DNA of 64,000 bases. Origin: Styela clava. Its lineage: Eukaryota; Chordata; Ascidiacea; Stolidobranchia; Styelidae. The notes under the pieces were generated by a model. It was not told the origin of the DNA, did not search any database, and saw nothing but the letters and a program-made list of their open reading frames with translations. Each line of letters opens with the position of its first letter. Positions within the stretch are counted from its first letter, which is position 1. The stretch covers positions 12,534,974-12,598,973 of the forward strand of contig NC_135259.1 in assembly GCF_964204865.1 (NCBI RefSeq), read 5' to 3'. Positions 1 to 64,000 of this stretch are shown here, piece by piece. The position numbers and the translations under genes are program-made.

Positions 1-308
1 TGGGCGTTTTGAAAAATTGATTAGCTGCAAACTGGCATTTCAATGTTAAAATTAAACATTTTCAGTACTATTACGAAGGATTGCAATATTAGTATAGTTT
101 GATATTTCAGAATTATACCCAGTATTTACGATTTTGTATATACTGAAATGTAAATAATCAACTTTACAGAAAAACAAAGACAGTATATTATAAAATGTAA
201 ACGGTCAACTTTACAAGAAAACAAAGACAGATGTTTTTTGGTCGTATGGAATTAGAATTAGAGCAGCTATAAATCGTACTCTCAAGGTGAAGTAACCATA
301 TCTGCACA
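1..308. other. upstream flank of first lectin gene
   Basis: AT-rich non-coding sequence. It contains a short direct repeat near 168-230 (a phrase including 'caactttacaagaaaacaaa' is nearly duplicated) and a TATA-like box, listed separately. No coding exon was recognised. Confidence 0.5.
268..274 (+). promoter_or_regulatory. TATA-like box of first lectin gene
   Basis: TATAAAT lies 35 bases upstream of the lectin ATG at 309. If used, transcription would start only about 5-15 bases before the ATG, giving a very short leader. The position is suggestive, but such a box is common by chance in AT-rich DNA. Confidence 0.35.
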
Positions 309-2598
309 ATGGCGACTGTGTTACTTTATATTTTGCTGCTTTTCTTTGGAATAGGAATATGTCAAAGTGAGTAATTTAAAATTTAATCATTTTCAGCATT
401 CAAGCTAGCTTTCATTATAGAGATTTGCATCCATTTGACTGCATGTCATGCTGCTAAATAACCGCACTAGTCTACGTGGCATACACAGAAATCTGATAAT
501 TCGACTTCTTCGAATAAAAATTCACGATCACTCCGTGACAATTTGCATCGATACCGCTGAAGCCGTAGCGGCAAGCACCGGCTTTGTTGTACTATTTTGA
601 CGTACTGCCGCGTGGTGGGGCAATATGTTCAAAATAAACAATATTTTTGAAGAAATATCAAACCCGTATAACTCCGAAATGATTTGTAAAATATTAAATA
701 AATATAATAACCATTTAACTACTTCTTCCACTGTTATTTACTGAAACTCTCAAACCGATTTTTATCCGGTACGATTTTTTCCAAAAAAAAAACAACTTCA
801 ACAACATTTAGCGAATCGATCGATAATGCCCACTTTCTGTACGATTACGTATAATATATTAATACAATCTGGATTTATTTTTGTCATTAATAAATTAAAT
901 GTGAATGATTAAATGTATTGATTTTTGGATTATATATCAGTTGAAATTCGATCAAGCATTTCAAGCAAATCTCAATGTTCCTCGGAAAAAGACGAATGCA
1001 TCTCTCTGTCATTCAACTCGGTGTGTATATCACTCAGCATTTACGGTTAAAATTGCAACAAAAATATCATAAAAAATGTGAATATTTTTATTTTATTTTT
1101 GCAGGTACAAGATTTGAAAAGTGAGTAACAACTTTTTAGATAACTGGATATCGAATCGTTTTGAATGTTGACTATAAATTAATATGTGACCAATCAACTA
1201 GAAAATGACGCTTATTTCGTTGCAGAAATATTACTGATAAGGCTGGAAATTGTTAACCGGTTAACCGATTTTAGATGGTTAACGGTTACGATTTATTTTA
1301 ACCGTTAACTGACATCTCGGGTACAAATCATTTTTATACTGTACAATTTCTTCAAAAATGATTACGTCATCGCAAATTTATCTCCTGTGGCGTTTGTTTC
1401 AGAAGAATATCACTAACTGTATTGGTAAGGACCCGAAAATCTGTAATTTAAATAATTAAGTACAATGATTGCTGATTATAAAAATTTACAATGATAAATT
1501 CAGAATCAGTCTACAATCGAAATATATTGTTCACGATTTTATTGCAAAATCGTATATATATTCAATGTCATCCAACAAGTGCACAGATGATGCCGTTTTT
1601 CTTTATGATATTTCGGAGTAGAATTTGTACATCGATCACTGAAAATTTGTCACATAGATGACGTTTGGTAACGGAATCGGGTTTTCTACAATACTTCCAC
1701 ATGTCCTAACCACGCTGCGCATATCTCTCGCAAAAGAGCAATCATGTACTATCTCGATTCGTGAATAATTTTGAGCGATACCGGGATAAGATCACGCGAA
1801 ATTGCTTTATAACCATTGTGACGTAATAACGGTTATATCGTAATAAAGTATCTTTGAATATTTAAATTAGCTCGTATACATATAAATGCTGTCAACATTT
1901 TTGATCATTTTTTGTTTGTGATTTTGCATTCGCAGACAAACTTGAGGACAAAAATTTCCAAGACCGTCTTGCTGAGCAGATTAAAAGACAGCTATTGAAC
2001 GAAGCAGGTAATCATTTTTCAGATAAAAAGGAATAGGGATATTGTAATAGTAATGAGCCAACTAAGTCTATATGATTAGAATATTGTGTTTTCCACCGAA
2101 ATTCCAGCTATATTACAACCGTTTCAGAGAAACCAACGTCACCAGAGGAAAATGTTGGCCAACTTCTTTTCATCAATAAAAGCATGACGTACAAACAATC
2201 GAAAGAGTACTGCCATAATATGAGCCGAAATTTAGTATCTGGTTACATTCGCAATAAAACTGTGCTCAATTTTACAAAGATTGGAGATGCACATTCGTAA
2301 GTGTAGAAATAAATTGAAAAAATATTTAGATAAAATCCTAATGGAAGAGAATAAATATTTTATTACTTTTAGCTTGTGGATTGGTTTAGACGAATTGAAT
2401 GGATTTTGGCGTTGGGCGGATGGAGTCAATTCTACTGCTAATAACACTAATTGGGGTACAAACCAGCCAGAGAATAATAACGAGAAATGTGCGGTTGTTT
2501 TCCCTAAAAACAATTGGACAATTCATGATTATCCTTCTGATAATCCTCCGCATAATTTTTCTTTTATATGCGAAAAGAAGATAACTGATCAATGCTAA
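309..2598 (+). CDS. secreted C-type lectin, six exons
   Basis: Exons 309-366, 941-1020, 1105-1120, 1936-2007, 2128-2296 and 2373-2598 join with consistent phases (1,0,1,1,2) to 206 codons plus TAA. Exon 1 encodes a hydrophobic signal peptide (MATVLLYILLLFFGIGICQ). Exon 2 is short with two Cys; exon 3 is a 16-base microexon; exon 4 is a charged helical neck (KLEDKNFQDRLAEQIKRQLL). Exons 5-6 carry the lectin domain: a first Cys (EYCHN), the core LWIGLDELNGFWRWADG, then WGTNQPENNNEKCAVV and a final FICEK. The ligand loop reads QPE rather than EPN (mannose) or QPD (galactose), and WND is replaced by NNWTIHD, so calcium-dependent sugar binding is uncertain. The product is probably secreted and may oligomerise through the neck. 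The next gene repeats the same 5' exon plan, so the two are likely old duplicates. Confidence 0.88.
528..731. repeat. possible interspersed repeat in lectin intron 1
   Basis: This stretch (about 500-740) is more GC-rich than its surroundings and open on the minus strand, but the translation has no recognised domain and it lies in intron 1. It is probably an interspersed element or plain intron; no second copy was seen in this window. Confidence 0.2.
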
Positions 2599-4211
2599 CA
2601 TTTACAAATGACCGAGAAAACACATGAATGCAATTTTGTTGTATTTTATTGTTACGTTATAACTAAAGAAATTACCAATTTACATTTCAAATATGAATGT
2701 TTTGATTCTGCTTTCATTCTTAATTTTTGTGAAATTAATTTTTGGTTCTAACGGTTTTCAGAAGAGTTTCATTTGATATATTTTAAATAGGTATTTTTGT
2801 CTGAACGTATTTTGTCAATGCATAACACATTTATCTGATGAAATGACTCTATATATCCAACGATAATGGCTTTGTTCCTTGATTGACTCATGTACACAAA
2901 TTAGAATGCAAAATCGATGCACATCGATGCTTGAACCCGGAAAAGCATGCCCTGTTTAGGATCAAAATGCTACGCCAGAGGCTAAAATACTCACAATAGG
3001 GTATTGTTTTTGCAACTTTGGGGGGGTTACAAAAGTGTCTTGGTGACATCTGTTGGTACGCTGAATTACATGACACTATTAAAACTATTCTATATCATTT
3101 TAATAAGACTACAGTAAAGAAATCAAGCGTCATTCTCAATCTTAATATTTATAAAAACAATCATAACACAAACAATATGTTATATGTTCGGTCATAAAAC
3201 AAAATATCAGATTTGGAGTAAATTATCGTAAAGTTAGAATACTTTTCGTTCCCGCCTATTATCTCGGTATTAATCTTAGTTGGGCTAGTTTTTCATTTTA
3301 TTCAAAGCTCGAATTCGTCGCATACTCGCTTCAATAAAATCTGGACCAAGTCTGTATTGGTTGTAATCTGTGTAACAGCAAATCGTAATTTTAAAGATCG
3401 TTAGCAGTTTTCTTTTTGAATTATGAATGATTGGTGATTTTAACAAAATAACTAAACGTAGATTCTGCTATGCTGAGGAAAATCAATGAAGACGTGAGTG
3501 GACGACGCTGTAAATGTTATTATACTTTATTTCGTTTACCGAGTCGCGCACAAAAATTGATTCTACAATTATTTTTAAGCCCACGTTGCCTTTATGTTTT
3601 ATCAAGCTTTTATAAAACTTTGCTATCATTTTATTGTCTGTGTTTACATCGTATTCAATTGTAATTTCACTTTTATCAATTATAAAAAATAAATAAACTA
3701 ATATTTAATTATCGTAAATTTAGTATTTTGTTCGAGTTCTTCTAAATACTTCCAAGTCATGCGGAAGTTTATGGCAGTCAATGCAGGACAATGCGGACGT
3801 TCGCTTAACGAGCAGGCGTAGGTAGAGATTCGTCATAGCTTCCTCATTGAACTATTTTGAGCATTTTGAGCGTTTTAAAGCTAACCATGGCCATGCATAT
3901 ATCAAGAATGAGAATGTAATTTATCCCTGGCCACTACTCAGACCAATACACCATACATTTAAATATCCATAAGTGAGATACTGTGAATAGTCAATCAGGT
4001 AGAGACTGGCGTTGTTGATGCCATATTGTTGTTCCGACTTGAATGAATGTATTAGCGCAATTTAGGCACAAGGCAGTTTGTTTATCAGGTCGAAACAGCA
4101 GTCTAGTTCCAACTTTGTCATCGCTAACTGCAAATCAATACAGACTTTTGACGATGTTAGTATATTTTTGATGTTGTCGTTGAATTGAAGATGTAGAAAA
4201 CGGAAAACATC
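2599..4211. other. intergenic region between the first two lectin genes
   Basis: Mostly AT-rich sequence without splice-consistent coding exons. It includes a GC-richer patch at about 2890-3075 with tRNA-promoter-like boxes on the minus strand (separate entry). A short phrase at about 3760-3820 would translate with an AGQCG motif but has no gene context. No other feature was supported. Confidence 0.5.
2895..3075 (-). repeat. possible tRNA-derived (SINE-like) fragment
   Basis: On the minus strand there is an A-box-like string (TGGCGTAGCATTTTG) followed about 30 bases later by a B-box-like GGGTTCAAGC. These are the two internal RNA polymerase III promoter elements in the order of a tRNA-derived SINE head. 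No cloverleaf was folded convincingly and no second copy was found here, so this is tentative. Confidence 0.25.
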
Positions 4212-7200
4212 ATGAAGATAGCCATCGAACTATCGTTGTTTTTCCTAGTTTTACAACTTACAAAAAGCTGCGATGGTAAGAACCCCTTTTATTAATTTCT
4301 CCTTTCTTAAAAATATCAATGCTCGGTCTCACTGTATTGTGTAGCAAGGCAGCCTTCAACAACTGACAATACTTCTCAAAATTAGAATTATGTTAAAACA
4401 AACATTATATATGTTTTTTTAGACGGCAGCACTGAATTATCCATTGAGGAAGAAGACAGCAAGACGTTTGAAATCAACTTTTCATCGGTGTGTTAATAAT
4501 TTTAGATGTAACGAATATAAAGATATCAATTCTTAAATAGATCAAGGTCTTCCGATATTCTATATTTCTAATAACATCAATGACTGACACTTTGATAAAC
4601 AAGTTTGCAGAATATCTTGAATAATATGAATAAATGGGAACCCCCAAAAAATCTCAATTAAATTTGTAGCAGAAATTATGTTCTTTTATTTTCTATTTTT
4701 GATAAAAGATATTTTACATTTGTTTTACAGCCTGAGGAATTAGAACGTAAGTATATGTGTGAGTAGATTATGTTGAATAAATTTTGGTTTAAAATATACT
4801 ATTAATATTGATAGCATGTAGTCTACTCGCGCGATCAAACAGTACAAGTTCAAGGTAGGGAAATGAAAATAATCATATATGCTTGGATATTGAAAGCATC
4901 AAATCCGAATCAAATACCACGTACCGCTTCAATCTGAGGATGCCGATGGATGGAGATAGATTTATTTGCGTTTTTGAAATTAAAACTTGTGAATGCGTTT
5001 CAAATAAAAATGATTAGACTTTTGAGACTTTTGGGACATACGAATCATTTTGTTATTATGTTGTTGTTGTTAAATTTTTTTTATTTTTATTGTTGTTATG
5101 AAAAAATCGCTTTTCTCATTATTTACTTGACCAATTGCATTGGAATTTTCAGAGGTTTAAAGATTGTATTTTTGATATAAGGGTATTTTTTTTAATTTCA
5201 AAAATTTTTGTGGGTTTAAGTGTCTGAAGCAATGGTCGAAAAATTTCATGTACTTGCGGGCCGCATTAATTTCCGCCTACGAACAATCGCCGCAGTCGCA
5301 CCTTCTTTGCTGTGTTAAAACCCTTCCGCAATGCGACGTGTATGTGGTCTTTTTCGATATATCATCAAACATTACTTTTTTTATTCACTTCTTATCAATG
5401 TGAAGGATGATGTTGTTTCTGTGTCATGGCCAAAGCGTTAAAATCAAATGGTACTTTTGTTGGCCCCGAATACGTCGACCAAATGACGATCTGACAAGCG
5501 AGTACAAAATTTATTTTTGTGTAACGTACTTTATATAAAACTGCTCACAGAAATATGTGTCTCCGAACGAGCACATCACACGTTTTCTACTGTAGCACGG
5601 ATGAGTATTGGCGCAACCCCGGGTCTCGTGGTCGAATTTCGTATTCGCAAGACACGTTCCATAATGACGTTTAATCCCCTAATAACTGCGATGCTGACAT
5701 GGCAAACTGGTTTTGAAATGCGCAAGAATGAAAAATATCATTCCGTCCAAGCACTTTCGAATGTTCGGCCCTGGTCGCAAACTCTCCTCCATCTCCCATT
5801 CATTTTTATATTTCAAAAATCAACATAAACTTACCTTATAGTAAAACGAACGATGGGGCGTTCACCAGGAAAAGGCAGAGAACTGACGCTCCTCACTACA
5901 AAACAAGCGTCGTACAGCAGTACTTGATACCCCATAAATTCGTGCGAAGGCAATTATAATTTTAGGATTCATTTTTGTTTTATGCATTAAAAGTTGGGTC
6001 GTTCGAGGACCGCAAAAAAATAGTTTTCGGGCCGCAGTTTATCGACCCCTGGTCTAAGGGATTTGTTTATATTTTTTTTGTGCGATTACGTCATCAAAAT
6101 TCGAAATTGCGCTAATTGTGGCGGTTCCGCCTTCTCGTTAGCGATCTGATGGTCAGTCAGCACCTGTAGTCTACTATAACAGATTCCATGCCCTTACTAC
6201 TTAGTTTTGGCTTTCGTGTCCATATATTTGAGCATTGATCTGTTGTTAACTTTCAGAGAAAATACGAGACAATGCGGAGTTACAAGAGCTTTTGTTGAAA
6301 CAGTTATCTAAAGAAGCAACCGGTTGTGATTCTACGAGTAATTATATTGTTATTTATAGTATATAAAACACTGTGAAATCAACTAAAATTGGAAAGATGT
6401 AGTTGTTTGGTTTTGATTTTGGCGCGATAAAATCAATCAATGGAAACCTGTAGAATACTATACTATACTCCAAGTCGGTGGCTTTCGACCTTTGCCCAAG
6501 AGTATTAAATTAATTTAAATATTATTCTAATTAATAATTATTTTGCCGATATTGCGGTGTTTTACTGTGATATTTATGTTTACTGTGCTATTTTCATTTT
6601 GCCTTTGCTAGCGCTCGAATTTATTTATTTTTTGGGTTATTTGATATGGATCTTAGCTGTCTGGAGTAATGAACGAATTAAATGGATTTCAAAATTTCTC
6701 ATATATAATGGTTTATACAACTTTATAGCATGCATTCATCAAATTGAGAACTAAATTTTGGTCGATTCTACAGTAGATTGTCGTTTCCGAGAAAAACCGC
6801 CCAAATATGTTTGCACATGATCAGGTTCTATATCCTCGATAAATAAATAAAAAAAGGTTGTTGTTCCGTTATCAATTGATTGCTGCTTGCATTTTGATTG
6901 TGCAAAAATATGTATACGTCTATTGCATAATTTTAACGTTTCTCTCACTTCAATACAGGTACTGTATCAATTGCTACAACCGTCATCAATAGTCTAATGT
7001 CAGAAGGAAATATGGTCACTAAACAATCAACAGTAGTTCCTACTCACAACACACGCACACAAGCTGGTAGTAGTGCCACCCAATCTACTCAAACGCTTAC
7101 GTCTAGTGAAACCAATCAAGGTAACTATCCTTTTGTTTTCTGTAGCATAAGAAATGTATATATTCGGATGTATTCAATATAATGCTTATAACCATTGAGT

Positions 7201-9019
7201 CAATTTGATAGAGAAATCAATGTAGTTTTGATTTCAAAGCTAAAATTATTTCCTTTTTGAAAAAAATGTATTTGTTTTGTGGAGTCACAATCTATGCATC
7301 AAACTCTGCATTTAGATTCCACAACATATGGTGTAACAACTCGTGCTGAAACAACGACGCCTTCTACACAAACTACTAAAACACTTTCATGTGCTGAAAA
7401 ATATCCCGAACTGTCTTCACCCTCACCCACAACCAGTAAGATTACATTCAGTTACAATAACTTTTTTTTTTTGAAAGGCAATTCATACGGTATTACATCT
7501 TGTCATTGCTCTATAAATTTAAATTTTGACGTAATAAAACAGTTGGTGTTGATTACCAACTTGCTTGATTACCAATCTTGCTAATTGCCATTTACCGAAA
7601 CAAAAATGTGGGATAACTATAAAAAAGGAAATTCGGAAATTCTGTTTTCGCGAGAACCTACTTTGCAACGAAGCATAATTATATATGTTTGGCCGATGCA
7701 AATTCATTTTGTTTAATATCCTACAAGCCTAATCCCACAAAAGCCATTTCTCTCAAAATTGTATTTTTGCAAAAAGTGGGTTTTCGCAAAACTAAATTAT
7801 CTTCTGCATTAGTTTATTCTAAGCGTTATAAATCCCCTCTTTCCTGTATGTTTGCTTGCATATTCGATCACCTGCGCAAACGTATACGTTATCAAACACG
7901 CTTTGTTTTTTAGAAACTCGACAACAGTAAACTTTAATATGATATTGTTTCTCGGTCACATTTTAAACTTCATTCCAAACTTCGTTCTATTTTTATACAT
8001 TTACAGGCGATTTCAGTTCAGGCGATGCATGTTTAAACGGAACATGTTTCCGAGCGATTATTTCTGAACGTCAAAATATAACATATGACCATGCAGGGGT
8101 AATGTGTCAACAGCTCGAATCGAATTGGAGTCTTGCAAATATTTACGATGAATGCTATTTTGAACTTATCAAAAATTATTCAAAAACGCAGGACAAAAAA
8201 GAATTTAACCTATGGACTGGGATGACTATAACACCAGAGGTTTTTAAACTTTATCTTACAGCTTGTTTAGTTGATCCAATTGTTCACATAATATTTTGTC
8301 AATAATGGGGGTGAAATATCAATAATACATTCAACAATGCTCCTTCATAACTAGTTATTTATTTATCATTAAATAGTATTACTGAAGATTCCATATTTAA
8401 AGATACACGAAAAAATTGAAACTTGGTCGCTTTACTTATGTTCACGCGTTAAACCTGACTGACACTGCATAAAGTATCTCTTTTCATTGAGATGACATTT
8501 CAAATGTTTTTTGAACATGACGGTAGACAGGTATCATATAACATCCATATCATCCATTTTTATTGGATATCAATTGACTAGTAAAAGAGTAAAATTAATA
8601 AACATATATATATATTATTTGCGTATTTCGCTCCAAACAAGGCCCTGTACAAGCAGTCACTGATATCCCATCAAATCTAGGCTACTTACCACGTACAATC
8701 ATTATATAGAAAACACCTAGGGTCGGACTCAAAAATGTCCCCGGGCGATGTCGCAATAGCAACCGTTTATCTCAGTCACACCGATTTCGTGCTCCGATCA
8801 GAAAAACTGTTATTCTTTTTATAGAATTCAACAGCATACTTTCGTTCGGGTGAGATCACAAGTTGGTCGATAACTTGGTATCCAAATGATTATCCTAACA
8901 ATGAAAACGTATTTACCAACTTGGCTTTTCGATACAGCGGTATCTGGAAATACGACGGCCTTGTGAACATACAACCAGACCACAATTATGATGGAGCTCT
9001 TTGTGAGAAGCAGAATTAA
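4212..9019 (+). CDS. secreted C-type lectin-like protein with Ser/Thr-rich stalk
   Basis: Exons 4212-4275, 4423-4487, 4731-4746, 6257-6337, 6959-7120, 8007-8239 and 8825-9019 join in phase to 271 codons plus TAA. Order: signal peptide (MKIAIELSLFFLVLQLTKSC), acidic segment, the same 16-base microexon as the first lectin gene (PEELE), a helical neck (LQELLLKQLSKEA), a mucin-like Ser/Thr stretch likely O-glycosylated, then the lectin domain with LWTGM and a last exon with WYPNDYPNNEN, GIWKYDG and ALCEK. EPN/QPD and WND are absent, so calcium-dependent sugar binding is unlikely. An extra Ser/Thr-rich exon (7285-7435) is open but enters in phase 0, so it needs the alternative exon-5 donor at 7156; that isoform would have 333 codons. 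The exon-7 donor (GAG|GTTTTT) is weak, yet the minus-strand paralogue ends its exon at the same point and phase. AATAAA occurs near 9280. Confidence 0.8.
5230..6051. mobile_element. non-autonomous hAT-like element
   Basis: The left end CAATGGTCGAAAAATTT and the right end, reversed as CAGGGGTCGATAAACTGC, are imperfect terminal inverted repeats followed by GCGGGCCGC-type sequence. The flanks GTCTGAAG and GTCTAAGG match at 6 of 8 positions, as expected for an aged 8-bp hAT target duplication. The interior is GC-richer than its surroundings and encodes no recognised transposase. It lies in intron 3 of the stalked lectin gene. A related fragment occurs near 32390-32525. Confidence 0.6.
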
Positions 9020-12000
9020 GAAAAATAGAAATGGACGTTGTTATTAAAAACAGTACCATTTTAACAACCACACGGGGAAAACGCTTGTTTTTCTCGTGAT
9101 ATAAGGTATCCTCAATGCAGTGGTAGTGGAACTTTTAAATAACTTGGACTGAGTATATACAGAATCAAACAGTGAAAGATTTTGGAATGTTGCTAAATCT
9201 TATCATGAGTGCAAAATTTACTTCAAATTTTATAAAATTCATAGACATTCAAGGACAAAGTACGAATTAACGTTTCCAAATAAATATACAAATAAGAGTT
9301 GAATATATATGTTAGATACATATATTACAATAGTATAAACAAACCTATTTGACTCATCTGTTGTCTGTTTTTGAAAACAATATTCTTTTTTATATGATGT
9401 ACAAACTCAATCATTATATTTTTAACTTTTATGAGTATACTAGTTCCAGCTACATTCAACGAGTGGTCCAAACCAATTCTTATTCGGTCAATGACGGATG
9501 GTATATAATATCAATATGTTTGTAATTGTTTGTTAAATTTATATCAATACATTGTATTAAAACGAGTAATTGTATATTATTTTTACCTATCAATTTTGTT
9601 GCTTTCATTTATTTTCACAATATTTGTTTAAAATTTCAAAAGTATTTGTAGAGCTTACACGCCTTTGTTGCACTTTATCAAACTACCAGGGAATCGGTAG
9701 CAACTTACTATTTGATTGGTACAATGGGAAGCGGGACTACCGCAACAAAAATTAACACGTTTTATTTTGAGCGCTTAGCTATAATTTTTAGTGTATTTCT
9801 ATAAATCTGAATCAAAATAGCTTATTGCGTTTCTTGATATCAAATAAATAATATCCTAATTTTAGTAGACTTTTAAATCAATATAACAAATTAAATTTGT
9901 AACATTAAAATTATGCAACAATTTTTTGTTTCTCAATTTTTGTTCATTCTGTTGCAGCTTTCACAGTAATTTGGCTACTGACTGAAATTCAAGACGATTT
10001 TATTCCATATTTGATTGTTCTTATATATTGTAATTTAATTAAATTATTTATGTTTAATTAAGAAATAGCAGTTTTGCTTGATTTAGTTATTACACAAGAC
10101 TTTATGTTTGCAAATATGTGAAACGTTCTTTGCTCGAATAACAATAATAAATAGTACTTGTTATATTTATAATACTTATTATAATAATTTTGGAACCTAG
10201 ACTAGACTCTGAACGCAAATTTGTAAAGAGACCTTACATAAACTATGCTGTAAATTACCGCTAGAAAACTGTCTTGCATTCTATCCCTCGATTAGAGTCC
10301 TCTATTTCTGACTGTGACACAAAGCCAGCAAAGAGGCTATAAGCCTGTGGCAATGTCGACGAACTGAATTTGGAAAAAAACGAGATGCAAAACAAACATT
10401 TAACGCTTATACATAGAATGTCTTCCCGAATAAATACACCACATTCTTAAGTCAACATAAATTTTTTGACTGGTTAGCAACTTGCTCTGCAATAACTGAT
10501 ATTGTTGCAAAAATACTCCTACAGTCAATTATCACAACGTCAAAGCTTTTTTGTCTTAGAAATGACTCCACTACTACAGATTTTCTTTGTGTTATTTAAT
10601 AAACCAATAAACAAACAACGTTTGAATGATTTTTCTTTTGCTCGATAGAAGACGCGATAATCATTTATTGAATATTTTCAGAATTTTTTTGAGAGAAAAC
10701 AAATCAAAACTTTAATTGTGAGAAGATAATGCAGTATGCTAATAGTTCATATGCGCTTCAATATACATATTAATCCTAGATAGGCGGTCAGTATCAAATT
10801 CCGTGGTACTTACGTCACTTTGCCTATCAGGAATTCACACGTGAAGATTTTCTCTAGGGACAAAGCATCTATGTAAACGAGCTGGCCCAACTTTGAAAGG
10901 AATGTAATTGTGATTGATATTATTTATACCGGCGTTATACACTAGGCAAGGCGTTTTAAGATTTCAAAAAATAATTGAAATAAATATTCATAGTTTAGGC
11001 TTACCATATGAAACAAAAAATCGGGACAGTGCGGATTGGATAAACCTTGGTTCGATTCAGAGGATTAGTAATATTCAACTTATATGAATATTGGTAAAAC
11101 TCAAATCAAGGAAAAGTGCTCGTAATTGTATAGTAATAATAAACAAAAAACTCATGACGGCCATACTGCATGACCGGGGCATGACGTTACGGCGGGACAG
11201 CGTGTCAAAATCGGTACTGGCCCAGCTGAACCGGGCCTAGTCACCCTTTCGCTTACAATTATCCAAGCGTAATTAGTATTGATTCAGGTTTTGATTCAGA
11301 TAGAAGATGGGCTTGTTCAGACTGATATCAATGTGTCAAACTCAATGAATGCGAACACTAAGCATAAATAGCTTTCACGCGTGTGGGAGTATTGTCGGAT
11401 ACAATCATTTTTGATTTTGACAAATCTCCTAACTGTATATCACTGTTACAAATGAGTAGTAAAGGCGATGTAACTTTTTGATAACATGACAAAAAACGTA
11501 AATTTTGTTAAAGTTTCAAATTGCAAATTAAATATGAATTCATATTCATAATTTGTAAAAATATCTTTTGGAATTATTTATCGAATTACTTTCAGATTAA
11601 ATGAAATAGTTTCACGACTGTATGCATAATATTCACAGCTTTTGTGAGGTTACGTCAGATGCTAATTGACATCGTATGCAGACAGCTGGTCTTGATTGAA
11701 AGACGAATTGTACCCGTTGTATGCTTATATTTTAGTAAAGAAAAGTGTAATTTATAGAGATTGTGATCATAGACAAATAATATATTAGCAGTAAAATCAT
11801 GTATTAATTAGGAATGGAAATACAGTATTCAAGATACAATTGTTTTCTTCGAATTTACATTATCCATCATATCAAGGGAAATATGAGCGTAAATGAAATA
11901 CAAAGCGTATACCAAGTTTGTCGTATTGTAGCATTAAAAGGCATCCTAGTCGTGATCACAAATGATCAGGGTGGAAACAATTACACTTTCGACGTGAGAT

Positions 12001-12401
12001 CTCCTGATATACCGTAATCTGCCGGGTATTTGGAACGACCTCGGCAGATAGAGAATGTTGTTGGGTACGAAATGTACATACAGTGTTGTGAAATTGTTAT
12101 GTATCCGTTGTTGTGCTGTTTGAATATTGTACTGATCGATTTCAAGCTTCCCAAGATGCTATTTTTTGATACTTCAAAATTTCTTCAGAAACTATAAGGC
12201 TCAGTATTTCATTATAAAGATAATTTATTTCATAGGATACTTATATTATATGACATATTGAAACATTTCGTTAGACAATCGGCCTTTTTACTTATTCGTT
12301 AGTTTTATGATGACGTCGGTTTTATTTTACAAATAGTTTAGAAACAATTTAAGTTATAATTGTTCTGTTCGGTGTTTGACTGATATTGTTATAATATCAA
12401 A
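9020..12401. other. intergenic region before aminopeptidase gene
   Basis: About 3.4 kb of AT-rich sequence. A polyadenylation-type AATAAA near 9280 probably serves the stalked lectin gene. A GC-richer patch at about 11150-11240 looks repeat-derived. A 67-codon open frame at 11814-12017 has no recognised domain and was not accepted as a gene. Confidence 0.5.
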
Positions 12402-15400
12402 ATGCATATTAGTCGATGTTCAGCAGCTCTGCTTTGTACCTTTGTTTTGTTTCTCTTCATTATACAAGGTAGGTATATTTTGAGAAAAATATTACGTTTA
12501 TATAATTAAATATTCATTTATGATCTATATCCAATGTAAATGTTAAATAAATACACAGACTTTTGTATAAAAAAAACGCTCAGTTAACAAACATTGTCTT
12601 TTTAACGCTAATGTCTCATGGTTTTCCGTAATCTCTCTTTCTTTTGTCAAAAGGCTTACTCATAGGTATGCTGATGTGGTATATATGTGATAATGCAAGT
12701 GTTCCGTCTGGTGGCTCAAACAACTCTAAGGTAATCGATGAAGAAAGGCCACGCGAGGATGAACCAAAGGTGATATCTTACTTTTAAGGTTTCACCTGCT
12801 TTCAATATTTCACGCAGTTACCTATAGGGCTATCTTATAATTATATAAATTATATATGTAAACAATATTTCAGTGGTCCTCAAACTTTTTTTGCTCTCGG
12901 TATATTAGGCAAATAAAAATAACATTTTGCGGCACGCTTGTAAAAAACTGAAGTTAGCTTTAAACAAGTTTATTCTGCAAATGTTAATGCGATGTGTGTG
13001 TCTGTTTTGAGAATAATGGTAACAAGGTTCCGTCGCTCTCTTTTTTGATTTTAATTTCAGTCGGAGCGGAAAATCCGTGTTCATAGAGCCATGGAAATGG
13101 CTAGGTTTTTTGTGGCTCTTGCATGGGATGATTGGATATAATTTGTAAGCAGATATCCAAAACTCACCCAAAATTGCTTTCTTGTTAGCCCAACTAAGCG
13201 AGCAAGTCAACATCGTGAGAGGTGGACGTCTTGTTTACAAATACATTATAAAATACCAAGACAAATATAACGTGACAATCACCCTCAATACAACGAAAGA
13301 CAAATGCAATATTAATATCAGTCTAATAATGGATGGTGCGGATGCTCGTTGCATGCATGCCAATGTGTAATATTATTTACTAAAATCTCAAAAAGCTTCT
13401 GGTCCCACCTGAGAAACGTAGCAATATTTCCTCTTCCCCAATTGAAAACAAATTTATTCCTCATTAATATCAGTCGGTTAAACGGTAATTTCAATACATT
13501 ATAAAATGCTTTATTTAACACTTCGCTTTGTATGTAACAACAGAAACCGTGGACAGATATCCGCCTTCCTAATAATCTTATTCCAAATTCTTACGATATC
13601 AACTTGAGACCGATTCTGGATGATGCAACAAGCAATGCTTTGTATGGATCAATGGACGTTACTTACCTCTGCAAAATCCCAACGAAGTATACTTTGTTGC
13701 ATTCCAAGTGAGTTATGCTTAATATTTACTTTCATTTCTGCCAGGGTTTATGGGGAACTGATTATCAGATATTCAAAATCGAAAAAAATCGGCTACTTTT
13801 AAAACCTTTTTCGCTACTCGATCAGGTTTCTTTTTTTTTTATAATATCTTATGGGACCCGGTGTGTTGAGACGAATCGCTTCCGAAAGTTGCTGTTGCTA
13901 TTAGAATATAATTGTTTATTTCAGCAACTGAAAGATGTCACTATTACTTTATATATTTTTTATTTTATTTTTTAAGTTTTTTTTACATCCCACTCACACA
14001 CATGTGTATGACCTCGACCTCGTTGCGCATAAATGTAAGCATGTTTGACCTAAAGAATAAATCAAAATAACATAAATTTGTTACGTCTTTCATTAACTCA
14101 ATAGAAAACATTTATGACAAATGATATTAAGTGGTAGGTGGACTGAATTAATTTCTGCTAATTTAAAATTAAAGAATTTTTTACTGAGATAACGCATTTA
14201 ACGCTGAACGGCAGATGCTATTTTTATTGAATTGCTAACATTTCTGAATGCTGTCACTGGACTGAATTTTCTGTTATTCCTTGAAGTCGTGTGCTTCTAA
14301 TTTTCAAGATATATCAAATTCGACTCATCAAAAGTATCGTTGAAGACTGGAAATTGCGATGTCGAAATAACCAACGTGACATTTTATGAATTACATGAAT
14401 ATGTTATATTTGAATCAAAAGAGAAGTGCGATGGAGGAAAATATTACACACTTTCTATTTTACAATATGTCACGTCCCTGTCACATAATTTATGGGGATT
14501 ATATCGAAGCACTTTTGAAATGGAAACAGGAGAAACCAGGTGAGAAGACTTATCCATTAAATATCACTGTGTGCAAATCATTTTTTCCCGATTTTTCCAA
14601 TTTAATTTGGAACCAGAAAATTGGAAGTCATTGGAAGTCAAAATTGGAAAACCAAATTTTGCGTAATACCATAGCCTACTACCAGCGGTTCCAAACTTTT
14701 TGGGGAAAGGGAAAACTCATGGCGCACGAGAAAAAATGCGGCTTTTAAATTAAACTCAATTTTGTGATCGTTAATATGTATGTCATTAAAGTTTGTAAAC
14801 ATGTAAACCTAACGAATAAAAGCAATGTCAACTTCTTTTTCTTAATCTTTGCCTGATTTTTCTTACACTCAAATACGCGTTCAACTAGGTTCAATGAATA
14901 AATAAACTGCAGATGGCTAAATTGCAACTAGTAGTGTTCATGTGCACAGCATTTAAGAAATAATAATGCATCAATACTACATGAAATGTGTAAAATATTC
15001 AATTATATATTAGTCATGTTTAACACAATTCTGTTAATTTTCAAGACGCACTTAGCTAACCCCCCCCCCCCCCCCCCTTTTTGGGAACCACTGGCCTAAA
15101 CCAAAAAAGCCTATTGGGCTACCAGTATGGAATATTGAGTGAGGGTATTAGAAAGAAATAGCATATTGGTATGCAAGTTGAGAAAACATTCTCACATGGT
15201 TGTCCCTTATGAACAGCAATAAGATAACTTGAGGGTCGTTACAACTATGTTTATTTAAACAGGACAATACTTTCAAGTCACATGCAGCCAACTGGTGCAA
15301 GAAAAGTATTTCCTTGTTTTGATGAACCTGGATTTAAAGCCAATTTTACAATAACAATATGGTTTAGACCTGTTGAAAATCGTCTCGCAATCTCAAACAT

Positions 15401-18400
15401 GCCGGCGAAGAAACACACGGTAAAATGAATTTATTTCAAGTTAAAATAACACAAAAGCTGCAGAACATAAGCATAGCATCTAATTTTTCAGAAAAATAAA
15501 AAAAAAAATTAGTGAATTGTTTTTATGCACAAGCATAACACGCAATATATACCCTTATACCCTTGATATGCTTTTATTGCTAAACTAAAATTGATAGTCT
15601 TATTTTTTATATTTTTATCCGTAATTTCTCATCTCATTTTAACAAGACTAAAGAAATTGATGGCGTGTTATGGAATTCAACAACATTTGAAGAGACTTTC
15701 CCGATGGCTACTTACATTTTGGCATTTGCGATATGTGATGATTACTCATTTGCGGAAAGCTCCAGCGCAACAGGGATTAAGGTACATAATTTTTCATGTG
15801 TGTATGATATGTTGTTATCTATTTTGGGGTTGTTGCAATTAAAATAAGGTATAGCATCTGCAAGTAGGATGAAAAGTGCATTCATTATTGGCCGGTTCAT
15901 AGTTCATAGTTTTCTACAGTGTTTACAAACCGACCGAGTGATACTTTTGTAAATTTCTCAATTCCGCATTTATTTACACAAAGGTACGCACCTTCGCACC
16001 AAAAGAGTGGATTGCAAATGGCACAGCAGATTACGCCACCAAGACTGCACCAATTATATTAGACCATTTCCAAGATTTCTTCGGTGTTAAATATCCATTA
16101 ACCAAAGCAGGTTACCTTATGTTGATTAAAAAGTTGCATTATCATATACATTACATTGTGAACACCAATGTTGTAATATACATGAGTACATGAGCAGTCT
16201 AGAGTCATAAGATCTGAAATTTTGTTTGTGATGATTTTATAATTGCTCTGTGAAGTTTAAAGAGGCTACAGAGCAGTGTTAGGGGGCCACAATACTAGGC
16301 GCAACAAAATTTCTTTTAATGCAAACCCATTTGCATACTTTTCTCTTCATGAACAATTTCCGCGTCTTCCTATTCTCATTACCGAATTTTGTCCACTATG
16401 TTTGGTTGTCAGGCCATCCGATTCTAATTGAGCCATCTCGCCTGCGGACAACTGTCGAACCTAGTCTACTTATAGCGGTAATATGCGAGATAGTTGTCAT
16501 AAACGTATTGTAGACGCAATAAATATATCTAAATTTCCAAAATTACCAAGAATCGGAAATGTTCAGAATGTACAAAGCGTGCTTCGCTCGTATTTTGGAT
16601 TGATGAGCAGGGAGTCACGAGCCATATAAGGTTGGAATAAATATTTAAAGGTTAGAGAGAAGTCACTATCTTAGAGACTCTCATCGCCTCCTGTCATCTT
16701 CAGATTATTTGCATCCAAGTCAAAATACAACCAGGTTTAAATTATATTTCAGATCAAATCGTCGTGCCACAACTTGTATTTGGGGCGATGGAAAATTGGG
16801 GATTGGTAATGTATAAAAAGAAGTTCCTTTTGGTTGACGACAATTCGACTATTCGTGATAAACTTGAAAGTGTCAATACTATTTCACATGAACTCGTACA
16901 CATGGTAAGTATATGTTTTTTTTCGTATGTAATGTTTGTACTATATAAGGTATAGTTATAAATAAATTATAGTCACAAATACAAAAAAGTGGACGATAAT
17001 GCAGAATTACAGTTTGTTAATAAGCAAGGCCTACTTAAAAGAAGTTTTTTGATTGTTGACGCAACCCGTAATTGCACATGTACATTGGTTACAGCACTTT
17101 CAAAACGCGACCAACAGCGGATACACTAACATGTGTAACTGACTTATTTTTTAAATGATATTAGTTCAATTCCGAGTAATGTATCACATAAACAAGATGC
17201 AGATGTAATACATTTGTCCCGACTCGAGGCAATGAGACTTGAGGTTATAAAGAAAAGAGCTAGATGGAAACAACTACCCGAAAAGTTTTTCAATAATACA
17301 AATTATATTTATATAAAGTGGTTTGGCAACTTGGTCACCCCGACGTTCTGGAACGATATTTGGTTGAACGAAGGATTTGCAACATATTTTTCATATTCTG
17401 GGGCAGAATCTGTTTATCCAACATGGAACTCGGTGAGTTTGTGATTAAAAAATTAGAAAAACTAGCAATAAACGTCTTTTTATTTTTTTCATTAAACCTA
17501 GTTGGATTTTTGACGCAACCTATATAACTACTTTTGTACTTTCATCAAATAATATTTTTTTTTCATTTCAAGAAACAATTATTTTTCCTGGAAATTTTTT
17601 ATCAAGCAATGGACGCGGATGACACTAACTTGTCACACCCTATAATACATGAAGAAGAAAGACCAGATGCAATATTCAATATGTTTGACTCCATTGTTTA
17701 CAAAAAAGTTTGTATGCAGTTACTATTACATGCCCATTCGAATTCGCGAATGTTGTTTAGCTGATGTTTTTTTGCGTAAAAACAAAACCTAATTTTTATC
17801 GAAAGTCCCAAAATTGTTAAATTAAAACAGTTCTCATGTGCTGTATGATCAGGATCTGGTGGGGTTGTACGTTCTGATTGCAAGGTTACTGCAGAAAGAA
17901 TTAAAACTGCTATATTGAATGGTTGAAAGGTTTTGCATCACACTTCCATAAACTAACGTTACATTCTGTAATGTTTTCGTCTAACCAAAGTCAGACTTTC
18001 TAACCCAAGCCGTTTTTAACAAAGATAAGAAAAGAATATTCACGAACTCTTTGTCTGATTTTGGGCGGACGAAACGTTGCAGAATAAAATTTGTGAAAGT
18101 GTGATGTTAATCTTTTATGCGGAATAGGGAATTTTGATTATATATAGTTACATGTAATCTTGTTATACCTGTGACTCACCAGAATCTCAAGATAGAGTTA
18201 ACCTTAACTGTTACTCTCATTGATATATATATAGAATTATACAAAGTTAAATGTCCTCACCAGAGCGTAGTGCAAAATACTAATTTTTATATTGAAGACA
18301 CTAAATCATAGCTATCTATACCACTCATATTTTCCAAATTTATAAATGGTATTGGCAAACCTTTTGCTTTTTATACGTGAATAAAAATTGGAACAAATAT

Positions 18401-21400
18401 TATTTTCATTAGTATTTAATTGATGAATAAGAGTTGCATAAAGCTTTAGAAGCACTCATCGATAGCTGGTTTGGAGACTTTCGAGTTATTAGAAGTTCAT
18501 GTATAATACAGTGGTAATTGTCAAATACACTGTTGCTTTCGCTTAAATTATCCTTCTACTTTTCAGGGTGGGTGTATGTTACGCATGATCAACGCTTTTC
18601 TCGGCGATGAAGTATTTATGAATGGACTTAAAGTAAGCCTAGCAATTTCCACTCGAGTTTCTAGCACTTTTTGAAAAAAAATTCAAAGTTTGCATATGGC
18701 GATAAGTTTTTATCACATAATATTGTTTTCATAATTTAAAGTTGAAATAGCGTGAAATTTTCTTTTTTTTCTGGCAGGCGTACTTGAAAGATCTTTCTTA
18801 CAACACAACTACGACAGACACACTGTTCAAATATTGGGAGAATGTAAGATCGTTTCGAGTTAAAATCTATAACGTATTCTAACAATGAATATTGATTTCG
18901 TCAGGTTTGATTTTCAAATTAATTGAGACTGAGACCTGAAAACCTGTAGAAATAATTGCGAAGAAAATTCAAGTATTAAGCAATTTGAAGGTTCAATATA
19001 TATACTTTTTCCGTTTAATTAAAGCCGCGTTGAAAAATACCAGATTCCTAACTTCTTTGTTAATTATTCTAAATATTATAAGTTATATTTTCATTTATGA
19101 CCGACATCAGTTTCGTGAAATTTGAATTCAGTTTATTGGAATTATTTTATCAGGCTATTAACAAAACAGAAAATTCGTATCCGGCATCCATATCAGAAAT
19201 GTTGACACCGTGGACTACACAAGCTGGATATCCCGTTTTGAATGTTAAAAGGGAAAACGATGTGTATTCAATAACGCAAGAAAGATTCTTGAGAGATGAG
19301 GAATCTTCATACGATAAGTATAGAATTGAATTAATATGACAAAAGTAGCAACAAGTCAAAATAACTTAAAAAGAAAATAAACCTAAACGTTTCACCAATA
19401 TTTGCGGAAATATCCCAAAGTCTTTACCTGCGTCATGACTGAATTTCACTTGATTTCTCTGACTACTGGAAATATCTACGATAATCTACTACATGAGGAC
19501 TTATCGTTGTTAATTGTTGTATATATATTCATTTAGCATTCACTTTTTGTTTCAGAAACAGTTGGTATGTTCCTGTCATGTACAAAGTTATGAATGGTAA
19601 TAATTCTAAGTCCAACAAATTGTCGTGGATGTTACCTAACGATAAATGTAAGTTAACTACTTCTTTTTTATATATATACTTTATAATTGGCTTTAAACTG
19701 GTTGGTTCAGTAAAGATGCGAGGTTCAATTTGAGTTTACAATGTCATTATTTTAGAAGTAATTAAATAACTTCAAAACCCAAAACTGGTTTTCATAAATA
19801 TTAATGCCTTTCAGTTACAATCAACGAAAAAGATTTAATATTGGTGAACGCTGATGCAACTGGATTTTACAGAGTTAATTATGACGAAGACACCTGGAAC
19901 AAAATTATACAATATCTCAAGTCTGACAAATTCGAGGTAAGGAACAAGAATTGTCAGCCTTATTCGTTTAAGTAGCTCATGACACGTCTATGGTCTTTCT
20001 AAACTTTGCTCTGAGGTGGGTTTAATTCGCTTACTTCACAATGATTGTACGTGGCCTTTCTTTGAGAAGATCCTTACAAAGCAGTTATTTTCAATTGTTT
20101 TCAGGAAATACCAGTGGAAAATCGTGGACAGCTCATCAGCGATTCATTTGCAATGGCAAGGTGGTATATTTTTTTTTAATTTTCTCAAAAACATTTTTAA
20201 TTGTTTTTCATCATTGTCGCCTAAAATACATGTTGATGTAACAATAGAGAGTGAAAATGCTATTGTTCAAATATGATATCGTATTCTGCGTCTTCGTACA
20301 AATTTTACTTGTAAATTAGATAGAATTATATTGCTGTTTCAACTTACGAATTCTTTCATTTGCAGAAGCGGACGATTGAATGTAACGATACCTCTCAAAT
20401 TATCTGAGTACTTGCTGAACGAGACAGAATATTTACCTTGGAAAATATTTACTTCAAGTATAGAGCACCTCGACAAAAAATTGTTCAAATCTTCTTTATA
20501 CCAACAGTTCAGGGTCAGTGTTTACTGTTGTATAAAAAACATAGGCGCAATGCTTCAATGTACACGAAGGCCATTACAGTACCGATAACCTGACCACAAG
20601 ATCATTGTAACAGCCGTTCTTTGTGACCTGGACGACACCGACTGCACACTAGATATTTATTAACAGTTCAATAACGCGGTCTTTCAAGCCCCAAGTTCGT
20701 ATCCTCAATCCAGAAAAACACACAACTCGAAGTATACAGTTGACACGGTTATCTTAATACAAACGTAAAACCAAATCAATACAAAATACTTGCAATAAAT
20801 AATTAATCATACACAATTCGGCCTTTAGAAAGCCTACTCAAATTTATGAACATAATTATCAAACATAGTTAATTATTAAGTCGAACCAAATTACTATTGA
20901 ATAACTTGCAGTCTTCAAATCAGAAAGAGTTACAAATTATAACATACCGAATTTGTCTGCTATTCCAGGCTTAAATTATCATAAGTTGAACATGAAATCA
21001 TTCGTCAATGAAATCCGAACAAATCAATTAAATAAACTATAACTGTAAAATCAATCACAAAAGGCCATTTAATGCTCATAAAATATCCCTAAGATAGGCC
21101 TATGTGGGCAGCCATAATCTACATTATTTAATCGTCCTACAGTCAAAACAGAAAGCCAAGGTCGCTGAACAAGTTTAACTTATTTACAAATTACAACGAA
21201 ACGAGCGCCATTCTCTGCAAAAGTAAAGCGCCATCTAAAGCAAATTACCGAAACTATCCATGTCTAAGCGAGACATGGTTGGGCAAGCAATTGCCACGAA
21301 GACTCTCTCAATTGTTTCGTAACAAAGTGTGTAGAAGCACACTGTCAATCAAGGGAAATTACGGCGTCAACAATAACAAATAAATTACTACACAAGTTAA

Positions 21401-24400
21401 ACAGACGCAATGTTTAAGTCAATACAAAAATCAAGTGAATGCGATTCTCGATGTAACAATCATTGAGATATAATCACGGAACCACGGCGCGCGATTATTA
21501 ATTTTGATGACGTCATCACACAAAACGTCGAAGTAGAAAACGAATCACATAGAGCCCACAGATATTTTTGGAATAAATGGAAGTAATTTTGATTCTGTCC
21601 ATTTATACCTTCGTCTGTTGCGCTGTATTTTATTTTGATAAATTAATTACTGGTTCTCAAACTTTTCAAAAAATCATGCATAACGGTCCCCTTGCAATTT
21701 TTCTGAGGACTCGCGCTCCACTAAAGAAATGAAAGCAAATACCAACGCGGTATATCAAGCATTCATCTATTGAATGACATTAAAACGGTTCAATGTGAAG
21801 GGTGCGCCTGATTGGCTTCGACTAGTTCTTCTACTTTGGTTTTCTATTTTGTACAATGCAACTCTCATATCATGTCCCACGTCCATTCTGTTTCAACATA
21901 TTTTATTAATAGCGAGTAACGTGGAAAAAGCTGCCTCACATTCGTAAGTTGGTGCAAATGAAATGAGCATTTTAGTACCATTTTAGCGACATCGGGATAG
22001 GACGGTGCCACCGTGGTTTTTCTTTTCCTCCAGAACTATCACAGCAAAACCTAATCTCACATATGAATCATTATATCAAAATCTATTTTTTACGGCCAGG
22101 AGGGCATTTTTAAATAAACCTGAAAAAATTTACAATCAGATGCACACGCCTTCCATAAACAATACGATCTTAGTTGCCGTACTTGGCACGTTAACCAACG
22201 TTTGTTACGTAATAATGTCGTCAGTATAACGTGACGTGCTGCGTAGAAACACTGTGAAAACATGACATCAAAATTTCTCCTTAAATCAAAGTGCTCCTGT
22301 GCCGAGGTTAAAGTTGTCTCGCGGTCCCCTCCGCTTCACGGACCCCTAAGCGACCGCGGACCCCAGTTTGAGAACCAATGTCCTGAAGTATTAGCACCAA
22401 GATGGCGCACAACCTGAACTCAGGGTGTGTACCATGTTAGAGTTCAGGTTGTGCGACATCTTGGTGCGCATACTTCAGGAGTACCCTTTTTTCGGTATGT
22501 TCATGCGTTGTTCTTTCCTTGATATCCAAGCAATAATTTTAAGTTCCTTATTCCTTATTCATATTTGTTTATATCAATTTTTTATTTTTTATTCAGAAAT
22601 ATGTGGCAAAGTTGGTATTGCCATTATACAAAGAATATGGCTTTATGGATGATTCTTCTATGGAAGATTCCGATCTGTTTGACAGGTAGGGTGGAAGATA
22701 TTGACTTGATAATTTGAAAATACTTCCATAGTAACTTACACATAGCTAATCTGAGTAATTGTTCGTCCGGTAGCGGCTGCTGTTATACACTATCTTTACG
22801 GTATAAAAATGGATCCAAAAAGTGTCTCAACTGTGACTATTCTAAGCTTAAGTAGGGACTACCGGAGAAGAGTATTTATGGGTTCTGATTTTTGGGGGGT
22901 TAATTTAAAAAATATTTATTGCCCTTTTTTTTATCAACTGGTCTCAATTCAAATTATGAATTCCAATTCAAGTTAAAGGGCGTAATCATAACGAGGTAAT
23001 CACTGTTTAATTTATTATTTCTCATTTTGTTTCTAAACAGTTTAACCATTCAACTTGCGACTCATACAGCGTGTTACTATGGAAGTGAATTCTGCATCGA
23101 AAACGCAAAACGACTCTATGCATCTTGGATGAAGAATCCGGAGGAGAAAAGGTACCTTCGTAAAGTTGTATGTCGTAAAACCAAGTTAAACTATATATTT
23201 GATAAGATCAGTCTTTGTGAGTCTTTATGGCATGGTTTCAAAAGCATATGTACAAATTTTCGGACTTCCTGAAGTATGCGCACCAAGATGGCGCACACCT
23301 GAACTCAGGTTGTGTACCAGGTTAGGGTTCAGGTTGTGCGACATCTTGGTGCGCATACTTCAGGAGTACCGAATTTTTAAATCTGGAGTCGCAGTTAGAA
23401 TCCAATTTCAAATGAAGTAGAATTGGGTGTTGTTTTTCCCAAACTTCTCCGCGCTGATTTTATTACATAATTTCGTGTGAGGTGTTTTCATTAATTTACT
23501 GCAATCAAAGCTCTGCCTAAGCGCCACTGAAACGTGACGCCGGCATACCTAGGCTCGCCTGTCCATCGGGACAGCAAAGTATTTATGATCTTCCGTAACT
23601 ATGGTACAATGAAAAAAGGGCCATTTCAATGAACAACAGAGAAGAGGTATACTGCACAGCTTTGCGAAACGGGGGATGGGATGAATGGAATTTTGCAATG
23701 AAAGAACACATTAGCACACTGGATAAAGAAGAGCAAAGAAAATTAAGGTATTGAATGTACTCTGGAGCATTGAGCTATAACATCTATTTATATCACAGTT
23801 GTTAACAGAATTAGTGTACTTATACAAGCCAAAATCGACTGAATATTGGCCATTTTGAAGTTCATATCCTAGTAACAGATATCGCAACATCGATATTAAT
23901 TGATGAAAATCTAAACTGCACTATAAAAGTCTTTTATGGACTGTAACTGTGATTTTTGTTGCTGGATATTGTAAGCACAATAGTGATAAGGATTTGATTA
24001 AAAATCCTGAATTCTACAAATTATTCCAATAATTTAGCAATAAAAAAATAAACGACAATCAACGTCCATTTACTTAGATTTGGATTGTCTTGCGTTGAAG
24101 ATGAGACAAAATTGTGGATATTGCTTGCCAGATGTTTGGCGGAAAATGCGATAGTTGAACGTGATGAAGCTTGGTCAACATGTGTGGAATTTGTCATGAA
24201 AAACGAATACGGTAGACGTATTGTATGGAAATATGTAATAGAAATGAAGGGGTAATTAAATAATAGAGATCACTTTTAATCTTCACGCTTGTTTAGAACA
24301 AACCTTTTAAGAGTTGCTTTGCAGTGGTGGAGAAACAATGCCGACAGAAATGGCGTAAAGTTTTGCGGTTCTACATATAGATAAACTTAACTTATTAGCA

Positions 24401-25432
24401 AGAAGTGATGGAGTTTAACCCTCGTGATTTCCACTCATCGATGCTGACTTTTTAACGCAGTAGGCGCCAGGCCGTCGCATTAGTAAAAAATGAAATGAGT
24501 GGAAACTTTATTTATGTACGACGCTGATGCTTCGCTCTTTTGACCAATACTTATAAAAATTGCATCATATTGTGGAGAGATGTTGGATCTCCCAGACCGA
24601 ACAGAGAATATTTGTTGGGGATCGGAATCACTTTTTTGATGTCAAGAATATGCGACCAATTGCCCTGTCTCCTATTCATGAACAGTCCAGAATATATATA
24701 TTTATACAGGGTGGTCGCTAGAAAAGCAGAAATTTGAAGGTCAGATTAAATTATGAATAAAATGCGTAAAGATATAAGTTGAATCAAAACAATATTCTAC
24801 AAGTTAACCTTTAAAACGCTCGCGAGCTTAGACTTCTAGGTTGAGACACTACTCTGAAGTGCAACGACGATATTTTGAGCATATATGAGTGTAATATATT
24901 ATATAACATATAATATAAAAAAAATTTGCTAAAAGTCATGCTTTGTAAAAAGCGATCACCACTCGTCAGATTTGGAATTTGATCGCGACAATCTCTTGTT
25001 GTTGTCTTGTGCTGTTTTTTATTTAAATTAGTAACCTGCATAACAATATGTTTGTATTGTTTCAGGATTCAATTTTCTCATCCATTTTTTGAGTATTTGA
25101 CAAATACCTTTTCTAGCAAAGATGATATAAAGTTGGTGAGTGAATCCTGAACTTATCGATTAAAACGAATGGTCTTGTTCAATGTTGATCTGATTTAGCT
25201 CAAAAAATCTATTAGTTTTTTTCCAATCTGGAAATTCACAAAAAAACGCTTTTTCACTTTAGCAAATTAATTTTTATGTTTCTATTTTTGTCACAAGCTG
25301 ACTGATCTGAAAAAGCGTGGAGAAAATGGAAAATCAAGACAGCCAGGTGTTAAAGGAGCAATCAAGAATGCAGAAAAAAGTTTGAAATGGTTGGAACTAA
25401 ACGAAGAAGATTTGAAAAACTGGTTGATGTGA
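12402..25432 (+). CDS. M1 aminopeptidase N-like ectoenzyme, 23 exons
   Basis: Exons: 12402-12468, 12654-12769, 13544-13707, 14309-14539, 15263-15419, 15647-15781, 15984-16110, 16753-16904, 17319-17432, 17573-17707, 18567-18632, 18778-18843, 19154-19317, 19556-19647, 19815-19936, 20105-20160, 20366-20513, 22597-22685, 23041-23151, 23619-23747, 24078-24251, 25066-25135, 25298-25432. All phases agree; 939 aa, the usual family length. Residues about 9-32 form a signal anchor, so this is a type II membrane protein with an outside catalytic domain. Exon 3 begins the M1 fold ([19 protein letters not shown]); then [13 protein letters not shown], exopeptidase motif GAMENWG (343-349), zinc site HELVH (378-382) with third ligand E401 in WLNEGFA, and catalytic Tyr464 (SIVYKK). 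The C-terminal helical domain ends in NWLM. All catalytic residues are present, so it should cleave N-terminal residues from peptides. Closest in form to vertebrate ANPEP; orthology untested. AATAAA lies at 25449. Confidence 0.95.
12871..13200. mobile_element. hAT-like end, other end unresolved
   Basis: CAGTGGTCCTCAAACTTTTT at 12871 has the form of the hAT termini seen elsewhere in this window, followed by a GC-richer stretch with 'gcggcacgc', echoing the element at 14683. A matching right end was not found, so the limits are approximate. It lies in intron 2 of the aminopeptidase gene. Confidence 0.4.
14683..15093. mobile_element. short hAT-like MITE
   Basis: The left end CAGCGGTTCCAAACTTTTTG and the right end, reversed as CAGTGGTTCCCAAAAAGGG, form clear terminal inverted repeats. 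A run of about 17-19 C ends just inside the right terminus. Flanks (gcctacta / gcctaaac) are partly alike, as for a decayed 8-bp duplication. It sits in intron 4 of the aminopeptidase gene. Confidence 0.6.
21490..21590. repeat. dispersed repeat with TGACGTCATC core, copy 1
   Basis: Shares TTTTGATGACGTCATC, then CACATAGAGCCCACAGA and a T-rich end, with 28615-28695. A weaker relative with GACGACGTCACC occurs near 60670. The shared order of blocks indicates an interspersed repeat, possibly the tail of a SINE or MITE; class unknown. Confidence 0.5.
21648..22380. mobile_element. hAT-like MITE in aminopeptidase intron
   Basis: The left end ACTGGTTCTCAAACTTTT and the right end, reversed as CATTGGTTCTCAAACTGGGG, are inverted repeats. 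Its right edge (ccgcggaccccagtttgag) has the look of hAT ends. No transposase is recognisable. A fold-back element begins at the very next base. Confidence 0.6.
22381..22480. repeat. fold-back element, copy 1
   Basis: Two arms of about 40 bases (TCCTGAAGTAT... and ...ATACTTCAGGA) are near-perfect inverted complements around a loop of about 20 bases. The arms include CCAAGATGGCGCACAACC. The same element occurs at 23267-23365, and a longer relative at 40773-41003. Encodes nothing. Confidence 0.8.
23267..23365. repeat. fold-back element, copy 2
   Basis: Nearly identical to 22381-22480: the same CCTGAAGTATGCGCACCAAG arm, a loop containing GTTAGGGTTCAGG, and the same returning arm. It lies in the aminopeptidase intron after exon 19. 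Two copies within 900 bases suggest local movement or duplication. Confidence 0.8.
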
Positions 25433-27180
25433 AACATTTTTGTGATAAAATAAATTGTTGGATTGCAAATAAGTTGTATATTTTAAATATAGGAGTGAAA
25501 ACAGGGCCGAATAAATCACTGGTCACAGCCTTGTGTATGTGTATATTTCTTAATTATCACTGTTTGACATCCAACAGCCAAGCCAATGTCGTGGTAATTT
25601 TGGCAATTTTTTAACTAGCTTGATGTTCGGATAAGCTGCTCCCAAATGCGAATCCCTTTTTTCGGTCGAGAATTTTTAGTGATATTTGTATAGCAATGTT
25701 GCGCAACGAGCGTTTAACGTGAGTGCATTTTTGTGTTTATAGTAGGGCTAGGCATTCTCGAATACCAGGTGATTTCAGGATCAAATCAAACATTTTATTC
25801 GAATCTTGAATACTTGGAAGATTGATAATAGTACTCCGGAATCATAAATTACTGAAATCATAGAATCCGTCACCTTGACAGTTCGCTTCGTATTCACAAA
25901 CAACAAAAAACATGTCAATAGCCTACATCATTCTGAAGTAAGGAGTCACATGACACTTTGCATTTTAAAAATATGGCTTTAACAAAAAAATGAGGGATTC
26001 GCCTCGATCTTTGGAGAACAAAAACAGATGGCAGCAATTCGAAATTTTCGAATCAACTGATTCGAATAAATTATTATTCGATTCGGAATGCTCAGGCCTA
26101 CTTGGAAGTTGTTCTATTCCGGTACCGGCAGGTTTGTTAAACCGTCGACACATTTGATGACAGTTGACGGTGGGTCTGGTATAGATTGAGAGATTAGCTG
26201 CTTTTTTCCTTCCTAGTTTTTTTCCAACACTGTCATATAGAATGATAGATGTTTTTCTTCTTCAGTTGATGCCTAGATTTCTATCGCAAGGAAGAACATA
26301 TATTTATCCCAAGGATTGGCAACCTATGGCTCATTAAGGCATAATTTGGGGAATATTATATTGATATATTATTGTGCGTGGCCGACTATCGTAATAGATA
26401 AGATTCAGCGACCACTTTGGTCGGTGTTCAATTTGTGCATTCGTAATTGGATTTAAATCCTAAAGCATATGCACAAATGTGATGAGTTATGGGAGATCCA
26501 TTACAATCACTTCTAACCTTGGTTTCTGCATGCTTCTGGGCATGTGTCCTCCGCTTGGCAGGTGCGTAAGCAGCTGCTTTTTACTGATATATTTATGCGT
26601 CTATCTAGGGCTAGGCAGTTGAGGAACCACAGACCATGCACAGCAAAGAGTATGACGAAGCATATAAATGCAACCATAGGAAGTTCACTCTGGCAACGCC
26701 CTTGCTGTTTTTATTCATGTATACCATATCCATATCCTTGCTGTTTTTATCCATAGCCTTACCATGACCAAGAGTTTTCCGCAAGACAGAGGAAATGTAG
26801 GTACAAATAGAGGTATCCATAATGTTTCAAAAGATAAGTAGTCTACGGCTGTTGAAATCTATTTTGCGTGGTGGGATCATGTTCGCAGTATCTGCCTCGA
26901 TAACTCTGAGCTCGCGAGTAGAAGCGGGAAGTAGAAACGCGAGTAGAAAAATCTTTCATTTTACTAGTATAGCCAATCCGCTATGAGTTTTCTAATTGAT
27001 CGCCGGTGCACGACGAAACGTCTGCTGAAATGAGCATAGTTTTAATTTTTTTTGACAGTGTTGAGACCCATAAAATGTTACGTAGCAGTTTACGATGCAA
27101 TTGATATTTCAATAAACTCTTATAGTTGTGATGCTATTAATGCACCTGGATCACGAACATAAATTTCTCATCTCCTAGAA

Positions 27181-27317
27181 AAGAGGTCTCAAACTGTCGC
27201 GCCAGACAAATATTTTTGTCAATGCATTACAATAAATTGAATTTACAAAAGTTGGGAAATCCATTCACTTTATTCAAAAATATAAATTCTACATTTCTGA
27301 AGTCTTAAATATTAAAT

Positions 27318-27370
<53 letters not shown>

Positions 27371-28098
27371 TGCGGTATATATATATATATATATATATAT
27401 ATACCGCAGAATATAGAACAAGAACATCATAGCAAACCAAATATACAAGATTTTTAGACAACTATTTTGAGGTTAGCTGTTAGCAAAAAATAAATATTCG
27501 CATTTGAGCGGTACAAAATTTAATGTGACTTGTGAAATTGGAGCAGTACCTGAAATTACAGTATTATAAGCACAAAATGCACGTTCGACGTTCATTTTAG
27601 CACGAGAAACGTACACAGCAACAGTTACGCCGAAAGCATGAGCCACGAGTGTGCGAGTGCATCTTTCGCTGAAAACGTTGCGTACCAGTAGAAAATTTTA
27701 GCCTATTTTATCACAGCTATTTATAGACTAATTTTTGATTTCTGCAATTAAACAGCAACTCCTACGAAGGCAAAATGATGATTGACTTATTTGATTCATA
27801 CTTCAATTTCCGAAACACAACCAAAAGCTAACAAATAGCATTCTAAATCGCGAAAACCAGGTATTGTTTAAAACCACGATTGTAGATCTGAGTGACAAAA
27901 AGGTCTGAACGGATGCGGATGGTTACGTCACATTTTGCATCTTGCTGATTGACTATTGTTACAAATAAACAAGTACGGCTATGCTCGGGGAAAAATCCTT
28001 CGGAAAAATATTTCGCCCTATTTTCGTATTATCGCGGGCCAGATGAAATGACGCCAAGGGCCGAATCTGGCCCGCGGGCCGTAGTTTGATGACCGCTG
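27181..28098. mobile_element. non-autonomous hAT-like element with target duplication
   Basis: The left end (gaggtctcaaactg) and the right end, reversed as CAGCGGTCATCAAACTACGG, are inverted repeats followed by GGCCCGCGGGCCAGA-type sequence. It is flanked by TCCTAGAA on the left and CCCTAGAA on the right, 7 of 8 identical, the 8-bp duplication expected of hAT insertion. The interior has no recognised transposase and contains a (TA)n tract. Confidence 0.7.
27321..27412. repeat. (TA)n microsatellite with palindromic interruption
   Basis: Two AT-dinucleotide tracts are separated by ATTCTGCGGTAT, and the second tract is closed by ATACCGCAGAAT, its exact reverse complement. The segment can therefore form a long hairpin. 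Lies inside the hAT-like element. Confidence 0.85.
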
Positions 28099-28614
28099 CC
28101 CTAGAATATTAGCTATTCAAGCTGAAATAATAGGCACTGAAAATATTGATTTCAGGCAACTGTTTTATCCCGTCTGTCTGTCCCGTACACTTGAGGTGTT
28201 AATTATAAATTATCGACTTCTCGGCAAATCGGCCGTCAGCCGTTTTTCGTTGGTATCGGTATCACCGAAATGAGCGGTATCGGTACATGTCCAATACGTA
28301 TAACTAAATATTCCAAAGATATATGAAAGGGGTTTTAAAAAATGAGTACTGTGGATTTATTTAATTGGAGATTTGCAATGTTCTTCAATGAAATTCTCAA
28401 ATTACTAAGATGCAGAGGGAACTCAGAAAGGACGATGTGTGTTATTTTACCTGTGAGCACTTTTGTAACGGAGTGACGTCAAAGTACCGAACTGACTGTT
28501 CTCGTTGTCGGTACTTTCATTACCAGTAATTTTAGATAATAGAAAGCAAGATCATATGAGCAAAAAGGCGATGCTCAAATATATGGCTACGAAAGCCAAA
28601 TCGACGCCAATCTT

Positions 28615-28695
28615 CACAGAGTGCGCAATTTTTGATGACGTCATCGCACACACAAAAAATGAATCTCATAGAGCCCACAGAGATTTTTGATATAA
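28615..28695. repeat. dispersed repeat with TGACGTCATC core, copy 2
   Basis: Shares TTTTTGATGACGTCATCGCA and CATAGAGCCCACAGAGATTT with 21490-21590. Class unknown. Confidence 0.5.
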
Positions 28696-29797
28696 ATAAA
28701 TATTAGCTTTTTAGCAAAAATTGCAATCTTTAATCACTGAAAACTTCAAAGCAATTGTTCCAGTAGTTAATGAGAGAAGCGATTGTTTCATAACAATAAG
28801 AAGAAACAAGCCAACAAGAACAGCAACAAAGACAACAATATTATAACCAAATGATTCCTATGTACATTTTGTGTCCAAAAAGCACTGCACCTTTACAAAA
28901 ATCTGTATGTTTTGTCATGATGACGACTCTGCTATGGATGAATTTGAAACCTTCATGCAGAAAGTAGTCAGAACTGTCAAACGAAAAAATTCTAATGACT
29001 ACGCAGGAAGTCAGTACTGACAATGGGTTATTGAAATGTGATTACTACACGATTTCAACTTCCACTGCCGGTTTCAGCTTTTGGCGCCTCTGCCATATGT
29101 TACTCTACCATTGTGTCTACGATGAGTACCAAAAAATAAACTGTCAAAATGATATTTAACCTCTCCATGAACAATAAAAATATTGCAACTATTCCCCGAG
29201 TCAAACCAGGTTTTCGGTTCAACAAAGAAACTTGTACATCGAAATGATCCGCACGCGTAGATTAAAACATTTAATGTTGTTAGGAAATGACATGGAAGAA
29301 AAAGTTTATCCAGAGATAATAGATGTTTTTGAACGAAACATTATGCGGAGTACAGTTTTATTATTCAGTTTGTGGGAACAATGTGTCCGGGAATGCGCAG
29401 TTCGGTTGGAATAGGAAACTGGAATATAAATTGAAAATATAAGCTCTGAGCATTCCAAATCTTGAAAAACTATTTATTGGAAGTAGCCAAACAGTCAAAA
29501 TGTCTATAATAACTGCGCTATTTATCAAATATTTGTTGCAATATCTAGCTCAATCCCACGCATCTCTAATATCTGAACCAGATTATAATACCCCGGATCA
29601 ACTTATAACTTTAGGTCGGATTCTTTTTTTTTTGATGCGGAGTTACTTCTTTTTGGTAGCCCAAAACATTACTTCGTGGTGATAAATTTAAAACTTTAGC
29701 ACGTCCGTATTGGATTGTTTGCATTGTTCGCACAATTAATCAAATGCTAACATACTTTAGTTCATCAGGATTGTAGTTGATACATAAGCTGCAGAAA

Positions 29798-31599
29798 ATG
29801 AATTACAAAATGAAGATTACACCTGTTTTGCTCCTTTGTTGCTTTATGGTAGCAAGTAAGTTGTATTTCATATTTTCTATTAAATTTCAATTGGAATAAA
29901 TTCAACTTTTTTTAACGGCAATTGTTGTTATACCTTTTTATTGAAGTGCAATACAAATAAAACATTTCAGAAGCTCTACAGTTTGAAGAATTTGACTACA
30001 ACGAAGATTTTGATGAAAATCTTTTGGACTTTTTGGACAAAAAAAATATTGAAGCTGAGATCGACCGCGATTTTGACGATGATGCAGACTTGGAACAAGA
30101 TCTTGAATCAAATTTAGAAGCCGAATTCGAACGTGACTTTGAGCCTGATTATGAAAGGGATCTAGAGGTTTGTACTATATAGCCACTAGGACAAGACAGC
30201 GACAACAATGCATGCTTTCACCTTAAAAATACCACATTGTGAAATTTGTAGAGTTGCCCCGAATTTACGTAGAATCTGCTGACATTATGTGGTTGTGCTT
30301 GTCCGTTAGTCTAACAGTCTAACTTCACGTAAAAATATAAGCACATAATAAATAGTCAATGGCCATCTTATATTTGTGACCAATTTTTCCACTAAATTTG
30401 ACTGTGCTTCCATGCAACCTTGCATGCAAATAAATTTTGCTTTCAAATATTTAAAATATTACTATATCAAACCTTCACTTTTTTATCTACGTTTGTTTTA
30501 GTCATGTCATACATATTGTTCCACCAAAGTTTTGATAGTGACTGCAGAACAAAATATTTTAGGACTGTAGAAAGTGTGCCTCTACGACTTTTCTAATCTT
30601 GCTCTTCTTTATTTCGAGAACTGATTTTTTAAATAAAAATCATTATAATTACCTAAATATAAAATTGTATTATTTTAATCCCATTGGTCACACGTTATCT
30701 TCTTTCTAGAAATCAAAATCGAAGAACTTTTGTGAAGAGTATAAATTATGTGAGAAAGAAGGAGGCGAGTTCAAAATTGGATGTGCAAAGTTTAGGCAGG
30801 ATTATGTACACAACAATGTATTCCCTAATGTCTGGCGTAAGTTAATTGCAAATTTAAATTAAAAATTGTCTGCATCCGACTGCAGCTTATCGAAAGTTTA
30901 TTGCGAGATCATATTTTTGCCTGCGATCACAACGATCGGTGAATATGAGGAGCTCCTTAGATATATCATTGAACAGTACAGTTTCACCCAAATGAAATAC
31001 ATATATATATCTACTAGGAGAGGCAAATTTCGAAAGGCCACACCTAACACTATTCTAATAACTCAAAGTTATAATAAACAACAACAGTTTAGCCAAATGA
31101 GCTTGGCTGTATATCCTCTATGTGTTTGAACTCATTTGAGCTCCCCCCCCCCCCCCCCCCCCCCCCCCCGCCCCTCCAAAAAATACTCAAAAATTAAAAC
31201 TACAACTACAAAATTTCATTTTTAAAAATGTTGAGCACATTACAGTCAATTCTTTTCAAGTCTTCTTTAATCAGTCCAATTGCAAATCAAATCCTAGTTT
31301 GTCGTTTTGCTTCTCATCAGTTTTTTTTTATTATTTGTTTAAATTTTTGAAAGAATTAAAGTATTAATAACTTTTCTACGTTCTAACGTCGTGAAATATC
31401 TGAAAATAATTAAAAACAATATTTGAGAATGATATACTATGTATCGGTAGATAACTATTGTCGACCCTCTGGTCATTGAACTATGTATATGGACTAGAGT
31501 TATGAAATTTACACATTTTTTTGTACAGGGAAAAAAGCTGGAAAATTGTGCGTCAAGTGTCAAGAGAATTGCAAAGGAAACTCAGGAAAACATCCGTGA
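29798..31599 (+). CDS. small secreted acidic six-cysteine protein, copy A
   Basis: Exons 29798-29855, 29971-30167, 30710-30836 and 31529-31599 join in phase (1,0,1) to 150 codons plus TGA. A second in-frame ATG at 29810 matches the start of the downstream paralogue (MKIT...) and may be the real one. The protein has a signal peptide (MKITPVLLLCCFMVA), a long Asp/Glu-rich region (about 66 residues), then a C-terminal module with C-x5-C-x10-C-x24-C-x2-C-x3-C, ending KLCVKCQENC. It is likely secreted and disulphide-bonded; the acidic part may be a propeptide or a cation- or protein-binding segment. Spacing does not match ShKT or other cysteine families I know. AATAAA occurs at 31751. It is a tandem copy of the gene at 34881. 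Confidence 0.82.
31143..31169. repeat. poly-C tract
   Basis: An uninterrupted run of about 27 C lies in intron 3 of acidic protein copy A. Length in the assembly may be unreliable, and the opposite strand could form G-quadruplex. Confidence 0.9.
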
Positions 31600-32389
31600 A
31601 ACAGATTTGGTAAAGAATTTACGACCATGTGTATAACAGAAAGAGAAAGAAAAAATATAAATAGATTTAAAATTTGATTCTTTTTTTTTTCGAGTTCTCA
31701 TTTCAACCCAAAAACTGATCAATGAAACTATGTGTTTTTTTTTTGTAATGAATAAAAAAATGCTAACTTTATCAAAAACAACAAGCCAATTTGAATTAAT
31801 TTACTAGCAACGTGCAATCGAGATTTTGCTCATCATCAACATGGTATCATTCACAAACAAGATGTCTTCCAAAGTATTAATTAAAAAACTAGAACAATAT
31901 TTGCCATCCTTGATTGTTACAACATTCAACATTGACATTTTCACCACATCTTATTCCGTTTTTAAAAAATCACGTAAACTGAGAAGTTGATCTATAGTTG
32001 CTTTCATAAATCTGTAATTAGCCGTTTTCGGTAGTGAATGTTTAATTTTTTTTATAATTCTGAGTAATGCTTTCATTCAATGTGCAAAGTCATTGATGTT
32101 TTGATGTAACTTATTCTATTGATTATTTTTTTATCAGTATAATAATAGACGTAATTTATGGATATTTGGAATAACCGTGGTATTGTCCCAAAAGTTATTT
32201 TCTTGAATTCCATCATGCAATGAAAAAATACAATGTAATTCTAATACTCAGAATACTAACTCTTCCCAATTTATTTTCTGCTAACTTTCGTGACTTTACG
32301 ATTTAACGTGTTAATATATGCACAAGAATAAATTTGTGATCATAGTAAAGTTCGAAACGAATGCATTGAATGGTTATATCTGCTGTAGG

Positions 32390-32525
32390 TGTGAAGTATA
32401 CCGCACATCTTTCAAAAGGCATGCGGGGCGCAATAATTTCCTTCTTCAAACAATTGCCGCATTAAGGCGCAATCGCAACTCGTATTACTGTGTCAAACGC
32501 TTGTGACAGTGAAACGTGTATGTGG
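32390..32525. repeat. fragment related to hAT-like element at 5230
   Basis: Shares a scattered but collinear series with about 5265-5350: GGGCCGCATTAATTTCC against GGGGCGCAATAATTTCC, then ACAATCGCCGCA against ACAATTGCCGCA, and ACGTGTATGTGG in both. Termini were not identified, so this is an internal fragment. Confidence 0.5.
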
Positions 32526-32875
32526 CAATGTTTTCATTCTCCAACCTCACTTTAGTGTTGCCTGTCTTTGTTTTATCGTTCTTAGTAAGTTAGAAATTTG
32601 GTTACATCACATATACTTGCGTTAAAGTTCAAAGTGTATTTCGTTATCTGTTATTTGAATCAATCCGATTGTGCAACCTTATAATATAAGAGTATTCGGC
32701 GTCAAAATTTATAGTGCGCTTATATTATCCTCCGAAGGATTCAGTGGGGACTTCGCTAAAGTATGTTTAATAATAGTACTGAGGGAAGAATACGCAAATA
32801 AGGACATTCTTTCCCTATATTTTATAAAAAAAAAAAAAAGAGCTTGCTGACTTTTTATATTTGGGAAATCTAAGA

Positions 32876-33431
32876 TATATGGGTAAAAATGATAATGCAA
32901 AACCACTGAGTTTTGTACGACTGAGCAATGTATACAGAACTATCGTAATTGGTGATACATATTGTTGAAAAAAAAGAGTGTGGGAAAATCCAATACAACT
33001 TCACAAGGACGTCTCCGCGTGAAATGCCTTGAATTTCACGCCACAAAATGTCAAATAATACGTTAGATGAATAAATTTGAAGAAGCGGTTCCAGAATGTT
33101 CACACATATTGATTTGAAGCTCGAAGCTCTTAAAACTGTCAACTGACTACAATCTTCGGAACTTCTTGCATCCGTCGCGTTGAAATATACCATTGCTTAG
33201 CATTGTTGAATTTAGGAAGAGTTCGCACACGAGCGAGTTCAACAATTGGCCAAATAACTTACTACTATAATTCTTTTGCGCCAACAAACTGATTCTACTT
33301 AGCAATAGCATAGACCATATGTCGGCAATAAGCGAGTGCAATTCCCGCATCACGTCGTTAAGCGTAATGATTGATTTCGACATTGATGTAGGATCACGAG
33401 TATTTGACTTAATTTTCCAATGATACTGCAA
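32876..33431 (-). pseudogene. possible coding relic in two frames
   Basis: Two overlapping minus-strand open frames (33431 down to 33147, and 33193 down to 32870) have protein-like composition, with hydrophobic helices such as ELHSLIADIWSMLLLSRISL and LWREIQGISRGDVLVKL, in a GC-richer patch. They are in different frames, which could mean one frameshifted gene fragment or chance. No family recognised, no splice partners found. Confidence 0.25.
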
Positions 33432-34880
33432 TGAATGACTGTGTCGCCTTGAGTAAATAAAGTGGATATTTTATAAACTTTCGTCTAACAATAGTTGATA
33501 ATTGATATAAATGCTGCTACTTGGTGTGAGAAATCGGCTTGCTTATATCATCTGCTCGCCCCAAATGATATGGTATAACTTCAATCTTATTTCCCGCGTA
33601 GCTGGTCTCCTGTTGCCAGGACAATTACAAAAATTATTGTCGGAAAACACATTTGAAAATCAAGCAATGATATGAAGTTGTCCTGTTATTTCGAATTTCT
33701 ATGAAGTTGACAAATTCAAAAAATTTGGGCGTTGATTCTTGAGAATAAAAGTATATATACGCGAATAGTTGAATTTGGGCGTTGAGTTGATTTAGTCATG
33801 TTGTTAGTCTGATTGTAGGATGTCCAGGTCCAAATACCTTGTTTTGTGTCTAAATTCTGCCACGTTCGGGTTTTCTGACTATTAAATTGACATACCGCCA
33901 GGAATAGGCGAAATTCAAGTTATTGGCTTATTATCATTGTTGATGACGATACGAGCCAAAGCGGAAATTTTGCATAATACAAAGAACACTTTATGCTGGT
34001 AAAAATTTGAAAGTGGGTTGCTCAGAAAGTTAAAACGGTGAAAAAAAAAACTCATATTTTTCGTGTCATTAGTGTTTAAAATTTGCTTTATGGAATCTTG
34101 TTCAGAACTGTCAAAAGAAGCAAAATATAATAATAATTATACAGGAAGTTGGTATCGATAATGGGGTAATGTAAAATGATTTACCACACGGTTTCGAGTT
34201 CCTCTTCCGCTTTAGGCGTTAATTGCTTTTTTGTATCCGATACGAGTCATTATAGAGTTATAAATTACAAAAATATAAATTATAATTGTTTCAATCTGAC
34301 AAAAAAGTTAGTATAAATGCATGATCGCCATGTGTATATGAGCATGACAATTATGGTTTTGGCATGAGAGCACGGCTCAAGTTTTCAGTTCAAGTTATGT
34401 GCTAGAACTCCATTTTTAAACGGAATGAGCGTTTATACTAGAATTTTTGCGTAGAGTTACGTTTATAGTCCAAACCCCGTTTGCACCCAAAAATACAGGT
34501 ATTGAGCTAACTTTATAAAGTTTATTCGAAACGAATAAAGAGTCCAAACTATTCAATAGCTTTATTATTGTTGCATGATTTTCAGACATTTTTTTCAAGT
34601 CCTTTGTTAGCAATGATTCTCTACAAGATGTTTGGTTGCTTATTCAAAACTCATATTCATTATGAATCTAAAACGGCAATCATGTTTAAAATTCTAAGTC
34701 GAGCTTGTTATTTTCATGCAAAATTCTCCTTGCATTGTAAGCTATTTTTAGTATTTAACTTGAATGTAATCGTTTTTTTTTTCACTTTTGTATATAATTC
34801 AATAGAGCCCCTGATTAAATAATTTAATTTTTCAATAATTGTATTCCTCTATATACATACTGTTGAAGTTGACTAACGAA

Positions 34881-36219
34881 ATGAAGATTACTCTTCTTCT
34901 CATTTGTTGTTTTATTTGCGTGGGTAAGTTCATATTTTAACTTTGCTAAAAATTAAATTAGTAAAAAAATTATTCATGGAAATATTAAATCCACTATGTT
35001 ATTAACTTAGCATTCAAACACAATGTTAATGAATGTAAATATCTTAGGAACTCAACCTTTTGAGGACGATGACTACAGTGAAGATTCAGATAAAAAATCT
35101 GAGAAAGAATACGTTCGAGACTTCCTGGACGAAATGAATGTTGAAGAAATTGTACCGGATCTTGTGAGTTTCAAAGCCAAATATGAGAGGGCTTTTGAAC
35201 CAGACGATGAAATGGATTTGGAGGTTGGTACAACTCAATATGAGTCTACTTATGTTTTCTATAAACTCACGTTTTCATGATCTGATGATCTGGTTTAAAA
35301 GTGATTTAATTTTTGCGTTAACCAGTATCATTCAGTGTAGCTATAGTAGCTATATGGAAAAAAACAAATGATATAAAATATTTGGAACTAATGAATTCTT
35401 TCAACTAGTGAATAAAGAAAATGAATTTTACAACTATATACCATCTTGTGGGATTATGTCCATACATAGGGCGCACAGGCCTATAAGACTCAACGTTTTT
35501 TAATGGTTATCGAGTTACCGTACAAAGCTCATTCAATAAAAAGCTCAGTGGTTATTGTATTTTATTCGAAAAAAGCGAAAAATGGCCGTTTTTTATAAAA
35601 TAGTAGTACCGGTACTAGTTTCGAGTGCAGACAATAATACTCAAAGCACTACCTGATCCATACTTTAGGCGCACCGGCTTGTAAGGTTTCGGGGGAGAAA
35701 ATTTAGAGAAAAGTGTGTTTTATGGTCTTTAAAATACTGACTCGTCTAATTCTAACACTTCATTTTTTCAGAAATATTCTTCACAATCCTCGTTTTGTGA
35801 TGTATTTAATTTATGTGAGAGGGATTTGAATGGATTCACAGTTACATGTGCAGAATTTGGAAATGTTTACAAGCGTGATCCAATTTTGTTCTCTACTATC
35901 TGGAGTAAGTTGGAAAAAAATTCTAACTAAAATTATATCAACAAAGGTTATAAAAAAATTGAAATTGATGGTGGTAACCATAATCTTCGTCTTTTTGAAT
36001 AGTAGAAAGAAAAGCTTTTGAATTCTGTCAATGCTAGGAGTAAAAATTAAAAAATTGGTTCCTTTTTTGGTTCCTTTTTTGGTTCCATTTTTGACTTTTC
36101 CTACAGAAAAGGTAGCTGTAAAGTTGTGCGGCAAGTGTCAAAAATATTGCGAGGAACGAAGAAAACTTGCTATATCAAGAAATGAACAACAGCATAAATT
36201 TTTTCCCGGCGACGTGTGA
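34881..36219 (+). CDS. small secreted acidic six-cysteine protein, copy B
   Basis: Exons 34881-34923, 35048-35223, 35772-35904 and 36107-36219 join in phase (1,0,1) to 154 codons plus TGA. It has a signal peptide (MKITLLLICCFICV), an acidic middle (FEDDDYSEDSDKKSEKEY...), and a C-terminal module C-x5-C-x10-C-x25-C-x2-C-x3-C with KLCGKCQKYC, then a basic tail absent from copy A. Exon number, phases and cysteine pattern equal copy A, while the acidic regions differ widely in sequence. The upstream flank is also similar, so the duplication included regulatory DNA. AATAAA occurs at 36264. Function unknown. Confidence 0.82.
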
Positions 36220-38789
36220 TCAATCTTCGTTTGGAATTGGGGATTCATTTATGGGGAAAATACAATAAAAAGAATTTACAATATCAAAATATTACCCAAG
36301 TTTTATTCATTTTAATAAATAACTAGCAATGCGTGAAAAAATGAACATTATAGTCTTTCATCAACAAAAGATTATGACTATTTTTCCATTAAATATTTTC
36401 CTTTCCGAATTTTTAATGATTCCACCCATAGGCACGAAAAGGACTTGAGATTTTTCAAATAATTTATGACCATAAAATGAAAAGAGAAAAAGCAAGTAAA
36501 ATGAAATATTTAATTTCAATTTGTTTACTTTTTATTTTTACTGTCCTGTGTGAAATGTAATTTGCACTTTCTCAATTTGTGAAAAGCTTCTCATTTGCTA
36601 CACTATTTTATTTAAACAAGAATAAATTTGTAGACACAGAATATAATAATATTATGGATCGAACATTCGGGTTCATTGTAGGTTCGAGACAGCTCAGGGT
36701 TAGCAGTTATGGACTTGAACCAAAAAAATTAAAATGAAAATTTAAGTTAAATTTTCATGCAAACAAAAGAGCAATGCTCAATATATAGAAACAAAAGTAA
36801 GACCATACCTTAGTAGCTGAGTTTGCTGAAAAGATTGCTCTCATAAAAATGGCATTTTAGGGGGTTCTTCCAGCTAGTATTGTACCGAAGTATGGACCGA
36901 TTGCCGCCTATATATTAGTTGTGAGAAAAATCGTGTTTTTCCAAGGCCAACGAAGATTTAGCAAAAAGATTCATAGCTCCATTTCGTGTTCATTTTGCAC
37001 GCAGGTTCTGATGAAAAATTAATCGTTTTATTATTCAATTTTATTCAAACACAGAATTAGATCAAAAACTGAAATTTTCGAAGGAATTAAAAGTAGCGCG
37101 TCATTTTTGATCTTATATAAGATTTGTTTCATTAAAAGGTGACAGAGAATGTTGTTTATAAAAAACTCCTTTTTATAATAGGTCATATGGTCTTATCGAG
37201 CTGTAAACGAGTGGATCTCAAATCGCTTGCTTAGTCGCTAAGTTTGCTCAAAATAATATGCTCATTCGGTTAAAATTAGCATTGATATAGAAGTAAGACT
37301 GCTTGTGTGAAAGTTTTATATAGCATTAATATGAAAATTTTTGATTTTGTATTAAATCATTTATGATAAAAATAATTATTGATCGAGAATAACCAGCAAT
37401 CAATATTTATTTATTTCTATAACTAACAGTCACAATCATGTATTTCTGGCTGGGAAGCAGTACCATGTTAAACACAACTATCTTTTCACATTACCAGTAA
37501 GAATTGAATTTATGTAGGCATATTTTATGGCATTGTCATAAGACTGAGTTTGTAGAATATAGGCAGCGATTATGATTTACTTGGCGCTAGTGACATAATA
37601 TGACGAATATCAAATCAAGTCACTCAATATGTAAAACCAAACCTGTGAATCATATCATCATAATGCTCAGTTTATTTGGATTGATGAAACGTTGCGATTT
37701 CAGAAAAAAGAATCATACCTACTTGCATGCGTGTACGTGCATACCAGTCAACCTGTTTTTTTTTTTAATATTGTCTTATTCTCTCAAGGAAGCAATCAAT
37801 ATTTGTTATTCCACTACCTTATATTTAAGAATATGACTCACTATAAGGTCGTTTCTTGCACATATATCTCATGACCATACAATGACGCGTGGGCACACCT
37901 TTCTAATCGAGTAATGGTGTATAAGTTTATGCCTAATAGATGCGAACAAATGATCAAACCAAACTGGGTCCATAGATAACAGTTTTTATAAGTAGATAGC
38001 CGTGTCTGGTCTAGGAAAATTTATCAGTATGGTGTGTAGGTATCTAATAACTCTTTTTATTTTAGGAAGGCTACCAAGAAATTAATCTGTGACGAAAACA
38101 ATGAATTATACGAATTGTCTAAGTTATGGTTGTACTAGATAATCGCTTTGTATGACATGGAAAAGATTTTATTAATTCTCTAAATTACGATTATGAATGT
38201 ATTGTCTATTCTTCATAGTGACAGGTTGTTAATATTTGGCTGCACACAATTCGAAAATGTTTTATTTTTGTTGTGCTGTCTTCAATTGTCGGAAAACTAT
38301 AAAAATATCATGACTGAAGGTAGTAGTTGAAGATTGAACGAATGTACAGCCTGTACCTAACTGCAGACAGGCAATTGCTTACTCTTGTCTGCCTCATAAT
38401 TTCGATTCAGTAGGATTTTCTTAGAGTTGGATTCAATATTGCGTTTCTATTGACCCAGGAGAAAATTTCACCTCTCGTTCAAAGTTAATTGAAGCTATTA
38501 TGTTTTCGATCCTTGTTATTTTTCTGATACTGTTCCAGATTCAAGCCATCGCTTTCATTACATACCAATAAACAGGTCAGAAAAAAACTGCATTTTGTCG
38601 AGTTGAGATATGGTTCGCAATCCCCTTCACTTGAATCTACCCAGCAAATACAGCTTGAGTAATGAATGGCCTATGATGAAAATTTACGATCTTCCCGGAT
38701 AACCCTTGTTACTATTTTTCTGCTTCTAAGTTAACGTCTCATAAACTTTCTATAAAAACAGTCAGTTATTTGAATTTATAATATTTGCT
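36220..38789. other. intergenic region
   Basis: AT-rich sequence after acidic protein copy B. Apart from that gene's AATAAA (36264) I see no coding exon with splice partners, no RNA gene and no clear element. Short open frames at about 37600-37870 have no domain. Confidence 0.45.
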
Positions 38790-41700
38790 ATGTCTTCTAA
38801 AAATACAACTGAGCCATCAACAGAGGCAAAGACTGAAAGAAACACCAAGTTGAAAATAATTAGAGTTCCATCACTAAAATTAATGTTGTACCGTCATGAC
38901 ATACTTGCTTGGTTATTGGGAATGTTATTTTTAACTTGTATGATGGCGGCAATGATGGTGGCAGGTAAGACGTTAAATAATAAAATAGATAGCTTTGCTT
39001 GACCCGCATAAGTTACAAAAATGGAATATATAATTTTGATAAGTTTTTTTTACCTTGGATCGTGAAATATTGTTACGAAAAAAAACATTTTTAGTAATTT
39101 TGTAAAAATATTCATCGTTTATTTTATGTCTTCGTTCAGGGATTATTCAGATTTCTAAAGTTGTTTTTTATCCTCAATTCAAGTATACCTAAATAAAGTA
39201 ATGATCTCTCTTTACTGCCAAAATAGCTGTTTGACAAATTGAACAGCGATTTCAACTTTTTAGTGTAGACGTTTTCATCTTCATCAATATCTTAGTTATA
39301 ACTAACTGACTTTTTGAGAGCCCTACATTAAAACACACTATTTATGTTCTAATGACAATTTAAATGATTTGAAAGATGAACATGAGTATAAACGTGTAAA
39401 AGATTTTTGTTTCACATTTCAATTTATGAAAAATTTGAAAAACGGGTCAGTTGAATGCATTTAATCCAGCTATAGTTCCATTCTCTAAAACATAAAACCT
39501 AATTTTGTTACATGAAGGAAGTAAGGCGGGTTGGAATGCAACATCTGGATACAAACATTACAATTCTTCATCAAGTTTACGCCTAATGCCAGAACCAGAA
39601 TATTGCAACGAAACAAACATAAAAGGTATTTGTAATACGTTCACGTATTCACAAATAAAAATTATACAGCTTTTCAACCGGATCTGGGATAAAAAAAAAA
39701 ACTTTATTTAACCGATTTTTGAATAAAAAAATTTGCTTATAATGTGTACGTCTATTATTGAATTTGATGATATCGATTTTAAGTAATTTTCTTCTAACAT
39801 GTCAGTTGTTTTAAATTTCATGTTAACTTGGATCTTTGTACTTAGTATAATGGGGGGTAAAGCATTTGTCTAATTGACAGACGAATTTAAAATGACCCAG
39901 AAAAATGCCATATTTTAATTATACGTGGGGAATCGGCTTTCGAGATGCTAAATACCATCTTGTTCGAATATATTTTAAGCGAATGTTGGAAAGTATTGAG
40001 AGTAATAGTAAACGATTTTTGCAGAATTTCATTGTACTTTCCTACTGACAGTTTCGCCCAATTTTTCTAGGTCGCCATGGAAACGGTTGTACTGGTAGAT
40101 GGTACTATTGGAAACTTCCGTTAGACAAAATAACTCCCCTCAGTACAGCTATCATATGGTTGTGTTATTCTGCTCATCAAATTTCATTATGGATCACGAT
40201 ATTTCTAGCACAAAGTAATAAAATGAAGGTGAGTTTTAATGCAAAATTTAAATAGCATAAATACAATTTTGGTGAATATTGAACGTATGCATATCGTCAC
40301 GCTAATGACCGAATTGCGTAAATCATTTTTGGCGATTTTGAGTTTTTTATAAAATAGGTATTTATGTAATGCTGCGCAACTGTCTGTTAATTCAGATTTT
40401 ATTTTAAGAATTTCGAAACCCATAAAAATGGAGATTTAGTATGACATGCACATGTGTGCAATTGTTTCGTCATAATGAATTATCATTGTTACTGTTGTGA
40501 CGTCACATAGGCAAAATAACCTCGGCGAAGTATTTTCGAGTTTTTGCATCTCGGATTCTAGCTTAGCGCGTATTAATTTGAATTTATACTAGAGTATAGG
40601 AAGACGTGCACTTGTGATATTCACTGTCCGAGTCCAATTCACCTTGGTTGGCTTTTATATTGGGTGCATTGCTGTTTTATTCTTTATATTTGATCTTAGT
40701 CTTATTTCGGTGGGTGTGCAGAACGTGTAATATTGATGATATATATATTTTTGAACATAAAAAATATTGGGTGCTCCCGAAGTATGCGAACCAAGATGGC
40801 GGACATCGGAACGTAACATGGGTAACAGGTTAGGGTTAGGCGATAGTTTTTTTTCCAATTTCCTTATTTTATTCCTATTATCAGTTCGGAGACTAGCCAA
40901 GAGCCTCCCGTAGTATTTATACCTAAAATTATGGCCTAACCCTAACCTAGTACACATATTACATTCCGATGTCCGCCATCTTGGTTCGCATACTTCGGGA
41001 GCCCCAAATATTGTAATTGAAACTGATTAGCTATTTTGAGGATTAGACATTGTTCGGTTATTAGCGTGACGATATGTTAGAGGGTTTTAGAGATTCTTAA
41101 TCTCTTGGTATACATCATCGAATACCTCGCCTAAAATTTCACCCTTCCCCTTCAAATATTGAGCTGTAAAATCACAATTTAGATTCATAACTAGACGATA
41201 ATTGTATTCGAATATCGAGAAAGTGGCGCATATGCTAAATGCTGATAGTCAGCCAAATACATAACAGATTTTCATGGGTTACAAAATTTTTTCCACCAAT
41301 AGCAAAATATTTACCACCCAAAACACTCCCTAAAATAAAAATAACATACTGGTGTGTACTCAATAAGCAGATAAGAATCATTCCGCTTGAGTTTACACAT
41401 TGGGTTCGAATGCAAGGGAACATATATACGCATATTATTTCGCAAAATAAAATCAAAAAATATATTTCACGTAACATATTGGAATCCTTATATTCAAGCT
41501 AAAAGAATCACTTCACCTCTACCAGTCGGCCAAATTGAAATGCTTGTAATTTTGTTTTTTTGAATTAGCAGAATTGTCGGGAAACGCAAAAGTTTGGAAC
41601 AAAATTACACTGGTATAACTGGACTTTGCTGACAATCAACGCCTTGTTCTTTCTTATTCATCTTGGGCAAACACACTGGACTTATGACGGACTTGCACAA

Positions 41701-44700
41701 AACGTAGCATTGGGTATGTCTGGGGTCTGTAATATTTCCTGGATTTTCTTATTCGGTATCACCAATATCCAGTAAAACTCCAGTAAAAGCCGATTTGATA
41801 TATATAATAACTGTACATTGTCAAACGGTTGTTTGACGTCATCTGCTGCTGATTTCATCAATATGGACTCAACTGGCTGAAATATTTGAATATTCTATCG
41901 CGAGTAGTCGTCAATCGCAGTAGAGTTTATTGTGCCGTGTTTAATTTATGTGTTTATTAAAATTAATTGTACAATATTTCTCGCAAACGAAAATAAATAT
42001 TTGAATCCTTACCAGGTATTGTATTATAGATTGTCATGCGCTTGTGACTGCGCATCGTGCTTTTGAATGAGTAAGTAAAGAAACGTGTATGAGTAAAATT
42101 TAAGCGTCATTTTTATCATCCATATATCAAAATTTTCAAAGACTTAAAATGTAAACAAGCCTTAAAGTTGCCTATTTTTTTGATGTTCTAAAGAGCTTTT
42201 ACAGTCAAACGAAGACTCCCAAATAGAGAAGACTCACCCCTATTTGTATCATTTATTATCATTATTTATTCAAATGACCATTTACATTTGTTTCAGCATC
42301 TTCGGAAGGTTCCGTGATTCTTGTGCTTGGTTTAATTCTTGTTCTGGAATACAAAGATCGCGGATTCATGTTTTTGTGGCCAACGAAACTTTCGTCTGAT
42401 TCGATTGCAAAGCGAATACGGTAGATATATCTAAACTTATTTGAAACGAAGTGATTTCCACAGCAAATATTCACTGTGCTTTATTTTAGTTTTCTAACGA
42501 GCAAGATTTTGTACGTTGTTGTACAAAAAGCAACAAACCATAACTGAAAGCTAAGTCTGTAGATCCGCCATGATTCAGAATTATACACACAAGGAAGTAA
42601 TCAATACTACAATATATCCTGGTATTCTGATACGTGGAATATTAAATTACAGACCCAATTACGAACCAATAAAGATCGTGCGTAAGTACCACGGATACTT
42701 AATATGCTGGGCAACAACATATACATTCTGGTACCATCCGATGGAGAACACGTGGGGACATGTACTTGGCTTTATTCATGGAGGAATGTTGTTTTTGCAG
42801 GGAAGTCTTATATACACGAGATTCCATTTAAATAGGTGAGATGCTTTTTCTCGCCACGGATGCATATTATCTAGACTAGATAATACCGCGGTGTAATGAA
42901 TTTTAATGAACTTTAAAGTGTAATTTACTAAGCGTATAGTATTTTATTCTAAATCTAGGCTAGACAAAGCGGGTCATGGAAACTGAAAAATATCTTTAAA
43001 TTGTACTAACCAAATAATTCATGTTCATTTTCATGTCAATTTTAACAATGTATGCAAGTTATCACATTTATACTCATCTCATATGATGTATATAAATAAT
43101 GCGTAAAATATTTGAAATTCTCTTTAGATATTGGAGATTACTCAATGAAATATGGGTGATAATCCACGGCTCTTTCATGGCCTTCCAAACTAGACACGGG
43201 GAAGTAGAAGCAAGACAACAATGGCCCTTATATTTTTTAGGTTTTGGACTTATTCTGTCATGCACACAGGTATAATGAGAAAAATTGTACGTTTACTTTT
43301 TATGATTTTATATTATTACATAAAAGTGATCCATGTTATTTATAGATTTTCGGACTTACTTTTTGGAGAAAAATTCATTTTGCATTTCGTGCTATACCAC
43401 CCCTGTTGTTTTTTGTGATCTCTCTCATTCTCTGCGGAACTGAAGTAATAAGGTATCCTATTTTGAGACTGTATCTGAACTTAAATTTGATTTTAAGGTT
43501 CATTGAAGACCTTCCTGATAACCTCACACTAGCAATGCAAGTTGGTGTAGAGCGCTAAAACAGCTAGGAATACAGACCCTACAGTGAAATTTAAAGTCTT
43601 TCTGTCGCTAAAATTAATTGCCGAACAGTCGTGACTCTAATTATAATATCATTTTAAGTATTTAATTTTGGGCTCTGCTTGTTCAAGCGTTCTTCCACGG
43701 TTCTTCGATAACGTTCAACTGTGGAGCATGCTCGGTTTCGTGAACATTCACCAACATGAACATTTTATCCATATTTTAGAGGCAATGCACCAGGAGAGTC
43801 AAGTTTTGCAAGATTGCGAGAAATATTTTACATTCCATTAGAAATGTACTTGATACTAATTGCAATATGGCTACTTATATATTTGATGCTCAAATTGGAG
43901 AAACATGTAATCGATGATTCTGATTCCAGTTATAACGTTACGGTAAACGGCATATCAGAAATATCATTTATAAATGGCTACTTCACATAGAAATCAAATT
44001 AAAATGACTTTTTTTCAGAATCTTGGTGTTGGAGAAACGGAGGTAACGGTCATCAGCAATGAAAACATTGTTAATGAGGAAAGATCGACTAACACCTCAA
44101 ATCGTACGAATGAAAATTCTACGGAAGGTAAACAACAAAATTTGCTGCTACTTGTGTATGCGATCTCATGTTGTGTGATCTTACTGATTTTAAATAAGGT
44201 TAAGGTTAAAAACTGAATTCAGTGAGAATTTCTTCATGAGATTAAATGCATAACAACGTGGCAGCCAAATTGGTGAAGTTTTGACATTCGTTTGAGATCA
44301 CTTTGTGCAAGTGGCATCGCATACATATGTGACAACCAAATTTTTCATGAGATAAAATTATGTAGAAACAAGTACAAACTCAATATGTTTACATGATTCA
44401 AAAATTGGACCTGTTGATTACAAATTTTTAATCGATTTTATGTAATATATGTTACCATTTTCTAAAATACCAAATTGTTTTTATATTAATCCCCCCGAGT
44501 CCCACTTCCCCCAGTTTCTACTGTTTTGGAAATGTCACTGGAACGCTTCTATATTATATCTAGTACACATCTGCATATGACTTCTGGTACAATTCAATCA
44601 ACTTCTGAATGGAATTTTGCTTCCATTCTTCTGTTGTTATACTCAATTTTACATTTCAACAATAATACAACCTTTTCACTTTTATCGTAGATATTTGCAC

Positions 44701-44938
44701 GGATGCACAGGATATTGATGAAGAAGAGCAACACAATTCTTCAATTTTGAAGCAAGCTCTTGGGATCACTGGATTTTTATTAATTCATGCTATTATGATT
44801 GTTTTGTCTTATTTTATACAATGGATGGATGTGAACATGTCAAACTCAAATATTATGTTCATCATGGTTGCCATATTTACTGTATGCTGGAGTATTGCTG
44901 CCATGATGGCAAGGCTTGCCTTGAATTCCGTAAAATAA
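38790..44938 (+). CDS. multi-pass membrane protein, about 12 spans, family not recognised
   Basis: Exons 38790-38964, 39518-39625, 40071-40228, 41572-41713, 42297-42420, 42653-42835, 43128-43269, 43346-43452, 43780-43942, 44019-44127 and 44691-44938 join in phase to 552 codons plus TAA. A charged N-terminus is followed by span 1 (DILAWLLGMLFLTCMMAAMM), a loop with Asn-Thr/Ser sites and Cys that is probably extracellular, then further hydrophobic segments from exons 3-9, a hydrophilic Asn/Thr/Glu-rich loop (exon 10) and two last spans in exon 11. Conserved-looking patches between spans include THWTYDGLAQNVAL, LEYKDRGFMFLWP and FWYHPMENTWGHVLGF. The count of spans is from hydrophobicity by eye. 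It could be a transporter or a membrane enzyme; the sequence alone does not say. A fold-back element occupies intron 3. Confidence 0.85.
40773..41003. repeat. fold-back element, long variant
   Basis: Arms GCTCCCGAAGTATGCG and CGCATACTTCGGGAGC are exact inverted complements; pairing continues inward through CCAAGATGGCGGACATCGG and GGTTAGGGTTAGGC / GCCTAACCCTAACC. Related to the 100-base fold-backs at 22381 and 23267 by the CCAAGATGGCG arm, but with a longer spacer. Lies in intron 3 of the multi-pass protein gene. Confidence 0.8.
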
Positions 44939-46258
44939 TTTAACAACATGTATTTTATTAGTTATTATTTAAGAATTTGATTTTGAATTGTATATTTGAA
45001 CATTGATGAGTATTCCTAATATATCAACAAGGTCGAACGTTATCATGTGGAAATGAATCTACTGCTTAGCAGATTTAATTATCAACTGACAGGTAACTAA
45101 CTTATCGAGGTCGCGTCAGATTTCTCGAGTTGATTAAACTATATTAGACCATATTCCAAAAGTGCAAGAGCGCTCGATAAAACACCCATAGCCCCAAGGG
45201 GATGCTCAAAGTCTTTCGTCTGTTCGCCGTCGGGCGGTGTGAATTGCTTTGTGTAACTCATTGTTTAAAAGCATAACTACAAACATATATATATACATTA
45301 AAAATAATATAGAAAATTGGGTGCTACTCTGGTATGGGATCTTAGCAGCGGTTATGACATCTCAGTGATTTTAGTTATTTTATGAGAATGTCTTTATGAG
45401 AATAAATTTATCTTTGTTGTTGCCACTTTGGCAGGCAATTGAGATCACGTTAAGCAAGTGATATCGCATGCCAAAGTGGCAGCGAAACTTGTAGATAGTG
45501 AAGCATATATTGTCTGGTAGTAGGAAGTTTATCACTCATGTGAAATGCGTAGATACTGATGTTACAAATGCTATCAAAAATTATGAAGACGTCAATTGTG
45601 CGTTTTGAACTGTCATCAGTATATACCTATTTTCAGCTGTTCTGGGGTCATGCCATGCAACCGAGCCTATGTCATAGACATAGATACAAAATTTTACATA
45701 CATATTTATATAAGCAGTTAGTATGTTCAGAAAGATATAAGGGTAAGTATTGTATTGTAAAATGAATCAATTATCCATCTCATTCAAACAAATCTGAGCA
45801 TAATAATATTATTGACGCTGACACCAAATTAACCTGTAAATGTTTACCATGGCATGCAGCGAATTTCATTTTTAATATATATAATCGGTTTTCCATTGAT
45901 CAAACCCTCAATGGCTCAAGGATTACATTACAAAAACAGTCAAATATATTTTCATGGCCGGTTATAATAATATTAACCTTAAATATATCAAGAGCCGATT
46001 AAAAACATTACTCACAAAATCATAAAAAAATAATTTTAATGGTCATAACATAAAACCTTTAGAATGTAATTTTGTCCTGCATATGACCAAAGCGTAGCTT
46101 CAGTATCGGCCAATTGACTTGGCCATTGTTATCGTACAAAAAACGCAGCATTGTCAACGACGTTAGTGAATTAAGATAATCAGCTATTTTGCTCTCAGCC
46201 AAATATAATAAAGTTATTAAATATTGATTTCATTGTATTTTTTACCTTATTTGCAAGA
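44939..46258. other. intergenic; upstream part of duplicated lectin unit A
   Basis: From about 45145 this region aligns with 55222-56286: shared phrases include TCTTTCGTCTGTTCG, GAGATCACGTTAAGCAAGTG, GTCTGGTAGTAGG and TTACCATGGCATGCAG. It therefore carries the duplicated promoter-side DNA of the lectin copies and a hairpin-forming repeat (45421). No coding exon recognised. Confidence 0.65.
45421..45482. repeat. hairpin repeat, copy 1
   Basis: TGCCACTTTGGCA and TGCCAAAGTGGCA are exact inverted 13-base arms around a spacer containing GAGATCACGTTAAGCAAGTG. The same element is at 55383-55443, and a decayed relative lies near 44263-44330. Confidence 0.75.
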
Positions 46259-47779
46259 ATGAAGTTTCGTTGTTTCCTGTTGCTGTATATTTTTATCTTG
46301 CCGAACGAGCTGATGATATGTGGTAAAACAGGTTTGTTTATATTTTGTCGTTATTTAAGTAATGCTTGGTCTAAGCTAAAAAATTGAAGGTTAATCAGTT
46401 TGGAAAATTTATCAAACCAAATATCATTAACTAAATAAAGCAATGCTTGTCAAAATCTAATCAGGCTGAATGAAAATAGTGATAAAGAATAAAAATCAAA
46501 AATATACATCTCAACTAATATCTGTAAAATAGCAGGAAACCTGGTCACGTTTTTGATAATGAGTACGAATGCTGGTTTCAACTATGTAAACTTAAAAACA
46601 AATAATTTAGCTCAAAATAATTATCGTTTTCCCATAACTTTGATTGATAAAGATGAAAATATAAGAACAACTCAAATCTTTTGTTATATGTTACCGGTGA
46701 ATTGTTCTATTTCATTTTCTACAAACATTTTGGAATGATCACTTCAAGTTTATACGCGTTAGGTAAATTATATACAGACAAGGAGTCACGAATAATAAAA
46801 ACTTTTGCATTTAGGTGACTTGTGCATCCACAAACTTGTTAAAGGTCGTCTCGTTACTGAAGGTTTCTGTGAGACTCCAAATGAACAAGGTGGGAATATG
46901 CATTGAATAGCACGTTATTGTCAAGATTTTTCGTGAGAATTAATTTTTATTTTATTTACAACAGATATTATCACCCAACTGCGAAACGATGTAGAAGCTG
47001 CAAAGGAAAGGGGTAAGTAAAAAAGGGGGGAGGGGATGATGGATTAAAAGAGGTTAGGTTTTGTATGATAAATGGTATAAGATGTTAAAAAAATAAAATA
47101 AAATCAATACGTTGATAAAGACGTAACGGCCATTAATTCACTAAACTATTTTACAGAAAAACTTAAAACCTGGTATAAAGCAAGCAACAACTTTTACTAC
47201 AAAATGTTCTTGGACCAGGTTTCTTATGCGACTGCCAAAGCAAACTGTCAAGAGAAAAAAGGCAAGTTTAGCTTCCGTTGGTGTTCGCGATTCTTCAATA
47301 AGAAAGTGAGTATTGAATTATTGTTTCAAATACGAAAGCGATGAAGTATAAGTTCGATTACAAAATGCAATACACATTGAAAGAACTTGCTATGTTTTAT
47401 ATCAGAATATTATTTATACAAATAGCTGCATGATATGTTTGCGGAATAGTGTTGTTTATTTAACTATGTTTTTTATATATTACAAAAACAATATTTTACT
47501 CTTATCATCAATAAACATTCAATAATGTTTTTAATCCACAGTCATTTAATCAGTCTTGCCAGTGGAGAACATGTGTGGATTGGATTGAATGATATTGAAC
47601 ATGAAGGCAACTTTATTTGGGAGGATGGCGTCGTTTCCACCGCAGATAATACTCCTTGGATAGATCCACAACCTGATAACGCTGCGGGAAATGAAGATTG
47701 CGTCGAATTGACGGAAAATTCATTAAATGACCTTGATTGTTCTAGTTTATTACCGTATATATGTGAAAAATTTGTTTGA
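46259..47779 (+). pseudogene. C-type lectin, duplicate A, frameshifted
   Basis: Exons 46259-46331 (or ending 46322), 46815-46889, 46965-47012, 47157-47305 and 47542-47779 match duplicate B. The product would have a signal peptide (MKFRCFLLLYIFILPNELM), a Cys-containing segment, a short helical neck (QLRNDVEAAKER), then the lectin domain with VWIGLNDIEHEGNFIWEDG, WIDPQPDNAAGNEDC and YICEKFV. In exon 5 the run after GAG has six A (47255-47260) against five in duplicate B. This makes the exon 149 instead of 148 bases, shifts the frame before the core of the domain and leads to a stop early in exon 6. QPD, the galactose-type motif, is present downstream of the break. It may be a young pseudogene or a homopolymer error in the assembly. 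Confidence 0.7.
46536..46738 (+). other. possible alternative terminal exon of lectin duplicate A
   Basis: After an AG acceptor at 46535 an open frame continues in the phase set by exon 1 and ends in TGA at 46738. It encodes about 67 residues with two Cys (for example IFCYMLPVNCSISFSTN). Duplicate B has the same frame, with about 3 differences by eye in 200 bases. If spliced in, it would give a short secreted protein without a lectin domain. It may equally be intron sequence. Confidence 0.4.
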
Positions 47780-48349
47780 GCACAAACTGATTATAATTCT
47801 TTCTTTCTTTGTATCATCAATAGATGTTGAGTACCGGTAATTAGTATTTTGGCTTTAAATTGGTTATGTAATTCATTCGGTAATTAAATTAATGATTATC
47901 TGCATCGAGAATTTCAATAAATATTGAGGTTTCGTTTTACTTTATTGATTATTTATTTTGTAATATTCAATAGCTGTATGTGCTTTTAAATTTCTTCACT
48001 TAATTTTGTAATATATTAAACACAAACATCATACTTTTTTAGGTTTATTCTAACTGTAAAAAACTTAAAGTTTATATAATTCTATATTTGGAACTGCAAT
48101 AATTTCACAATTTATCAGGAAAGTGAAGGTTATTTTTTAGGTATATTGTTATCTTCACATATTAAATTTGCAGCGTCAAAATCTGAATTTTAATAGGGCG
48201 ATATCAAATTTCTTCCAAACTAGGTTTCAAGGTATGTAGCCGATCAAATTGTTACAAAACTTATGTAGTGTACCCGATCTTACGGTTGTTTTAAGCGTGG
48301 TGGTGGAGATAAAAGTCGAGATAATTCGTTGGGTAAAAACAAGTATAAC
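47780..48349. other. 3' flank of lectin duplicate A
   Basis: AT-rich and alignable with 57778-58320 of unit B. AATAAA near 47918 is a candidate polyadenylation signal. No gene. Confidence 0.6.
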
Positions 48350-48392
48350 TAGAGCTGCGTGCAGCTTTAACAGGCTTCCCGCGTAAAAAAAA

Positions 48393-50520
48393 CTGAAGAC
48401 GCGTTTTGCTCACTAGAGCGTGAAAGCGTGGTCAGTCATGCATAAAATTTGCATTTTATTGCTGGCTGAGAACTTCTGCACATTTGAGGTGAATTTCAAG
48501 TTTGTAGGACCAATTTGAAAAAAAAAATAATAAAATAAATAATAATAATAAATAAATATTAATAATAATAAATAAATAATAATAATAACTAGAGCTGCGT
48601 GCAGCTTTAACAGGCTTCCCGCGTAAAAAAAACTGAAGACGCGTTTTGCTCACTGGAGCGTGAAAGCATGGTCAGTCATGCATAAAATTTGCAATTTATG
48701 ATGGGGGACTTATTATCTGCATGTGATGTAAATTTGAAGTCTCTAAGTAGTCTCGTTCTCGAGAAGAAGATGAAAATGTAAAATCCTATATTGCTCACTG
48801 GAGCGTATCGCCGAGGTCACTCATGCGTATCCTTGACATATCGTATCCGGAACATGTCCATTAATCATTGTTATGAATTTCAACCCAATAGCATGTATCA
48901 ATTTTGAGAAATCGCAAAAAAAACTGAAGTCGCGTTTTGCTCACTGGAGCGTGAAAGCGTGGTCAGTCATGCATCAAATTTGCATTTTATTGCTAGCTGA
49001 GAACTTCTGCACATTTGAGGTGAATTTCAAGTTTGTAGGACCAATTTGGAAAAAAAATAATAAAAATAAATAATAACTAGAGCTGCGTGCAGCTTTAACA
49101 TGCTTCCCGCGTAAAAAAAACTGAAGACGCGTTTTGCTCACTGGAGCGTGAAAGCGTGGTCAGTCATGCATAAAATTTGCAATTTATGATGGGGGACTTA
49201 TTATCTGCATGTGATGTAAATTTCAAGTCTCCAAGTAGTGTCGTTCTCGAGAAGAAGATGAAAATGTAAAATCCTATATTGCTCACTGGAGCGTATCTCC
49301 GAGGTCACTCATGCGTATCCTTGACATATCGTGTCCGGAACATGTCCATTAATCATTGTTATGAATTTCAATCCAATAGCATGTATCAATTTTGAGAAAT
49401 CGCAAAAAAACTGAAGACGCGTTTTGCTCACTGGAGTGTGAAAGCGTGGTCAGTCATGCATAAAATTTGCAATTTATGATGGGGGACTTATTATCTGCAT
49501 GTGATGTAAATTTCAGTCTCTAAGTAGTGTCGTTCTCGAGAGGAAGATGAAAATGTAAAATCCTATATTGCTCACTGGAGCGTATCGCCGAGGTCACTCA
49601 TGCGTATCCTTGACATATCGTATCCGGAACATGTCCATTAATCATTGTTATGAATTTCAACCCAATAGCATGTATCAATTTTGAGAAATCGCAAAAATAC
49701 TGAAGACGCGTTTTGCTCACTGGAGCGTGAAAGCGTGGTCAGTCATGCATGAAATTTGCATTTTATTGCTAGCTGAGAACTTCTGCACATTTGAGGTCAA
49801 TTTCAAGTATGTAGGACCAATTTGAAAAAAAAATAATAAAAATAAATAAATAATAATAATAATAATAAAACACAGGAATACAATAGGTTCCCTGCTGACA
49901 AGCAGCGGGAAGCCTAACTAGAGCTGCGTGCAGCTTTAACAGGCTTCCCGCGTAAAAAAAACTGAAGACGCGTTTTGCTCACTAGAGCGTGAAAGCGTGG
50001 TCAGTCATGCATAAAATTTGCAATTTATGATGGGGGACTTATTATCTGCATGTGATGTAAATTTCAAATCGCAAAAAAACTGAAGACACGTTTTGCTCAC
50101 TGGAGCGTGAAAGCGTGGTCAGTCATGCATAAAATTTGCAATTTATGATGGGGGACTTATTATCTGCATGTGATGTAAATTTCAAGTCTCTAAGTAGTGT
50201 CGTTCTCGAGAAGAAGATGAAAATGTAAAATCCTATATTGCTCACTGGAGCGTATCGCCGAGGTCACTCATGCGTATCCTTGACATATCGTATCCGGAAC
50301 ATGTCCATTAATCATTGTTATGAATTTCAACCCAATAGCATGTATCAATTTTGAGAAATCGCAAAAAAACTGAAAACGCGTTTTGCTCACTGAAGCGTGA
50401 AAGCGTGGTCAGTCATGCATAAAATTTGCATTTTATTGCTAGCTGAGAACTTCTGCGCATTTGAGGTGAATTTCAAGTTTGTAGGACTAATTTGAAAAAA
50501 AAATAATAAAAATAAATAAA
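48393..50520 (+). repeat. tandem array of related 150-300 base blocks
   Basis: Nine block starts lie at about 48393, 48633, 48924, 49121, 49411, 49700, 49962, 50080 and 50370. Short blocks continue into TTGCTAGCTGAGAACTTCTG and an A-rich AAT tail. Long blocks continue into GATGGGGGACTTATTATC and CGGAACATGTCCATTAATC. Sequence between copies is almost identical, so the expansion is recent. Spacers are not unique and unit length is far above CRISPR size. Confidence 0.85.
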
Positions 50521-50549
50521 TAAATAATAATAATAATAATAATAATAAT

Positions 50550-50595
50550 CCTACCTACGGACTGTTGCCTTGTCGTGGCAGGTAGGCTTTAGTCC
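50550..50595 (+). ncRNA. candidate HDV-like self-cleaving ribozyme at LINE 5' end
   Basis: CCTACCT (50550-50556) can pair with AGGTAGG (50580-50586). Between them TGCC (50566-50569) pairs with GGCA (50577-50580) around a 7-base loop, and GGACT (50559-50563) pairs with AGTCC (50591-50595), crossing the first helix. A280 is shared at one junction, so one helix loses a pair there. The order (P1, P2, P3, P3', P1', P2') is that of HDV-like ribozymes, which are known at the 5' ends of R2 and related LINEs, where cleavage sets the RNA 5' end. P1 starts at the first base after the AAT tract, as expected. P4 is not evident in this minimal fold. Confidence 0.5.
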
Positions 50596-50728
50596 CTTAG
50601 TGAACCCACAAACTGTGCTGGCGGGAGTTATAACTCCTGGTAGGGTCACCCATGCCAGAGAGATTGTGGGGGAAAGGGCAAACTAAAACAGTCCACCGCT
50701 TGGGAGTAGCGTTCAATACTCCCATCTC

Positions 50729-53700
50729 ATGAAAATGATGGAAAAGAAATCAAGTAAAAAGCACAACGGCGTGAATGGGACTGAGTCAACTACGACCAGT
50801 GTCTCGCCCGGTACGGTAGACGGGGTTGTCGACCAGCCGCCTCCGGATCGTCATTCTACTACTGGTCGCCGAAAGTGGAGTAAAGAATCAAATGAAGTGT
50901 TAATGAAATGTTATTTGAAAAGTGAACCACAGCTTAGAGGCTATAGACAACGAATGAAACGTTTTTGGGATGAGAACAACTTGTTTGATGCATCAGAACA
51001 ACGATTAGCAGATCAGATTAGACAAATAAAGTTGAATGGTTGGTTAACTGTAGTCGAAATAGAAAACATTCAAAGGTCAATTAACTCTAGTTCCGATCCA
51101 TCGCCAGATGAGCCAGAAAGTTTGCCGGCAGTAAGGACAATTGAGGTGGAGGAACAACTTTGTGATTGCCGCGAAAACACCGAAGAAGTGGAAGTTTTAG
51201 ATGATGTTACCAGGAGAATTCTTGAAATAGCCCAAGAACAACGTTTACGCCAAGTTCCTTCAGTTCGAACTATTCCAAAATATAAACTATTCAGAGAAAC
51301 AAGTGTAATAAACCAGGCCCTAAAAGGAATTAGCTCGACTAACATAACGGAAACAAATAAGTTAATTTATGCCGGAGCAATAGCCGTCACTGAAAGACTA
51401 AGCCTCAATGTAAACGGAAGAAAATGTAAAGAGCCAGCCTGGAAATTACGATTACACAATAAGATACAAGAGATGAGAAGAGATATTGACAGACTACAAA
51501 AATTTGAAACGATCAAGAAAAATAAACTGAAAAAAGAATTGATGGAGAAATACAGAGTAAAACAGAAAGGATTGTCATGCGCAACTGAAGAACTTCGACA
51601 AAGAATAATTGCAACTGCAGCAAAAATCAAGAGATATACAGAGAGAACAAGACAATTTCGCCAAAATAAACTGTTTGAAAGCAATCAAAAGCAATTATAT
51701 CGGGAGTTATCAGGCGATTTTCATACCAGTAAGGATGTAAGTAGAGAACCACAGAATTGCAGAGAATTTTGGAACAACATCTGGGGATCTAAAACCACTC
51801 ATAATCAAAAATCTGCTTGGTTAAAAACAGTAAAGAAAGAATTGGAAAATATTCCTACTCAATTAAATTTCACGATAACTGAAGAAATTCTCAAAAGGCA
51901 ATTGAAAAAACTAGCTAATTGGAAGTCTCCAGGGGTTGATATGGTACAGGCATACTGGGTGAAAAAGTTCACTAGTCTGCATGCACGGATTGCAAAACAA
52001 CTTGACTACTGTCTTCAGCAAGGCAAGGTTCCAAGTTGGATTACCGAAGGAAAAGCAGTATTGATTTTGAAAAACGAAAACAAGGGAAATAGTGCTAATA
52101 ATTTTCGACCAATAACTTGTTTACCAATCATATGGAAATTATTTACAGGAATGATTGCAACTAGTATATATGACCACATTGAACAAAACGATTTATTCCC
52201 GACGGAGCAGAAAGGGTGCAAGAGAGGGTCGCGTGGGCCAAAGGATCAACTTTTAATTGACAAAATGGTCTTGGATAACTGCAGAAAACGAAAAACAAGT
52301 TTATCCATGGCATGGATAGATTATCGTAAAGCTTACGATATGATTCCCCATTCATGGATTTCCAAATGCCTGGATTTGTTTGCAATAGCCAAAAATTTGA
52401 AAAAACTAGTCATAAACAGTATGGAAACATGGAGAACGCATTTGACGGCAAATGGAAAACATTACGGAGAAATTCAAATAAAAAGAGGAATATTTCAGGG
52501 CGATACTCTCTCTCCACTTCTTTTTGTTCTGTGTATGATTCCACTGACGATGGTTTTGAGAAAAACAACACAATCATACTGCATAGGAAAAGGAAAGGAG
52601 CGGCTGAACCATCTCTTGTACATGGACGATTTGAAACTATTCGGAAAAAACGACAAAGAAATAGACTCTTTAGTGAAAACTGTACACATTTTCAGTCGGG
52701 ATATTGGAATGGATTTTGGGATAGATAAATGCGCAGTATTAAGTATGAAAAGGGGAAAAATTACTGACAGTGTGGGAATTTGTTTACCAGATGGGAATAG
52801 CATGAGCCAGCTCGAGGAAAGCAATGGATACAAATACCTTGGAATATTGGAATCAAATTCGATAAACGAAAATCAAATGAAGAAACTGATCATCCATGAA
52901 TATACTAAACGATTAAAACAAATTCTAAAATCAAAATTAAATGGCGGCAACATTATCAAAGCTATTAACATACGTGCAGTTTCGGTAATTAGATACAGCG
53001 CTGTTTTTATTGGTTGGTCAAAAAACAATCTTGAAAAGCTCGACCGTAAGTCAAGAAAACTTTTAACAATGTACGGAATGCTTCATCCCAGAGGTGATGT
53101 TGACAGATTGTATTTGCCAAGGCAAATGGGGGGCCGTGGATTAATGAGTGTTGAGGACTGTGTTCAAGCAGAGAAGAAAAGTATGACAGAGTATGCAGAG
53201 AATAGTGAAGATATTTTGATGAAAGCCGTGTATCGCGAGGGTATTTTGTGTGGCGACGAAGACTCAAATGCATTTAAAGAAAGGAAAATAGATGAAAGAA
53301 TGGAAAGGTGGAAAGAAAAACCGTTGCATGGGAAATACCTTCGTGAAACTAAAAATATAATGGTCGAGGACTCATGGAACTGGCTAAAGAAAGGATACCT
53401 CAAGAAGGAAACGGAAGGTTTGATAACAGCTGCTCAAGAACAGGCTTTGAGAACAAATGTTATCAAAGCAAAAATCGAAAAGCGGGGAGTGTCTGCAAAA
53501 TGTAGAATGTGTGATGCAAGAGATGAGACAGTTTTTCATATATTGTGTGAATGCTCAAAATTGGCGCAAAGAGAATACAAATATCGACACGATAATCTAG
53601 CAAGAATTGTTCATTGGGAACTCTGCAAACTATACGGCCTTAACAGAGAAAATAATTGGTACGACCACACCCCAGAAAAATCACAAAACAATGATAACGT

Positions 53701-53995
53701 TACGATTCTATGGGATTTTAACATACAAACAGACCACGTCATTACCCACAGAAGGCCTGATATTGTAGTAATAAATTCATCCGAAAATACATGCTTGATA
53801 ATCGACATAGCAGTTCCGGCCGATCATCGTATTTTATTAAAGGAAAAAGAAAAAATAGAAAAAATATCAAGATTTACGGAGAGAAATGGGAAAAATATGG
53901 AATGTAAAAACGAGAATTATACCTGTTGTCGTTGGTGCCTTGGGTGCAATATCAAACAAGCTAGAAGGGTATTTAAAAGATATGAATTTGCCTAA
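50729..53995 (+). CDS. LINE polyprotein: Myb-like, reverse transcriptase, RLE endonuclease
   Basis: 1088 codons. Residues about 46-110 form a Myb-like DNA-binding region (RRKWSKESNEVLMKCY, SEQRLADQIRQI). About 190-345 is rich in charged helices. Reverse transcriptase spans about 400-720: FRPITCLPIIWKLF, the first catalytic Asp in WIDYRKAYD, IFQGDTLSPLLF, and YMDD at about 631-634. A zinc knuckle C-x2-C-x8-H-x4-C starts near 925 (CRMCDARDETVFHILCEC). The restriction-like endonuclease has RRPDIVV near 1008 and IIDIAVP, keeping its catalytic acids. Retrotransposition would be by target-primed reverse transcription. The last part of the frame (about 53886 on) loses similarity to the family, and the expected C-terminus continues in the next frame to 54068. 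The first ATG after the leader was taken as the start. Confidence 0.9.
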   Translation: MKMMEKKSSKKHNGVNGTESTTTSVSPGTVDGVVDQPPPDRHSTTGRRKWSKESNEVLMKCYLKSEPQLRGYRQRMKRFWDENNLFDASEQRLADQIRQIKLNGWLTVVEIENIQRSINSSSDPSPDEPESLPAVRTIEVEEQLCDCRENTEEVEVLDDVTRRILEIAQEQRLRQVPSVRTIPKYKLFRETSVINQALKGISSTNITETNKLIYAGAIAVTERLSLNVNGRKCKEPAWKLRLHNKIQEMRRDIDRLQKFETIKKNKLKKELMEKYRVKQKGLSCATEELRQRIIATAAKIKRYTERTRQFRQNKLFESNQKQLYRELSGDFHTSKDVSREPQNCREFWNNIWGSKTTHNQKSAWLKTVKKELENIPTQLNFTITEEILKRQLKKLANWKSPGVDMVQAYWVKKFTSLHARIAKQLDYCLQQGKVPSWITEGKAVLILKNENKGNSANNFRPITCLPIIWKLFTGMIATSIYDHIEQNDLFPTEQKGCKRGSRGPKDQLLIDKMVLDNCRKRKTSLSMAWIDYRKAYDMIPHSWISKCLDLFAIAKNLKKLVINSMETWRTHLTANGKHYGEIQIKRGIFQGDTLSPLLFVLCMIPLTMVLRKTTQSYCIGKGKERLNHLLYMDDLKLFGKNDKEIDSLVKTVHIFSRDIGMDFGIDKCAVLSMKRGKITDSVGICLPDGNSMSQLEESNGYKYLGILESNSINENQMKKLIIHEYTKRLKQILKSKLNGGNIIKAINIRAVSVIRYSAVFIGWSKNNLEKLDRKSRKLLTMYGMLHPRGDVDRLYLPRQMGGRGLMSVEDCVQAEKKSMTEYAENSEDILMKAVYREGILCGDEDSNAFKERKIDERMERWKEKPLHGKYLRETKNIMVEDSWNWLKKGYLKKETEGLITAAQEQALRTNVIKAKIEKRGVSAKCRMCDARDETVFHILCECSKLAQREYKYRHDNLARIVHWELCKLYGLNRENNWYDHTPEKSQNNDNVTILWDFNIQTDHVITHRRPDIVVINSSENTCLIIDIAVPADHRILLKEKEKIEKISRFTERNGKNMECKNENYTCCRWCLGCNIKQARRVFKRYEFA

Positions 53996-54068
53996 TAGAT
54001 TGGAATCTTTGCAAAAGGCGGCTCTTTTGGGAAGTGCAAGAATACTGAGAAGGGTTCTTGAAATCTAA
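53886..54068 (+). pseudogene. LINE C-terminal segment in shifted frame
   Basis: This frame encodes RIIPVVVGALGAISNKLEGY and ends with GSARILRRVLEI, the type of C-terminus I associate with this LINE family (PVVVGALG...). It lies one frame away from the 1088-codon ORF, whose own end here looks random. A single-base indel near 53880-53890, in an AAATGGGAAAAA context, would explain it. The element may be inactive, or the assembly may carry an error. Confidence 0.65.
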
Positions 54069-54655
54069 GGACGCGGGACGTGTCTCGATTTCAAGAAAAT
54101 ATACACCAGTCAAAGAACTGTGAATAAATTTAACAAAAATAAATAATAATAATAAAACACAGGAATACAATAGGTTCCCTGCTGACAATCAGCGGGAAGC
54201 CTAATAATAAATAAATAATAATAATAATAAAACACAGGAATACAATAGGTTCCCTGCTGACAAGCAGCGGGAAGCCTAATAATCAGATTCTGAAGCATAT
54301 AGTAAAATTGCCAAGAACACTTTTGTGCATAATACCTTAACATATCGTCTTCTATTGGGAAAATTTCATAGCTTAACTCCAAATTTTTCTCAAACCAAGA
54401 ATATGATAAACTTCAACTTCAAATTCTCATTGTTGGTTACAGATGGATATTTTAACATAATTCGTGGTAAAGTAATGTGTATCTTACTTAATAAAATAAC
54501 CGTGGTATTAACTTCAAAATATGAAATGAGCATGAAGCCTCAAAAGTTTCTCCCGACCACGACATGGCTCCTAAACCCTGATCTGAATCTTCAGAATTTT
54601 CGTGCACGATAATGTAAACATAGATTCGCTGGAATCCTGCCATTAACAAAACACG

Positions 54656-55221
54656 TAAGATCATCGTCACAGGACCTGAAAAAGCTGTGAGAGTCTCTGT
54701 AACGTTATCCTGATATAGGTACTGGTAAGTTACAGCCTATGATTTTTGGGGGATTGATGATGAAATATTTCGTTTTGCCCTCCGTGTCCACATCTTTAAG
54801 CATAGCTCTCTTGTTTGCGTAAAAAATCGAAATTTGTTCACAACAAGAATTAGAAAAGCGATACAAAGATCCTTCGTTTTCAATTATGGGAAAACTCTGA
54901 TTTTAATGTTGTATAGTTTGAAAATAGTTTAAAAATAACCACATGCACACTGATAACGATAACAACACATTTTCTATGCTACAAGTTTACTTTAATAAAT
55001 CCTATTATCTTTTTTATATATGTTATATTCTTTCCTTTTCTCATTTTTCCTGTTTAGGTCCTTGTCAACCGGCAACTACTAACATTACGTCATAAGTAGT
55101 GAAGAAGCATGTAAGTGTGATAAAGGCGGAATAAAAAATATTTGGGCTCGATACATATTCAACATGTCCTGGGAAATTGGTTCAGTTGGTCAGAATATGA
55201 ACCAGGCAACAGTTAGACGGT
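54656..55221. other. spacer between duplication units A and B
   Basis: AT-rich sequence after the last match to unit B's tail and before unit B's start. No coding exon, RNA gene or recognised element. Confidence 0.5.
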
Positions 55222-55382
55222 TAGACCATATTCTCAAAGTGCCAGTGCGATGGATAAAAACACCTATAACCTCAGGGCGATACTCGGGTCTTTCGTCTGT
55301 TCGTCGCCGGGTGGTTTGATCTCAGTGGTTTTAGTTATTCTACGAGAAATATTCTTACGAGATTGAACGCCAGCACAATCGG

Positions 55383-55443
55383 TGCCACTCTGGTATGCGA
55401 TTGAGATCACGTTAAGCAAGTGCGATCGCATACCAAAGTGGCA
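55383..55443. repeat. hairpin repeat, copy 2
   Basis: TGCCACTCTGGTATGCGAT and ATCGCATACCAAAGTGGCA pair over 19 bases with one mismatch; the spacer again holds GAGATCACGTTAAGCAAGTG. Better preserved than the copy at 45421. Confidence 0.75.
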
Positions 55444-56286
55444 TCGAAAATTGTAGATTGTGAAGCACATAGTGTCTGGTAGTAGGGAGTTTATCACATT
55501 TATGTGAAATAGGTTGATCCTGATGTTGCTATGCTATAAATATTTTGATGACGTCAAATGTGCGTTGCAACTGTCATCAGTACTCTTAATATTTGCTGTT
55601 CCGGGCTCATGCCTATGAAATCTCATTTGCAACCGAGCCTATGTCATAGATACAAAATTTAACAAGTTTATATACGCAATCTATATGATCAGAAAGATAC
55701 AAGGGTATAATAAAATGTATAAGAAGGGTATAATGTATTATAAAATGAATCAAATATCCATTTCATTCAAACAATCTGATAATTATTGACGCTAACACCA
55801 AAGTAACCTGTAAATGTTTACCATGGCATGCAGTAAGGAATTTTATTTTTTAGAAATATAAACGTTTTTACATCGATTAAACCCTAAATGGCTCCAGAAT
55901 GAGATTACAAAAACATCCAATAATAATTAAAATGTAAAATATATTTTCATGGCCGGTTATAATAATAGTAACCTTAATATAACAAGAGCCGATTACAAAC
56001 ATTACTCACAAAAATCAGTTGCTCACATCTATGTTCACGGAAAAATCATAAAAATATAATTTTAATGGTCATAACATGGAATCTTTAGAATGTATTTTTG
56101 TCCTGCATATGACCAAAGCGTAGCCTAAGTATGAGCCAATTTATTGTTGTCACCGCCAATAGAACGCAGCTTAATCAACGACGTGTAGTGAATTAAAATA
56201 ATCAGCTATATATATACTGTTTCCAGCTAAATATACTAAAGTTATTAAAGTTTAATTTCATTGTACTTTTTACCCTATTTGCAAGA

Positions 56287-57777
56287 ATGAAGTTTCGTTG
56301 TTTCCTATTGCTGTATATTATTATCTTGCCGAACGAGCTGATGATATTTGGTAAAACAGGTTTGTTTATATTTTGTCGTTATTTAAGTAATGCTTGGTCT
56401 AAGCTAAAAAATTGAAGGTTAATCAGTTTGGAAAATTTATCAAATCAACTAAATAGAGCAATGCTTGTCAAAATCTAATCAGGCTGAAAGAAAATATTGA
56501 TAGAGAATAAAAATCGAAAACATACATCTCAACTAATATCTGTGAAATAGCAGGAAATCTGGTCACGTTTTTGATAATGAGTACGAATGCTGGTTTCAAC
56601 TATGTAAACTTAAAAACAAATAATTTAGCTCAAAATATATATCGTTTTCCCATAACTTTGATTGATAAAGATGAAAATATAAGAACAACTCAAATCTTTT
56701 GTTATATGTTACCGGTGAATTGTTCTATTTCATTTTCTACAAACATTTTGGAATGATCACTTTAAGTTTATACGCGTTAGATAAATTATATACAGACAAG
56801 GAGTCGTCACGAATAATAAAAACGTTTGCATTTAGGTGACTTGTGCATCCACAAACTTGTTAAAGGTCGTCTCGTTACTAAAGGTTTCTGTGAGACTCCG
56901 AATGAACAAGGTGGGAATATGTATTGAATAGCACATTTTTGTCATAATTTTTCTGAAATTTCCATTTTTTTTCTATTTACAACAGAAATGATCACACAAC
57001 TGCGAAATAATGTAGAAGCTGCAAAGGAAAGGGGTAAGTAAAAAAGGGGGTGATGGATTAAGAGAGGTTAGGTTTTGTAAGATAATGGTATAAGATGTTA
57101 AAAAAAAAATACGTTGATAAAGACGTAACGGCCATTCATTCACTAAACTATTTTACAGAAAAACTTAAAACCTGGTATAAAGCAAGCAACAACTTTTACT
57201 ACAAAATGTTCTTGGACCAGGTATCTTATGCGACTGCCAAAGCAAACTGTCAAGAGAAAAAGGCAAATTTAGCTTCCGTTGGTGTTCGCGATTCTTCAAT
57301 GAGAAAGTGAGTATTGAATTATTGTTTCAAATACGAAAGCGATGAAGTATAAGTTCGATTACATAATGCAATACACATTGAAAGACCTTGCTATGTTCTA
57401 TATCAGAATATTATTTATACAAATAGCTGCATAATATGTTTGCAAAATAGTGTAGTTTAATTACCTATGTTTTTTAAATATCACAAAAACAATATTTTAC
57501 TCCTATCATCAATAAACATTCAATAATGTTTTTAATTCACAGTCATTTAATCAGTCTTGCCAGTGGGGAAAATGTGTGGATTGGATTGAATGATATTGAG
57601 CATGAAGGCAACTTTATTTGGGAGGATGGCGTCGTTTCCACCGCAGATAATACTCCTTGGATAAATCCGCCTGATGACTATGAAGGAAATGAAGATTGCG
57701 TCCATTTGACAGAAACTTCATTAAATGACTATGATTGTTCTAAGTTATTACCATATATTTGTGAAAAATTTGTTTGA
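56287..57777 (+). CDS. secreted C-type lectin, duplicate B
   Basis: Exons 56287-56359 (or ending 56350 at a GTAAAA donor, also phase 1), 56836-56910, 56986-57033, 57159-57306 and 57543-57777 join in phase to 192 codons (189 with the earlier donor) plus TGA. It has a signal peptide (MKFRCFLLLYIIILPNELM), then DLCIHKLVKGR with two Cys, a short neck (QLRNNVEAAKER), and a complete lectin domain: KANCQEKKANLASVGVRDSS, VWIGLNDIEHEGNFIWEDG, WINPPDDYEGNEDC and YICEKFV. The ligand loop has lost one residue relative to duplicate A, changing QPD to PPD, so galactose-type binding is doubtful. The exon-5 frame is intact (five A where duplicate A has six). AATAAA lies near 57914. A TATATATA tract about 75 bases upstream of the ATG is missing from duplicate A. 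Confidence 0.88.
56554..56756 (+). other. possible alternative terminal exon of lectin duplicate B
   Basis: Same position, phase and stop as 46536-46738 in duplicate A, with only about three differences by eye. It would end translation after about 67 residues, giving a short secreted product with two Cys instead of a lectin. Confidence 0.4.
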
Positions 57778-59213
57778 GCGCAAACTGATTATAACTCTTT
57801 TTTTCTCTGCTTCATCAATAGATGTTAAGTAATTAGTATTTTGGCTTTAAATTGGTTATATAATTCATTCGTTAATTAAATAAAATTAATGATTAACTGC
57901 ATCGAGACTTTCAATAAATGTTGAGGTTTCGTTTTACTTTCAATAGCTGTATGTGCTTTTGAATTTTTCACTCAATTTTTGTAATATATAAAACACAAAC
58001 ATCATACTTTTTTTATGCTTATTCTATCTGTAAAAAAATTAAAGTTTGTATAATTCTATATTTGGAACTGCAATAATTTCACAATTTATCAGGAAAGTAA
58101 AGGGTATTTTTTAAGTATATTGCTATATTCACATATTCAATTTGAAGCGTCAAAATCTGCATTTTATAGTGAGATATCAAATTTTTTCCAAACTAGGTTT
58201 CTAGGTCTGTACCCGATCAAATTGTTACAAAACTTATGTAGTGTACCCCATCTTACGGTTGTTTTAAGCGTGGTGGTGGAGATAAAAGTCAAGATAATTC
58301 GTGGGGAAAAAACGAGTGTAATAATCAGATTCTGAATGCATATATATATAGCAAAATTGCCAAGAACACTTTTGTGTATATTACCTTAACATATCGCACT
58401 CTATTGGAAAAAATTCATAGCTAAATTGCAAAGTTTTCTCAAACTAAGAATATGATAACATTTAACGTTACAAACATATATTCTCACAAATTTCTCCGTA
58501 AAATAATGTGTATCTTACTTTAAGATAACCTGGGTACTGACGACAAAATATGAAATGAGCATAATGCCCCAAAAGTTTCTTGCGACCACGACATGGCTCC
58601 TAAACCCTGATCGGAATCTTCGGAATTTTTGTGCACGAGGATGTAAACACGGGTTCGTTGTGATCCTGCCATTGCCCAAACACTTGGAATTGTCCTAACT
58701 TTTTTATACGTTGCTATTTTGCCGTTTGAAAGAATTGCGTTCCCAATCTAGGAAAAGCAAAATGAAAAAGAGATAAATTATATCTGTAAACAGTTATTAT
58801 ATTTGTTATTTTAAACTATGCTTATACATACAAAATATAAAAAGAGAGAATGGTCACATATATGAAAACAAGTGTCAAATTTAATATAAAAAAATTCCCA
58901 TGTCGTATAAATAAATGTGTTACCATGAATTTAATAAAAAAAAAAACAGCAAAACTTTGGGTGAAGTACGGGTTTACGTAGGACCGAGAGGGAAAAAGTA
59001 ATAGCCTTTTATCGACTTTTCCCGGCTTCAAGTAGGCCTACTGAAAAATTATCATTAGTAACGATGAAAACAAAAGCAACAATTTAGCCAACGATCCATA
59101 TCTATATTTTGTGTCTAGTAACTGATTACTTAAACTGGCTTAAAAGTTTGATAGCCGATAATTAGTGTCTTCTTTTTATATAATTTCAGAAAATAATAAA
59201 ATCCAACTCATAC
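57778..59213. other. 3' flank of lectin duplicate B and unit boundary
   Basis: To about 58690 this is the tail of unit B. From there to 59213 it is AT-rich. The expected final exon of the minus-strand lectin-like gene was looked for here and not found. Confidence 0.5.
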
Positions 59214-60483
59214 TTTATCTTTTTTCATTCCTGTCCAAATATGAAATCGCAAACTTTTTGCTGGCATTTGTCTTCTTAGGTATGTCATTATGATGTCATA
59301 TTGATACATCGTAAAAACATCAGCGAGTTTGAATCCTTGGGCGACACAGATTTCTCGAGCTTCCTCAAGATCTGTGTCCCGTGTAGAATGAACTTCTGAC
59401 CAATAGCACATTGATTCAACTATTATTCCACTTTTGTCAAAGCAGATTTTCTCTGTAATCATGAAGTTTGTTTTCAGCTTTGCAATATTTTCTGATTTTC
59501 TTTAATTCTTGATGGAGCATAGTTTAAGATCGCTAAAAATATTTTTTAAATAATATCTATATCCATTACAGTATTATTTTTTCTGGTATAATTAATTTTA
59601 CAATACTTTGCATTTCCGAATGAGTTTTTTCCAGTCTTTCGATTGATGTTGTCAAAATGTTGTTCGTTGCTGTCAATGAATCAATGCGTTGTTCCATCTG
59701 CTCAACTTTAACTTTCAAATATTCGTTCTCTTATGCATTAACAAAAGCATTCATCAAATTTAATCAATCTTTATATTGGGGCCATTATTGTGAAAATTTA
59801 ACTTTGCCACATACAGCGACCATCGAAACTAGTCAAGTATAAAATTCTATGTAGTGAATCCTTTTCAAAATCACCACAATATGTGTTAAACGACGGGATA
59901 GAAAAACAATACTTTAGGTACAATACTAACAATACTAACATTTCATTTTCACGAACTGAAAATTTGCAAAACGATTGGTCTGGAAGTTGATAAGAAAGGA
60001 CCTTGGTTCGATAAGTTAAACAAGACAGCAAAGCTCAAATGGGAAGGCCCAAACAAAGTAGTAACAAATCTTTCATACCGGTAGTCTGATCACCAGATCA
60101 CTGAGATGAGATCATGGTACTACGGCACGGTCCCATAGTGCCTTTTTTTTTTTTGAAATAAATAAAAGTATTAGACTTCTAGCAAGAACAATACTCCGTG
60201 TCCAACACTGTACTTTTATATTTATACCTTTTATATTGTTATACACAAGCTGGAGAAGAGTTGAGCTTTCCCTTGTCACCATCTGTTTGCAAATTATGGG
60301 AAATTCCTTTCTTAGCAGATATTTTCTAATGTCATACTCCGACTGATTCCAATCTGATGCAACTGGATCACAATTGGCAATCTGACATCCAGGTTTTGCA
60401 GTACAGTGAAATGTTTCTTCAGTTTGGCATAATGATATAACAGCAATAATTTGACAAAAAAGTATTGCTTGGATATGTTTCAT
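59214..60483 (-). CDS. C-type lectin-like gene, 3' part not found
   Basis: Minus-strand exons 60483-60228, 59729-59607 and 59452-59214 join in phase (1,1,0) to 206 codons without a stop. Exon 1 encodes a signal peptide (MKHIQAILFCQIIAVISLCQ) and a Cys-rich segment (CTAKPGCQIANC). Exon 2 is a coiled coil (YLKVKVEQMEQRIDSLTATN). Exon 3 is the first half of a lectin domain (KICFDKSGIIVESMCYWSEV, then HIWTGMKK) ending at a GTATGA donor. The stalked lectin gene at 4212 ends its corresponding exon at the same point (LWTGM..., phase 0), so one more exon with the last Cys is expected. None is visible before unit B begins at about 58690. The gene is therefore truncated, or its last exon lies elsewhere; reading through the donor gives a stop after one more codon. 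Confidence 0.65.
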
Positions 60484-61369
60484 TATTGTAGGATATTGTG
60501 ATCTTAACTATGTTCAAATATATGAACACGAAAACCAAAACAGAGTAATACGGTTATGGTATTACTGTATGGTATCTGTCATACTATACATTAATTAACG
60601 GTACCGCAATCTTCACAAATATGCCAAACCACTAACGCGAACGCGGAATCGCCGCAAGGTGCTCAATTTTAATTTTGACGACGTCACCGCACATAAAAAA
60701 ACGATACAATAAAAACACAAAAGTACGATGGTTGCATGAAGAACTTATTACGTTGGAATAGGAATTGAATACATTAATTATATCCAATAAAATTTCAAAT
60801 TGAAATCAAATTTTGTTTGCTTCTATGGCAATGTGTGAATTCTTAAATTATAATTTCGAAATGAGTTTCGTAATATAGTATATTTAAATATCAGTAAATA
60901 CAGATTGACACGTAGCTTCAACATTTTCTTTATTATAGTCAAACTAGTTGATGTACTGAATAAATGTATATCTATCAATTGAAAATATATGCATCAATGT
61001 TTTATAAATTACCATAATTTTGAGTTGACCTCAAAGAATTAAACTATAAATGTAGAATGATCTCTACAAGTAATTCAACTGTAAAGTAATCTTGTAATAA
61101 GGAGTATTCACTGAATATCTATCATCTAGTTATACATCTGCACCTTCCACAATTAAAAGGCTTACAATCTAACAAATACGTATACATGAATCAATACAAA
61201 TTCAAAAGCCTTGCGACATGCACTTACGCAAATCATGCCGTTATATTATCAAATTTGCTGCTTCGTTAAATCTTATTGCTTTATCGGTCGATCTATTTTT
61301 GCATGCAAAATGCCTTAGGGACAAACTGATGTCATGGACTCATGGAATAAATAATATTATTGTCTCTAG
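60484..61369. other. intergenic region between minus-strand lectin and relic
   Basis: AT-rich. Contains a weak relative of the TGACGTCATC-type repeat near 60670. No coding exon recognised. Confidence 0.45.
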
Positions 61370-62235
61370 GCGAATTGTGTATTCAGAAGATTGTCCAAGG
61401 CCGTCTCGTTTCTTGAGGTTTATATGAGAATCCGAAAGAACGCGTTAGTGAATATAAATTGAACAGTAAATTATTACACACAATATACATAATAAAAATA
61501 ATGTGTTCATAAAAACCAAAGTTATGAAAAACAATTCGAACAGACTGCTGCAAAAGAAATGGGTGGGTAAAATAATAGAACAAAGGAGGTTGACAAATGC
61601 TGAAATGTGTTTGAGGGGCTAAAAACGAATATTATAACAAGTCATATTATATAGAACCGTAAACTTGATACAAAGCGAGTGACAAATTTGTTAAATTTTT
61701 TTTTAAATTACTGACTTGGCTGCAAAAGAAAATTATCAAAACATGAAGCCAATTCTGGCTTCTGCAAGTGTTACATTCATTCCATGTCGTGAATCTGTTT
61801 CATGCAAATATCTTTATATTACATTTTACATCCCATGACTCAATTTTTTAGTTATTAAGTGTCTAATGAGCTTGAAGTGTATATTCCTATATGAAATTAG
61901 ATACTCACTTCCACAAGTAAATTTAACTCGTTTCTACTCTAAAAAAATGTTTATTCGAATGCTAAGCATGTGCGAATTTCCTTATGACTTATGGGATAGA
62001 TTTGTTTTATATAAAAAGAAGAACCAAGTAGAATATCGAATACCATCACACCGTGATGCTCGCAAGCAATTTGCAAATTTTGTTTTTGATAATGAAACAT
62101 GAAACCAGTTGTCCGGACGCATGGCGTCGTTTCCATAAAAGATATTATCATGGACATTCTAATAACGTTATGAAAATATTAAAGATAATGTACGTTTTTA
62201 CGACATGTTGCCAGAATTTAATATCTGATATGTGA
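61370..62235 (+). pseudogene. decayed C-type lectin relic
   Basis: Segments in order resemble the exons of the lectin duplicates. 61370-61443 keeps the acceptor TCTCTAG and GCCGTCTCGTTTCTTGAGGT against GGTCGTCTCGTTACTGAAGG. About 61525-61565 resembles the neck exon (ACTGCTGCAAAAGAAATGGG, then GTAAA). About 61655-61800 resembles exon 5 (GCTGCAAAAGAAAATTATCA, CTGGCTTCTGCAAGTGTT). 62112-62235 resembles the last exon (CATGGCGTCGTTTCCA and GATATGTGAAAAAA). Frameshifts, stops and missing blocks break every frame. This is an older copy of the same lectin lineage. Confidence 0.65.
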
Positions 62236-64000
62236 AAAAAAGTTTTTGTCAAAATCAATTCACATAATTTTTACTTTGCTTGATCAATCGCTATAAAATA
62301 TGGCATATCGGTAATAGAACATTCATATATTTTGTCATGCAAACACGGAGTTTGAGGGACCCGAACGCAGTTTTAGCTTTCAAAGATTTTTTTTTATCAT
62401 ATATCTATCATGTTTTGGCAGCAACATAAGGTTGTAGTACAAATATGAGAACTAGAAGATCAATTTTAGCGACTTCGAAAACTGATATGCAAAAGATATT
62501 TTGTTGGCGAATTAAGATTATGGAAATACTACTATAGTCATTAGATAAAAACTGAAAACTAACTTCTCTTATTCACGACTTACACCTCAATTTTACATTT
62601 GCACTAAATCTCTATCGTAAATTGAGAAATCTATTAAATAAGACAAGCGTGCAGAACTACAATAGACCGCTATTACTTCTCGGTTCAATTTACTTTTCAA
62701 CAGCGTACAATATATTCTAAATACAACTATTAGCATTTTTTCGAGTATTTTAAAACATTCACAAATAATTGTTCGAGCTTCTCTCAACTCGAGTATTTTT
62801 ACCATTATATTTTAACTTTTTTTTCTTGTGTATAACATATTATAATACAACATTTCAAAAACTTTATCACGATACCGACAGCATTTATTTTATCTTTTGC
62901 GAAACGTACGACATTTATCATACCTTTTTGGTGATTCATTTGCCTTTTTATCTCACATCATTAGTATATACCTGGTTAATATACTAAACATTCACCTTAA
63001 CATCGATTATATACATAAACAACAGGTTCAAGTTTTCAGTAAGGCGATGTAATATTGACAGCTTTATTATATAAAAGCTGCCTATAATACACAAAATCTA
63101 CTGAATTTGGAAAAATCTTATGCTTATAATTAATTATCAAATGGTGTGAAGGGGTAGGTTTTGTCTAAAATAGTTTTACCCGCCATGAAGATTTGATACT
63201 CAATCCACTTATTGCGCCACAAAGTGAAGCATCAATTGTTCTTATTCCTAGATAAACCTCAGCCAAGTTTAACATAATTTTTGAACCCATTGACCTCAAA
63301 CAAAAATAAACGAATGATTCATCAAAAATTTTACGCGAATGCCGAATTAAAAAATGGAAATTACCGGTGTATAATACTGCCAATTGCAAGTGTTTGACAG
63401 TATCAGTCGTAATGCCCATGAGGAAACATCATTAAGTTTTAACTCTGAATGCTATTGTGGCTAATTGAGTTTAGATCGAGACGGGTCCCGCGCATAGAAG
63501 TAGCAAATTATCCATAGTGCTTGAGTTAGATCGCGTAGATTAAACCAAAGTATAATCAAAATATATCGTGAACGATAAGTTAGCCTTCGTATAGTATAGT
63601 TATACAAAAATAGCTACAAAACTTAACAAAATTGAATTAGTTTAATGCCCAAAAGTATAAGGTTAAGATATTAATTTAGATCAAATATATTTATGCAATG
63701 TTGGGAGTCGACGCGGATTTCTTTCACCAAGTCTGCCAGGAAATTGGCAGGTAAAATTACGAATTTTAACTTAGCGGTTTTTTAATCCGACATACATTTA
63801 AAATATGTAGTAGTATTATAATATTATTAAATATGAAACCAACAAATACTATTTTAGAGATAATCACAACAAAACAAATTTCACTATTACGCTTAACAAA
63901 TATTGAAGTGAGATTTCGAAGTATTTTGGAAACGATTCCTTAAACTTACGTATTACTAAAAATCAGAATTTTAATTACATAATCTGCTATCAGTCACGTG
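62236..64000. other. downstream region without recognised gene
   Basis: AT-rich sequence. A minus-strand open frame at 63419-63165 (84 codons) has no recognised domain or splice partner. No RNA gene or repeat family was identified. Confidence 0.45.

Follow-up and report, generated by a model that had tools for sequence, protein, structure and literature searches.

The genomic HDV ribozyme has a J1/2 of two nucleotides, a GCC/GGC P3, U20, C24 and G25 in L3, the bases C75-G-A-A before P2′, and a G at position 1. HDV-like ribozymes that cut at the element 5′ end are carried by the LINEs R4 and Dong, and for Dong of Bombyx mori, which lies in TAA repeats, cleavage in vitro at the TAA/element junction was followed on a gel through a 21-nt upstream product made up of seven TAA units (Eickbush, Burke and Eickbush 2013, PMC3774820). 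The same paper describes the L3 G and U of HDV-like ribozymes.

The LINE reported here lies in a 64,000-nt stretch of Styela clava DNA (the window). Like Dong, a member of the R4 clade, it sits in a TAA/AAT microsatellite and has an HDV-like ribozyme, as predicted from its sequence, at its extreme 5′ end (PMC3774820); unlike Dong, which begins GCTCCCT according to a primer, it begins CCTACCT, and cleavage has been demonstrated in vitro for Dong whereas that of the window ribozyme is predicted. The ribozymes of Ascaris R4 and of R2 likewise form an HDV-like double pseudoknot and cut where the element begins or close by, as is predicted here (PMC3774820), but many R2s cut inside 28S rRNA, whereas P1 of the window ribozyme lies wholly within the element. 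The L1Tc/SIDER ribozymes of trypanosomatids are likewise HDV-like with a C at +1, but belong to another LINE clade and bear the 77-nt Pr77 signature (PMC4035085). Minimal and theta HDV-like ribozymes resemble it in having the catalytic C first in J4/2, but they lack P4, whereas in the window ribozyme P4 takes up about 85 nt (PMC10879173).

The LINE and its AAT target

The LINE and its surroundings comprise the following features.

50523–50549, plus strand: target tract (AAT)9 on the 5′ side of the insertion, ending at 50549 (from the sequence)
50652–50732, plus strand: short upstream frame, seen in the sequence only and perhaps due to chance
50729–53995, plus strand: LINE ORF with reverse transcriptase, CCHC and RPD..D endonuclease-like motif (domain search, and motifs by eye)
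54129–54155, plus strand: LINE 3′ end meeting the AAT tract, exact base ambiguous (comparison with the repeat unit at 49693)

The insertion is hosted by an AAT tract inside a tandem repeat; in the neighbouring unit, at 49693, matching flanks enclose an uninterrupted tract. On either side of this tandem repeat lies one copy of a direct duplication (window 45359–48348 and 55319–58321), about 3 kb long, the two copies being 86% identical. The ORF matches RVT_1 (E 7.9e-26), its product has R2 proteins as its best PDB matches, and near its end we spotted by eye a CCHC and an RPD..ID motif, the latter presumably belonging to a restriction-like endonuclease. The element seems to be an R4/Dong-type LINE. 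In the window copy the frame stops early, at 53995, and the tail that can be aligned with L001, a contig introduced below, extends in a different frame as far as about 54067. Between the ribozyme end and the first in-frame ATG of the ORF lie 34 nt. The upstream frame has 26 codons, and its TGA (50730–50732) overlaps that ATG (50729–50731) as ATGA, an arrangement that could serve termination-initiation coupling or could equally have arisen by chance.

A search of the animal's own genome (376.6 Mb) with the leader listed at least 11 matches. Among these, full leaders identical at 181 of 181 positions occur at three places, L023, L024 (the window copy) and L025, the last belonging to a copy with an internal deletion. 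All three begin at CCTACCT, after AAAT, AAT and ATA, so that the 5′ end is exact and the AAT phase varies. Among the matches listed, AAT tracts precede all three leader-bearing copies and also a 5′-truncated one, L033, in which the tract is followed (at L033:254) by leader nucleotide 151, the ribozyme being nucleotides 1–145; this single copy looks as if reverse transcription had halted at the folded ribozyme. The remaining seven listed matches have ribozyme sequence with no LINE in the flanks examined.

Beyond this genome, an RT pattern search of genome_contigs returned one contig, L001, filed under Streptomyces narbonensis, which encodes a LINE protein about 31% identical, has no 5′ leader and is probably a eukaryotic contaminant. 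No LINE relative was found in viral_contigs with two leader patterns and one RT pattern; there, 3 pattern matches by protein and 118 by two-row alignment yielded none that was confirmed. A tblastn search of plasmids and phages gave zero matches, and a non-random sample of twenty 10-kb stretches of contig C13 held no LINE copy.

A 145-nt HDV-like fold at the LINE 5′ end

An earlier note on this DNA had proposed an HDV-like ribozyme that is confined to 50550–50595 and begins exactly where the LINE does. The placement agrees with our results, since (AAT)9 ends at 50549 and the fold begins with the next base, the first of the LINE; the extent does not, as the fold is 145 nt long and runs to 50694, so that the leader is mostly P4. 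Over 50550–50694 the helices follow the nested double-pseudoknot order P1-P2-P3-P1′-P4-P2′. Rows mentioned below are those of two alignments of the LINE with its diverged homologues: A2, with six rows (LINE, L026, L027, L030, L028 and L031; L029, identical to L028, and the incomplete L032 were left out), and A3, with the four intact rows, which are four distinct sequences. The parts of the fold are as follows.

50550–50694, plus strand: HDV-like ribozyme with a predicted cut between 50549 and 50550 (fold, descriptor, shuffles)
50550–50556, plus strand: 5′ strand of P1, CCTACCT, partner 50580–50586, 7 bp; P1 unchanged throughout the 4 rows of A3
50559–50566, plus strand: 5′ strand of P2, GGACTGTT, partner 50687–50694; 93.8% of P2 cells paired over four rows
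50567–50579, plus strand: P3, GCC 50567–50569 with GGC 50577–50579, and L3, TTGTCGT; P3 invariant in 6 of 6 rows
50580–50586, plus strand: 3′ strand of P1, AGGTAGG
50591–50595, plus strand: AGTCC, the P2′ proposed earlier, unsupported; falls in J1/4 and the first P4 bases
50594–50678, plus strand: P4 domain (computed folding and homologues)
50594–50598 with 50674–50678, plus strand: P4 helix CCCTT/AAGGG
50605–50611 with 50664–50670, plus strand: P4 helix CCCACAA/TTGTGGG
50618–50622 with 50654–50658, plus strand: P4 helix CTGGC/GCCAG
50624–50628 with 50633–50637, plus strand: P4 tip helix GGAGT/ACTCC, 70% paired across rows
50683–50686, plus strand: J4/2, CTAA, with C50683 the candidate catalytic cytosine; CTAA in 5 of 6 rows, CTAT in L031
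50687–50694, plus strand: 3′ strand of P2, AACAGTCC, which becomes AACAGTAC in L026, opposite GTACTGTT

The strings named in the earlier note are present as given (CCTACCT with AGGTAGG for P1; GGACT 50559–50563 with AGTCC 50591–50595 for P2), and its P1 is retained here. Its P2 has to be replaced, however: AGTCC at 50591–50595 is changed in four of the six distinct diverged homologues (ACTCC in L026, AGCCT in L030, AATCC in L028 and ATTCC in L031; kept in L027 and L032), whereas the new P2′, as AACAGT(C/A)C, is kept in five of the six and missing in L032. AGTCC occurs twice in the leader, the second time at 50690–50694 within AACAGTCC, and the pairing of GGACTGTT with AACAGTCC is the sole exact 8-mer complement between 50550–50586 and 50587–50730. 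Of the TGCC/GGCA hairpin that had been described inside P1, the GCC/GGC part forms as P3; the outer T/A pair does not, A50580 being taken up by P1′ and T50566 by P2. The further hairpin, GGAGTTATAACTCC at 50624–50637, had been offered either as P4 or as a separate element; being enclosed by P2 once its partner is 50687–50694, it is the tip of the P4 domain.

The C expected in J4/2 was found at 50683, four nt before P2′, which is the spacing of the catalytic C of HDV; it is kept in 6 of 6 rows, and a second C, 50679, is the first base after P4 as drawn. By HDV numbering, U50570, C50574 and G50575 in L3 correspond to the L3 U, C and G of HDV, including the U and G of the reverse wobble, and the two-nt J1/2 and GCC/GGC P3 also agree with HDV. 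The differences from the HDV ribozyme are an L3 shorter by one nt, a P1.1 of no more than one pair, and a C in place of G at position 1. The only P1.1 pair possible, G50572–C50587, is identical in 6 of 6 rows. A C at position 1 is no obstacle, given that trypanosomatid ribozymes have C at +1 (PMC4035085).

Frequency of the fold by chance and competing folds

A strict descriptor, written after the sequence had been seen, admitted Watson-Crick pairs throughout, with a P1 of 7, a P2 of at least 6 and a P3 of 3 bp. It found 31 starts on the plus strand of the window and 14 on the minus strand, of which 50550 was the sole one having a hit with neither P1 nor P2 purely A/T. In dinucleotide shuffles of 50550–50730 the strict fold arose anywhere in 1 of 20,000 and, in a second set, 65 of 400,000 (29 of the 65 with a C 4–5 nt ahead of P2′), and at the first base in none of either set. 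No match to the Rfam HDV family was obtained at 50400–51000 with E up to 10, where two weak matches were to unrelated families, and the whole window gave nothing at the gathering threshold; an Rfam match is not a defining feature of HDV-like ribozymes. Our own model R1, built from the window sequence and three homologues, matches 50550–50697 by construction.

The nested minimum fold of 50550–50730 has −67.4 kcal/mol (z = −2.60; 1 of 200 shuffles equally stable), and pairs GGACUGUU with AACAGUCC as well as UUAGU 50589–50593 with ACUAA 50682–50686, a competing helix that would hide the candidate catalytic C. L027 can form all five pairs of this helix, L026 and L030 four, and L028 and L031 three. 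When P1 and P3 are imposed and J4/2 is kept open, the estimated energy is −47.9, to which P2 adds −10.6; the most stable nested fold of these bases has −53.5, the pseudoknot penalty not being counted.

Diverged homologues and covariation

Of the seven matches with no LINE in the flanks examined, three are complete.

L026, C18:14465355–14465501, minus strand: complete HDV-like fold
L027, C6:18964773–18964948, plus strand: complete HDV-like fold
L030, C18:17132334–17132482, minus strand: complete HDV-like fold

The homologues are 82–89% identical to the LINE ribozyme. L028 and L029, which are identical, and L031 are without P1 and the outer 5′ strand of P2, and L032 has the first 50 nt of the ribozyme only, with P1′ altered. 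The bases of L3 and J4/2 are mostly conserved across the homologues, and the signs of decay in L028 and L031 are a damaged P1 and, in L028, a change of the L3 G to A; in a Nasonia R2 ribozyme, an L3 G to A change accompanied cleavage loss (PMC3774820).

In P2, AACAGTCC is unchanged in L027, L030, L028 and L031. L026 has GTACTGTT and AACAGTAC, again a perfect 8 bp, with one double change, G-C to U-A, at 50560/50693 after re-registering. In L027 and L030 the 5′ strand is longer by one U, giving a bulge or one mismatch. Three further pairs show double changes on A3, all in P4 (50595/50677, 50610/50665 and 50624/50637); the P2 change falls outside this count because the aligner sets the gap one column away. 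At least three such pairs were reached by 29 of 500 shuffles, and a slide of +2 also yields two. On A3, 93.8% of cells are paired, versus 36.7–50.6% with the partners slid; 115 of 500 shuffles reach 93.8%, and the pair 50609/50666 is lost in two of the four rows. P1 and P3, being invariant in the alignment, are uninformative. The compensatory changes sought in other copies thus exist but are few, and covariation support for the fold, at three P4 pairs and one P2 pair, is thin.

A second element carrying the predicted ribozyme

The ribozymes of L026, L027 and L030 lie 76, 111 and 93 nt, respectively, behind the stop codon of a long ORF, and each is preceded by ATATTTTT. Upstream of the ribozyme the three loci are alike for at least 1.5 kb, and continuous likeness stops 1–3 nt past P2′; a further block of 95–311 nt, at 71–82%, lies about 0.8–1.5 kb downstream. 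At the L026 locus, one ORF has at least 1098 aa, being open at the edge of the piece examined, and contains an OTU domain (E 1.6e-5); another, of 1773 aa, contains a PIF1 helicase (E 1.4e-11) and a GIY-YIG domain (E 1.2e-4). No Rep family was among the Pfam hits at E 0.1 for the ORFs of this locus; an H-x-H stretch looks Rep-like.

A protein search with the last 473 aa of the 1773-aa ORF listed 23 matches. Six of them have open frames of 1761–2871 aa free of internal stops, namely the query locus and five at 69–71% aa identity; the other 17 are lesser matches, 12 with stops. Differences in the ORF amount to 0.21–0.25, 0.10–0.14 and 0.47–0.50 at codon positions 1, 2 and 3, and the low second-position and high third-position values indicate that the protein is under constraint. 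Between pairs of the three complete copies, the ribozyme is identical at 129, 117 and 119 of 145 positions with no indels, the ORF end at 977/1385, 1014/1403 and 1012/1385 (71–73%; 13–31 gapped columns), the 3′ UTR at 47/75, 43/75 and 51/92 (17–35 gapped columns) and the 150 nt behind the ribozyme at 46/130, 59/150 and 63/134. The ribozyme DNA is therefore more alike than the coding, 3′ UTR and downstream DNA, and roughly equals second codon positions. The element ribozymes are 81–89% identical among themselves and 82–89% to that of the LINE.

Of the six long-frame copies, three have a whole ribozyme, L032 has its first 50 nt, and a pair on C2, L036 and L037, which differ once in 801 nt, have 26-nt remnants. 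L032 (28–361, minus strand) and L036 (233–570) have another 3′ stretch in common, 87.6% alike over 340 columns and beginning inside the piece of ribozyme core, which is possibly another structured RNA. The ribozyme also occurs in a third context, decayed and with P1 gone, in a 1.4-kb repeat that is 90% alike over 1441 columns (L028/L029 on C6, L031 on C18); this repeat (L028:589–2003; L035, minus strand) precedes the L027 and L026 elements and is on their strand.

Discussion

The fold that the sequence can form, its active-site pattern, the exact 5′ end common to three copies and the preservation of the fold in three diverged homologues lead us to conclude, with a probability of about 0.88, that an R4/Dong-type LINE here begins with a self-cleaving ribozyme of HDV-like kind, its first 145 nt (50550–50694), which cuts before C50550 to give an exact RNA 5′ end. 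Cleavage at 50549/50550, its site and its role are predictions from these features. Read-through transcripts would enter the LINE from the flanking AAT repeat and fold co-transcriptionally into P1 (7 bp), P2 (8 bp), P3 and the long P4, with P2 able to close only once 50694 had been transcribed; C50683 would then act as general acid in the cut before C50550, so that the element RNA would enter target-primed reverse transcription with a precisely defined 5′ end. We propose that such an end would make CCTACCT the start of every full copy, irrespective of the phase of the AAT tract.

The shorter version put forward earlier, a minimal fold without P4 at 50550–50595 in which GGACT/AGTCC is P2, draws on pairs that do exist in the window copy, on the retention of AGTCC in L027 and L032, and on the existence of HDV-like ribozymes without P4 (PMC10879173). 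We find it scarcely credible: its P2′ is altered in four of the six distinct homologues, no C-N-A-A stands ahead of it, its duplex has −5.4 kcal/mol versus −10.6 with AACAGTCC as partner, and conservation among the element copies extends to 1–3 nt past 50694. The leader might instead be a nested, non-catalytic RNA (a signal for packaging, translation or protein binding) built on the helix GGACUGUU/AACAGUCC, with an HDV-like order that is incidental, as the computed minimum for 50550–50730 (−67.4 kcal/mol, z −2.60) is indeed nested. In such a fold CCTACCT has no partner, yet neither strand of P1 varies among the four intact copies and the L3 and J4/2 bases are mostly kept; with the related Dong leader known to cut (PMC3774820), this explanation is very improbable.

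That the ribozyme is a relic, now inactive in the window copy and its family, is also very improbable, if slightly less so. The frame break near the 3′ end of the window ORF, the internal deletion of L025 and the decay exemplified by L028 and L031 (P1 damaged in both, the L3 G changed in L028) would fit this reading, but the core helices of the window leader are complete and the leaders of the three LINE copies, at three places, are the same in all 181 positions. On the preferred reading, of an HDV-like ribozyme extending to 50694, the earlier suggestion that a ribozyme in this lineage would reveal the way its RNA 5′ end arises brings nothing new should the LINE be of R4/Dong type, because R4 and Dong already carry such ribozymes (PMC3774820).

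The element behind whose gene the homologues lie resembles Helentrons and Helitrons in its PIF1-type helicase and OTU domain, the latter being known from animal Helentrons (PMC6431247), but differs from them in having no Rep family at E 0.1, a GIY-YIG end and a 3′ ribozyme. With Penelope-like elements and Terminons it shares GIY-YIG and, if the predicted cleavage holds, self-cleaving ribozymes, which in Terminons are located at the 3′ end (PMC6431247); their ribozymes, however, are hammerheads, and those elements encode reverse transcriptase. Our literature searches, which covered open-licence papers and hence give no proof of absence, found no report of a Helitron-like or helicase/GIY-YIG element with an HDV-like ribozyme. 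The parts of PMC6431247 used here deal with hammerhead ribozymes, GIY-YIG and OTU and contain no HDV-like ribozyme, and a term count found no word beginning 'helitron' in the main text of PMC3414825.

We infer that the ribozyme cuts the element transcript just past the stop codon. It may be, at close to even odds, that the ribozyme is a module common to two unrelated selfish lineages, serving one, an R4-type LINE, at its 5′ end and the other, an OTU/PIF1-helicase/GIY-YIG element, in its 3′ region, where it would process the transcript 3′ end. The 3′ region of the element would then have supplied the LINE with its 5′ end, or else the element captured a LINE leader and put it to use.

In conclusion, HDV-like 5′ ribozymes are known for LINEs from R4 and Dong, and what is new here is a well-conserved sister behind the gene of another element. 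For the LINE, our analysis adds a well-defined R4/Dong-type ribozyme, with its helices corrected and a candidate catalytic C named. If the wider reading is true, a self-cleaving RNA that makes the 5′ end of a LINE would also have been retained behind a helicase/GIY-YIG gene, an HDV-like ribozyme would serve 3′ processing in a DNA-transposon-like element, and the exchange of ribozymes between mobile elements would be traceable within one genome.
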